Source of the DNA: Malus domestica
Lineage: Eukaryota > Streptophyta > Magnoliopsida > Rosales > Rosaceae
Direction: 5' to 3'
DNA length: 64,000 nucleotides
NCBI RefSeq assembly: GCF_042453785.1
Contig: NC_091674.1
Span: 29,771,501 to 29,835,500, forward strand
The notes under the pieces are model-generated. The model did no database searches. It saw nothing but the letters and a program-made list of their open reading frames with translations, and had not been told where the DNA came from. Shown piece by piece: positions 1 through 64,000 of the stretch. Made by a program: the position numbers and the translations under genes. Every line of letters starts with the position of its first letter. Position 1 is the first letter of the stretch.

Positions 1-54
1 ACCTCCTTTGAGTTCATGAGCAAATGCCCCATTTCTCTCACACAGAAAGCCAGA

Positions 55-1869
55 ATGCTTCCTTCAGCAATATCCATCCTCCTACTCTTCCTTACATTCC
101 TTTGGTATCTCATCCACATCCTGACCACTGCCTTCCAGAGGCCAAAACACCGAAAGCAGCTGCCAGGGCCTTGGGCACTACCAATAATTGGTAACTTTCA
201 TATGCTAGGCAACCACCCACACCACAGCCTCCAACACTTGGCCAAAAAATATGGCCCCATAATGTCCATTCGCCTCGGCTTGGTACCCACCATAGTGGTC
301 TCATCTCCTAAAGCTGCAGAGCTGTTCCTTAAAACCCATGACACCGTCTTTTGTAGCCGCCCCAAACTCCAAGCCGCTGAGTACATATCGTATGGTATAA
401 GGGGTATTGCCTTTACTGAATATGGTCCATACTGGCGCCATATTAGGAAGCTTTGCACGATGCAGCTTCTTTGTCCGTCAAAAATTGAGGATTTTGCTCC
501 GTTAAGAAGGGAGGAGGTGGGGTTGTTGGTGCAGTCGCTAAAGAAAGCCGCGGAGGCAGGTGAGGTGGTGAATCTTAGTGAAAAGGTCGGTGAGCTTGTT
601 GAGGACATAACATATAGGATGGTATTGGGGAGTAAAAGTGATGATATGTTTGATATCAAGACAATTATTAGGGATGTCATGTCCGTGCTAGCTTTATTCA
701 ATATTGGCGATTATGTGCCTTTCCTCAGGCCACTGGATATTCAGGTACGCAACATGCTATGCATAGTCGTCTCTGACGTAGTTTATGCAACATTACATTA
801 TTTGATAATCATTTAATTTTGTGTTTTTAGTTTTCCACTTTTTTGCTCGATATATTTTATGTATACTCTTCCCATAAATCCCTCCCACCACCATTTTCCC
901 CACATTATTTTTTCCCCTTCTCTATCTTTAAAAAAAAAAAAAAACCCTAAAACCCCAATTTATATGATTATCAAATAGGTCTTAAGATTACTTATCATGC
1001 ATATATTAACCTTTTCTTCTTCTTAGGGATTGACCAAACGCAATAAGAGAATTAGCAAGATAGTCGACCAACTTTTTGAAAAGATAATATGGGAACATGA
1101 ACAAGTTTCTAAGAGTGAGCAAGTACAAGGCCATCATCATCACAAGGACTTTGTTGACGTTGTGCTTTCATTAATACACCAGCCATTAAATCCCAACGAT
1201 GAGCAAGGCTACAGGATTGAACGAACAGATGTGAAAGCCATCTTACTCGACATGATTACGGGTTCCTTTGACACTTCAGCTACCGCAATTGTTTGGAACC
1301 TTGCCGAACTGTTGAGGCACCCGAGGGTGTTGAAACATCTCCAAGAAGAGCTCCAACGTGTGATCGGAACAGACCGAATGGTGGAAGAGAGCGATCTGCG
1401 AATGTTAAGTTACTTAAATGCGGTGATCAAGGAGAGCTTTAGACTACACCCAATTGCACCATTTTTAGTTCCTCGGGAATCCATGCAGGACGTTACGGTC
1501 GACGGATATTACATACCTAAGAAATCGAAAATTCTAATAAACACTTGGGCTATTGGAAGAGATCCTAACGTTTGGTCGGATAATGTGGGAGAATTTTATC
1601 CTGAAAGGTTTATAAATAGCAATGTTGATCTTCGGGGGCATGACTTCCAGCTTCTACCCTTTGGGTCTGGCAGAAGAGGTTGCCCTGGTATGCAATTAGG
1701 GTTAACCACAGTTCGGCTGGCTCTGGCAAACATTGTCCACTGCTTTAACTGGGACCTTCCAAGTGGCCTCCTACCTCAAGACTTGGACATGACTGAGACG
1801 TTCGGCTCGGTACCGACAAAAGCCCAACCACTGCTCGCCATGCCGACCTACCGCCTGGAGACTAAATAG
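55..1869 (+). CDS. Cytochrome P450, CYP71 clan, CYP736A-like (copy 1, intact)
   Basis: This is an ER-anchored, heme-thiolate monooxygenase. Exon 1 is 55-744 and exon 2 is 1027-1869, joined in phase 0 across a GT-AG intron; the product is 510 aa, normal for a plant P450. Visible features are an N-terminal membrane anchor (about residues 3-22), the LPGP hinge (36-39), the I-helix GSFDTS segment (about 308-313), the K-helix ExxR (E366 to R369), a PERF segment, and the heme loop FxxGxRxCxG with Cys449. The ATG at 55 is preferred over the in-frame ATG at 16 because copy 2 starts at the matching position and the upstream bases are conserved as leader. CYP736A enzymes of apple and rowan include biphenyl 4-hydroxylases of phytoalexin synthesis; that substrate is only a family-based guess here. 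It heads a four-copy tandem cluster and is the only intact member. Confidence 0.93.
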
Positions 1870-2018
1870 ACGTTTATCCGTTTTCTATCGATTTATTAAA
1901 TGCTGTAAGAAATTATATCAGGTCGGGTGGCTTGAATAAATGTACGTGTCCTACATGTGATGCATGTTGAGACTTCTATTGTAACTGTACTGGAATTTTT
2001 TTAGTGTGCTAAGAACAC
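1870..2018. other. 3' flank of P450 copy 1
   Basis: AT-rich sequence following the P450 stop codon. It presumably holds the 3' UTR and polyadenylation signals. No gene or repeat is recognised before the hairpin that starts at 2019. Confidence 0.5.
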
Positions 2019-2111
2019 GGCTTACTATACTAAGTGTCACAATACAAATGGTTGGAAATTCTTTTTTCAAGTATCCAACCACTTGTATTATGACACTTAG
2101 TGTATCAAGCT
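2019..2111. repeat. Near-perfect inverted repeat (hairpin)
   Basis: Arms 2019-2055 and 2074-2111 are reverse complements with only a few mismatches, around an 18-nt loop. It could be a very small MITE or a foldback RNA precursor. No target-site duplication is obvious, and it abuts the CACTA terminus at 2113. Confidence 0.75.
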
Positions 2112-2112
2112 T

Positions 2113-2440
2113 CACTAGTACAAAAAACAGTTTGTGCGACGCAGGTACTATCATCGTGCAAAGTCAAAAAACATTGCCTGAAAATTAGCCCAACGACAAC
2201 TTTGTCGCGCACAAACCGTCGCGCAAAGATCATGACAGCGGGGTTTGCACGACGAAGAAGTAACTTGCGTCGCTCAAAATGCTTTTGCGCGACGATAGTA
2301 CCTGCGTTGCGCAAAAGGTCTTTGCGCTACGATAGTTCCTGCGTTGCACAAAGACCTTTTGGGCGACAATAGTACCTGCATTGCGCAAAAGATCTTTGCG
2401 CGACGCATGTTACTTCTTCGTCCCACAAACCTTTTTTTTT
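2113..2440 (+). mobile_element. CACTA (En/Spm) transposon end with subterminal repeats
   Basis: The segment opens with CACTAGTACAAAAAAC, which has the CACTA signature of En/Spm termini. It is followed by about 300 bp of degenerate direct and inverted copies of a GCGCGACG / TTGCGCAAA motif, typical of CACTA subterminal transposase-binding regions. A decayed transposase fragment lies just inside. The opposite terminus was not found; a Copia fragment begins at 4243 and may have replaced it. Confidence 0.75.
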
Positions 2441-2744
2441 TCTTTTTCGAAAAAATATTTTTAATTTAATTTTTTATAAATATTGTAATTAAATTATAAA
2501 CACTAACTAATAAACCAAGAAAAATTATTTAATTGTAAAATATATGAAAATGTACTTACAAGATGTCCGAACATAAAAGAAAAAACTACAACAAGTAGTC
2601 GTCTAGGTTTGATACATCAGATTACTGGGTATCAGCTGGGCAAAGTGGCTGGGAGGTCGAAGGTGGAGCAAGATCAGGTGCTGGCATCAAGATTTGAAGG
2701 CCGGACATTTGTAAGGCCTGTAAAATCATACTCACCTTCTCGTC

Positions 2745-3078
2745 CTAGGCCGATAATTGGGTTGCAATATGGGCTTCCCGGGCTGCTTCTTGGGCCGCAA
2801 TCTTACCTTTTAGGGTTTCCACTTCCTTCGTTAGAGCGATAACCTGTCCTATGGTCGATCTGGAAAATGAGGCACCCGTCTCACGAACCCGCGTCTTCCT
2901 TATACCCCGAACAACCTTGCCATGACGACAATTGAGATTCTGATCCAGGATATCAGTCAATATCTAAAGACCTGCATCCTCGGGTACAGTGACATCCTCA
3001 ATCAGGGTGTCCAAGGGAAGCTCCGATTCTGCTTCTTGGAGAACAACAGTGTCTTTCTCCACTATAACAGCCTGTAAT
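2745..3078 (-). pseudogene. CACTA-type plant transposase C-terminal fragment
   Basis: On the minus strand, 2960-2745 reads as 71 residues with a basic RKTRVRETGASFS-like stretch followed by a short heptad-like coiled region, as at the C-terminus of plant Ptta/En/Spm transposases. The same frame continues upstream to about 3078 through an acidic segment but is broken by a stop near 2963. With the CACTA terminus 600 bp away, the tail of a transposase gene pointing at that end is the simplest reading. It is non-functional. Confidence 0.6.
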
Positions 3079-3608
3079 AATAAAGAAAAAACATTTAATA
3101 TTTAATTAAAAAATGTAATTAATATTTGAACCTCAATCATTTTGAATAGCAAAAGACGCACAAGAAAAACCCAAACATGATTTACAGAGAACGGCAAATT
3201 ACATCTTTTGCCGTGTGAAAGCAATTTCATGTGGAGTACCTCAAAATCATTAAACTGTGAGGAAATAGAAATCTCAGTTCGAGCAGCTCCATTTTAATTG
3301 TAAAATGTATTAGTCATAGATATGCTTGACTCAAACAGTTGCATATTCTGACAAATGTGACGTAAAAGCTTCTTTTATGCATTTCCAGGATAACAATCCA
3401 TTGACTATAGGTTTAAACTGCCCAGAAAGAAAGTGAGTAAAACTCTAAAAATGTTTGCAGTTTCTCAAAAAATGAAAATGTCTGCTGCAGTGAAGAATAA
3501 CCTATGGATCTGGTTATCAAGTTATCAAACATGTTATTATCTTAATGCACGTCAATTAAGAAACTATAAAGTAAGTTAAAAACATTGCATCTTAGGCGTA
3601 CTAACAAC
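3079..3608. other. CACTA interior, no gene recognised
   Basis: AT-rich, intron-like sequence between the transposase fragment and an exon-like segment. No coding signal is supported. Confidence 0.4.
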
Positions 3609-3749
3609 CTGAACATGTATAAGGATTTCTTCTTGCGGCATCCAGCTTGTAATGTAATTTCCTTTCAAGGGGATCATTTGAAGGTACAAACTTGGATGGG
3701 CGGGGAGCTACAGCAGCTAGTCCAAGCTTGCAAAATTCAATAAAGAGTT
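3609..3749 (-). pseudogene. Unidentified exon fragment, possibly captured
   Basis: A 141-nt minus-strand segment has a good acceptor (CTGCAG at its 5' edge), a good donor (CAG followed by GTTGTTAG) and one reading frame open for 46 codons. The peptide is protein-like (EFCKLGLAAVAPRPSKFVPS, then a basic NDPLERKL segment) but I do not recognise the family. No adjoining exons could be joined with confidence. It lies inside or next to the CACTA remnant, so a captured host-gene fragment is possible. It could equally be a transposon exon or the remains of a gene that was here first. Confidence 0.45.
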
Positions 3750-4242
3750 CTGCAGAAAGTCAATAATGTCTCAATAACAGCCAATATTGGCAACTAAAGA
3801 TAATTATATTCTCTTAAACCCAAAATAGATAAATAAATCAACCTGCCTAGCAGGTCAAGCCTGTATTTCAAATGGCTCATCTTCTGCAGGTTCACTCATG
3901 GTATTTATTAAGCAATTTTTTAGCCTGCACATCAGTCAATTTTCATGCACAAAGAAAGTTAGCTTTTGAACATCAACGAAAGGATTAACATCAACAGCAT
4001 TGCAAAGAACCGTAAAGTGCTTAAACTCCATGACACCCCATTCATAAGGATTTTCGACCAGATTGCTATGACATCACTGGCAAAACTAGATACTCTTAAC
4101 TAAAAGATTACAAAGATACCACATTGATGTTAATTTTGTTTATCCCCATAAACAAATAAAAATCATATAATCGTCAGAGTTCTCATGTACTCAACACAAT
4201 CTCATTTAAAACAACCTGGGGAGGTTTCAAATTAGTTCAAAA
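3750..4242. other. Spacer between CACTA remnant and Copia fragment
   Basis: No convincing gene. The minus strand has short open stretches around 3880-3910, but nothing that can be joined to the exon fragment at 3609-3749. Confidence 0.4.
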
Positions 4243-7200
4243 TTGAACCCCATTCTTTTCTTGTCTAACTCCAGGAACATCCCGGACTCCACTACCTATG
4301 ATGGTCCTGATCAGATTATTATTGGTAATGGAACAAGTCTGAGTATTACACATGTTGGTTCCATATCACTCTCTTCTTCCTCTACCACCCCATTTCACTT
4401 AAATGATGTCCTGTATGTTCCTTCCATTTCTCATAATATTATTTCCATTGCCAAATTTAATAGACAAAATGCAACCTCAACTGAATTTTTTCCTTATTTC
4501 TTTTTTGTCAAGGATCTTAACACGGGAGCGGCACTTCTTCGAGGCCCAAATAAGGACGATACATATGAGTGGCCGTGCTTGATGCCTCAAAAACAAGTTA
4601 TGAGCAGTATGATGGACTCATCCAATGTGTGGCACCGTCGTCTTGGTCACCCCAACCATCGAACATTTCTTCAAATCCAACGTACCTCCTCCATTCCTAT
4701 GTCTTCAACTCTTTCTGTTTGCACTTCTTGTCATTGCAATAAAAGCCCTAAGCTCCCGTTTGGTCATTCTACGCTTGTTAGTAAGCGTCCCCTTGAACTA
4801 ATTTATAGTGATGTATGGGGTCCTGCTCCCTATTTATCTACTGATGGTTTTTCATACTATGTTATCTTTGTAGATCATTTCACGAAATATATTTGGTTTT
4901 ATCCCATGAAACACAAATCCGATGCTTTCTCAATCTTCACAACCTTTAAAGCTCTTGTAGAAAACTACTTCCACACCAAAATAATCACCTTTTACTCTGA
5001 CGAATGGGGAGAATATGTTAAACTCAAGCATTTTCTTTCCACAAATGGCATCATTGACCTCACCACTCCTCCACATACTCCCGAACACAATGGTGTTACT
5101 GAACGCCGCCACCGCCATGTTGTCGAAACAGGGTTAACACTTCTCCACCAAGCATCCTTACCCCTAACTTATTGGTCGTATGCTTTCAAAACTGCTGTGT
5201 ATCTTATTAATAGGATGCCCACTCATGTTCTCAATAATATCTCTCCATACAAAGCTCTCTTTGGTGATCTTCCTAACTACATGAAACTTCGTGTGTTTGG
5301 TTGCTTATGTTTCCCTTGGTTAAGACCCTACAATTCTAACAAGCTTCTTCCTAGATCTCGTCCATGCCTCTTTCTTGGTTACTCCTCTACTCAAAGTGCT
5401 TATCTATGTCTTGATCTCCCTTCCCGTCGTATGTTTGTTTCCCATCACGTTCGATTTGACGAAAACACTTTTCCTTTTTCTTCTTGTGACTCTGTCATCC
5501 CTCCAATTCCTTCCCCTGACTCCACTGCATGGTCTGCTCTCACTCCAGCAGCTATCTTCATTCCTACTCACATTGCCGAGGTACCACCGGTTCCATCACA
5601 CACCTCTTCTTCTCAGCATGCTGCCACTCATATGTCTTCGGAGGTCTCGGAGTTGTGTCTCTCCCCTGCACCATCACCACATCATCTCATACCCACATCT
5701 ATCACTCCCTTACCCTCACCACCACCACCAAATAATTTCAACCATCACCCCATGACCACCCGAGCCAAAAACAATATCTTTAAACCTAAACAACTTTGCA
5801 CTGCCACCAAATACCCACTTCCTTCTCCCATTGAACCAACATGTGTTTCTCAGGCTATCAAAGATCCTCTTTGGCGTGCAACCATGTCCGACGAGTTCAA
5901 TGCGTTAATCCGCAATGGCACTTGGGAGCTTATTCCTCCTCAACCTTCACAGAATCTTATCGGGTGCAAATGGGTCTTCCGCATCAAATGACATTCTGAT
6001 GGCAGCATTGATAGGTACAAAGCATGCCTTGTTGCTAAAGGCTTTCACTAACGTCCTGGCGTGGATTTCTTAGACACCTTCAGTCTAGTTGTCAAACCCA
6101 CCACCATCCGTATTGTTCTTCATTTGGCTCACTCATGGTTGGCCTCTTCGTCAATTAGACTTGAACAATGCTTTTTTGCATGGATCACTCTCTGAAGATG
6201 TTTACATGGTACAACCCCCCGGGTTCGGTGAATCTACTGTTCCAACACATGTCTGCAAACTCCATAAAGCTTTATATGGCCTCAAACAAGCTCCCCAATC
6301 ATGGTATAAGAAGTTAAGCACCTTTTTGCTCAATCTAGGATTTGTCAATGCCATCTCAGATACCTCTCTCTTTATTTTTCGTCTGGATAATGATGTGATC
6401 TTCCTTCTAGTTTATGTTGATGATCTTGTTATTACAGGAAATAATACCAGGCTCCTCTCTACGTTCATTCAAGCCTTGGCAAATCGTTTTTCTGTCAAAG
6501 ATTTGGGGAACCTTCATTATTTCCTTGGGGTTGAAGTGATACCCACCACCACGGGTTTGTTTCTTTCTCAACATAAATACATCCATGATCTTCTCGCTAA
6601 AGCTAAAATGGATGGTGCTAAGGATGTGACCACACTAATGGCTACCTCTACTCCTTTGATTCTCTCTGATGGCTCTCCTCTCACTGATGCTACTACTTTT
6701 CGACAACTTGTTGGAGGTCTCTAATACCTCAGTTTCACCCACCCTGACATCTCATTTACCGTCAACAAACTCTCACAATTCATGCATCAACTAACTGAGT
6801 CTCATTGGCAAGCCTTGAAACGTCTCATCCGCTATCTGAACGGCACTATTTTTCATAGCATTCTCTTCCGCTGCAGTGCCTCATCTCGTCTATATGCCTT
6901 CTCAGACACTGACGGGGCTGGTGATCGTGATGATCGTAAGTCTACCACAGGTTATGTCATTTATTTGGGTGGCAACTTAATCTTTAAGAGCTCTCGCAAA
7001 CAACGTTCTGTCGCTCGATCGTCCATGGAAGCAGAATACCGCGCCATAGCCTCTACTACTGCTGAACTAGCTTGGCTTCAATCCCTTCTCCATGAGCTTG
7101 GTGTCTCCTCAATGAGTAAGCCAACCATTTCCTGCGACAATATTGGGGTAACTTTTTATAGTGTCAATCATGTTCTTCACTCTCGCATGAAGCACATTGA

Positions 7201-7369
7201 ACTTGATTTTCAGTTTGTTCGTGATCGAGTCAATCGCGAGCTTCTTCAAGTGTCACATGTTTCTACTCAGGATCAGCTTGCAGACGTCCTCACAAAAGCT
7301 CTTCCTCGTCCACCCTTCCAATTGTTACGATCCAAGATCGATGTCTCTGACGGGACCACCGTCTTGTAG
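4243..7369 (+). pseudogene. Truncated Copia polyprotein (integrase, RT, RNase H)
   Basis: The polyprotein is truncated at its 5' end: gag, the protease active site and the 5' LTR are missing. The first block (4243-5991) carries the end of the protease region, the GAG-pre-integrase motif (WHRRLGHP) and an integrase core. A stop ends it at 5989, another lies near 6048 and a frameshift near 6125. Reverse transcriptase resumes in another frame (6089-6724) with YVDD intact, then a further stop at 6722 precedes RNase H (6782-7369; SSMEAEYR motif). At least three stops and one frameshift make it dead. LTR-like sequence follows it. Confidence 0.9.
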
Positions 7370-7610
7370 GGGCGTAAAAGGGAATCTTCTTCTCAACACA
7401 TTGATTGCTTATCCGCTAGCCTTTCATGATTACTTCCATTAGTCATGTCTTTCATGATTGTGTCTAGTCCACTAATTGTCCATTAGTCTTTCATTACTAT
7501 TTCCATTAGTTGTTGTCCGCTCATTTGGCTCCTATAAAGAGCAACTACTCTATTGTAAATCATTTAATACAAACTGAATATACATTCATACTCACCTTAC
7601 GGCATTAGGT
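7370..7610 (+). mobile_element. Probable 3' LTR of the truncated Copia element
   Basis: Directly after the RNase H stop there is a short purine run (7375-7383), then repetitive CATTAGT-rich sequence with a CTATAAAGAG TATA-like box near 7530 and an AT-rich end. This resembles a Copia LTR. No second copy exists in the window to set its limits. Confidence 0.5.
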
Positions 7611-7936
7611 TTTTATTTTTCTTCTAAGTTATAATATCTTCATGGTAATTTGGTTTTTGCATGTAGCTATACTGCTATAGTATACTGAATAATTAAAGAA
7701 CCCATGTTTCACCTCTATTGTTTGACCCAACTTTAAACACTGGATTGCCAAACCCTTCGATCGATGATGACATATTGATAGATAAATTAAAGACCATAGT
7801 CTAATCAAAATGACAATATACCGAATCTATCGGAACACTTGGCTTAGTTTATGACATCCCACATCGCCCAGGGGAGTGGATCCTGTAAGCCTTATGTGTA
7901 TATTCTCATATCTATCTAGCACGAGACCTTTTGGGA

Positions 7937-8037
7937 GCTCACTGGCTTCGGGTTCCATCAGAACTCCGAAGTTAAGCGAGTTCGCGCAAGAGCAATCCCA
8001 TGATGGGTGACCCACTGGAAAGTTCTCGTGTGAGTTC
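7937..8037 (+). promoter_or_regulatory. 5S rRNA-like internal Pol III promoter in Cassandra LTR
   Basis: About 100 bp aligns by eye with the middle and 3' part of plant 5S rRNA, including the AAGTTAAGCG box A (7969-7978) and the TGATGGGTGACCC box C (from 8001). The 5' part of 5S is degenerate. It is a retrotransposon module, not a functional 5S gene. The same module recurs in the copy near 9200 and in the solo LTR near 50,390. Confidence 0.85.
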
Positions 8038-8229
8038 CTAGAAACAAAACCGGGATGGCGTGGTCGGGGCCCAAAGCGGACAATATCGTGCTACGGTGAT
8101 GGAGCGGGCCCGAGATGTGGTGGACCCCGGACCGGGGATGTGACAATTTTGTATTATAGCCAATCCCTGGCTGGAAATGTGCCGACGAGGACGTCAGGCC
8201 CCTAAGAGGGGTGGATTATGACATCCCAC

Positions 8230-9111
8230 TAGGGGTGGGCACTTGGAACCGAAAACCGAAACCGAAACACGAATCGAATCAAACCACACCAAACGGTTTG
8301 GTTTTGCGGTTTTGAAACGGTTTTGGTTTCAAAACCGAACCGCGGCACACAAAACGGTTTGGTTTCGATTTTGGGTTTTCAAAACCACACCGAAACCGAA
8401 ACCGCACCATATAATAAATGTTATATAACTTATATTTTAAACTTTTCAACTAGGTTATAACTTATAGGTTTGTATTATGGCAAACTTAACCTTTCAATTG
8501 TGTTGTAAAGTATTGTGATTGGTGATCAAGTTCAATTTTAGTAGATGTCATGCATAAGGATTTAAAGTTTAAATCCTTTGATGCATTGGATGTTGTCTCA
8601 ATTTTAGTAATTGTCATTTGTTGCAGTTTTGGTACAAGTTTGGTACAAGTTAGCTGCACTTTTGGTGCAGATTTTTGGTTCTGTTTTGTGCAGTTTTTTG
8701 GTGCAGTTTTGGGGCTGTTTTGGTGCAATTTTTTATGCTGTTTTGGTGCTGTTTTTTTATGCAGTTTTGCTGCATTATTTTTTAGTGCAATTTTGTGCAG
8801 TTTTTGCTGCTGTTTTGTGCAGTTTTTGCTGCTGTTTTTTATGCAGTTTTGCTGCAATTTTACTGCATATTCATTAATTAATATACGAGGAAAATAAGAC
8901 CGTCTTATGCATAAATAGGTGTATATTTTAAATTACATTTTTTTCTAAAAAACCAAACCGAAACCGTTTGAAACCGCACCGCACCGAACCGAACGGTTTG
9001 GTTTCATTTCGGTTTTGGCTTCAAAACCGCACCGCACCGCACCGCAAAATGTTTCGGTTTCGGTTGTGGTTTCATTCGAAACCGCACCAAACCGCACCGC
9101 GCCCACCCCTA
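8230..9111. mobile_element. hAT-type MITE inserted in the Cassandra 3' LTR
   Basis: The 882-bp element has terminal inverted repeats TAGGGGTGGGCAC / GCGCCCACCCCTA and is flanked by the exact 8-bp duplication CATCCCAC (8222-8229 and 9112-9119). The duplicated bases are part of the Cassandra LTR. Subterminal regions are rich in AACCGAAACC and ACCGCACCG motifs in opposite orientation. The centre (about 8610-8870) is a low-complexity array of TTTTGGTGCAG-like units. There is no transposase. The 8-bp duplication and TAGGGGTGGGC ends indicate the hAT superfamily. Confidence 0.92.
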
Positions 9112-9433
9112 CATCCCACATCGCTCTGGGGAGTGGATCCTGTAAGCCTTATATGTATATTCCCATCTCTATCTAGCACGAGGCCTTTTGGAAGCTCACT
9201 GGCTTCGGGTTTCATCGGAACTCCGAAGTTAAGTGAGTTCGCCCGATAGCAATCCCATGATAGGTGACCCACTAGAAAGTTCTCGTGTGAGTTCCTATAA
9301 ACAAAACCGTGAGGGCATGGTCGGGGCTCAAAGCGGACAATATCGTGCTACGATGGTGGAGCGGGCCCGGGATGTGGTGGACCCTGGGCTGGGATGTGAC
9401 ATAGTTGACGTAGCAAGAAGCAATCAAAAGGGT

Positions 9434-9629
9434 TACTAACATAATCTATTAAAGAATGAGGTCTGGAGTGTACCAAAATTTTGAGAGAAATCCCAAAGGG
9501 TTAAAAATGATTAATAATTGAATAATTACAAAACTAACATAATCTATTAAAGAATGAGGTCTGGAGTCTACCAAAATTTTGAGAGAAATCCCAAAAGGTT
9601 AAAAATGATTAATGATTGAATAATTACAA
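9434..9629. repeat. Tandem duplication, 98-bp unit x2
   Basis: Two adjacent copies with a 98-bp period differ at only a few positions. The segment lies just 3' of the Cassandra element. No coding potential is seen. Confidence 0.85.
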
Positions 9630-9910
9630 TTTGTAATCCGATGACTTAAATAAAAGATATAACCTCTCGGAACAACTCAAAATATGTTGATAATTAAAAA
9701 CAACATTAATCAGACAAAAATGAAAGGTCTAATTTTTATTAAAGGCTAAACGACATCAAATGGCCAAAATCCATCATATATAATCACAAAGCAATGTGTT
9801 CAACCGTGGCATCGTTCCCCTCCCGAAAATGTATCACGGGCCCAAATCAGAGCTCGGATGCCAAATCTGCAAATTTCCACCTCATCATTTTGTCTTCCGG
9901 CTGTCCATGC
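9630..9910. other. Spacer without recognised gene
   Basis: AT-rich sequence between the 98-bp duplication and the TRIM array. Nothing recognisable is seen. Confidence 0.4.
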
Positions 9911-10446
9911 TGAAGAAAGTTGGGGTTTCACTATTAACCAATTGGCAATATGCGAAATAGCTCAACTTCTTATAAGCCTATACAAGGTCTCTCCTCCCGT
10001 CAATGTGGGACTCATTATTCCCTCCTCATGTGTGAAGAATTTTCAAGCCTAACACATGGACTACACAACGGGGTGACGTGGAGCTTATGTGGTCGTTTGG
10101 CTTCCTTTTGTCTTCCGACGGTCCATTTTGAAGAAAGTTGGGGTTCCACCATAAAACCAATTGGCAATATGGAGAGTAGCCCAACTTCTTATAAGCCCAT
10201 GCAAGGTCCCTCCTCCCATCAATGTGGGGCTCATTCTCAACACGCCCCCTCACACGTGGACAACACAACAGAATGACGTAGAGCTCGTGTGGCCGTTTGG
10301 CTTCAGACATGGGACAACTTGTTATGATACCATGAAGAAAGTTAGGGTTCCATCATAAAACCAATTGGCAATATAGGAAGTAACACAACCTCTTATAAGC
10401 CCATGCAAGGTCTCTCCTCTCATCAATGTGGGACTCATTCTCAACA
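9911..10446 (-). mobile_element. Tandem TRIM array with three LTRs
   Basis: Read on the minus strand: LTR 10446-10333 (114 bp, TGTTGAG... CTTCA), then a TGGTATCATAAC primer site (10332-10321), a short internal region ending in a GAGGGGGCG purine tract, then LTR 10242-10129 (114 bp). A second internal-like stretch without a clear primer site follows, then a third, more diverged LTR at about 10020-9911. The LTR-internal-LTR-internal-LTR order looks like unequal recombination between TRIM copies. The array ends about 180 bp upstream of the P450 copy 2 start codon. Each LTR has a USE-like box and a TATA-like box 25 bp apart. Confidence 0.85.
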
Positions 10447-10522
10447 CTTCCTTCTTCAATCCATTCAGCCATTTGTTCTAAACAAAACCATTAACATTAA
10501 GCAAAGAGTTGTTGTCTGGTTA

Positions 10523-10525
<3 letters not shown>

Positions 10526-10562
<37 letters not shown>
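10526..10562. repeat. (TA)n microsatellite
   Basis: Uninterrupted TA dinucleotides in the leader/promoter of P450 copy 2, 60-100 bp upstream of its ATG. Likely length-polymorphic. Confidence 0.95.
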
Positions 10563-10566
<4 letters not shown>

Positions 10567-10958
10567 AACACCTCCTTTGAGTCCATGAGAAAATGTCTTA
10601 TTTCCCTCAAATAGAAAGCCAGAATGACTCCTTCAGCAATAGTCATCCTCCTACTCTTCCTTACCTTCCTCTGGTATCTCATCTATATCCTAACCTTTGG
10701 ATTCCGGAGGTCGAAACACCAAGGAATACTACCTCCTGGCCCTACAACACTACCAATCATTGGTAACCTTCATATGCTAGGCAACTTTCCCTACCGCAGC
10801 CTCCAACACTTGGCCAAAAAATATGGCCCTATAATGTCTATACGCCTAGGCTTCATACCCACCATAGTGGTTTCATCCCCCAAAGCTGCAGAGCTATTCT
10901 TGAAAACCCACGACAGCGTTTTCGCTAGCCGCCCTACGCTTGAAGTCTGTGATTACTT

Positions 10959-13900
10959 TAAAAGAATTGTGCTCGGTTATTTGAGCTTCTTTTCATTTTC
11001 TGTTTATATAGATCTTTACAAGTATAGTTAATTAGAACTTTACAGGTGTTTCTGCATCTGAGTGTGGGCAGCATTGTTTAATACATGCGTGGGCAGCTTT
11101 GTTTGTCCATTTGTTTAATGCATGCGTGGGCAGCATTGCAGAGTCATTCACATGGCTTGGTCTGAGTATGGGCAGCATTGTTTAATGCATGCGTGGGCAG
11201 CTTTGCAGAGTCATTCACATGGCTTGGCAGCTTTGCAGAGTCTTTGACATGGCTTAGTTTATCACACCCCCGCAAGCTGAGCGGTTGCCGGCGAACGGGA
11301 AGCTTGGAAAGAAGATAATTGAAACGAGAAGTGGACAGTCCTTTGGTCAGGAAATCAGCAAGTTGATCTTGCGTAGCAACATAACCAACTTGTAATTCCT
11401 GGCGTGTGACCTTTTCCCGAATGTAATGATAATCGACTTCGACATGGCGAGTGCGGGCATGAAAGACAGGGTTTGAGGCAAGGGAGATTGCAGAAATATT
11501 ATCACACCACACCTTTGGAGGAGATAGATGAAGATGCAGGTCTTGGAAGAGCTTACGAAACCAAGAAATAGTAGCTGCAGTTATGGCAAGTTGTCTGTAT
11601 TCTGATTCTGTGCTAGAGCGAGACACTCCCTTTTGTTTCTTAGAACTCCAGGACACAAGGTTTGGACCAAGAAATATACAGTACCCGCCAGTGGATTTGC
11701 GATCATCCGGATCTCCTGCATAATCAGAGTCGGCAAAGGCAGTGAGGGTGAGAGCTCCAGGTGTATACACAAGGCCATGATCTGGTGTGGACTTCAAATA
11801 GCGAAGTATTCTTTTAACAGCAATCCAGTGTGTTGTGGTTGGTTGATGCATGAACTGGCAAACCTGGTTGACAGAGAAGGCAATATCAGGACGGGTGAAA
11901 GTGAGATATTGGAGTGCACCCACTACACTCCGGAACTTAGTAATATCTTGTAATGGTTCGCCGTCATAAATGCTGAGACGTTTGCCACTGACTGCAGGAG
12001 TGGAGACAGGTTTACAGTCCACCATGTTTGTACGTTGAAGCAAATCAGAAATATATTTAGACTGTGAGAGATGAATGCCATTACTAGAGCGATGAACCTC
12101 CATACCCAAAAAATAATGGAGAGGACCAAGATCTTTCATTGAAAAAACCGAGTCCATGTCCTTGATCAAGGTGTTTATACACTGAATGTTGTTGCCTGTG
12201 ATAAGAATGTCATCTACATAGATTAATAAGTAAATACGAATTAAACCATGACAATACACAAAGAGAGATGAATCTGCTTGGGAGGCCACGAAACCCAGGT
12301 GTTCCAGATGATTAGAAAAACATTGGAACCATGCCCTAGGGGCCTGTTTAAGACCATACAGAGAGCGCCGCAATTTACAGACATGTGTGGGATATTGAGG
12401 ATCAACAAAACCTATAGGTTGTTTCATGTAAACTTCATCAGTTATTGAACCATGTAAAAATGCATTTTGAACATCCAGTTGGCGTATAGGCCATGAAAAA
12501 TGAACAGCCATAGCAATAATAAGGCGGATGGTTGAGTGTGTCACCACTGGACTGAAAGTTTCGCCATAATCAAGACCTGGTTGTTGATGAAAACCATTGG
12601 CCACAAGACGAGCCTTAAACCTGTCAATCGACCCATCAGACTTTCGTTTAATACGAAAAACCCATTTATTTGGTAATACATTCATGGTAGGATTATAAGG
12701 GACCAAAGACCATGTGCCCGCCCGTTGTAGGGCATTGAATTCATCAGCCATAGATGTCCTCCATTCTTGAAATTTATTGGCTTGACTGTAGCAGGTAGGT
12801 TCAGACATAGCAGTGATGGTGGAAGTATGGGCATACTTAGGGTTAGGTTTAGAAATGCCAGCTTTTGCACGTGTAACCATAGGATGGATGGTTGGGGGGG
12901 CTATAGTGATTGGGGTTGTCGAAATGGGAGAAGAAGTAGGAGTCGAAGGGTGGGTGATAGAGACGAGTGAGGGAAAGTGATTGTCTGAAAAAGTGTTGGA
13001 ATGGGTGAGGGAAGTATGGGATAGAGTAGGATGAGATGACGAATTTGGTGGGGATGGAAAAGTGAGTTCAGATGTCCCAAGAGGAACAAGATTGCTATCA
13101 TGCAGAGAGGATGAGACGGGAGTAACACTGAGATTGTCATGAAATGGAAAACAATTTTCATCAAAAATAACATGTTTAGACATGAAGACACGACCTGTGC
13201 ATGGGTCAAGACATCTATACCCTAATTGATTTTGAGAATAACCTAAGAAAACACATTTCTTGGAACGAAAATGCAATTTGTGTGACATGTATGGACGGAT
13301 GTATGGAAAGCAAGCACACCCAAAAACCTTAAAAAAATCATAAGATGGTTCTCGATTAAACAATTTTGTGTATAGAGAAGTTAATTTCAAAACTTTAGTT
13401 GGCAGTCGATTAATCAAAAAATTAGCAGTATGTAGAGCTTCAGCCCAATAGGATTGTGGCATGGATGCATGAGCAAGAAGAGTGAGACCAGTTTCAACCA
13501 AATGACGATGTTTTCGTTCTGCCATACCGTTTTGTTCAGGATGGTGAGGGCATGTATATTGATGATGAATGCCATGTGTTTCCAAATAAGATTTGAAAGT
13601 TTTGTTAATATATTCTCCTCCACCATCCGTTTGAAAAGTTTGGATTTTTGTTTGAAATTTATTCTCCATTTCAGTTTGAAATTTAATAAATGTTGAGAAC
13701 ACATCAGATTTTAGTTTTAATGGATAAAGCCATGTATATCGTGAATAATCATCAATGAAAATCACATAATAGCGAAAACCAGAAATTGACAAAGTAGGGG
13801 ACGTCCATACATCTGAATGAATAAGTTGTAAAGGAAAATGAGAAATAGAATTTGATGGGGAAAATGGCAATTTCTTGCTTTTGCCCAGAGGGCATGAATG

Positions 13901-15768
13901 ACAGACAGAATTAAAATGGTGCCTAGTAAGAGGCAATTTGCTAGAGGAAGCTAAATGCTTTAAAATAAATAACGAAGGATGACCGAGTCTAGAGTGCCAA
14001 ATACGATCATCAACCTTGACTCCCATGCACGAAAACAGTCCATGTCTTTTAATGGAATTAAAACTTGAGTAAGGATAAACACCAGTGTTACTCCGGCCTG
14101 ATAAAAGGATCCTCCCCGAGCGGATATCCTGAACACGGAAGCAATTAGGATGAAGGACAAAGAAACAGTCATTGTCAGAAGAGAATTGATTGATAGATAA
14201 TATATTTTGAGAGGCATCAGGGCAATATAAAGTATTTTTAAGAGTATAGGAGCTAGTAGGAGAGTAAATAAAAGAGGTGCCTATGTGGGAAATGGGCAAA
14301 CCTTGACCACCATTAACACCACCGACTTGATCTATGCCTGTGTACTCCTGTGCATTTGTAAGTTGTCCAGGATCATTAGTAATATGTGTGTTCGCTCCAG
14401 AGTCCAGAAGCCATGTTGTGGGAGCATGAGATGCAGACTGGGGTACACGGGTTGACTGTGCAGCAAGGGCTGTGAGACGAGCACTTGGAACACGGCCTTC
14501 ATAAGAAGTATTCATACGGTTGTAACAGTCAATGGCAGAGTGACCATTACGACGACAAATCTGACAGCGAAGTGGTGGACGATCAGACGAAGAGGGACCT
14601 GCACCAAGAATACCGCCATGGGGACGTCCTGGATTAGGAGCAGCAGCAACATGTGGGCGAGCCTGATTGCCACTATGAGGATGGACAGCACCACGGCCTC
14701 CACCACGGGTAAAGCCTGCATGAGCAGTCTGCCGACGTCCACGATTAGCAAACATGGCAGTCAAGACAGGAGTGTCTCCAGACAAATTGAAGGTAAGGTG
14801 ACGAGCTTCAGCACTGAGCAGCAATGCTTCCAAAGCAGCATACGAAATAGGATTTTCTCGGGCTTGAATGGAGGCGACTGTGTTCTCATACAGTGGTCCA
14901 ACATTATTCAGGATCGTGGCAATTAAGTCCGAGTCAGCAATGGGAGAACCAGATAAGGCTAACTGATCAGCCAAGGTGTTGAGTTTGTCCAAATAATCGG
15001 CAATACTGAGATCACCACGCCGGAGATTGAGAAGTTCCCCGCGAAGTTGAATAACACGATTGTGGGAGGAAGGTGCATATCGGTCCTGTAAAGCCTTCCA
15101 GGCCTCGGCAGCACTAACACATTTGACGACAACATGCATAACAGGAGGAGAGAGAGAACTAGTCAGCCATGATAGAACCATCTGGTCAATTTGGATCCAA
15201 GGTTCGAAGAGAGGATTGATGGTGTCAGTGAGCTGACCATCATCATTCAGTTGATGAGCAGAAGGGCACTGAGAAGTGCTATCAACATATGGCATCAAAC
15301 TGCGACTGCGAAGAAGGGGAACAAACTGGGCACGCCACAAGGGATAATTATGGCAATCAAGTTTGAGAGGGAGAAATGCAGAAACGTTAGTGAGGGCAGC
15401 GGAAGAAGACATTGTATGTGAAAGAGAAATATGTCGTAAGACTTGGAAAAGGGATGATACCATAAAAGAATTGTGCTCGGTTATTTGAGCTTCTTTTCAT
15501 TTTCTGTTTATATAGATCTTTACAAGTATAGTTAATTAGAACTTTACAGGTGTTTCTGCATCTGAGTGTGGGCAGCATTGTTTAATACATGCGTGGGCAG
15601 CTTTGCTTGCCCATTTGTTTAATGCATGCGTGGGCAGCATTGCAGAGTCATTCACATGGCTTGGTCTGAGTATGGGCAGCATTGTTTAATGCATGCGTGG
15701 GCAGCTTTGCAGAGTCATTCACATGGCTTGGCAGCTTTGCAGAGTCTTTGACATGGCTTGGTTTATCA
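10959..15768 (-). mobile_element. Full-length Copia LTR retrotransposon in P450 exon 1
   Basis: This 4,810-bp element has 306-bp LTRs at 10,959-11,264 and 15,463-15,768 and a TACTT duplication on both sides (10,954-10,958 and 15,769-15,773). By eye the LTRs differ at three positions. On the minus strand a TGGTATCA primer site follows the 5' LTR directly, and a GCGGGGGTG purine tract precedes the 3' LTR. The single gag-pol frame is uninterrupted. Structure, duplications and near-identical LTRs indicate a young and potentially autonomous copy. Confidence 0.97.
11144..15412 (-). CDS. Copia gag-pol polyprotein, intact
   Basis: One open frame of about 1,420 codons. In order: gag with a UBN2-type region; a CCHC zinc knuckle (about residue 300 counted from 15,463); protease with DSG (about 354); GAG-pre-integrase WHSRLGHP; an integrase core with its acidic residues; reverse transcriptase with YVDD (12,220-12,209); and RNase H (SSTESEYR). 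The frame is open from 15,463, but that ATG overlaps the primer-binding site, so the ATG at 15,412 is preferred. The C-terminus runs into the 3' LTR, adding a repetitive tail beyond the usual RNase H end. It encodes all proteins needed for retrotransposition. Confidence 0.93.
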
Positions 15769-16217
15769 TACTTATCCTATGGGCAAAAGGGCATGGCCCT
15801 AACTAACTATGGTCCATATTGGCGGCAAGTAAGGAAGCTTTGCACCCAGCAGCTTCTTTGTCCGTCAAAAATTGAGTCTTTTTCTCCGTTGAGGAGGGAG
15901 GAGGTGGGGTTGTTGGTTCAGTCGCTTAAGAAGGCCGCAAAGGCAGGTGAGGTGGTGGATCTGAGTAATAAGGTTGGTGAGCTAGTAGAGAACATAATAT
16001 ATAGGATGATATTGGGGAGCCAAAATGATGATTTGTTTGATGTCAAGGGAATTGTTAAGGAGATCGTGTCCTTGATAGGGTCATTTAATATTGGTGATTA
16101 TGTGCCTTTCCTTAGTCCATTTGATCTTCAGGTAAAAATATTTCTCTTTAGTCTTTACCAACTTAATTGTTATATTGAATATCTTCTAATGTCATAAATG
16201 AAAGGACTATATATTTA

Positions 16218-16699
16218 CACTGTTCTAAAATTTTCGTTTAGCGCTGCATAGGCGTTAGGTGGCTGGTCACCATTCCGATTAATCCATAGGGTTTAGAAAA
16301 TTAAGAAAGGGTGCCTAAACAAGTCTAGGGGCCTGCCTAGACCCATCAAGGCACCCACTTAAGTCACGACTCTCACTTAGACAGAAAATATATGACTTTA
16401 ATTTTGCATTTTATTGTTTTTAATATATTGTAAGAGGTACTTGGATGAACCGTCATTATATTCTAGTTCCTCATGCTTCCAATATGTTCTAAGACTTTCT
16501 ACTCTATATTTCATTCTATTTTTCAATTTATGTATCTCAATACAATTATGTATTGTTTAAGTATAAACATGCATTTATCTATATAATATACAATAAGTTT
16601 ACTTAAATTCGCCTAGTCCACCTAGGCCCCCACCTAGCCGCCGAAGCGCTAAGCCTCAATCCGCCGCCCGACTAATGCCTAGCTTCTTTTAAAACCTTG
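16218..16699. mobile_element. hAT-type MITE in the intron of P450 copy 2
   Basis: The 482-bp element is flanked by an exact 8-bp duplication TATATTTA (16,210-16,217 and 16,700-16,707). Imperfect terminal inverted repeats are CACTGTTCTAAAA and CAAGGTTTTAAAA (read inward). It has no coding capacity. It explains nearly half of this enlarged intron. A diverged relative lies after P450 copy 3. Confidence 0.85.
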
Positions 16700-17660
16700 T
16701 ATATTTATCCAATGATATATGTCTTTTATTGAAGGGTTAATTACGCATTACTACCCAACCATTAGAGGTGGAGTAATATTAGAGAGACTAAATTTGTAGA
16801 TAAAATTTTGTACTCAAAATGTCATAAAAGTTGATGATTGGATTATTACCTCAGTGTTCATTAACATGTAATTTAATATTGGTAACGCATCGTTTAATTT
16901 ACAAATTTAATCTGCCTAACATTACTCTTAGAGGTGATTCCAAATTGTCCCTAACTTTTTAAATATTCCAAATAATTACCTAATATTTTAAAAATTAGAC
17001 ATCCGTTGTGACACTAAGAGTGAAGTGACAATTTTCCAGTGTTAAGTGATGATGTCATTAATATATGTGGACAAAAGTTAGTTTTCATTTCAGTCTCTCG
17101 TCTAATAGCTCCTGCTAGTCATATCACCCGACCAACTTTTCTTCATCTCAGGGATTAACCAAACGCGCGAAGAGAACTAGGGCGACAGCCGACCAACTTT
17201 TCGAAAAGATAATTGGAGAACATGAACAGGTTGCTAAGAGTGGGCAATTCCAGTATCATCATCATAAAGACTTTGTGGACGTGCTGCTCTCACTAATGAA
17301 TCAACCATTAAACCCTAACGACAAGCAAGCCTACATGATTGACCGAACAAATGTGAAAGCCATCTTAGTCGACATGATTACGGGTGCCTTCGACACTTCA
17401 TCTAACGCAATCGTTTGGAGCCTCGCAGAACTCTTGAGACACCCAAGGGTAATGAAGCATCTCCAACAAGAGCTTCGAACTGTGATCGGGATGGACCAGA
17501 TGGTGGAAGAGAATGATTTACCAAGGTTTCGTTACTTAAATATGGTGGTCATGGAGAGCTTTAGACTACACCCAGCTGGATCGTTGCTAATCCCTCGTGA
17601 ATCCATGCAGGACAATACAATCGATGGATATTACATACCTAAGAAATCGAGAATCCTAAC

Positions 17661-18824
17661 TGTAGAATTTTTTATGTGTATTTCATATCAAAACAATTAC
17701 AAGATGAAACATTATATAGGAAAAGAAAGAGAACATAAGCCTAACTTGCCTAACTTGCCTAACTTGCCTAACTTGCCTAATTTCCTAACTTGCCTAACTT
17801 GCCTAATTTACACAAAGAAGGTTGACTAGCCTAACTTCACTAGTCATCCAACATGTTTATTTCATGCATGCATTTTAACAAAAGATATGACTTGCATGCA
17901 TTCCAACACTCCCGCTCAAGCTGGATCGAGGGGATTCCTTGAGCCAAGCTTGGACAGAATGCGCATGAACTGAACCGTAGGAAGAGGTTTAGTAAAAATA
18001 ACGCTTTGCTTCTTGCTGCGCCATGTTACCAAATTCCCACTTGAAATGGCTTCGTGCCGCAAACAAACAGTAATGGCTTCGTGCCGCAAACAAACAAACT
18101 TGAAATGGCTTCGTGCTGCAAACAAACAGTAATGGCTTCGTGCCGCAAACAAACAAACTTGAAATGGCTTCGTGCCGCAAACAAAGAATAATGGCTGGCT
18201 TCGTGCCGCAAACAAAGAATAATGGCTTCGTGCCACAAACTTGAACAACGTTAGGTAGAGCTAAAGCATCCATCGAGCTCTCAGCTTCATAATGTTCTCC
18301 AGCCATCTTGGCTTAGAGTAAATGTTCTCCAGCCATCTTGGCTTAGAGTAAATGTTCTTCAGCCATCTTGGCTTAGAGTAAAAGTTCTCCAGCCATCTTG
18401 GCTTAGAGTAAATGTTCTCCAGCCATCTTGGCTTAGAGTAAAAGAAACTTAGCGGAAACGATCAACAGAGCATCCATCGAGCACTCAGCTTCATAATGTT
18501 CTCCAGCCATCTTGGCTTAGAGTAAAAGAAACTTAGCGGAAACGATCAACAGAGCCAGGAATTTAGAGTTCCTGCTCTGATACCATGTAGAATTTTTTAT
18601 GTGTATTTCATATCAAAACAATTACAAGATGAAACATTATATAGGAAAAGAAAGAGAACATAAGCCTAACTTGCCTAACTTGCCTAACTTGTCTAATTTC
18701 CTAACTTGCCTAACTTGCCTAATTTACACAAAGAAGGTTGACTAGCCTAACTTCACTAGTCATCCAACATGTTTATTTCATGCATGCATTTTAACAAAAG
18801 ATATGACTTGCATGCATTCCAACA
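17661..18824 (-). mobile_element. Non-autonomous LTR element (Copia deletion derivative) in P450 exon 2
   Basis: This 1,164-bp element has LTRs 17,661-17,908 (248 bp) and 18,586-18,824 (239 bp); the size gap is one 9-bp CCTAACTTG unit. The duplication CTAAC is at 17,656-17,660 and 18,825-18,829. On the minus strand a TGGTATCAGAGCAGG primer site follows the 5' LTR and a GAGCGGGAG tract precedes the 3' LTR. The internal region keeps scraps of Copia RNase H (a WRSKKQ-like motif and a TKPLPTVQF-like end) with the part between them deleted. It must have moved using another element's proteins. Confidence 0.93.
18041..18570. repeat. Two tandem-repeat blocks inside the small LTR element
   Basis: At 18,041-18,240 units of about 22-36 bp built on ATGGCTTCGTGCCGCAAAC recur six or more times. 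At 18,286-18,450 a 30-bp unit containing CCAGCCATCTTGGCTTAGAG recurs five times. A longer segment that begins GCATCCATCGAGC is then repeated at 18,470-18,555. These arrays create repetitive minus-strand ORFs that are not genes. Confidence 0.9.
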
Positions 18825-19160
18825 CTAACAAACACTTGGGCTATTGGGAGAGATCCCAATGTTTGGTCGGATAATGTGCAACAATTTTACCCTGAAAGGT
18901 TTATAAATAGCAATGTTGACGTCCTGGGACATGACTTCCAGCTTCTACCATTCGGGTCTGGCCGAAGAGGGTGCCCTGGTATACAGTTAGGGCTAACCAC
19001 AGTTCGGCTGGCTTTGGCGAACTTGGTTCACCGCTTTAACTGGGACCTCCCGAGCGACCTCCTACCTGAAGACGTGGACATGGCTGAGACGTTCGGCATG
19101 GCGCCGTCAAAAGCCCAACACTTGCTCGCCGTACCAACTTACCGGCTAGAGACTAATTAA

Positions 19161-19718
19161 TTAGACATTCGTCCATTTGCTATGTATCGGATGGGTGAAA
19201 ATAAATTGTCTATTGCAATTATAAACAATAAGGTCAAAGTGACAAATCAATTAGTAGTTAAAATAATCTTATATAAAGTAAAGGAGAAGCGGAGAACCTC
19301 TAAAAAGTAAAAAATAGAAGGATAATTGGATATGTTGATTAGTTTTCATATTTGATAAAATATTGAGAAAGGTATCAATTGTATCCAGCATCTGTATATT
19401 TGTCATAAAAAAGCAACCCCACCAGCCCCCTCTTCCCTTGGTAGCTTGTCCCCATCCCCAGCCATAATGTTTCACCACCTTTACCCCTCTCCCATCTCAG
19501 ATATTTCACCATCCATCCACTGTCATGTAAGCGCGGCCACAGAAGAAGAAATGTTGTTGCGATGAGTAGCAGCGTGTGGTGTGCAATCAAAAATTTTCAT
19601 CCTCTTATATATTACATATGAGTATAAATTTTTAATAAAAAAATTTTTGACTGAAAAGAAAAATCATTACATATGATTTTATTCATCCTCTTAAACTGTA
19701 ATACTATGTGACTGTTAA
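19161..19718. other. 3' flank of P450 copy 2
   Basis: AT-rich sequence downstream of the copy 2 stop codon. No feature is recognised before the foldback element. Confidence 0.4.
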
Positions 19719-20540
19719 ATTTTAGGCCTAATTGGATAAATGGTCCCCGTGGTCATAAGGTATTCGGATGATAGCCCCTGTGGTAAAAAAATTCGGATTT
19801 AAACCCCTGTGGTCTAAGTCTGTTAGGATTTAAACCCCTGTGGTATAAGTCTGTTAGGATTTATGCCCTTCTGTTAAATAATGCTGATGTGGCTGCCACA
19901 TATGCCACGTGGCTGCCAAATGTCTGTCACGTGGCAAAAATAATAATTTTTAATTTTTTTTTTTAAAACCTGAATTTTTACAAAAAAACAAAAACAAAAA
20001 AAAAACAAACCCAGATCTGCAAGAAGAAGAAGAAGGAAGAGGGAGAGGGAGGAGGGCGCGGGGAGAGGGCTCCGGCGAGGGGGGAGCTAGTCTCCGGTGG
20101 GAAGAAGAAGAAGAAGAAGAAGGAAGAGGGAGAGGGAGGAGTCGCGCGGGGAGACCGGCGGGAAGAAGAAGAAGAAGGAAGAAGGAGAGGGAGGAGGGTC
20201 GCGCGGCGCGGGGGGGGCGGGGAGCTGGCCTCCGGCGGGAAGAAGAAGGAGAAGAAGTTTGGCGGGGGGGGGGGGGGGACGGGCGGAGGGTGGGGGGAGT
20301 TTCTGGGGTTTTTTTTTTTTGTAAAAATTCAGGTTTTAAAAAAAAAAATTAAAAATTATTATTTTTGCCACGTGGCAGACATTTGGCAGCCACGTCAGCA
20401 TTATTTAACAGAATGTCATAAATCCTAACAGACTTATACCACAGGGGTTTAAATCCGAATTTTTTTACCACAGGGGTTATCATCCGAATACCTTATCACC
20501 ACGGGGACCATTTATCCGATTAGACCTAAATTTTATAATA
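19719..20540. mobile_element. Foldback element with long inverted repeats and purine/G-rich core
   Basis: Arms of roughly 220-260 bp (about 19,719-19,985 and 20,318-20,540) are inverted copies at high identity, sharing ATAAATGGTCCCCGTGG, CACAGGGGTTTAAATCC and CACGTGGC blocks. The left arm carries an extra tandem copy of the AAACCCCTGTGG segment. The core (20,018-20,310) is almost all purine on the plus strand, with GAAGAAG and GGGAGGG runs and a run of more than ten Gs near 20,262-20,278. There is no coding capacity. Long arms fit a MULE-like or foldback element; no clear duplication was found, so the class is open. Confidence 0.8.
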
Positions 20541-20694
20541 TGAAGGTAAAATAAGAAACTTCTGAAATATTGCATTAATCGGTTCAATCCCATTTACACA
20601 AACGCAAAATGCAATGCTCTGTACACGTATGTCATTCATATATCATGCACTAGATCGGTATCATCGATTCATCATTGCATGATAACCTTCTCAG

Positions 20695-21530
20695 GGATTG
20701 AACAAGCGCATGAAGAGACTTCAAGACAATCGACCAATTTCTGGAGAAGATAATTGGCGAACACGAACAAGTTTCTAAAAGTGAGCAACTACAAGGCCGC
20801 CCTCAAAATCATAAGGACTTTGTGGAGATGCTGCTTTCATTGATGAACCAACCATTAAACCCCAACAACGAGCAAGTCTACGTAGTCGACCGAATTAATG
20901 TGAAAGCCATCTTACTGGACATGATTTCGGCTGCCTTTGACACGTCAGCGACTGCGATTGTATGGAACCTTGCCGAACTCTTGAGGCATCCTAGGGTAAT
21001 GAAGCTTCTCCAACAAGAGCTCCAAACCGTGATCGGAATGGATAGAGCGGTGGAGGAGAGCAATTTGCCAAAGTTGGCCTACTTGAACAAGGTTGTCAAA
21101 GAGAGCTTTAGGCTACATCCGGTAGCACCGTGCTGATTCCACGTGCATCCATGGAGGACATCACGGTTGATGGATATCATATACCCAAGAAATCCACCAT
21201 CTTTGTGAACATCTGGACGATTGGGCGAGATCCAAGTGTATGGTCAGATAATGTGGAAGAGTTCTACTCTGAAAGGTTTAATGACAGTGACGTTGACCTT
21301 AAGGGGCATGACTTCCAGCTTTTACCATTTGGGTCCGGAAGAAGGGGGTGCCCTGGCATGCAACTAGGGTTAACCACGGTTCGTCTAGTTCTGGTAAATT
21401 TGGTCCACTGCTTCAATTTTGATCTCCCAAGTGGCCTCCTTCCTAACGAGTTGGACATGACTGAGACTTTTAGGCAGTCGCTGTCAAAAACCAAACACTT
21501 GCTTGTCGTGCCCACGTATCACCTACACGA
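20695..21530 (+). pseudogene. CYP736A-like P450 copy 3 (exon 2 only, frameshifted)
   Basis: After a good intron acceptor (TTCTCAG) the sequence matches exon 2 of copies 1 and 2. A frameshift lies near 20,725-20,740, and a second near 21,130 within the segment that follows the ExxR motif. The [10 protein letters not shown] heme loop is intact, but the normal stop is lost and the frame runs on into a MITE-like repeat. No matching exon 1 is found upstream, where the foldback element now sits. It is a non-functional remnant. Confidence 0.92.
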
Positions 21531-21575
21531 TTTAACATTCATAGAGATTAGGTTTTGCATATGGTGTGTATATAC

Positions 21576-21890
21576 CATTGTTCTAAAAATTCTCGCCTAG
21601 TGCCATTTAGGTTCCGTCTAGCACACCCTCGGCGTTTGAAAATTAAGAAATAGCGTCTAGCCTACCTCGGTCGCGACTCTCACTTACAAAATAAATAACT
21701 TTTATTTTGCACTTTATTTTGTTCAATAAATCGTAAGCGGCTTGTTGAATACTTAGATGAATAATCTATGTTATTTTATTTTGCAATTTATGTATCTTAA
21801 TACAATTATGTATTTGTTTTTTATATTTTGCGATTTATATATACATATACTCAATAATAAAGTACCTATTTTTCTTTTTTTATCGCATTT
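21576..21890. mobile_element. Diverged relative of the intronic hAT MITE
   Basis: The sequence starts CATTGTTCTAAAA and follows the same order of motifs as the element at 16,218-16,699: CGCCTAG-type segments, CGACTCTCACTTA, ATTTTGCA, then TATCTTAATACAATTATG. It is shorter and its far end is uncertain. It overlaps the read-through of P450 copy 3. Confidence 0.6.
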
Positions 21891-22029
21891 GTTACGTTAG
21901 ATCGCCAAACCTAAATAAGATAATCGATGACTTTATTGTAAAGATTCATCATCATATTCGTGACATTGTTCCAATCATTCAAAAGGACCATAAACAAAAT
22001 GTAATCTAACACAACTGGCAGGGTTTAGT

Positions 22030-22112
22030 AATTTAACTAATTTAACAACAACCACCACCACTAAACCTTATTGTACTAAGTGGGGTCGGCTGTATGAATC
22101 ATAGAATATAAT
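22030..22112 (-). mobile_element. Au-type SINE fragment
   Basis: On the minus strand, a CCGACCCCACTTAGT motif leads into an AAGGTTTAGTGG and GGTGGTTGTTG tail, resembling the 3' end of plant Au SINEs. Only the 3' portion is recognisable. The call rests on remembered family features. Confidence 0.5.
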
Positions 22113-22242
22113 TATGATCGGTTTTGCGCCAGCCAAGTATGTTGTCCTCAATATAACCAGTTTATCAAATGAAATTTTTGTTCTATCCCCGAGTTGTTCT
22201 GGCTGTATATATACACATATCCGACACCTCCCTTGAGTCCCA

Positions 22243-22595
22243 TATGATTATTCTGTTAGCAATAGCCGTCGTCCTCCTTTTTTAGCCTCCTTTTGTCTCT
22301 CATTCACATTCTAACCTCTTGATTCCGGAGTCCAAACCACCGAAAACTGCCGGCTGGCCCCTAGGGCACTACCGATCATTGGTAACCTTCATATAATAGG
22401 TAAGCCCTCCGACGCCTACCCAAAAATTATGGACCTATAACGTCCATTCGCCTAGGCAACAAAACCACCATCGTCCCCCAAGCCGGAGAGCTACTTTTGA
22501 AAACCCACGACACCGTTTTTGCTAGCCGCCCCAAATTCCAAGCCCGAGTACTTATCCGATGGTGCAAGGGGCATTGTCTTGACTGAACATGGATG
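22243..22595 (+). pseudogene. P450 copy 4 (degraded exon 1 remnant)
   Basis: The segment preserves the cluster's leader motif (CACCTCCCTTGAGTCC) and scattered exon 1 blocks: CACTACCGATCATTGGTAAC, GGACCTATAACGTCCATTCG, and a block encoding the [11 protein letters not shown] region. Many small deletions and frameshifts lie between them. The homology fades at about 22,595, and no exon 2 follows. It is a dead tandem copy. Confidence 0.88.
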
Positions 22596-23468
22596 CTATG
22601 CTATGTAAGAAAATCCTAGTAGCATTAGATGCTACGTAAGATATCTAAACTACTCTAATATACAAGACTAGGAGATTCGAATTTGGAAGCAAGAGGTGGG
22701 CGGGGCCAAGGCCCTGGCCACCCCCATCCACGTCAAAGTGGCAAATAAAATAAGTTCAAAGATGGCTTGTGCTAAAACAATAATCTTTCAAACACGATTA
22801 CGATTTATATCATAAGAACAAACTGTAACTGTAATCCTGGACATTTAAAAGTAACTATACCTTCAAAAACTGCGAGCGCAAAGCGATACTCTGCTTTAAT
22901 ACTACATAACCATTTCAATCAAAACAAAATTTTGCTCAAAGTTCTAAGACTTGAATGTTGTCTAGGAGTAAATACACCATTGCATTTGCCTTCGGTCGGA
23001 AAAACAAAATATCACCAATGTTGCCAAAAATAGGACATCCTCCCCTTCTCTAGCTCGTCATCGTCTGCCAAAAACAGAAAAGAATGCACACGATTAAGTT
23101 TACGTTTTGAACTCTGAAGAATTATCAGTTTCGCTTTAGTATTATGGAATGACCACGGGAGAAAATTAATGTCGAAATATTGGTTTTGCATGAAAGCAAT
23201 GTCAAGAGATAAAATAGCACACACGCCACAAGGAACACCTAGTGCAACATAAGTAGGCGGACTGCATAAATTACTGAAGTATCAGGAAAAACCCCGGTTG
23301 TGCAGAAAAGGACTGCACTCCTCTACATCTACCTTAAAATTAAGAAAAGGCAAAACAGAAGAGAACACACTACTTATTACAACACAACAGGATATAGCAC
23401 CAGACCAACACCACAAACCAGCATATGAGAACCAAGTGTGATAAGCTGAAAATATCACGCATAAATTA
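22596..23468. other. Intergenic spacer
   Basis: No gene, repeat family or RNA gene is recognised. Short ORFs here lack any family resemblance. Confidence 0.5.
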
Positions 23469-23674
23469 GGGCTGGTTTGGTATTGTTGTGCTTTGAAAAA
23501 AAACTGCTTCTGCTGTGCTATGAGAATAAGCTCATTTTTGTTGCTTCACGTTTTCAACTTTTTTTCACCCAAAACTTTGAAAGTAAGCTGTTTTTAAGTG
23601 TTTACCAAACACCTTTTTGAGCTCAGCTTTTTTTTTTATACCCACTTTTTATGAAAGCACTACCAAACCAGTAC
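23469..23674. mobile_element. Tourist-like MITE (PIF/Harbinger)
   Basis: The 206-bp element begins GGGCTGGTTTGGTATTG and ends with the inverted form CACTACCAAACCAGTAC. It is flanked by the 3-bp duplication TTA (23,466-23,468 and 23,675-23,677). The TTA target and GGG...GTTTGGTA ends are typical of Tourist MITEs. It lies just past the 3' end of the alpha-COP gene. Confidence 0.85.
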
Positions 23675-23949
23675 TTAGTCCATGACCCTCTTACTAAACA
23701 AAGCAGCCAGACTAAACGAGACAAGAAAGGAGAAAAGGAGACATGAAACGGATACAACACAAATAAGGAGACGATTTTCACACACAATTTTAACACCATC
23801 AACTTTCATCAATGGATCCAAGAAATCACAAACAATCCGTTTGAAAGTTGAACTCTTTGTAATATTTCTTACCAATTAACTGACAGATTTGGTCAACTGA
23901 TATGACCACTTCCGCTTCCAAAAGGATGAATCCTTAGTAGTGAGCTTGA

Positions 23950-26900
23950 TTATCGAACCTGAGAAGGAGAACATAGCAACCCAGAAGCATCTGCCCCAAC
24001 CACTGCAAGATCACAAACAGTACAGAACTGCCCTTCTTGAGTTGCCACAAACCGTGAGCTACAATATGGGCAGGAGACGTCCCTCTGTCCTCGGTAAATT
24101 GGTACATGTGTTGCCCCACAAATCACAAATGGGTTTCTGAAATCATAGTTCAGTTGAGATTTATCAGTCATATTCCTTTCTGCAGCCTGCAGCACTTGCC
24201 GGGCTTTCTTTGCTTGACTCTCATTGGTGGGGTTGGTTTCCAACAGCCGCCTGGCAAAGTTAGCTGCGGTGGCAATGTTCCCTGCCTTATAGCAAACAGT
24301 CAGTGCACTAATCAAGGCAAGCCGTAAGTGAGGCGTTTGAAGATTGCAGTGTGTGAAATAAGCTGCAAGCTCCTGCTCCCGTTTTGGATCATCTTTCGTT
24401 TCCCTTCTCTTCAGCTCAATTTGTAATCCCAAAACATACTCTTTGACTATTATAATTAACTCCTTGACTTCATCAACTTCCCTCCTAGAATCAACAACAA
24501 TCAAAGGAATTGTGTGAAGAATGCTCAGAAAGATCTTAAGAGCGTCGGGGAGCTTCCCATTTGTGGTAGCCTTGTAACCAGCTTTCAGTTTCTCTTCCAA
24601 CTGGGAAAAATTGAACACAAGTGCTGGTGGACCTCTCACATTCGGGGTAGCAGATTCATTCCACCCGCGCTCAACCGCCAGAGATATTACCGGAGCAGAT
24701 GAAAAGGCACGTAGATAGCTGTGGCTGCCAGTGTGAAGATCAAGAAACATGGGTTTTAAAGGAACAAAGTTTTTGAATCCAAGTTGCCTTTCCAGTAAAC
24801 GCATTGCAGTGTCAAAATTGCCAGCTGCTGCATGTTCAGCAGCAAGAGATGATCTCTGGATCCAAATCTGGTTTACAGGCATGCCAGTAGTTGGAGCAAC
24901 AAAAGCCGATGAACTAGCATTTACAGAAGCCCTTGGTGTGTCAGCTTCAGGGGGGAGCTCCAAATCTTCAAGGTCCCATCCTTCCTCTTCCTCATGTCCT
25001 TCACCCATTTCCTCATCTTCTAATCCTGCAGTGGCATCTCCATTTTGCAAGCCAGCAACGTCAACCATGTCCAGCTCCTCACCCCAATCACCATCAACAG
25101 CTTCATCCTCTTCATCCACAACTCCCCTGCCAACATTATCCAATCCACCTTCAAAAATACCTCTCATGACTCTAAGAAGAGGCCAATCACCGCCACACAT
25201 AATTGGGTTAGGGGGCATTAAAAGAGTGGGCACTTTCCCCTGCGGCAAAGTTGGAACATTTTCTCCCAACTCTGCAGATAGCCTTTCAGCAACATCATGT
25301 AGGCCATGAACTGAAGCTGTGATGTAAGCAAGGGGCAAGTGGCCAACATTCTCCAAGATCTTAATACGCTCCTTGACATTACCTAGATACAGTGCATTGT
25401 GGAACTGACCCATGACATCATTCTTAACCTCAGCAATTTTCAGCATCTTGGACAGTTTTTCCATATTACCAGTAATGAGATAAAGGAAAGATAGCCTCTC
25501 AAAATTTTTAGTCTTCTGGTAGGCATACTCCACGATACCCGCATTGCCTTGGCGAAGCGCCTCCACCCCCAACCTATACCAGTAGTCTTTTTCATCAATT
25601 GCTGTAGCGGATGCAACTGCAATTTGAATATTCCCACTCTCCAGAGCCAGATTGAATCTGGTTCTTTCATCTTTCACAAAATGGAGAGCAACTTCAGGGA
25701 ACCCCTTCTGTTGCAGGTAAGCAATCATTGCCTGCCCACATAGCTGTGAGTTCCTTATCATGCTCATTACATGGTCATATCTCTTCTTCAATAGGGATAG
25801 CTTGAAAATGTATTCCGTAGCATCAATAATTATGGCCCTGTTTCTCCCATCCCGATCCAAGCAAGAGATAGTATTTCCAGAAACCTTCGTAATGTAAATG
25901 GGAACATCTAGGGTTCTGATTATTCCACTGTCTCCATTAGGGAGGCAATATTTTATGTGATTTAGAGTTGTGTAAATGAAAACACCATTGTCATCCCAGC
26001 CACCACTCTTTACACGAATTGTCTCATGAAGAGTGCACTGGTGCACAAGCTTCTTGCTGGCAATGATAATGGCATGCTTGCTGAGCAAGGCAACGCTTTC
26101 CATGTCATTGGACCAAACAACATACTTGATGAAGGGGGTTTGAAGTTCACCAAGAATAATCTTCTGCTGCAGATCAAATATAACCACTTTGTCTTCAACT
26201 CTACACAGCAAATTATTTGTTCCAGCATAGAATATGGCATCAGCAGCAAAAGGAAGGGGTATCTGTTTACCAGCCTCATTTGCCATATTCTTAATCAAGA
26301 CTTGGTTTTTGCTTTTGTCAAGCACAGCGAATCTATTCCGTGCAATAAACACAGCTGAACCTCCAACACCTCTCTTTGCATCTTGCAGACTATCACCCCT
26401 ACTCATGCTGTCTTTGGGTATCATATACAATTCGTAAGATCCCCCATCCAAGTCTGAGGAAATAAGAACTGCATTTTCTGTAGGACTGTACGAAACAGTC
26501 CTTGGACTTTGATTTAAAGTGGTGGAACCAGGGCGTCGAATGGGAATAACTTGTGTGTCTCTTTGGGTTGAAAATTCATAGTACCGCAAAAAGCGATCTC
26601 TAGCATAGAACAGAGAATTACCACTCACTGCAAAGGCTGGTCGTTCCCTCTCTAGCTTAAATACGATCATGCCACTGTCATGACCAGCTGCCAACAGATT
26701 CATTTCAGGGTGAGATGAAAGAATCCAAAAACGGTCATGCTCTCTTCGGAAAGTTTGAATGCCGGTCCGCTTTGTTACATCCCAGACACGTATACTTTTG
26801 TCCTCTGAGTTAGATACAATTATGTCCTGTTTGGCATGAAACATGACACATGAAACATTATTCATGTGCCCTCTCAAGGTATCCACTTCCCAAGCCTTTG

Positions 26901-28513
26901 TATCTGAATACAAAATGAACAGATTGAATCAGTAACTCAAACCAGTCTATCTCCTACACAATCGAAATATTATTCAGAAGCACTATAATCTTCTGAGGAC
27001 TAAAAAACTGTAAGTAACCAAAGCTTTGCCTCTGTATTACAAATGAACAAAATTTGAATTAATAAGGTGTCTTCCCCAAACAGAGCAAGCAAATAAACAT
27101 TGACAAGGAAAGTAATTATTATGATACCATTCATCCGCCACAATTTAACTTGGCGATCATCTGCTCCTGAGACAATCAGAGGCAGGTTGGGGTGGAATGA
27201 AGCCCAATTGACACCACGATCATGCCCTTCCAAGACATACTTAACAACAGCATCAACACCGCCAAAAAGATCTGTGTTCATCTGACTTAGTCGCAGAATG
27301 TCATCTGAGGGAGATACGGTCTTCTTTTTCAGGGAACCAATATCCCAAACACGGACAGTCTGATCTAGAGAGGCAGATACAACAAGGTCCTCCTTAGGAT
27401 GGAATGAGGCACACATGACATAATGATTGTGCCCTGTCAACACTGAAATACAAGTACGTGACTGCCAGTTCCATATACGAATAGTCTGGTCATCGCTGGC
27501 ACTCACAATCCATGGGTACTCATGGTGAAACTGCACCGTACGGATATAATCAAGGTGCCCGAGAAGAGTAAAAAGACACCTATGCATCTTATAGTTCCAA
27601 ACTTTAATCTTATAATCATCCCCTGTAAAAATGCAACACAGCTAGATTAACACATGAACTGTACAATCTACACATCAGATGAATTTCTGATAAATACACG
27701 GAGAATAATCCCTTTCTCCAGGTGTGAATAGTAAATATAAATATCTTCCATGAGATAGTAACATTGGTAAAAAAACAACGGAGAAAAGAGATTGCATATT
27801 CTTCAATTTTTGTTTCACTATTAGTCCTTTCATTAGTTCTACTTTCCAACATCATAATCTTGCACTACTAGAACTCAAAGTGACAACAAATTCTCTCTCT
27901 AAATAATAACTCCGACATCATCATTCCTGAGAAGGTATTGGTAAAAACATTTCCATCTCAAAATCAATCTTGCAATTTGATAAACCTTGGCAACTTTCGG
28001 ACATATACACTGCATAATTGCCAAGTGAAATAATCATAATTCGGTACTCCATCAATTTGGACTTTACAAATCATCCACTAGTAAAGCATTCCGGACAAGC
28101 ACTCCGCTAAGTTTATGTCAATTTCAATTTTCTTCATAACAAATTCAAATTACGCTTTCAATTTCGTATTCACAGTTACCTTCAACCTATATATAATCAA
28201 ACCATATACAAAAACTACTAAATCTAAATGCGAAAAACAAATGCACAATCAAATCCAAAAAAAAACTAAAACAAATTATTAATAATTCAGATATGAATTT
28301 GGTACCTCCAGACACAAAGAGGGGCTGAGATTTGTGGAAGTGGACGCCGCGAACAGGCCCATCGTGCTCGTCGAATCGATCAATGAGCGTCCCCATACGG
28401 TAGTCCCATAGCTGGATCACACCACTGTGAAGACTCGCGAGGATCCACGGCCTCTTAGTGTGGAAGCTCAACCCCTTCACTCTGTTACTCTTCGTTTCAA
28501 ACTTGGTCAACAT
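23950..28513 (-). CDS. Coatomer subunit alpha (alpha-COP)
   Basis: This is the scaffold subunit of the COPI coat, which acts in Golgi-to-ER and intra-Golgi retrieval. Three coding exons on the minus strand, 28,513-28,306, 27,622-27,128 and 26,903-23,950, join in phase through GT-AG introns to give 1,218 aa, about the length of Arabidopsis alpha-COP. The N-terminal region of about 300 residues is a WD40 propeller ([22 protein letters not shown] and ADDRQVKLW repeats). A WD-associated alpha-solenoid follows, with an acidic linker encoded near 25,000-25,100, and then the conserved C-terminal domain that binds epsilon-COP. A leader intron (28,700-28,532) precedes the ATG. All landmarks are intact. 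It is expected to be an expressed housekeeping gene. Confidence 0.97.
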
Positions 28514-28531
28514 CCTTCACCACCGCGATCA

Positions 28532-28700
28532 CTGCACCCAATCGAATCGCATCAAAAAAAAAAACGAAAAGATAACTAGATTCAATTTTCCCGCAGTTTC
28601 TCGGCAACCAAACAGACCACAAATTCATCAAAACGCAAAATCTAGAGAGCAAAATTGGGAAGAGATCTGACTCGTAACCCTAATTGCAAGAGAATCGTAC
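28532..28700 (-). promoter_or_regulatory. 5' UTR intron of the alpha-COP gene
   Basis: A donor (TCTAAG followed by GTACGATT) and an acceptor (GGGTGCAG) sit just upstream of the ATG, leaving an 18-nt leader segment before the start codon. Leader introns are common in plant housekeeping genes. Transcript data would confirm it. Confidence 0.65.
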
Positions 28701-29888
28701 CTTAGATCCGATCAGTGAGTAAGGGGATCCGGATTTCTCACTAATGCATCCAAAACTTACCTCCAGAGCTCGATGTATGTTTTGTATCTATAGAGAGAGA
28801 AAGAGGAGAGAGAGAGAGAGAGATGGTGTGTTAAATTTAGATCAAGAGGACGAATTTTATTTTATTTTGATAATTCTTGTTCTGGGTGACTGTAGTCGTC
28901 AGATTGGAATTGGACGGACGTGATCGAATGGAATTGCGTCACCAGAGTGTTAGGCGAGATGGCGATGACCGTATGATCGGGATGGAAGTGATTAAGTCGA
29001 AGTGCGTCACCAGAGTGAGCAATTGACTTAGCGTTGCCAGATTGAACTTACTTTCCCAGGTTACCGGATTGAATTACAATTTCCGCAAGGTTTTTACCAC
29101 GGAAAAAAACTTTAACGGAATAACTAAATTGATTTGTGCGACACAATTTTAAAAATTAGATTGACCAATTTGCTATTTTAAAGACTATTTTATTTAAAAT
29201 GTCAATTTCAGAGATCAACTATGACAAAAACCTTTTCGCAAAATATACCATATTCCTTGAAAAATTTGGAAATTACAATCCAATTCTTAATTTCCAAAAA
29301 AAAAAACCTTCTGTTGGGACTTTAAACTGAAATTCAAAAAGCTAATGACTTTTCGGTAAAACAACCATGTTTATACATCCTGATGCAAATTCGAACCTTA
29401 CCGATTCTCCTCCCCCTGCAACCAACTGTTAACCTACTTAATATGAGTCGTCGGAGTTGGTCTTCATGGATGTTTTTTTCATTGATGTTCGGGTTGATCA
29501 ACCAACAAAACTCCTTGGTGAGATTTGTCTTCGGAGCGGGGTTTCCAAAACACTTGACGTGTGAAACGATACTATGGTAGCTGTCTAACCATTATCTCCA
29601 AGCCAATGGGTTTGCTAACACCGTTTCTCTTGTTCCCGAAGGAAACGAAGGCGATTCATCGGAACCCAGCAGAGAGGCAAAAAAACTAAATTCCAACGCC
29701 ACATTTGGATACAACAACATTACTAACACTGATTCGAACAAATGTACCATAAAGAATCAAAATCATGGCAAATCGTTGAGCGTACGAAAATAACCTCTGC
29801 GTCTCAAGAGGGTAAAGAAAAGATACATCTGAATTTCGTGGTTCACAAAAAGGAAAAGTAAACAAGACGGAAACTAAGGACTACCTCG
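28701..29888. other. alpha-COP promoter region and PP2A 3' flank
   Basis: It contains a (GA)n tract at about 28,793-28,824, near the expected alpha-COP transcription start, then AT-rich sequence up to the PP2A stop codon. No gene or known repeat is recognised. Confidence 0.5.
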
Positions 29889-32800
29889 CTAGCGAGACAT
29901 CATGACCTGTTCGCTTGACTGAAGGGCTTGGCTAGCAAAGGACCTTACATCAACGTCGGGATCCTCACTAAGCTCAAGCAAACAAGGACAAATAGTTTTC
30001 TCCACCACCTGTGCAAAGCGTGTTATGCATAAGTCCTTTCACTGCTTTAACTCGATTTCAGTATTGTATTTTGAAAATTATGCTCCTTTGCGTAAGGACT
30101 ATCAAATGAAAAGATCTCTATTACTTACCGACTGATCAACTATCGGAATAATCGACTGCAACACCTTAGCCACATTGAACTTGATGTTTGGTACCCTACA
30201 AGAAGAAATTCTCAGCCCTACAGTGCAAACTAAATCAAACAAAAAGCATAGTTTAACTTAAAAGCTTCTAATCTATACCTGTCTTTTGATGCAGTGACTA
30301 TCACCGGTACAAGCCTGGAACAAGTGAGTTCTGATCCCAAAACAGGGGCAAGTAGGGAAATGGCATGTAGAATGGTCATCCGATACAAATAGTGGGGGTT
30401 GCTTATCATTTCCAAAACCTGTCAAGAGATTTCCAATTTCAACTGTTTATGTACCATGTCAAAAGTTTTTAGAATTCGAAAGAACACTATCCAATGATCC
30501 AGTCCCTTAACAAGGCTGGGTACGATAACTATGTTTAGTAATATGTGACTATAGCTTAGACATAACCACATCTAATCTTTTCAGAAAAAGGAAAGGAAAG
30601 AAAGAAAACCTGTGGAACTATATGCTGCATTGCCCATTCGGGGCCGAATTCTTCTGCAAGGCGCTTCACATTATTAGCAGCTGCATCACGTATTGAGTAA
30701 ACCTACCATCATCAGAAATATTGTCAGTAAAATGCATCTAAAACGAGGCAATACTGCATCACCGAATACTACAATTTATACATTTTGAAATCACACCACC
30801 TGTCAACCACCCAGAAAAAAGGATCCTAGGTTTTTACTTGATTAACAAGTAAACCATTATAGGCAGCAAATTCATTGTTTATGATGATGGAAAAGAAACA
30901 AAAAACCATAAACATCACTCCTTTTCTTGTTCTTTTTGCTTTTCTGAGCCAAGAGATAAACATGACATATCGAAACATCAATACTCAAACCAGAAGCCGA
31001 ACTAACCTTATCATTTAACCACTGCATGCAGAGAGAGCCAAGCTTATCATCAAAAAACTCAACACCCAACTGACTTGCCAATAAAGGAATGTATTCTATT
31101 ATCGCAAGCCGAACCCTCCAATGTCTATCCTCTGCAAGTTCAACAATTGCCGGCAACAAAGACTGGGACAGCATATCAATCCCAATTACCTGCATCACCA
31201 AGTAATATCAACATGACTTATTCAAATTCAATACGAAAACTTTAACTAATTTACTTAATGTTAATGAATAGGATTTCAGAATTTAAAAGCGTTTCTTGGT
31301 CTCTTAAACCGGAAAACTTCAACAAGAGTTGCTCATGCTTATACTATCACTATGTTCCTTTGCAAGTGCTAAAATTTCCTTATCAGATCATCATTACTGT
31401 CTGTAAAAGTAAAAATTTAGCACCATACTGCAAAAGCTTTTTCTGATTCACCAACATTGCTTCAGCACAAATCTTAGCTATATTTCACATAAAAGCAGTA
31501 TGCTACTAAACAGGTCTACCTTCCTCGAGAATCCAGAACAAAATTGAATACCACATAGTCCAACCACCAGATATAAGTATGTACATTATAAAAAATCTCA
31601 TGCTTAACCACCAGTTCGACACGCACAGAAAAAAGAATATGTAAACATACAGAAAGAAAAACTTGTGACAAACCTCGTTGACTTGATCAAGCTTGCTAAT
31701 AATATTCAATCGCACATCAGGAAACTCGTCTTTTAGAAGAGAAAGAAAAATAGGCAGCAGCTGCTCTATAGTTGCATCCTGCAGACACCAAAGAAAGTAA
31801 TAATCATATAATGAGAGGGAGAAAAATTAGCTTCAAAGTAAGAATTTGAATTAAATAACAGCCCCAAAATTTTCTTGCCTTTCCTAAAACTTGTGCCATT
31901 CCCATTATTACTGAAGCCAATGCAGAACGAACATGCTGGGAAGAATCTGTCGACAATTCCTATGGCAGGCAAACATAGTAAGTAAAAGCATAACAGTATT
32001 TAGAATTGCCTAAAAACTACAACAAACTTCTTAGGGAAAGTATAACCATAGGTTAAGTGAGATGTGCAACCTTTACGAAAGGAAGGATCTGCTGAATGGC
32101 AAGTTCTGGATTCACAATTCGGCAAAACTTAGTTACTTTTCCTGCAGCAGCTATTCGTACTTCAGCCTCATTATCCCGAAGAAGCCGAACGTATGCAGGC
32201 ACCAGGTCCGACCTAATATATTACAACATCACCACACTCATCAATTAGAACCCAACTAAGTAGGTAGAGAGAGAGAGAGAGAGAGAAACAACTGATTCAC
32301 AGTTACAGAATTACAATATCCTAATTCAAGTAAAACAGTATTCACGATAGGAGCCAAGCCACAAAATAAAACGACTACCTTGTAGCTTCTGGACCAACAG
32401 CTTCACAAAGCTCATATAATTGATTTGCAACCATGTATCGAACACGCCAAGACTTATCCTGGTCACAAGAACAAGAATGACGAGAAATAATCAACCATTG
32501 CAATTCATGTAATTCAGAAGGTTGAGTTGCATTTTAGAAAACACAAAGCAACATGATAAACATAAATAAAGAATAACGATTTCTCATTACAGCATGCAAT
32601 TTTAACACTCAAAATATGATATACCTGTGAAAAGTTAACAATGACAGGAAGAATATGGGCCACACAATCTTGAGGCTCCAACAACTTCCCAAGAGCTGCA
32701 AAACCCTCCACGGCCAATAACCGAACAGAATCCTGATCTGAAAACAAGATTCATCAGGGGCAAGTTCATACTTAATACCAATGCTAAGATTAATAGTCTT

Positions 32801-33816
32801 TAATCATAAGATAATACTACAGTGGATGATAATAAAATATTATACGAGTGACAAGAGACACACCATCCTGCGTCAAATCCTCAAATATAGACATTATGTC
32901 AGCCTTGAGGTGCACAGCTTCTACAGTCCCAGCAAATTTTCCCAGGTTACTTGCAGCAGATCTCCTAACCATGGGCATGTCATCTTGGCACAGTTGACTG
33001 TATGTCGTTCGTAGTTCAGTTTTTAAAGTTTCTGGTGCACTAGTATAAGCAATATGAAACAAACCACAGGATGAAACTCGGGCTGTAAACCACTCGCCAG
33101 CAGCTAGTCTCTGTATTTAAAATGATATATGAAGAAAAGGAACAGTCATTCCAATGCACCAAGGTATAGAGCATTCTCATAGGGATAACATGAACAAAAT
33201 ATAAGTTCTAGTGGTTTTTGTGAATAATTATTTATTATGAACTGGGAAGAAAAGAAAAGAAATAACGGAACTTTAACCTACTACCATGGCATTATATATA
33301 CCCTCCACAAACCAATACATGGGAAATCCAGATCGAACCACAAGATACTGTGTCCAGAATGAAAGCTTAATGAGAAGGCAAAAAACTACAAATAAATAAT
33401 GGAAGAGGATCAGATCATCTGACCTTAACCAAAGGAATGAAGTATTCAACCAAGTCCTTTTCTCTCATCTGCCCCCCAATTTTACACAACGAATCCACCG
33501 CCTTATCCCTCACACATGTTTCCTCAACAGTGCAGAGTGTTTCCAAAGGCGGAAGCAGAATGTTGGCATGCTCCACACCACCTACATAGGGGATGAACAC
33601 CCCCAACTCTTCCGCCATTGCCAGAAGCACTTCATCATCATCATCGTTGTTCTCACTGAGGAAAGGAATCAGTTCCTTCCTGGTCCTCTCTTCTCCCAGC
33701 GCACGGGCAATCGTGGAAAGCCTCCGGATTGAGTTCAACCGGAGCTGAATGTCTTCATTCTTAAGCTCGTCAATTAAAACCGCAATCGGGTATAAACGTT
33801 CATCAACCATAGCCAT
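29889..33816 (-). CDS. PP2A 65-kDa regulatory (scaffold) subunit A
   Basis: This HEAT-repeat scaffold holds the catalytic C and variable B subunits of protein phosphatase 2A. Twelve minus-strand coding exons join in phase: 33,816-33,424; 33,110-32,864; 32,737-32,625; 32,458-32,379; 32,212-32,071; 31,959-31,879; 31,778-31,674; 31,189-31,007; 30,702-30,610; 30,418-30,279; 30,195-30,129; 30,008-29,889. The product is 587 aa; plant family members such as RCN1 are about 588. HEAT repeats run throughout ([30 protein letters not shown]). Eleven introns separate these exons; the one after exon 6 has a GC donor (AAG followed by GCAAG). The start at 33,816 gives the family N-terminus [10 protein letters not shown]. 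Plant A subunits act in auxin transport and hormone signalling. No lesion is seen. Confidence 0.97.
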
Positions 33817-33841
33817 ATTTTTCCACAAATTATGCCACTAA

Positions 33842-34233
33842 CTGAATTCAAAACACAAATTCCCAAAAAGCTTCAGAAAAACCCACTTCTGTATCAAACA
33901 CACATACATGTATATAACAATTTTTCGATTGTTTTCGACTTTTCACCCAACTTTTAATCCCTAATCGGTACAAATTCCGTAACTTTACTTCAATTAAAAT
34001 CAATGGACCGTAAATTCAATTAAGCGATGCTTAGCCAAAAATAGAAACAAATTCCAATCGATTTCCAACCAGATCCATAGAAATAGTTCGTAATTAGAAG
34101 AATTTAATTACTTTTAAGAGTAAAAAAATCAAATGATATCGGAAAGGAAAAATCGATGCGTGAAATTAATCAAAGAAAAAAAATAATCAATCAAGTACAC
34201 GAAAATATACAGCGCAAACAAGAACACCAAGAG

Positions 34234-34287
<54 letters not shown>

Positions 34288-34290
34288 TAC
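33842..34290 (-). promoter_or_regulatory. PP2A-A 5' UTR intron with (GA)n microsatellite
   Basis: A donor (CCCTCAG followed by GTAACC, at 34,290) and an acceptor (AATTCAG, at 33,842) predict a leader intron of about 450 bp ending 25 bp before the ATG. A (GA)n run of about 49 bp at 34,235-34,283 reads as CT on the gene strand and lies just inside the donor. Splicing is inferred from consensus only. Confidence 0.6.
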
Positions 34291-35191
34291 CTGAGGGCTT
34301 TGTTTGCAGAGCTTCGATCTAGAAGGAGACAGTGGTGGAAATGGGACAGATCTTTTGGGTTGAGAAACCAGAAGGAGAGAGAAAGCGAGGAGAGAGAGAG
34401 ATACGATTAGTTTTTTAATTATCCGTCAAAATCGGGGATTTTTCTTCTTCTTCTTTTTTTTTTTTGGACCAAACATCGTACAGTCGGATCCTGCCCGACC
34501 GGAGTGGATTCACATATTTTCTTTCAGTCCGGTTCGATTGGTTCTATTTGGTTTAGGCCTTGAACGTATGAAGCTCAAGCTTAAAACTTTTTCTTCGTCC
34601 GAATCACCACTCAATACTATGGTCCAGTTCAAATATCCATCCTATAACAACCGTTTTTTTTTTATATGACACCGTCTACTTACTAGAAACGAGAGAAGTC
34701 ATGAGTCGCCTTAGCTATATATCAAGAAGAGAATATTGAAATAACTTCAGCAATACACACATATATATATATATATATAATCGTTCACGATACAGGGTCG
34801 TTACAGGGCCTAATAAAAAGTTTGAAACTCCGAATTATCTTAATCTTACAATTTGGTGGAGCAAAAACCAAAACTACCAACATCAATATGCAGTGTTGGT
34901 CGGAAAACAACAATTTCATATCCATTGTCATCATCCCCTAATGCTCTGAGTAATCTTAACGTTAGCCTGCAGATTATCCGTCCCCTACCCGCGGAGGTAT
35001 TCACCATCTCCGCGTTTATATGCTTATTTTGTCAACCAAATAGAGAAAACTTTACCTGCCATCGTTAAATAAGAAAGCCGACAGCTCTTGTGAGTGATGA
35101 CAGCAGCAGAAGAAATCAGTGCCGTTGTATTGTAGAACTGAACTAGCAGCAGGATCTCGATAAAGTGGAATGGTATTGCCGTATGCTGATT
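34291..35191. other. PP2A-A promoter and ALMT 3' flank
   Basis: The interval contains CT/GA-rich sequence, a short (TA)n tract near 34,760-34,780 and AT-rich spacer. No gene is recognised. Confidence 0.5.
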
Positions 35192-38100
35192 TCAGGATTT
35201 CAGACGATTGAACAATCTGGTCCAAAACCTTCCGCGAGGTGGCTGTAATACTTCTGGTGGTTCGATAGATTCCTTGAAATGTGCTTTCTCACTTAATTCT
35301 TGAAACGCGTCAACAAGATTTTGAAGCCTTGCAACAAACTCTATCAACAGGGATGTAAATGTGGCTAACGACAATTGACTAGCATTTTCATAGGTGTTGG
35401 ATTCCTCCGCTGCTGGCGGTTCATCACCCTTGAATTTAAGTCCTGCAGGCCATGAAATCTGTTTCATGAACATGCTTCCTGAGGAAACACCTGCAGGCAA
35501 ATTCGAGTGGTTGACATCAGTTGTTACTGAGCCCGTGCCATTTGACTTCGGGGGCATCTGGCTATCCCAACTTTGTGGCACAGGAAAAGATCTGAGATCA
35601 AGTACAGCTTCACTAAGGGACTTGTATTCCCGGAAATAATTTTCGTCATCATCCGCATTCAACAAGTCTTGAGGTTCTCCCAGCTCCTTTGGCCGGCTTC
35701 CAATCTCCCAGCTTTCTGAATTAACAAGCAGGTATGACTTCTGGTCAACTTTCTTTTGTAAGTCTTCTGCAGCCTCATGCACTTCATTGAGTATATCTAT
35801 GGGACCTATTTTCTCCATCGTTTTCAGTTTGTTTCCAAGTTCACGTAACACTTTAGCGCCTTCGCATCCCACCCTTTGAAGCTCCCTACGAAATACTTCT
35901 CTTCGCTCAGCAGGAGCCTACATACACAAATATTGGATGTTCAGTAAACAGACACTATAACATTTCAAATTAAGAAAACAGAAATAGAAACAGATAATTC
36001 AGGAAAAAACTATAAATCATGAAGAAGTTATAGGTGCATGAGCATAAAACAAGATACAACACAAATACAGTATTATTACCCCACTCAAATAGATCATTCG
36101 ACGGGACTTCTTCAATACCAAAACACCAGAGATGTTTTGGCAGGAAAAACCTTCCCATGCATGATAATGAACATGCCATGGATACCATGACTACCAGTAC
36201 TGAATGAGCTTCCTCGTGATTCACGAGTATGAGGGAAAACTAAATTATGGTAATCTACGCGCAATTCATATTAAGGAGCAAAGGTAATCAAGAGGATAAT
36301 ATTTACGCAACAAACAAATCTATGAACACCAGCAGATGTGGGAAAGAAATTACATGCTCTCAAACAAACATAATTAACGATAAATTAGAAGGATCTGCCT
36401 TTCGAATGAGTAAATTGTCATGCTACATCAAAGCATCTTTAGAAGCACAGATAAATGAAGAAAACAATACTACATCTTTGTTATTAATAGCCTCGCAATG
36501 TAGTTGGATATAGTTAGTACCTGTATTTCAGAAAGTATACATCCATGCAATGCCATGACCATAAAAGCACAATGCCTCAGTGCACCACCCACTTTTACAT
36601 AGTTCTTCCATGGATATCTAAGCATTCTGTATCGACCATGCGGTGGCTCCCAGATAGCGAATCCCATCTTCAAACAAAAAAATCGAGTTTAAAACAAAAA
36701 TAAAACCAGAAAATCTGCTAATGCCGTGAAGTCCTAATCACCATCATATTGCAATGAAAAATACCAGAGCGTCCTCTTGGCTTGTAGATTCCACAGCAGA
36801 TCTGTAGCCACTATAGAGTGGATCATCAGAAGCTTGATATGTAAGAATCTTGGAAGGGACCCTCTCATATTCAACGCAATTAAGGTAATTGTTAACCACA
36901 CCTAAAAATGATGGTCAACAAACGAAATTGGTAATGACAAAACTGGGTTTGGAGTAACAGAAAAAAGTGTACAATGTCAAACAAATTCAATGTCAATAGT
37001 AAACGAACCTTCCAATGATTTTGCAACACCCAGGAAATTTTTTACCACCAAGTTGTGCAGATCCTCACCAGCCCAGATGGGGAAAATGCATATATTTACT
37101 CCCAAACCAACACCAGCACCCAGTGCAATAAGCAAGAATCGAGATACAGCCGTATGAAGAAATTCCCTTGTCCGATACCCAGACACCATGATGAAACAAA
37201 ATGTCAACAAGAACACCCGAAACCCATATTCATAAGGCTTCATTGTCGGGTATAGCTTCGCGTAAGTTGCAAGAAATCCTAGCAACCACATAACATGTCA
37301 AGAAAATGAAAATCAAATAAAAAGAAACCAACCAGCAAGTCTAGCATATAGTTGAACTTTTCAATGACATTACTAAAAACAAACAATAAATACACCGGTT
37401 CCAAATCCAGACCTACGATAAAGATGCTAGCGAAAATAACAGCTTCTTCCCACTCTCCAGCCAGCCCACATAAGTTTGCCACAGCCAAAGCCAGGCCTCC
37501 AGCCGATAACGTCCCCAACCCGCGGTTAAATCCTTTGCTCAGAGTCGCTCCTGCTCAAGAACACGTATTGCATTGTAAAAGAAATGCACTTCGAATTCTA
37601 GCCAAGAACAAATTCGAGTCAAAGGTCCAACACTACCAAAAAGAATTGACCTTTCAAACTATCATTACCAATTTTCAACTTTCGTGACCAAAAACTATAG
37701 CTTCACTTCATTATTATAATCATGAGCTCCATGCTTTTTCCAGTTCCCTTCATTTACATTCCACTTTATTAAATTCAGCACATTAAAGTTCGTTTCTTTC
37801 CACATTAAATAAACAAGTTTACAAACAAAGAACTCGAATTCTGCAAAAAAAATCAAAAGTAATATCCAATAAAAACAGAGATACCCAAAAGGAATAGCTC
37901 AAGGAAGTTGAGGTCGCACCATAAAACCAAGTGATAAAGCGAGGCTAGCCTAATTTCTTATAAACACATACAAGGTCCCGCCTATCTCCGATGTGGGATT
38001 CATACTCACAGCACACACGTGCAATCAAATTTGACGAAGACCCAGAAGACAAAATTGCTAAATAAACGCGAAAACGAAGAGAATGGATCCAAATAAAGAC

Positions 38101-38486
38101 AGCAATTTACCTATGCTGAACTCGAACACCACCACAACGGTAAGAATTGCCCAGACGGAGTAGCGGCTGAGCTGCTTGAACGGCTCTTTGAGGAAGATGA
38201 GCAGCGAGACGATCATCAGCGCCAGACCCATCTTCCCCGCGAAGACGATCTTTCTCGGATCGGATTGACCCATCTGAACCGCCCGGCTCGAGACATGTTG
38301 CACGGTTCGGCACCAGCCGACGATTCGGTCGGAGACTGATCGGAAAGTGCAGCAGCGGGCAGACCCCGACGGCTCTTGCTCCTCGATGTGGACGAAACCG
38401 AGCTCGGAGTAGCCCTTCTGGACGGAGAGCAAGCGCTCTCTCTTCTCCTGGAAATTGTACTTGAAGGAACCCAATTTGGCTGCCAT
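35192..38486 (-). CDS. Aluminum-activated malate transporter (ALMT) family anion channel
   Basis: Six minus-strand exons, 38,486-38,111, 37,550-37,413, 37,278-37,009, 36,901-36,765, 36,667-36,521 and 35,917-35,192, join in phase to 597 aa. The N-terminus ([20 protein letters not shown]) is like the ALMT9/ALMT4 clade, whose members are vacuolar malate or chloride channels. About residues 85-250 hold the transmembrane segments, including the [28 protein letters not shown] signature split by the first intron. A WEPPHGRY motif follows, then a long hydrophilic C-terminal half as in the family. Tonoplast location is inferred from clade resemblance. Intron 1 carries a TRIM-like solo LTR. Confidence 0.95.
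37899..38009 (-). mobile_element. TRIM-like solo LTR in ALMT intron 1
   Basis: About 111 bp reads on the minus strand as TGAGTATGAATCCCACATCGG, a TTATAAG box, then a CAACTTCCTTGA end. This is the same order as the LTRs at 9911-10,446 (shared GACCTTG, TTATAAGAA, TTGGTTTTATGGTG blocks). No partner LTR or primer site is adjacent. It is in the same orientation as the gene and keeps an exact USE-type box 25 bp from the TATA-like box. Confidence 0.75.
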
Positions 38487-39570
38487 TTTTGTAGGGAGAG
38501 GGAAAGTGGAAAGCAGAGGGAATGGAAAGTACGAGCTCGCGTTTGTTGAACTCGGAGATCCGGATACGATTTTTATCGTTGGAACACGTTTCGTAATAAC
38601 GTCGTAGTTCCTCGAACAGCAAAGAATTATTGCAGCAAAATGTATGGAGGAAATAATAATATTTGTTGTGGCCTATTTTTTTATAGAAAGAATCGTAAAA
38701 TTTTAGGGATGTTGACTTTTATTTGTGTGTCTTTATTTATAATAAATTATGAGGATAGATAAATTTGTTATTCAAGTAATACAAATCTTAATACGACATA
38801 ATCACTAGCCTAAATAGTAAACCAAATCAAATTCAGACAATCGCACTTGTATTAGAATTTAAATAATAACAGTAAGATATATTAATTTTACGTCACTCAA
38901 ATTGAATATCATTACTTGTGAAATAGAATGAGAAAGTTAAATTTGAACAATCTGTTAAGTTGAATTTCATTTAATTCACACCTCAAAACTCAAAATCACC
39001 AAATTAAACTTATCAAGTAAAATATTCAAATTTGCCATGAAAATTCTCTAAACAACGAAGCCAAACAAATCGTTATAAACCCTATGAGAGTTTTTGGGGT
39101 TCAAAGTTCAAACACACTTCCCTAATAAAAAAGGTTAACTTTGCCTAGGCCTTTTCACGAGTTTATCACGTGACAAAAACTTTAACTTAATTTGGTTAAT
39201 TTAACAGATTATTCTTCATTGAAATCTTAAACAAATTGCAAGATTTCAAGCACTAAGCAAGTAAACTATCTTTTTTGCTAAACCCACAACGCATTCCCTT
39301 GAAAAAAAGCCCACTTACATTAAAAGCTATATGAATCCTTAAGTCGAAGATTAAATGAAATCACATGGATAATAAGTGTACTTTGGCCTAAAAGAAAAGT
39401 ACTCAGTCTCTCAATACAAATAATATCATATGCACTTAACTTGAAGTGAAAGTAATGAACACCAAACTTGAACATCCTCTCTAACCTCAAATTAAAATAC
39501 ACAGAAACATAAAGTAATACAAGTTATCCTGCTCACTCCAACTCCGTAAAGAAAGATGATTCCAACAGTT
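38487..39570. other. ALMT promoter and spacer
   Basis: AT-rich sequence upstream of the ALMT start codon. No other feature is recognised. Confidence 0.5.
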
Positions 39571-39724
39571 TTTTTTTTTTTTTAAGTAAATCGATATTTT
39601 TACATTAAGAGAAGAGGGAGTTCGGCTAATCCACATAATTGAATCCGTCATCCACGAGATTCGAACCTAAAAACTCCCACTCCCAATGAAGATGAATACC
39701 ACCAGACGGTAGTACTGAGTGGCC
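39571..39724 (-). mobile_element. tRNA-type SINE, copy 1
   Basis: On the minus strand it starts GCCACTCAGTACTACCGTC, has a box B (GGTTCGAATC) and ends in an A-run. The flanks share an imperfect direct repeat (CCAACAGTTTT before, ACAACAGTTTT after). It is about 155 bp long. A second member with the same layout lies at 40,938-41,097. Confidence 0.82.
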
Positions 39725-39765
39725 TTACAACAGTTTTAATTACAAATTAATCAGGAGAGTCGAGA

Positions 39766-40521
39766 TTAATGATGTGATTCTATACAAAAAGTTTCAACTT
39801 GGTTAGGGTATGATATGACATTATCCCAAGGCCTGATCAAAGGCGTATGCGGCGCCTGATCTTGAAGGTTTTCTTGATCGTTGGTGGCGGTGTTACTGTT
39901 GTCCATAAGCTCTTGTATTTCTAGTATCTCAACCCTGCGATTCGTCTTCTTCCTTATCTTGATCGCCACGTCCTGTGGGATAAATCTGCCGCACACACTC
40001 ACCCTGCACTCCTTCTTCTCTATCAAATGAGTCTCCAACTCTGCGCAACAAAAACAGTTCTTTTAAAGGATAATAATGGATTAAGGGAGTCGAGTTACAC
40101 ATAAGAGACTTGATAATTGGTCTACTATATATAGTAGTCATATTCTCTAAACCCGCACAAAACAGTCAGAAACAACCAAGACATCAACAATCAAATTATA
40201 CATATTTGTGTACGAGTGTGATGAATTTTGGAGTATATTTTTTTTTTCTTCAATTGATATTATAACTTAATTAACTCTAGCCAACTTTGCTAAGCCAAGT
40301 TTAGAGATTACAGAAAATAAGTGTTCTCACCTCGCATATCAAGAATTGCTCTCCTTACTTTTCTGTAACAACCATTGCAGTCCATATGGATTCGCATCAG
40401 CATGTAGCAGAACTAAACATGCATGGTCAACATAAGATCACACAGATGGTAACTAAGTTTAGATACTAATAAAGTTCTGACCCCAAAAGAAATATCAATT
40501 GAAGCGTACCTTGTCTGTCAT
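39766..40521 (-). CDS. Small heavy-metal-associated (HMA) domain protein
   Basis: Three minus-strand exons, 40,521-40,510 (only 12 nt, encoding MTDK), 40,412-40,331 and 40,040-39,766, join in phase to 122 aa. The HMA fold is recognisable from the metal-binding loop MDCNGCYRK (Cys16 and Cys19), the central SVCGRFIPQDVAIKIRK strand-helix part and a TNRRVEILE end. A short C-terminal tail contains LIRPWDNVISYPNQVETF, seen in plant HMA proteins of the copper-chaperone-like type. It lacks the C-terminal CaaX box of HIPP proteins. Cu, Zn or Cd binding is family inference. The tiny first exon is supported by a good donor but should be checked against transcripts. Confidence 0.85.
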
Positions 40522-40937
40522 TAAATCGTAATGAGAGAGAGAGATGTGTACTGTTACTGCTGAATCCAAAACTGTCGAATGGACGAAGAAAAATGATGAT
40601 ATTATAAGGCAATGATGCAATGTGATAATATAGAAAACGAAAAAGGATCAATCATCAATGGAAGTACGTATTATGAGCTGGTTATATTGATTCTGTTGAT
40701 TCATTAATTCATGACTGTTCATCTTGGAATCCGATTCTTCCCACGCAAAGATATTTATATGCGCGTATGTGTGTGTATATATATAGGCTGGCAATGTGGT
40801 TAGATTTTTTCATTATATTCTTGACTTCCTTGCGTTGTTTTTGTACTTCTCACATGCACTAAGCTTAAGCATAATTACTTTCTTGCTTTTAGAGCCGCAA
40901 ATAATTATATATGCCATTAGAAAAGCATCACCTTTCT
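40522..40937. other. Promoter region of the HMA gene
   Basis: AT-rich upstream sequence with a short alternating TG/TA tract near 40,760-40,785. No other feature is seen. Confidence 0.45.
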
Positions 40938-41097
40938 TTTTTTGAGTAGATCGACATTTTTACATTAGAGAGATGAAGAGTTCGGCTAAATCACACAATA
41001 GCAACCTAATTTGGTATCGAATTCGTGAATCGAACCTAAGACGTCTCACTTCCAAGTAAAGAGGAATATCACCGGACCATAGTACTAAGTGGCAAAA
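40938..41097 (-). mobile_element. tRNA-type SINE, copy 2
   Basis: On the minus strand it starts GCCACTTAGTACTATGGTCC, has a box B (GGTTCGATTC) and ends in an A-run. The direct repeat ACCTTTCT flanks it (40,930-40,937 and 41,103-41,110). It is the same family as 39,571-39,724 but clearly diverged from it. Confidence 0.82.
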
Positions 41098-41110
41098 TCT
41101 TTACCTTTCT

Positions 41111-41553
41111 GAATCCACCTTTTTAACAAATGCATGGTAAATGCTTTAATCCAGGTGAAAATATGGAAAGGTAAGTTGACTCTAATTAAAGACTTCTTTT
41201 TGCGATTTGCAAATTCTCTCTTTACCATTTTCTTGCCTTTGGAACTAAGGAAAGGCCAATGTAAGAAATGGCTGTATAGGCTTGTTTTTCAACGTAATCA
41301 TAATGATGCTTTTGAGTTGATAACTAATTGTGTTAAAAATTTCAAGGCTGCTTGTAGGGAACAAATCAAAGAATTAGTAGTTTTGTTTCCACCGAAAATG
41401 GAAATGGCCAAGGTTTATTATGAACTCATAATTATAATCTAAAGATCGAGTCGGTTTCATGATTATAAGTTCATATCGTATCAAATTAGACTCAAAATAT
41501 ATATACACATTCTAATTATGAGCAACTGTATTGGAGCCTATTTTAATAGGTAC
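41111..41553. other. Spacer before Copia element
   Basis: It contains a plus-strand 102-codon ORF (41,134-41,442) with no recognisable motif. It is probably a chance ORF or an old remnant. Confidence 0.4.
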
Positions 41554-41558
41554 CATAC

Positions 41559-44500
41559 TGTTAAAATATGGAACGGCTAGGGTTTGTAGAATGCTAGGGC
41601 TGTGTTGTTGATCTTGGAGAATCCCGAATATTTTCTTATTCATATAATCTGTACAGATATACAAGATTTATACAAAGCAAAATCATCTATTCTAGGAAGT
41701 CAACTCTAAGAGATCAATACATGATTTACATCCCTACAATCAAGGAACTAAATATCCTGAATGATATTGCCATCTAATACTCCCCCTCAAGGTGGAGTGT
41801 GAATGTCAAGAACACCCATCTTGCCAAGAAGAGATTGAAACGCAGCTTGCCCTAATGGTTTGGTGAAAATGTCGGCTAGTTGCTGTCCAGTAGGGATGTA
41901 GGCAGTCGTAATAATCCCAGATTGAATCCATTCACGAACAACGTGACAATCGATTTCTATATGCTTGGTACGCTCATGAAAAACCAGGTTAGCTGCTATA
42001 TGGAAGGCAGCTTGGTTATCACAGTATAATTTGGCCGGTCCATGGTGATCAACACGTAAGTCAGCTAACAAAACCTTCATCCATGTAAGTTCACATGTGG
42101 CTGAGGCCATGGCCCGATACTCGACTTCGACCGAGGATCTTGAGACAGTAGACTGTTTCTTGGTCTTCCACGACACTAGTGCACCTCCAAGGAATATGCA
42201 ATAACCCGTAACGGATCTTCGTGTGATTGGACATCGAGCCCAACTAGCGTCACAATAACCCCTCAATATTAAATTTCCCTTGGAGGGAAAAAGGAGACCT
42301 TGTCCAGGCGCCTCCTTCAAATAACGAAGAAGACGGTGAACCGCGTCGAGATGAGGCTTTCTCGGTTGTTGCATAAACTGACTGAGGATATGAACTGAAT
42401 ATGGAATCTTTGCTCTAGTGATTGTGAGATAAATGAGTTTCCCAACAAGTCTTCTATACTGCGAAGCATTGCGGATAAGATGTCCTTCCGTTGGGGATAG
42501 TTTCAAGTGTTCTTCCATGGGAAATTTTGCAGGTTTTGCACCCAGTAAGCCAGCCTCATCAAGTATGTCAAGTGTGTATTTTCGTTGGGAGATTGAAATC
42601 CCTTGAGAGGACCGAGCTACCTCCACGCCAAGGAAATATTTTAAGTGTCCAAGGTCCTTGATTCGAAAATGGGTGTGAAGGAAATGCTTAAGATCGTGGA
42701 TGGCCACCTCATCGTTACTTGTGATGATCATGTCATCAACATAAATGAGTACAACAGTAAATGAGTGTCCACGCACCTTAGTAAATAGAGAGTAATCCGC
42801 CTTGGACAGTTGGTAACCGGCTTGGTGGATGGCTGTGGAAAATTTGTGGAACCAGGTGTGTGAAGCTTGCTTGAGTCCGTATAGGGATTTATTGAGTCGA
42901 CAAACATTGTTCTCCCCCTGTCGACAAAGACCAGGAGGTAGGTGCATATAGATTTCTTCACATAGGTCACCATGAAGAAAGGCATTTTGGACGTCCAGTT
43001 GATGAACGCACCAATTGCGTACGGAGGCAACGGCGAGGAAGCAGCGCACTGTGATTAATTTGGCAAAGGGAGCGAAGGTTTCTTTGTAATCGATACCTTC
43101 TCGTTGTGTAAAACCTTTGGCAACAAGCCTAGCTTTGTAGCGCTCAATAGTACCATCAGAGTGGTACTTGATCTTGTAGACCCATTTGCAACCGATGGCG
43201 CGATGACCAGGAGGAAGGCGAGTGAGGGTCCATGTGTTTTGTTGATCAAGAGCAAGAAGTTCAGCGTCCATTGCAGCCCTTCAGTGAGGATCACTATGAG
43301 CCTGCTCAAAGGATGTGGGCTCGACTGTAGTGGTAATAGCACAAGCAAAGGAGCGATGCGAAGGAGAGAGGTGAGCATAAGAAACATAGTGAGATAAAGG
43401 ATAGCGAGTACCTGACATGGAGGAGGACGAGGCGCTGGGGTGTTGGACATGATATAAATGGTACCCTTGAAGCCTTACGGAAGGCTTGGAGACGCGTCCA
43501 GAATGGCAAGGGGCAGGTGGCGGAGGAGTTGTGAGTGTGTCGGTTGGAGGTGTGTCGGTGGGAGGTGTTGGAGGTGTGTCGGTGGGTGTGGCGGTGGGGT
43601 GAGAGGTATCTGTGGAGAGGGGCATGGGTGTGGGTGATGTATGGGATAAAGGGACAGATGGTTGGGTTGGGGAAGGAGGTGTATGGGTGTCTTGAGTAAA
43701 AGAGGTGTCAGGTTGGTGTGGTAGAGGTAAGACTAAGGTATCCGGTTGATGATCAGGTTGGTGAGTAATATAGGGAAAGATGGTTTCATGGAAAACAACA
43801 TCACGGGAGGTAGTGAATTTATGAGTGGTGAAATCATAAACACGGTAACCTTTTTGGCCTAAAGGATAACCAACAAAGATGCATCGCTTGGCACATTGAT
43901 CAAATTTGTGAGTGGGGTGGAGATTTGTGGCATAACATAAACAACCAAAGACTCGTAGGTGGGAAAAATCTGGAAGATGGTGATGTAAAAGTTCATATGG
44001 TGTTTTGTGAGAGATGAGTGGTGTGGGTAAACGGTTAATTAAGTAACAGGCAGTTTGTATGCTTTCCCCCCAAAAAATCAATGGCAAATTTGCTTGGAAG
44101 CGGAGTGCTCGACCGACATTCAAGAGATGACGGTGTTTCCGCTCAACAATCCCATTTTGTTGGGGTGTTGACGGACAAGAAGACTGAAAAATAATGCCTT
44201 TGCTAGAAAGAAAAGAACGCAATGAAGTGAATTCACCTCCATTGTCAGCCCGTATCGTTTTGATCATAGAATTAAATTGTGTGTGCACCCAAGCAATGAA
44301 CGAACGTAACAACCCTTGTGTCTCAGATTTAAAACGCATAACATGGATCCAAGTGTAACGAGAATAATCATCAACAATGGTTAAAAAATAGCGAGCCCCC
44401 GAATGGGAATTGACTCGATGAGGTCCCTAAATGTCACAATGTATCAAATCAAAAGGTGCGGTAGAAGAAATAAAACTTGACGGAAAAGATAAACGGGTTT

Positions 44501-46422
44501 GTTTTGCAAGGGGACAAACATCACATGAATGACTAGAATCAACCATGATCGTAGGAACTTGCTTGTTCAAAACTTGAAGAGGACCGATGGAGGGATGACC
44601 TAACCGTTGGTGCCAAAGGTTGGAATGACGACTAACATTGTGGATGAGGCCAGGGTTTTGCTTTGGCGCCAAGTAATAGAGTCCATTATATCGCTTGCCC
44701 AGGCCAATCGTCCTCCTCGTATCCATGTCCTGTATCACACAAAAAATCTGGAAAGAAAATCACTATGCATCTGAGTGCCTCAGTAAGCTTGCTAACAGAT
44801 AATAAATAAACCCGAAAATTGGGTACATGTAGCACATCATCAAGTTTAATATGAGGGTTAACTCGTATGGAACCAATGGATTCAATGGTCGCTTGTCCTC
44901 CATTGGGCATCTGAACGGACTCGAACATGGACAAGGATTTCTTGTCGAGCAAGTGTGATGAGGGGGATATGTGATCCGTGGCCCCACTATCGATAATCTA
45001 ATATAATGTTTTCTGTGAAGAAAATGCTGACATATTTGAGGAGGGTGTGATTATACCTGTAGCATTTGCATAGTGTTGTGTATTACCATCGAGATTGGTC
45101 TTCTTAAGCATCGCCATTATTTGATTGTACTCCTCTGTGGTAAATTTTGGACCATCACTAGTGGTTGCCTTGTGTCGTGGTTCAGCACATTTGATGGCTT
45201 CGGCTTCCCCCTTAACTTGGTTGGCAGCAGGCTTTCTCTTGTTGGGAGGTTTCACGGATTTCCCATGGTATTTGTGGCCAGGTGGAAAACCATTCAAGTA
45301 AAAACACTTGTCCACAGTGTGATATTTCTGATCACCATACGTACACTGAAAGGGTGTGTTTCCTTTGGATGTCTAAAAAGCTTGCACCGCAGGTTCCCTG
45401 TTATTGGTTACGTGCATGGCATGTAGATTAACATTATTACGATTGAGAGATACCTCCACTTGTTTCTCTTGTTGAAGAACGAGAGAGTATGTCTTTCGAG
45501 TGTCGGGAAGTGGCTGCATCAATAGTATTTGTCCACGTACTGCGGCATAGGACTCATTTAATCCCATGAGGAACTGCATCACTCTTTCTTTCTCGTCTCG
45601 GTCGTTGACCGTCTTCAATCATCCACAGGTGCAGGTCGGGGGTTCATGATAGGACGACAATTCATCACATAGTGCCTTCCACTTGGTATAGTAGGCCGAG
45701 ATAGATTGTTGTTCTTGCCTGTGTTCAACAATGTCTCGTTTAATCTGATAGATGCGTGTATCGTTTCCTTGTGAGAATCGGTCTCGCAAGTCCGCCCATA
45801 CATCTGCTGCTGAGGTGTAATACGAAACGCTACTCGCGATATCGTCGTGTACAGAGTTTAAGATCCAAGCAAGGACCATGTCATTGCATCTTTGCCATGA
45901 TGCAAACTGTTTATCAGTTTCTGGTGGTGGATCGATGGTGCCATCAACCAATCCAAGTTTGTTCTTCGCGCTCAAGCTGATTCGCATTGCACGACTCCAG
46001 GTGTTGTAGTTGTCTCCTTGAAGTGTTTTGGAAACTAAGATGTTCCCAGGTTGATCAGAGGGGTGTAAAGAAAAGAGGTTTGAGATATCAATGGACATCT
46101 CTGTTGGTTTTTGGTTTGCTGTCAGTTCTCCCATGGTGTTTAGTTGATGTTGCGGAAGCGGCTGGGTATTCAGAGTCACCAGAAACGGCGCTCTGATACC
46201 ATGTTAAAATATGGAACGGCTAGGGTTTGTAGAATGCTAGGGCTGTGTTGTTGATCTTGGAGAATCCCGAATATTTTCTTATTCATATAATCTGTACAGA
46301 TATACAAGATTTATACAAAGCAAAATCATCTATTCTAGGAAGTCAACTCTAAGAGATCAATACATGATTTACATCCCTACAATCAAGGAACTAAATATCC
46401 TGAATGATATTGCCATCTAATA
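41559..46422 (-). mobile_element. Copia LTR retrotransposon with identical LTRs and broken gag-pol
   Basis: This 4,864-bp element has LTRs 41,559-41,779 and 46,202-46,422, both 221 bp and identical by eye. The duplication CATAC is at 41,554-41,558 and 46,423-46,427. The minus strand has a TGGTATCAGAGCGCC primer site after the 5' LTR and a GAGGGGGAGT tract before the 3' LTR. The LTRs indicate very recent insertion, yet the polyprotein is interrupted several times, so it was probably copied with proteins supplied by another element. Confidence 0.95.
41787..46179 (-). pseudogene. Defective Copia gag-pol
   Basis: Read on the minus strand: gag (46,179-45,619), a stop near 45,619, more gag to 45,373, a stop, then a zinc-knuckle-like and linker region (45,315-44,998) and a stop just before the protease IDSGAT motif. 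Protease and a downstream frameshift near 44,735 follow. The GAG-pre-integrase block ends at a stop near 44,427. Integrase (44,339-43,281) ends at a stop at 43,278. Reverse transcriptase and RNase H (43,271-41,787) are open, with YVDD and SSVEVEYR present. At least three of the five stops replace a conserved Trp codon. Confidence 0.9.
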
Positions 46423-46427
46423 CATAC

Positions 46428-47493
46428 CATGTTTACATATGAATCCTAAGCTGTTACATACCATTTAGGATTAAGAAAACATGTAACCGTACCTTCGTTT
46501 TACATACGCATCTTGTTATTTAGGATAGTCTACTAGGATGTTATTGAGTAATGTTTGCACGATCATTTTGTACCTTCTCTTTAATAAAGGTAAGGTGCGC
46601 ACCAACACATATAGGTTATATCTTTATTTGAAAGATGTTACAAATATATGGTAAGAATAACATTTCGAATATTATTACAGTAACACCACATCAGCCAACA
46701 TTACAGATATGTCGAATGTACCACTCAATTAATTTCTCCACTGTGGCTGCAGGCAAGTTGTTTGTGGCGGCAGCGACAACGTTCTGCCGTTGCAAAATAG
46801 GAATTAAAGTTATGCTTACTGTTTTTTTTTAATCTATTGGGCATGTCTAGTTTTTCTAATTTGTTGTGGGCTCTTTGCTTATATGTTTATTGGGCTGGTT
46901 GACTTTACCGAAATGTAGTACTTTATATTGTTTAACGAGTGATGCACTTTCGACAATTTTTTTTTTTTTTTAAAACATCTAAAAAGTATTGGAAAAATGC
47001 AAAGGATATAATTACTTTTTCTTAATTGATCGAATTGAGTTAATTTTTCCTTTTTCCACGAAGAGGGTTTATTTTATATCATTTGGAGTGGTGAAATATT
47101 AGCTTGCAAAGACATAAACAACATTTTGAGGTCAATTTACAAAGTTTATTTGGGAGTTATAATTGGCACTTCAATAAAATGATTATGCCCTTCTCGATGC
47201 GTAATTTTTTTCTTAGGAATGTGAACTAACATTACTGAAGTGCCAAAAACAGTTTTTTTTTTTTTTTTTGTTAATCTTTGAAGTTGAATGTACATATCAA
47301 TGTTGTCCCTTGGAAAAAAAGAAGCAAGAAGTGCGTGTAGCAACTGACACTAAGACAGCAAGAAGTGCGTGCAGAGAATAGCACACACCATACATGTAGA
47401 AGAAACTCATCACATCCAAAACATGCACAATTCATCTATTTAATTTACACCTTAATTGGTAATTTTCTAACTCTTCTACATAAGAACACAATA
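46428..47493. other. Spacer and promoter of the lipid transfer protein gene
   Basis: AT-rich, with T-runs near 46,960 and 47,255. No gene or repeat family is recognised. Confidence 0.5.
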
Positions 47494-48315
47494 ATGGCTT
47501 CCCCTAACAGTTGTCTGCTTCAAAATCATTTCGCCATTTCCTCTCTGACCCTACTCCTCTTTCTCATTTCCCTTCCGCCATCCGTCCTCTCACAAAACCC
47601 TACCATTGCGCAATGCACCACGCAGCTTCTTCCGCTGGCCGCTTGTGCACCATTTGTGCAAGGCAGTGCCATGTCACCTGCACAGTCATGCTGTGTCAAC
47701 CTCAAGCTGCTATATAGCCAGCAGCCAGAGTGCCTTTGCCTTTTGCTCAATGGCACTACTTTGAGCACCTTCCTTATTAACACGACTCGCGCTCTCCAGC
47801 TTCCCGTTGTTTGCAGCCTTCAAGTCGACATCTCTACTTGTCCAGGTAACTTCTGGTTTCGAAGAAAAATAGGGATTTGTGACGATTCTGAGTCCAAATC
47901 TGTTAGCTGTTCTTTATTTATTGTGTAATAATTTACATTAATTTATATTAATCTAATCTTTTTCGACGTTTTCGCTGCAGGGGTACCTGTGCCTCCTAGT
48001 TCACCTAGTTCTCAAGATCCCCCCCTTCGGAATAACACCAGCTCATCTGCTGCTAATTCTACAATTGCTGGTACCCAAAAATAAAAATATCCAATCGTTA
48101 CACTCCCTCTAATTACATAATAATACCTCTTGAATTCTGACTTGGTATTTTTTGGGATGTCAGCCACTCCAATGCCTCAAACGGCACCAATCCCCACCAC
48201 GATGGGGTTAGGGTTTGGGAGAACTACAAATGCTGGTACCAAATTGAAGATGGGAAGTTATCTTGTAGTGGCTTTCGCCGTGGCAGTTTTTCCAGTGACC
48301 GGAGTTCTATTTTAA
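47494..48315 (+). CDS. GPI-anchored non-specific lipid transfer protein (LTPG-like)
   Basis: Three exons, 47,494-47,845, 47,981-48,070 and 48,164-48,315, join in phase to 197 aa. A signal peptide (about residues 1-33, VLS before QNP) leads into an eight-cysteine motif: C41, C51, C66-C67, C80-x-C82, C107, C116. A Pro/Ser/Thr-rich linker follows, then a hydrophobic C-terminal tail after NAGTKLKMGS, as needed for GPI-anchor transfer. Such proteins bind lipids at the outer face of the plasma membrane and help in cuticle or cell-wall lipid export. The start gives a normal signal peptide; the frame is open further upstream without support. Confidence 0.92.
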
Positions 48316-48888
48316 ATATGATAATATTTATACCACCAGATTAATGTTTTGATGGCTTTTTATGTTGGGGTTAGAGATTTTACTTATTATTTAGGAGAAT
48401 TTATTCCGTTACGGTTTTATAGATACCATCGAACTTCTATTGATTTGAATAAAAACAGTGGTGACTGTCAAATTATATATGGCCTCTTGGCTTACTTAGG
48501 TTTATGTTTCAGTGTCATGGAACCGTTTTTCGATGGTGCAAACCAGAGACGACAGACAGGCCTACAGTGAGGAGAGGTTATGCCATGTTACCGGAAGTGT
48601 ACACCCGTGTGTAATGATAGATGTAGACACACGTGTATACACCCAGTGACATGCACAAGTTTTCTCTACTTCAAACAGATAAATCCACAAAAAAGGCTAT
48701 ATTTGACAATTTGCTAAACATCGTACAGGATAGTAAAATGAAATTCGGAAAAAAGACGTTTGGACATGGAAAGTCACCCTACAAACAGAGATATTTACCT
48801 ATGACAGAATGTTTGTTTTCCTAGGATTGTATCATGACATCATGTATTCAGATGCTTCAGATGTACGTAAGGTCATTTTATTAAGAAA
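48316..48888. other. Spacer between convergent genes
   Basis: Holds the 3' ends of the plus-strand LTP gene and of the minus-strand gene at 48,889. No feature is recognised. Confidence 0.5.
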
Positions 48889-51800
48889 CTATTCCAAACT
48901 AGGAGCCACTTCAGTCGGGTTGGATTCGAAGACGTCCGGGTTGGATGCCTCCGGTTCTTCCAAAAACTCCCGAGACTGAAACGAATCTTTGTAGACTGGA
49001 GTCTCCTTGAAATCAGTTGCTCCTTCATTGTAAGAAGTAGCAGCAACTAAGCAAGCAATAAGCTGGGAAATACAAAACAAACAAACGGGGGGTCAAACAT
49101 TAGCCTTCAATTTGTAAATAACGCAAGTGCGAGAGAAATTTACATAAAAATGGAATGTCACAATTACGGTATTTCAATTTATCATGTATTGCTGTGTATT
49201 TTAACTTATCCGCATGACGGTGTATTGACTTAGAATACCATTATTTGTATGCAAGGGGATGCGGGGTATGTAGTATTAGTTGAATATTAGAGTGCGCAAC
49301 GAACGAGATTACAAAATAATTGGAATATTATTAAACTAACGATAATACCGAAACGGCTACAAAACCCTAAGAGGCTACATTGTGACTAACTTATTCTAAA
49401 CTGAATAACAAGCATGCTATTTATAATAAACTAACCCTAACCAAAAAGGTAAGAAACCGAAACCCTAATGTTAACGGGCTAAGCCCAGAAAACCAAATAT
49501 TCAAATAAACTAAAATCCTAATATTTTCCAACACCCCGTCAAACTCATGGCGGTATACGACATGGGTTTGCAAACAAGCAGATGCAGACTGGCTCCGTTA
49601 GGCGGACTGGCAGGCATGCAAACTTGACTTGACTTGACTTGACTAGCAAACTGGCAAATTGATTCTTGATTCTTGATTCTTGACTTGATTCTTGATTCTG
49701 ACTGGCAAACTAGTTTTGGTTCAAATTGGCTAGTGTTAAGAGTATGGAAAGAACCTGTCTATAAACGGACAAGATTTTCATATCTCAATTCTAGCAACGA
49801 ACAAACAAACACAAATCCTATCATTCGAGTGGTCACAATTCAACACTTGAGTGACGGTCACAAAACAATTCCAAAGAGTATGCGGGCCTAAAACAAACGT
49901 AAACCATATGTTTTTTCTTTTGCCCGTGCGGGGGCCTCAAAAACTCCAAACAATTTTTTCTTTTTCCTTCTTTTTTCTCTCTTGTTCTGTTTTTTTTTTT
50001 TTTTTCTCTTTTCATTTTGTTTCGAGACTGGCGGATACAAATGCCCAGATTGTAGCTGGATCTAGTACAAGTTCATGGGATTTGGGCTTGCGAAGATGGT
50101 ACAACAAGGGTGCAGCTTCGGTGGTTTTGACAGCTGACAACAGGGAAATCATGGATGCAGAGCAACATTGGCAGGTCAGGTACTGGTGCGGGTCGAGTGA
50201 GGGTTGATTAAGCGGCATGGTAGTGATGCGGAGATGCGAGTTGTTGCAACAACGAAGGATCATGCAGGTGACGGTGGGTGCGGCAAGCAAGTTGTAACAT
50301 CCCACATCGCCCAAGGGAGTGATCCTTAAATGTATATTCTCATCCCTACCTAGCACGAGGCTTTTTGGGAGCTCACTGGCTTCGGGTTCCGTAGGAACTC
50401 CGAAGTTAAGCGAGAATGAGGCCAGAGCACTCCCAGGATGGGTAACCCACTGGGAAGTTGCTCGTGAGTTCCCAAAAACAAAACCGTGAGGGAATGGTAA
50501 GCCCAAAACGGACAATATCGTGCTACGGTGGTGGAGCAGGCCCGGGAAGTGATCCGCCCCGGGCCGGGATGTGACAAAGTGGTGCAACGATGGCCTATTG
50601 CGGAATGGTTCACATACGGACGACGGGGGTAGACCTACGAAGGCTGGTGGTTGGTGTTTCGGGTATGCAGGAATCTGGGGTGGTGCGACTTCCGAGCAAA
50701 CATGTTCAATTTTTTTCTTTTCAAAACTAACACTGAAAACTAATATCAAACAAACAACATGGATACCTATTAAGAACAGATTAAATCCCGAAAGATTAAA
50801 CCTGCTCTGATACCAAGTTGAATATCAGAGTGCGCAACGAACGAGATTACAAAATAATGGGAATATTATTAAACTAACGAGAATACCGAAACGGCTACAA
50901 AACCCTAAGAGGCTACATTGTGACTAACTTATTCTAAACTGAATAACAAGCATGATATTTATAATAAACTAACCCTAACAAAAAATGGTAAGAAACCGAA
51001 ACTCTAATGTTAACGGGCTAAGCCCAGAAAGCCAAATATTCAAATAAACTAAAATCCTAATCTTTTCCAACAGTATTCACTTATGAGCTAGACTTCCCTA
51101 TACTTGTTCCTAAAAATTGACTAAACAGTTTTGGTAACCGTTATGATCTTCAAACTTGAACCGTCCATTTGGTCGGTATATATGAACCGTTAAACGATTT
51201 TCAATCTAAATGTGTTTTTTCAATTGTGATTTAGTAAATGACAGGTTACAGTTGTGATATCAGTAAAGTGTTGTAAACACAACTTGGATGGACAACAAAG
51301 TACACTTTGAAATGCACTTAACTATTTGTTTTTTATTTTTATTTAAGAATCATTCTAGCAAAAGAATTAATCAAATTGGTAATCATTTAGTTGATTCATA
51401 ATTATTCATCATTAAAATCTGAATTATTACTAAAACCGTCGATAATTTGTTCGATACATATGAATTACTGAACATAAACACCCAACATAAATTAGGGATC
51501 AAAATTGATGAACGAATTAACAAGGAGCAGTGAACATACCGCAAAGCCAATACCAAAAGCCCACAAGTACTCCACAAAGAATCCAAGCCAATCCCATTTT
51601 TCACCTTCCCAGAAGCAAGGCTCATCCCCCGGAAGCTTAGGCAAGAAATACCGATCATCAACGTTTCCCACAACCCCACCACCTACGTTTTCAATCTCAG
51701 CCGTCCGTTGCGACCCCATCATGTCTTGTTCTTGGTCTCTTGTAGTTGAGGTGCTTTTCCTGTTCCTGCCGTCGGTCCTCCCAGTTCTGGACGCGAACCT

Positions 51801-51965
51801 CTTGGCTGACACCACGTAGAGGGCTCTTCTGGAGGAGGGAGGGAAGAGGAGGTGGCGTTGTGAGGAGAGGTTGGTGTAGGGGTACTGTCTGCTGGTGGTG
51901 GAGCTGCTGTAGAGGACTCTTGCTCCGCCAGTGGAACTTCCACTGTTGGCTATGGTAAGAGCCAT
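48889..51965 (-). CDS. Predicted chloroplast single-span membrane protein, function unknown
   Basis: Two exons, 51,965-51,540 and 49,062-48,889, join in phase to 199 aa. The first 60 residues are rich in Ser, Thr and Arg with few acidic residues, as in a chloroplast transit peptide. A conserved-looking DDRYFLPKLPGDEP motif follows (about 103-116), then one transmembrane helix (about 127-150) and an acidic tail (FKETPVYKD, EEPEASNPDVFESN). The intron falls inside the helix, after residue 142, and is about 2.5 kb because of an LTR element. I cannot name the family. The frame is open to an upstream ATG at 52,118, but the start used gives the transit-peptide-like N-terminus. Confidence 0.85.
49278..51072 (-). 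mobile_element. Non-autonomous LTR element in the intron of the chloroplast-protein gene
   Basis: This 1,795-bp element has LTRs 49,278-49,533 (256 bp) and 50,816-51,072 (257 bp) that are near identical by eye. The duplication GTATT is at 49,273-49,277 and 51,073-51,077. The minus strand has a TGGTATCAGAGCAGG primer site and a TTTGACGGGG tract before the 3' LTR. No gag-pol is recognised. The interior holds CTTGA/TTGATTC tandem repeats (49,621-49,720), a T-rich tract and a Cassandra solo LTR. It is in the same orientation as the host gene. Confidence 0.92.
50293..50576 (+). mobile_element. Cassandra solo LTR nested in the intronic LTR element
   Basis: It runs from TGTAACATCCCAC to GGGATGTGACA, about 284 bp, and includes the 5S-like module (about 50,370-50,470, with GAAGTTAAGCG and GGATGGGTAACCC). 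No second LTR or internal region adjoins it. The flanks match imperfectly (AAGTT / AAGTG). Compared with the copy at 7850, about 9-15 bp between the USE-like and TATA-like boxes are missing. Confidence 0.88.
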
Positions 51966-52438
51966 GAGGGGAGGAGAGTGAGAGTCTCTTTGTTCGTAGC
52001 AGCACAAAGCTAAATGAGCAAGGTGGAAATATCTCTTCAGTATGTGTGGATGGGATAATGAGAGTGGGGGAGATGATAATGGAAGTTTTTCCATAAACTT
52101 GACCCGAATTGTTTCCATATTGGACCATCGGGTCCATCCATCGTTGGTACAGTTAATAAACTATTTATATCTTATGAGCCTAGCAGTAAAGTGGTGTTGT
52201 TTCTTTTCTCATATTTTTTTATTCAAATATATTTTACATTAGGATGTCGTAGATAATATAAGGATATTTTATATTAAAGCGTAGGAGATTTGGTTTAAGT
52301 CGCTTAATAATTCACTTACAAGTGAAAAGAAAATTCATTAGACTGTAATGTTAGTGTCAGTCAATTTTCTAGCTCTTATTTATGATAAAGAAAAATAAGT
52401 ATTTCTAGTTATCCAAAATGGTGAAGGTTGAAATGTTT
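51966..52438. other. Promoter region of the chloroplast-protein gene
   Basis: Upstream sequence of the minus-strand gene, becoming AT-rich. No other feature is recognised. Confidence 0.45.
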
Positions 52439-52545
52439 TTTTTTTTTTTTTTGAACAAAAGATATTATCTATACCAATAGGTAGGGAGTAGGCCAAGCCA
52501 CACAGTGAATTAGTAATAAAATGTCAAAAACTCTGTATTTGATAG
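52439..52545 (-). mobile_element. SINE-like fragment
   Basis: A long T-run (an A-tail on the minus strand) precedes GAGTAGGCCAAGCCACACAG, which resembles in layout the 3' half of the SINEs at 39,571 and 40,938. No tRNA-like head is seen, so it may be 5'-truncated or unrelated. Confidence 0.4.
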
Positions 52546-53461
52546 CTAAACCCTTTAGCATTTGTCTCTTACTACTACAATTTAGTTGTATTAATTTTGA
52601 TTTGTAAGTGAAGTTTTAAGGTTTGATTCTTACAAAAAACGAATTTGAATCAAATTAATATAGTTAGAACATTGATGTTTATCTCAAGTAAATCGCCCTT
52701 TTTTCTCCAGGAAGCAAATCTCCTTTATTTATATGTATATATTGTAACCTCTGAACCTGAACTTATAATTGGATAGGATGTTATTGGATTTTTAACTCAA
52801 AGTGAATGGCATTGGACTGTGCAGATAAAAAAAAATCCTACTTATGAGTTACGACTGACTTTAGATTTTGTTTGTACCATACTTAAGGCCTCCGTATTTA
52901 GATTTCGGATAAATACTCGGGGGACTCAAATGTAATTATATAATAAATGAAGGGGCAAATATGTAAAAAGGGGATGAGCCTTTAATCTATAAAAGGGTCT
53001 CCTCACCCTCACAATCCTCAGGCTCTGAGATTCAGAGCAAAAACTCTCACCCTCACAATCTTCTCACAAACAGAGAAATACAATATCAGTGTGGACGTAG
53101 CCCAAACATTGGGGTGAACCACGATACATCTTGTGTTATTTACTTTTTTGCAGATTCACGGTCGGATTTACGTTGTTCCAAGACCCCTCCGGTTTTGTGC
53201 ATCGACATTTGGCACCGTCTGTGGGAAACGATACGAAAAGTTGTGTCGGTTCTCTTTCATTATTTCACCTCCGCCGTGAATCTGCAAAATCACAAAAACC
53301 CAAAAAAAAGTGTTATCTCTCTCTCTCATGTGTTCCTTGTCTATATTTTGCTCATTTTTCATCAGCCCAGTCCTCCATCTTCTTCTTTTTCCTTGTCAAA
53401 TCGATGAGCTCCCATTTCACTTGATTCTCTGAATCTCCGACTGATCAGGTGAAACTCTAAG

Positions 53462-54232
53462 ATGGAGTGGACAATGGTGCAGCATCTGGATCTTCGACAT
53501 GTCGGACGCAGCTCAAAACTGTTACAGCCTCATGCTGCTGCCTTTCATCCCCATCAGGCATTCGTCGCCGTCGTCATTGGAAACTACATCATTGAAATTG
53601 ATGCATTGACAGCTCATCTGGGAAAGCTGACATTGAACTTAACGGTCTCTGGTGATTCCGCAGTTGCACAAGCTGTCGTTTGCCAACTATCTGATTTTCA
53701 AGTCTGCAAGCAAAGAAACAACCCCGACCCACCGGCCACCGCCACGCCTCGCAATTACGGCCTAAAGCGCAGACTCACATTGTACAGAGCCTTCAGCGGT
53801 CTGACAAAAAGTAGGCACACCCAGCAGCCCATCAACCCGTCTTCCACCTCCGACATTGAGAGCCAGGCCATTCTTGTCAACTCTGTCAACGAAAATGTCT
53901 CTGAGAGCTACCAAATGACGTTTTTGATGGCGGCGGAGGAAGGCGGAGTTCAGGAGCTGGAGTACTTCAAGAGGCTTGACGACGAGTTCAATAAAGTGGA
54001 CAAGTTTTACAGGTCGAAGGTTGACAAGGTGATGAAGGAAGTTTCGGTTCTTAACAAGCAAATGGACGCTTTGATTACGTTTCGGATCAAAGTGGAGAAC
54101 CCTCAGAGAATGTTTGATTGGTCAAGGGAGATGACTCGCCATGCTTCCGATGCAGCCACCCCACACGTTGCCAGAGCAAGCACCATCTCACACGGTGCTA
54201 AAGCAAACAGTGAGTATACTCATCACCACTGA
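53462..54232 (+). CDS. Chimeric ORF: TWD40-2-like N-terminus fused to PHO1-type SPX domain
   Basis: This is an intronless frame of 256 aa. Residues 1-50 resemble the N-terminus of TWD40-2, a WD40 subunit of the TPLATE endocytic complex (MEWTMVQHLDLRHVGR, LQPHAAAFHP, then a YIIEIDALT end). Residues about 80-235 resemble the later SPX region of PHO1-family phosphate exporters (GLKRRLTLYRAFSGLT, SDIESQ, FKRLDDEFNKVDKFYRSKVD, KQMDALITFRIKVENP). Residues about 52-78 are not assigned. The EXS membrane part and the rest of the propeller are absent. Lack of introns and location inside an LTR element suggest capture through spliced RNA. The ATG is the one expected for TWD40-2. Whether it is expressed is unknown. 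Confidence 0.8.
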   Translation: MEWTMVQHLDLRHVGRSSKLLQPHAAAFHPHQAFVAVVIGNYIIEIDALTAHLGKLTLNLTVSGDSAVAQAVVCQLSDFQVCKQRNNPDPPATATPRNYGLKRRLTLYRAFSGLTKSRHTQQPINPSSTSDIESQAILVNSVNENVSESYQMTFLMAAEEGGVQELEYFKRLDDEFNKVDKFYRSKVDKVMKEVSVLNKQMDALITFRIKVENPQRMFDWSREMTRHASDAATPHVARASTISHGAKANSEYTHHH

Positions 54233-54808
54233 TACGAAGGTCCTCACAGTCGAGGCAGTCGCCGACCTGGATCCCATCTCCTGCGAATACCACGAGCACT
54301 AGTGGAAAACAGGAAGAAGATAAGTTTTCTTACAATATTTCTATTATTATTCTTCTTTGTGTTATCTGCCATCTGCCAAAAGAAAGAGAACAAAGAGGAA
54401 GGAATTATAGGTGGTGGTGCTACCCTTCTTTATGCCTCAAAAGAGTTGGAAAAGTTGGTGACTGCCAACATCGATCAAAAGATAGGTTCCCATTTTCTGA
54501 GAAAGAAAAGCAGAAAACAAAAGTGAAAGCAAAGCAGAAAAAAAACCAAGAAAAAGCAGAAAGCAAAAGAAAGGCTTTCCTCTGCGAAAACATATGGGGA
54601 CATTGCAAAAGTAAGGAATAAACACCCCACCAGAATGATGCGATTTACTTTTCTTGATTTTGAATAGTGTGATTTATTTTTCTTACCTTTCGGAGACATC
54701 TGTATAACCCTATTAGAGGGTAAAAAAAAATGGCAAGGCCAAAATAATGGGCTGGAATGTTATGTGGAGGGCTAAGGCCCATATGCCCAAAAGAGCCAGT
54801 CCCTATGA

Positions 54809-55245
54809 CTCCAAATTTATTCGGCACCCTACCGCTATTATCACCAACCAGGTGATCAAAAGTACGTCCAGTACTCCAAAATTATTCGGCACCCTGCCGC
54901 TATTATCACTAACCAGGTGATCAAAAGTACGTCCAGTACTCCAAAATTATTCGGCAGCCTGCCGCTATTATCACCAACCAGGTGATCAAAAGTACGCCCA
55001 GTACTCCAAAAATTATTCGACAGCCTACCGCTATTATCACCCACTAGGTGATCAAAATTACGTTCAGTACTCCAAGCATCACTCATGTTAATCATACATA
55101 AACATTCATGAGCATCACACATGTCAATCATACATAAACATTCATGAGCATCACTCATATCAACATTCATGAGCATTACTCATGTCAACATCCATGAGCA
55201 TTACTCATGTCAATCAACATAAACATTCATGAGCATCACTCATGT
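54809..55245. repeat. Tandem repeats in the chimeric LTR element
   Basis: Four units with an exact 65-bp period begin at 54,809, 54,874, 54,939 and 55,004 (each with CCAAAATTATTCGGCA and ACCAGGTGATCAAAAG). From about 55,070 a second array of shorter units built on AACATTCATGAGCATCACTC repeats about six times. Both are non-coding parts of the element's interior. Confidence 0.92.
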
Positions 55246-55875
55246 CAATCAGCTTCGAAAGCTTCATTTACAAAGCTCTAGCTTCAAAAGCTTCATTTAC
55301 AAAGCTCCGACTTCAAAGCTTCAGTGCATGGTATACAAAGACCACCTCTAAACAACTACCACTTCGGCTCATACATGGATTGAATTTGAAGTCTCCAGCC
55401 AACAACCTCTATTGACTGAAGACTTGGGGGACTACACTATGTACCATATATTGGGCTTTCACAACTGGGCCTTATGAAAAATACTTGGGGGACTTAGCCC
55501 ATCATTTATGTATTGAGGAGCGAACCCTTATTATATAAAAGGGACTCCCTCACTTTCATTAGAAAGCATCCATCACTTATGTATTGAGGAACGAACCCTT
55601 ATTTTATAAAAGGGACTCCCTCACCATCATTAGAGAGCATCGCCGTCTGTTGAGCAACCGCCTCGCCGCAAGCCGAGCCAAGCAAGACAACATAAGCTAC
55701 AAGCCGAGTAGCCTCGCAACATGTGCTACATCTAGTTGAGCATCATTTCACATTGAGCACCACCTCATATCGAGTATTCAGTTCTAGACGACATCTAGTT
55801 ATTTCGGCCCACACATTGACTGAATTTCAAGTCTCCAGTCAAAAGACTCTCTTGACTAAAGACTTGGGGGACTAC
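55246..55875. other. 3' interior of the chimeric LTR element
   Basis: It has further short repeats (AAGCTTCATTTACAAAGCTC). An LTR-like stretch at about 55,445-55,650 contains two AACCCTTATT...AAAAGGGACTCCCTC copies, preceded by its own GGGGGACTACAC tract. It may be an old LTR of a related element left by recombination. Confidence 0.55.
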
Positions 55876-56139
55876 TGTTTGTACCATACTTAGGGCCTCC
55901 GTATTTTGATCTCGTATAAATACTCGGGGGACTCAAATGTAATTATGTTATAAATGAAAGGGCAAATATGTAAGAAGATGAGGAGCCCTTAATCTATAAA
56001 AGGGCCTCTTTACCTTCACAATCCTCATGCTCTGAGATTCAGAGCAAAAGCTCTCACCCTCACAATCCTCTCACAAACAGAGAAATACAATATCAGTGTG
56101 GACGTAGCCCAAACATTGGGGTGAACCACGATACATCTT

Positions 56140-58084
56140 TGATCGGATCATATTTATATATATTTTTACTTCAAATTCACTCGTCTTTTCTTAGTTAGTT
56201 CCTTACATTTTTGAGCTATTTACGTTATTTTTGTGTTTATAGGATTTGTTATGCAAAGAAAATAAAAATAGCACAAATGAGTTTTAAATAATAAATTCGT
56301 CGAAAATTGCTTTAGTCGTTCTCATTCTGTCATGGATTATTGGTAGAATTATGTCACGGCATAAACAAAAGAAATGGGGAGAGTCGGTCAAAGAGGGAGC
56401 AAGAGAGCATCATGATTTATATTTTTTTTACCTCGTTGACTCCCATATTCTTCACTTCTGAAAACAACAGGAAGCTGCTTTGCAGCTGGAAAGGAAGGAA
56501 TCCAAGGTGGAAACGTGAGGAGGTGGAAGGCAGATGCTGCTTTGGCAGCTGGGGGGCGCATAAAATAATAGGAAAAGCAGCACTTGGCTGCTGGCGGGAG
56601 AGAAAGAGAAACCAGCAGAAACGGAAAGAAATAATAAAAGAAAGAAGAGCAGGACAGGCGGAAAGGAAGACAGAAAATAAAGAGAAAGAAAGGCAGTCAG
56701 AGGGCGCCAGCGAGGCGCAGAAGGGAAGAATACAAAGCAGAAAAGGCGCAGGGAATTGGTGGAAGGCGGAGGGCTGCCCTTTGGGCAGCGTGAAGCTGCG
56801 GAGAGAAAACGCGGGGAGAGATTAGACGGGCTGCCATTGGGCAGCTTGAGAGAGTGGAAGGACAGCAAGACAAACGGCAGGAATGTGAGAAGGCTGCCTT
56901 GCAGCGAGGGAGTCAGTGAGCGAGGGAGTCATTGAGTAGCGTGAGGGGTGGAGAGAACCAGAAACGAGCAGGAGACAGCACGCAGAAAGATAGGCGCTGC
57001 CTTTGGGCAGCGATAGGGCAGCTCAGTGGAAACGCAGACAGAGATCTTTTTCTCTTTCGGTTTAATCTCTCTAAACTTCTATTTTATTTCTATTTTTAAT
57101 AATGTGTAATTAAATTTATTTTGGCTAGAGGTTAATTCAAAGTTATGGATATATTTGTAATATGAATTGATTACCTTCGGTTGTGATTTCATAAGTTGTG
57201 AATTCAATTTACTTATCCGTTCGTATAAAAACTGATTTGTGTATGTTGGTTGAGAGTGCACGCTTAATTTACATGCATGAATTTGATGCTAGAATATAAG
57301 TGAATTTCACCTAATCGTTATGAACTTATTTTCATAAGTAGTAAAGGTTGCTAGTCACAATCACGTTAAGTAAATTCTTGGCAAGAGTATCATGCTTTTC
57401 ATAGTTACGAATGCCTCGTCAATGCTTATAGTTTTCACAAAGTTTAATGATCTTTGATTGTATCTCTATTGTGCTTTTCACGTAGGGGACTTTTGAAGAA
57501 TGTTTTGAATTGTTGTATGCGTTTTTCCGTCCAATTCAATAACTTAAGGAAAACTTGAAGATTAAAAAAGTGCTGTTCACGGTTAATCTGGAGTATTGAG
57601 ATTTACAATTTATTGAAAGAACAACTGAAAATCAATTTAGGTTGCATATGTGTCATGTGTGGAGAAGAACCCTCTAGCTAGTCCGTCATTTATCATTTTA
57701 CCTTAATTTTATGTTTTTGTCAATTCTGTAATTTAGTTAAGTTTAATTTACTTTTCATCAAAACCAAACACCCATCCATTATTAAATTATATTATTTAGT
57801 TAGTTTTCTTTATTGTTAGTCTTTTAATTTAATTTCCGTCCATTTCAGTCCCTAGTGTTTAATTTAATTGTTTTCATTATTTTGAGTCATTTTAAGTGTG
57901 TTTCGAGTTATTAGAGTTTTTAGCCTAATTTTGTGTCCTTGAGTCTTATTTAATATTTTTAAATTAATTTAGAATAGATTAGCAATCCCTCCTAATCCCC
58001 GGCCTAGAACGATACCCTACTTACATCTATACTACAATTGTCAAAAAGAGGGTTTAATTTGTGTGTCAAGTAATTCTCACATCA
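56140..58084. mobile_element. Solo LTR (Ty3-type, about 1.9 kb) nested in the 3' LTR
   Basis: This 1,945-bp insertion begins TGATCGG, ends CACATCA, and is flanked by the exact duplication ATCTT (56,135-56,139 and 58,085-58,089) inside the outer 3' LTR. It has no primer site, gag or pol. The end region (CCCCGGCCTAGAACGATACC, then TTGTCAAAAAGAGGG) looks like large Athila/Tat-type Ty3 LTRs. The purine-rich part at 56,340-57,060 gives a spurious ORF. Confidence 0.85.
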
Positions 58085-58220
58085 ATCTTGTGTTATTTAT
58101 TTTTTTGTAGATTCACGGTCGGATTTACGTTGTTTCAAGACTCATTCGGTTTTGTGCATCAACAGATTTAATTACCTTTTTTTTTTATAGTGATTTACTC
58201 TTAAAAGGGGTAACCAAGTC

Positions 58221-60392
58221 TGTCACAGCCCGTCCCGGAATTATAAATTCCGAGGACGTGAAAGTACTAAAATATCCCTAAACGGGATTAAGGTGTGTAA
58301 ATGTATGACATTTGTTTTACTCTAAGATCCTAAACTGGGGTTAGATTTATATTTGTATGTGTTAAATTGTGTTTGGACTTAGGTAGGGCCTCCTACCCTC
58401 AAAACATTCCCTAAAACCCGTAACCTTTCCTTCTCTCTTATTCTTCTCAGAAAACTCTCTCTCACTCTCTCTCTTACTCTCGAACTCACGGCAACCACCA
58501 AGAACCACCACAATCTTGTACCAACGTTCCATTTAAGACCACCATCGAACTCCTGGAACCTCCACGATCACGTAGACACCAATTTCAGGTAAGTTTTACT
58601 TCGGAAAACCTAGATTCTAAACTTCCCGTGAAAGTGTACTGTTCATGAGCTTTGAATTGGTTGTGTTTTAGGCCAAACTAAGCTCACAGTGAGCTTAAGG
58701 AAGTTCCAAGGATGCTCGAAGTGTAACGTTTGGAAGTTTTGGACGTCGGGATCGTTGAGTTCGACGTTTGGCCGATTTTTGGAATTTTTGGAAGGTATGA
58801 TCCCGTGGTTTTTAGTGTTTAAAACCCTTCCATCGTGATTGTACATGTTAAATGCTTCAATTTGGTATAAATTACATGAAAAATGGACGAAAAACGAAGG
58901 AGAATAGTGGTTTTGAAAAATTACCCAGTTTCCGGCGCCGGCGACGGTCGCCGGAGCTGAAGGTCGAAGGTGACGGAATATTCCGTCAAGTTTGACGGAA
59001 TATTCTGACGCCGTTAGTCAGTTTTAACGGAAACCGTTAGTTTTTAACGGAATATTCCGGGAATATTCCTATCGTCGTTCACTGTAGCCGTCAGTGTGCA
59101 TGTCACGTGGCCGCGCGTGGGGGGCGCGTAGGCCCGTGCCACGTCAGGCGCGTGGGGGCGCGTGAGAGCTCCAAAAATTATTTTAAAAATATGGGGATGA
59201 TCCTGAGGTTGTGTAGGTCACAGTGGTATATTCATATACCCAATTTGAGCAATATATGAGGAGTTATTAGCTAAGAGTGGGATTATGCGTTAAATAACGT
59301 TAATTTGGTTACTTCTCGTATAGGCGAGGATTATACGGACGTCGGGCATGGCCAAGGGATGCTCAGGGACTTACGAGACGTCGATGTAATCTGTGAGTGG
59401 GCAGTTTTGTTTTCCGTATATATATATACTTGACGTTTCCCAGAAATTGAATTGAAATGAAAATATGTTTAAAATGAAATACATATGAGTTATGTGGAAA
59501 AACGGAAAGTGAAATACCATGCATAGAAGTATATGAAATATATATGGAAATGTAAATTGAATTGCCATGCATGAAATGATATGAATCAAATGATATGAAT
59601 TGTTATATGATGCATATGAATGAATGGTGCGGCGGACGCACAGGTGAGTATCAGGTGAGTATTTAATTACTGTTATGATGATGTTGATGTATATTGAGCT
59701 CAAATCTTGCACCATAGTATAGTGCTTATAGTATTCACCGCATCGCACGCTCGTCTTGGATCCAAGTAGATGCTAGTCGTACAGTCCACGCGGAGTGGGT
59801 ACGACAGGCCAGTCGCGAGAGTGTTAGTGAGATTCCGACTGGTGGGTGACCTTAGATTATGTGCACAGATGATTTATGAGAAGCACTAGAGCGTAACTTA
59901 TGTGCAGAAGGCCGTACAGGTCACAGAGGTGACTCCGGCAGAGTGAGAGTGATAGATTTTGAGCTCTAGGTTCAACCGTACAGGGCTATTAGAGGGCCTC
60001 CGGTTGATTACTTTATTGCACCTGATATGATTTATGTTGATGCATTCATACCTTATTACTGTTGAGATGATGTGGCATGGCATAATTATGATGAAAATGT
60101 TGAGTTAATGAATTGAAGTATTGAGAATATATATATGTATATTTATATTTTATATTTCTAGGAAAGTATACAGGTTTTACGGAGAGGGGTTACAATGTTT
60201 TGATGAAAAGTTGGATTTGAAAAGATTTGTTTTACTGACCCACTCAATTTTGGTTTTGCGCCCCTCCAGGTTCAGGAATCACAAAGGTGTGGTGACTACG
60301 AGGAATTCGACGGTGTTCTGACAGATTGGACAAAATTAGGACTCACCTTCGGGTGTATCAACTTATAAATTGTATAATTAAAGCTTCCGTAA
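58221..60392 (+). mobile_element. Large Ty3-type LTR, 3' end missing
   Basis: It starts TGTCACAGCCCGTCCCGG, the inverted form of the CGGGACGGGGTGTGTCA end seen at 63,404-63,420. From 59,390 to 60,390 it matches 62,390-63,350 closely (shared CAAGTAGATGCTAGTCGTAC, GAGATTCCGACTGGTGGG and TTTGCGCCCCTCCAGG blocks). The last 70 bp or so of the LTR are replaced by a TRIM palindrome at 60,393. It includes a possible leader intron (CAG-GTAAGTTTTAC at about 58,588, TTTTAG at about 58,671). Confidence 0.8.
58972..59072. repeat. Cluster of GGAATATTCC palindromes
   Basis: A 16-bp perfect palindrome GACGGAATATTCCGTC (58,972-58,987) is followed by three more GGAATATTC-type copies within 85 bp. They lie inside the large LTR. 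They could be protein-binding sites or simple sequence decay; no function is shown. Confidence 0.7.
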
Positions 60393-60967
60393 CAGTATAC
60401 CACGCCTTCCTCCGCAGAGATATTGTCCGCTTTGTGGTGGAACCCGGCGCACCGGTCCGACCCCACTCACGGGTTTGTTTTTGCAAGCCGCAGCTCCAAA
60501 ACGCGTCTCTGAAGAGTACATGCGAGCGAATACATATAAGGCCCAAGGACAGCCCTCACGTCGTCGATGTGGGATACTACAATCCACCCCCCTTAGGGAG
60601 ACCGACGTCCTCGTCGGCACACCGAACGGCCGTGAGTCTGGCTCTGATACCAAACAGTATACCACGCCTTCCACCACAAAGCGGACAATATCTCTGCGGA
60701 GGAAGGCGTGGTATACTGTTTGGTATCAGAGCCAGACTCACGGCCGTTCGGTGTGCCGACGAGGACGTCGGTCTCCCTAAGGGGGGTGGATTGTAGTATC
60801 CCACATCGACGACGTGAGGGCTGTCCTTGGGCCTTATATGTACAAGCTCACATGTACTCTTCAGAGACGCGTTTTGGAGCTGCGGCTTGCAAAAACAAAT
60901 CCGTGAGTGGGGTCGGACCGGTGCGCCGGGTTCCACCACAAAGCGGACAATATCTCTGCGGGAGGAA
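60393..60967. mobile_element. Palindromic pair of TRIM copies (Cassandra-related, without 5S module)
   Basis: Arms 60,393-60,672 and 60,701-60,967 are inverted copies around a 28-nt centre (60,673-60,700). Each arm has a TTTGGTATCAGAGCC primer site, a roughly 70-bp internal region with GTGCCGACGAGGACGTC, a GGGGGGTGGAT purine tract, and an LTR starting TGTAGTATCCCACATCG. The plus copy's 3' LTR is truncated at about 60,967. The internal region and LTR start match Cassandra, but the 5S module is replaced by other sequence. A transcript through it would fold into a hairpin of about 270 bp. Confidence 0.85.
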
Positions 60968-63420
60968 GGGGCGAAAATTTAACAATTTGGATTGAGTTGG
61001 ACACGTGGGATCCCCACACCCCTCAATCCTCTCCCTATTTTCTGCATACTGTCTCTCTCTCTCCTCCCTCACGAATCTCTCTCTCTCTGTCACTCTTCTT
61101 CTCCGTTCGAACAAACCAACCACAAAACAACCTTAAACTTCCACCAACGACGGAGTTAAGACCACCATCGAACTCCTGGAGACTCCACGATCACGTAGAC
61201 ACCAATTTCAGGTAAGTTTTACTTCGGAAAACCTAGATTCTAAACTCCCCGTGAAAGTGCACTGTTCATGATCTTCGAATTGACTTTGTTTTAGGACAAT
61301 CCAAGCTCACAGTGAGCTTAGTGAGGTTCCAAGGAAGCTCGGAGTGCTTCGTTGGAAGTTTTTGGACGTAAGAACACGGAGATCGATAAGTTTAAAGTTT
61401 GGCCGGAGCTTTCGAGGCATTTTCCGGCGAATCCCCGGCGAGTTAGGCGTCGAGGTAGGTATCAATCTCTTCGTCTCGTCAAGTACTACAACTTTCCTTT
61501 TTGTTTCACTCAATTTCGTTGAGTATTGAAGAAGTTATACTCATTTGAAAAATACCCAGTTTCCGGCGACCTCCGAGGCTTTCGAGGCAGTTTCCGGCCA
61601 AACTACGGCGAACTAGGTGTTGGGAAAGGTACCATTCTCTTTGTCTCTTCAAGGGCTACAACTTTCGTTTTTGAATCACTTGATTTCGTTGAGAAATGAC
61701 AAAGTTATGGCAATTTGAAAAACTGCCCAGAAAACGGCCGCCGGAAAAACCAGTCCGGCGACCCAAGGAAGAAGAAGGTGCTACAGTAAAAATAAAAATT
61801 AAAAATAAAATTATTTTAAAAATATGTCGACGTCCGTGACGTCGAGTAGATCACTGTGGTATATTCATATACCTAAATTGAACACCGTATGAGAAAGTTA
61901 TTGAAGATTGTTGGTTAGGTGTTCAAATAACGTTTTATAGTTTTCACATTTAGGTGAAAATGTGAATTGATGATCCGACCGTTGGATCGTCACCAAACTT
62001 TGATACGTTGTAATACGTAATATTTGAGGATTATTGGAACTTACGGATTGGGAATCCGAGTTACGGATCTTCCGGAATTGGAATTGTAAGTCCATAATAT
62101 AAAATGTTAACCGTCACTTAGTTTTGGAAATTGACGGAGATCCGACCGTTGGATGGTAATGAAATTTTAGGATGTTGTCCTAGAGGTATAATGTGGACCT
62201 CTGGAAGTTATGGATTTAAAATCTGAGGGGTGGACCTTCCGGATCAATCTACGTAGTGACGTATTTTATATAAGTTATATATTCTATCGATATGAATTCT
62301 GAGGTTGGAATTGATTATTGTTTTAGGCGCCGATCGTCATGACGCCTTGGCGTATTGTGCTAGGGAGTTGTAGGGCGAACTCCAGGTGAGTGGGCAGTTT
62401 TGTTTTCCGTATATATATATATACTTAACGTTTTCCCAGAAATTGAAAATGCATGAAATTATGTTTAAAATGAAATGCATATGAGTTATGTGGAAAAACG
62501 GGAAGTGAAATACCATGCATAGAATTGATATGAAAAGTATATAGAAATGTGAGTTGAAATGCCATGCATGAATTAATATATGATGCATATGTATGAATTG
62601 GTGCGGTGGACGCACAGATGAGTATTTAATTACTGTTATGATGATGATGATATATATTGAGCTCAAATCCTGCACCATGGTTTAGTGCTTATAGTATTCA
62701 CCGCATCGCACGCTCGCCTCGGATCCAAGTAGATGCTAGTCGTACAGTCCACGCGGAGTGGGTACGACAGACCAGTCGCGAGAGTGTTAGTGAGATTCCG
62801 ACTGGTGGGTGACCTTAGATTATGTGCACAGATGATTTATGAGAAGCACTAGAGCGTAACTTGTGTGCAGAAGGCCGGACGGGTCACAGAGGTGACTCCG
62901 GTAGAGTGATAATGATAGATTTTGAGCTCTAGGTTCAACCGTATAGGGCTATTAGAGGGCCTACGGTTGATTACTTTCTTGCACCTGATATGATTATGTT
63001 GATGCATTCATACCTCATTACTGTTGAGATGACATGGCATGGCATGATTGATAAAGAGATAATGTTGAGATAGTAAAAATGAAGTTTTGAGAATATATAT
63101 GTATATTTATATTTTACATTTCTGGGAAAGTATACAGGTTTTACGGAGAGGGGTTACAACGTTTTGAGAAATGTTTGGATTTGGAAAAGAATTGTTTTAC
63201 TGACCCACTCAATTTTGGTTTTGCGCCCCTCCAGGTTCAGGAATCACAAAGGTGTGGTGACTACGAGGAATTCGACGGTGTTCTGACAGATTGGACAAAA
63301 TTAGGACTCACCTTCGGGTGTATCAATTTAAATTGTATCTTAAAGCTTCCGTACTGTGCAAATGGTTACGTCACTCTCACGTGACGGCCAGCATGCCCTC
63401 CTTCGGGACGGGGTGTGTCA
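60968..63420 (+). mobile_element. 5' LTR of a second related Ty3-type element
   Basis: The LTR ends CGGGACGGGGTGTGTCA at 63,420, and a TTGGTATCAGAGCATGG primer site (Met-tRNA type) follows at 63,422. Matching to the LTR at 58,221 begins at about 61,150 (GACCACCATCGAACTCCTGG), breaks between about 61,350 and 62,380, and resumes to the end, so the two belong to different subfamilies. Its true 5' end is not found and may have been lost at the TRIM junction. The same possible leader intron (from about 61,211) is present. Confidence 0.78.
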
Positions 63421-64000
63421 GTTGGTATCAGAGCATGGTTGCAATCTTGGACATTTTGAGAAGTTCTAGTGAATTCTGTCAGAACTACACCGCCTCGTAG
63501 CAAGCCACTTAGTTAGAGGAATTTAGTCTCCCTAATATAACGGTTTAGGGGAAACTATTATTATGGTGATTCAGTCTATTATAAAAAGGGACATTTTAAG
63601 ATGGGTTATGAGTTGAATTTGAATCACTTAAGAGAAATGATGAACCTGAGGGAGCGAAGTAACGGTTTAACCATTTGGAAAAGATGTTTCGGATTATGCA
63701 AGTCAAAGGAATATTCCTTCTGACAAGGGGTCGAGATGACTACCTGGTTTGAGTTATGAACGTGTATCCTGATGGAAGCAGGAGTATTAATTGTTGTCAC
63801 CGGAGGAACAGTCGATTTAAAATTGTTTAAGGACTTGTTTAAGGAAAAGTTTATCCCTCCGGCATTTATCGATGGTAGTAAACAAGAGTTTACAAATATG
63901 AGACAAGGAAGGTGATGATCGAGGGATATTATAGAAAGTTTTCAGACTTGCCTTGTTCCATCCAGATATTGTTGTTATTGGTGGAGGTGTTATGTTGTTT
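63421..64000 (+). pseudogene. Primer-binding site and decayed Ty3-type gag, cut by window end
   Basis: After the primer site (63,422-63,440) a non-coding leader runs to about 63,600. Gag-like sequence then appears in changing frames. The clearest block (63,826-63,911) encodes LFKDLFKEKFIPP followed by a QEFTNMRQG segment, typical of Ty3 retrotransposon gag, and stops at 63,912. Several stops and frame changes mean this copy is dead. The element continues beyond the window. Confidence 0.75.

Follow-up and report, generated by a model that had tools for sequence, protein, structure and literature searches.

A chimeric reading frame joined from three host sources inside a non-autonomous LTR retrotransposon of apple

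The window analysed here is a stretch of 64,000 nucleotides from Malus domestica (assembly GCF_042453785.1, contig NC_091674.1, positions 29,771,501 to 29,835,500). It harbours an open reading frame (ORF) of 256 codons between the two long terminal repeats (LTRs) of a retrotransposon, and the locus raises the question whether this frame is a young host gene or an accident of the element that carries it. A sequence-only reading had presented it as the in-frame fusion of pieces from two host genes, one similar to TWD40-2 and one encoding a PHO1-type SPX domain, and had considered both a new gene and chance. The ORF itself is present as reported (Table 1).

The whole LTR element spans 52869-58164. 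As described before, it is enclosed by a GATTT duplication, which represents a 5-bp target site duplication (TSD), and its direct terminal repeats begin with TG and end with CA; both features characterize LTR retrotransposons. The two matching LTRs were also recognized correctly, but it had been overlooked that a later nested insertion of 1,945 bp splits the 3' copy in two. The LTR pair differs at 26 of 339 positions (19/264 in the first part, 7/75 in the last part) instead of the about 20 differences mentioned previously, with 26 substitutions versus 0 indels. The primer binding site (PBS) remains putative, judged from sequence likeness, whereas the purine tract claimed together with it is weak, because the bases before 55876 read ACTTGGGGGACTAC and include pyrimidines. 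Among the ORFs in 52600-56100, none besides the chimera exceeds 106 aa, so this range contains no intact gag-pol, in agreement with the earlier statement. The family member L020 contains a stretch with 98.6% identity to the first 146 bp of the nested insertion, so that the insertion may be young.

Table 1. Features of the element and of its cargo (positions in the window)
Feature	Position	Strand	Remarks
Target site duplication GATTT, left	52864..52868	.	matched by right copy at 58165-58169
5' LTR	52869..53207	+	339 bp, TG..CA, TATAAAAG at 52988
Leader, common to family members	53208..53306	+	PBS-like TGGCACCGTCTGTGGG from 53210
Captured 5' UTR exon 1, TWD40-2-like gene	53318..53448	+	94% to C2 locus L013
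Captured exon 2 with start codon, TWD40-2-like gene	53449..53594	+	93% to L013; intron 1 absent
Chimeric ORF	53462..54232	+	256 codons, ORF listing
Start of exon 3, same TWD40-2-like gene	53595..53612	+	exon 3 sequence in L014, L013; intron 2 absent
Third source, 80 bp from C8:22568383	53609..53688	+	74/80 identical; overlaps exon 3 by ACAG
Captured part of exon 1, PHO1-like gene (middle of SPX domain)	53697..54209	+	90% to C13 genes L009/L010, 84% to C16 gene L012
PHO1 intron 1 sequence past splice donor	54210..54230	+	element GTGAGTAT vs gene GTAAGTAT
Family backbone segment	54231..54657	+	siblings share part
Family 3' core	54658..55875	+	tandem repeats: 65-, 36-, 25-, 29-, 71-bp units
3' LTR, first part	55876..56139	+	245/264 identical to 5' LTR
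Nested insertion, solo-LTR-like	56140..58084	.	1,945 bp, TG..CA, ATCTT duplications
3' LTR, last part	58090..58164	+	alignment to 5' LTR
Target site duplication GATTT, right	58165..58169	.	pairs with 52864-52868

When the ORF was used as a genome query, 18 places matched, the window included. At the DNA level, ORF positions 1-133 (codons 1-44) match the host gene at C2 (92%) and C15 (90%), and positions 148-227 match C8 (93%). Positions 236-769 have counterparts in two genes on C13 (90%) and, on C16, in one gene (84%) and one further element (88%). All three parts together occur in the window alone; further copies with the same fusion, which had been envisaged, are absent among the 17 other matches. 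The ORF is thus a mosaic of three joined host sources and not of two, since the C8 piece lies between the two genes named before. The notion of an element that lacks intact gag-pol and carries host-gene pieces holds, but the 5' UTR exon, the intron-derived tail and the family had been missed.

The first source is a WD40 gene, the exons of which, joined manually and with a few residues at their borders filled in, match WD40 models in Pfam. As proposed, this gene supplies the start codon of the ORF, with its captured exon 2. Intron 1 (gene stretch L013 3808-3969) and intron 2 (before 53595) are exactly missing from the element, and the piece therefore derives from spliced RNA. The first 81 residues of the parent protein gave a weak match to coatomer WD40 chains in the PDB (E 0.03 only); 50 residues of this protein are held by the ORF. 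The assignment of the start of the ORF to a WD40 host gene is confirmed, and we refer to this gene as TWD40-2-like. TWD40-2 itself belongs to the TPLATE complex and folds as a WD40 propeller.

At the junction between exon 3 and the C8 piece, the four overlapping bases ACAG are common to both sources. A 601-bp query around the C8 site matched nine places, and the piece was covered only at C8 and in the window. Because a stop directly follows the piece in the ORF's frame at the C8 locus and no frame of 70 aa spans it there, the piece is probably untranslated at its source.

The last source encodes part of an SPX domain (Pfam, E 5.2e-27, residues 85-243), with PHO1-like parents on C13, as expected from the sequence-only reading. 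SPX domains sense inositol pyrophosphates in phosphate signalling. The ORF covers positions 53-215 of the 340 in the SPX profile, and the joined parent exons cover 1-340; in the PDB, these exons matched PHO1 homolog 1 (E 2.2e-23). Upstream of the captured stretch the parents read MKFGKEFSAQ..LLKEI; the ORF has neither the N-terminal helices nor the region of the lysine cluster (KILKK/KIMKK stretch), and a functional SPX sensor was rejected for this reason. A lysine cluster on the SPX surface is described in PMC8717665. Past the PHO1 splice donor at 54210, which was read from sequence alone, 21 nt match the intron, and the stop codon forms where this tail meets the element backbone. Since intron sequence is retained beyond the donor, the PHO1 piece would come from unspliced RNA or from DNA. 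In 54143-54210 the PHO1 exon end looks rearranged compared with the genes, as if it ended in two modified copies of its final ~30 bp; a further template switch is possibly the cause. L009 and L010 (C13:4.43-4.48 Mb) are two closely similar PHO1-like genes located about 37 kb apart, and either is a possible parent.

Searches with the LTR plus leader and with a 173-bp piece of the core returned 4054 and 1844 first-look candidates, respectively, of which 40 were scored in each case, on many chromosomes. The element is a copy of a large family of non-autonomous LTR retrotransposons; from the 1844 unscored core candidates, one to two thousand copies would be a guess at its size. Parts of the same genes, with other end points, are found in several siblings. 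L017 contains exons 1-2 of the WD40 gene, L015 and L016 contain exons 2-3, L011 lacks the WD40 part but has the PHO1 piece, with a 10-bp deletion that causes a frameshift, and short PHO1 remnants are found in L019-L025. The window and L011 share the piece borders, which suggests that the PHO1 piece goes back to one capture that spread later. Other cargo in this group resembles CYP51 (L015; PDB, E 4.6e-9), weakly PTB (L016; PDB, E 0.002), an RRM (L022), LRRs (L024) and a mitochondrial carrier (L025; a match at Pfam's cut-off). In L024 (C8:28.02 Mb, - strand), an open 174-codon frame with LRRs runs into the PHO1 remnant, and L017:3978-9754 shows the order LTR-internal-LTR-internal, like two members in tandem or recombined. 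A description of this apple family was not found in the open-access literature, searched by titles and abstract openings.

To these siblings we added eight members picked without regard to cargo, namely ranks 3-5 of the LTR plus leader search (three) and ranks 2-6 of the 3'-core search (five), which makes them top-ranked and not random. Cargo similar to host genes was present in six of the eight: a C2 domain (Pfam) from several source loci in L026, SF3B6 in L027, with a Pfam RRM match below the cut-off, a MIC10-like piece (Pfam DUF543; PDB gave nothing) in L028, LRRNT_2 (Pfam, below the cut-off) in L029, where the leader matched and the LTR did not, similarity to host sequence in the genome without a Pfam match in L030, and a short-chain dehydrogenase (Pfam) in L033. 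L031 has gene-like frames, two pieces of which had no Pfam match, and the genome search with its cargo was dominated by a repeated insertion and hence uninformative on its genes. L032 was counted as a miss, as no LTR, leader or recognised gene was seen within 2.8 kb. Pfam gave no match either for pieces of L015, L016, L017, L019 and L023 or for one of the two L028 pieces; one of the two L026 pieces matched only Omp28 weakly (0.069), and the second L029 piece only the bacterial bMG1 model (0.005). Not all cargo is unique: that of L027 turns up again at C13:3219228 (93%) and the C2-domain part of L026 at C13:9197340 (81%).

In four of these eight members (L027-L030), pieces that abut in the cargo lie apart at the source, in the same order and on one strand. 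The joined pieces come from C16 in L027 (junction at 867), from C8 (at 314) and C15 (at 1090-1093) in L028, and from C4 in L030 (junction at 520-525). L029 (885-2450) contains five abutting pieces from C16:5754805-5756136, in part C13, three more from C5:39539277-39540575, in part C10, and one piece of a third locus (C15/C2). Judging by their sequence, we read the abutting pieces as putative exons without introns.

Does the open frame bear signs of selection? Compared with L011, the sibling with the frameshift, the window differs at 35 of 443 positions in the PHO1 exon and at 15 of 190 in the adjoining intron and backbone, i.e. 0.079 in both, and the values for LTR, leader and 3' core (0.088-0.121) are above that of the exon. 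Over 148 codons, the changes specific to the intact copy are 6 synonymous and 7 non-synonymous ones, and those specific to the sibling 7 and 10; with these small counts, the non-synonymous share (7/13 and 10/17, versus 0.79 of sites) is below neutral in both copies. For the WD40 part, comparison with the C2 gene gave 8 differences in 131 UTR positions and 10 in 132 coding positions. Pairwise dN/dS to the C13 genes was below 1, with 0.37-0.54 over the 148 codons and 0.46-0.58 over all 170; the shorter count stops at 54142 because the exon end is rearranged, and codons with several changes were scored change by change, which produced a spurious stop in one codon of the C16 gene. Part of this low dN/dS is the C13 genes' own history. 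As a sign of selection it was rejected, because the frameshifted sibling behaves alike (0.37 and 0.52, versus 0.37 and 0.54 in the window) and the adjoining non-coding stretch is equally diverged. Purifying selection specific to the intact frame was not detected against L011 and the C2 and C13 genes; given the small counts, weak selection is possible.

In neutral simulations, the frame stayed open in 31%, 10%, 3% and 0.6% of cases at 0, 5, 10 and 15% indels per substitution, respectively. Neutral survival is not improbable if indels were as rare as in the LTR pair; at 10-15% indels per substitution it is only 0.6-3%, which counts against a neutral reading, as do the higher divergence of LTR, leader and core, the low non-synonymous shares of both copies, the dN/dS below 1 and the length of the frame. 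Among 13 measured members, the longest ATG frame in the cargo has 256 codons in the window versus at most 174 elsewhere, and its top rank has to be seen in the light of the fact that this frame was chosen for notice because it is open. The frame most likely evolved without selection since insertion. The earlier hint at a new gene is not supported, in view of the absence of the fusion from the 17 other matches, the deletion in L011, the equal divergence of exon and non-coding sequence and the chance of neutral survival with rare indels; chance has emerged as the better half of that reading.

The divergences also provide a time order. With substitution rates between 1.3e-8 and 3.9e-9, the LTR divergence (K ~0.081) corresponds to 3 to 10 million years. 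At synonymous sites, the C13 genes have diverged from the C16 gene by 0.21-0.24 but from the element by 0.12-0.14, so that the capture looks younger than the C13/C16 duplication. The insertion in turn looks younger than the capture, because the LTR divergence (0.08) is lower than that between element and genes. The order capture, spread, recombination and insertion fits these values.

Altogether, we consider it very likely that the window contains a copy of a non-autonomous LTR family with pieces of host genes as cargo, that the pieces were joined by template switching and that the in-frame fusion is accidental and unselected. The stretch between the leader and the 3' core would be filled with host-derived pieces when reverse transcriptase switches templates between co-packaged element RNA and host-gene RNAs at short common sequences, and copies would recombine with one another afterwards. 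A spliced TWD40-2-like mRNA, the C8 piece and an unspliced PHO1-like transcript (or DNA) would have met in one copy in this way, with the machinery supplied by an autonomous partner. We infer template switching, the autonomous partner and the lack of function alike. A mosaic formed via RNA is favoured because the matches lie on separate chromosomes, introns are missing, the sources share the ACAG overlap and siblings carry overlapping pieces. Uptake of the pieces as DNA, by break repair or in the manner of Pack-MULEs or Helitrons, appears extremely improbable: it agrees with the intron sequence kept in the PHO1 piece, but not with the exact removal of two introns from the WD40 part, nor with the series of five plus three exon-like pieces from two loci in L029, from which the intervening sequence is absent. 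Moreover, the element has LTRs and 5-bp TSDs, and no inverted repeat pair was found at its left end in a search of 52000-57000. Capture at the DNA level was rejected, since several members hold exon-like pieces that abut with no intron between them.

It is very unlikely that the fusion is a young host gene, with the LTR promoter driving a selected protein for phosphate or trafficking pathways. No constraint is particular to the intact copy, the SPX part lacks the N-terminal helices and the KIMKK stretch, the WD40 part is short, the tail is intronic and the fusion exists in one of 18 places; these points stand against a long frame that starts at a host start codon and is the longest among the measured members, an LTR that contains TATAAAAG, and a stretch from 53011 to the start with no more than two short ATG frames (34 and 6 codons). 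The ORF might also be inert as a protein while its host fragments, which lie in sense orientation, give rise to small RNAs or methylation directed at the parents or the family. The pieces would suit this, as they measure 131-513 nt, are 90-94% identical to the parents and include exact runs above 50 nt, and captured pieces in maize are siRNA sources according to a review (PMC13317346); the sequence itself, however, does not call for such a role, and we regard it as unlikely.

The family as a whole is somewhat more likely than not an exon shuffler, with a cargo slot between constant leader and 3' core that repeatedly takes up spliced host mRNAs, from several sources per copy, which are reassorted between copies. 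If so, it would continually supply the genome with novel chimeric transcripts, and 53462-54232 would be one example that is open. The single ORF is probably inert. Since the WD40 exons and the PHO1 exon differ in extent among copies, one can reconstruct in which order they were captured, exchanged and inserted, and the family offers a datable record of how LTR retrotransposons take up and recombine host RNAs. Frames of such elements can pass as SPX, RRM, C2 or LRR genes in annotations, and the whole family merits proper annotation.

Several known systems are comparable. The 3' internal tandem repeat arrays recall Gypsy TAT/Retand elements (PMC11963269); this is a resemblance only, and no reverse transcriptase was seen in the family members read. 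Like the TRIM elements with gene fragments in Medicago and soybean (30 elements in seven subfamilies; Gao et al. 2016, PMC4717578), the window's element is a small non-autonomous LTR element with 5-bp TSDs and fragments of up to three host genes; unlike them, with their few carriers of 1.2-1.4 kb, its family measures 3-6 kb and has a long 3' core. In a rice survey, 1,318 of 7,043 full-length LTR elements contained non-TE proteins and the captured genes were reportedly mostly under non-purifying selection. Many host genes within LTR elements are common to both cases, but the survey covered whole genomes, whereas the present case is a single non-autonomous family, with few members examined and mosaics of several sources in most of these. 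The closest counterpart is maize Bs1, an LTR element in which, according to PMC13317346, three host-gene pieces are joined in a chimeric ORF that is reportedly transcribed and translated. The window's element likewise has pieces from three sources between its LTRs, two of them genes and the third a C8 locus; introns were removed from the WD40 piece only, and the PHO1 piece retains intron sequence. In contrast to Bs1 as portrayed there, the chimera of the window is known from its sequence, with no constraint detected, and in the siblings of the element the same captures appear with other end points, alongside other genes. The element thus represents retrotransposon exon shuffling of the Bs1 type.
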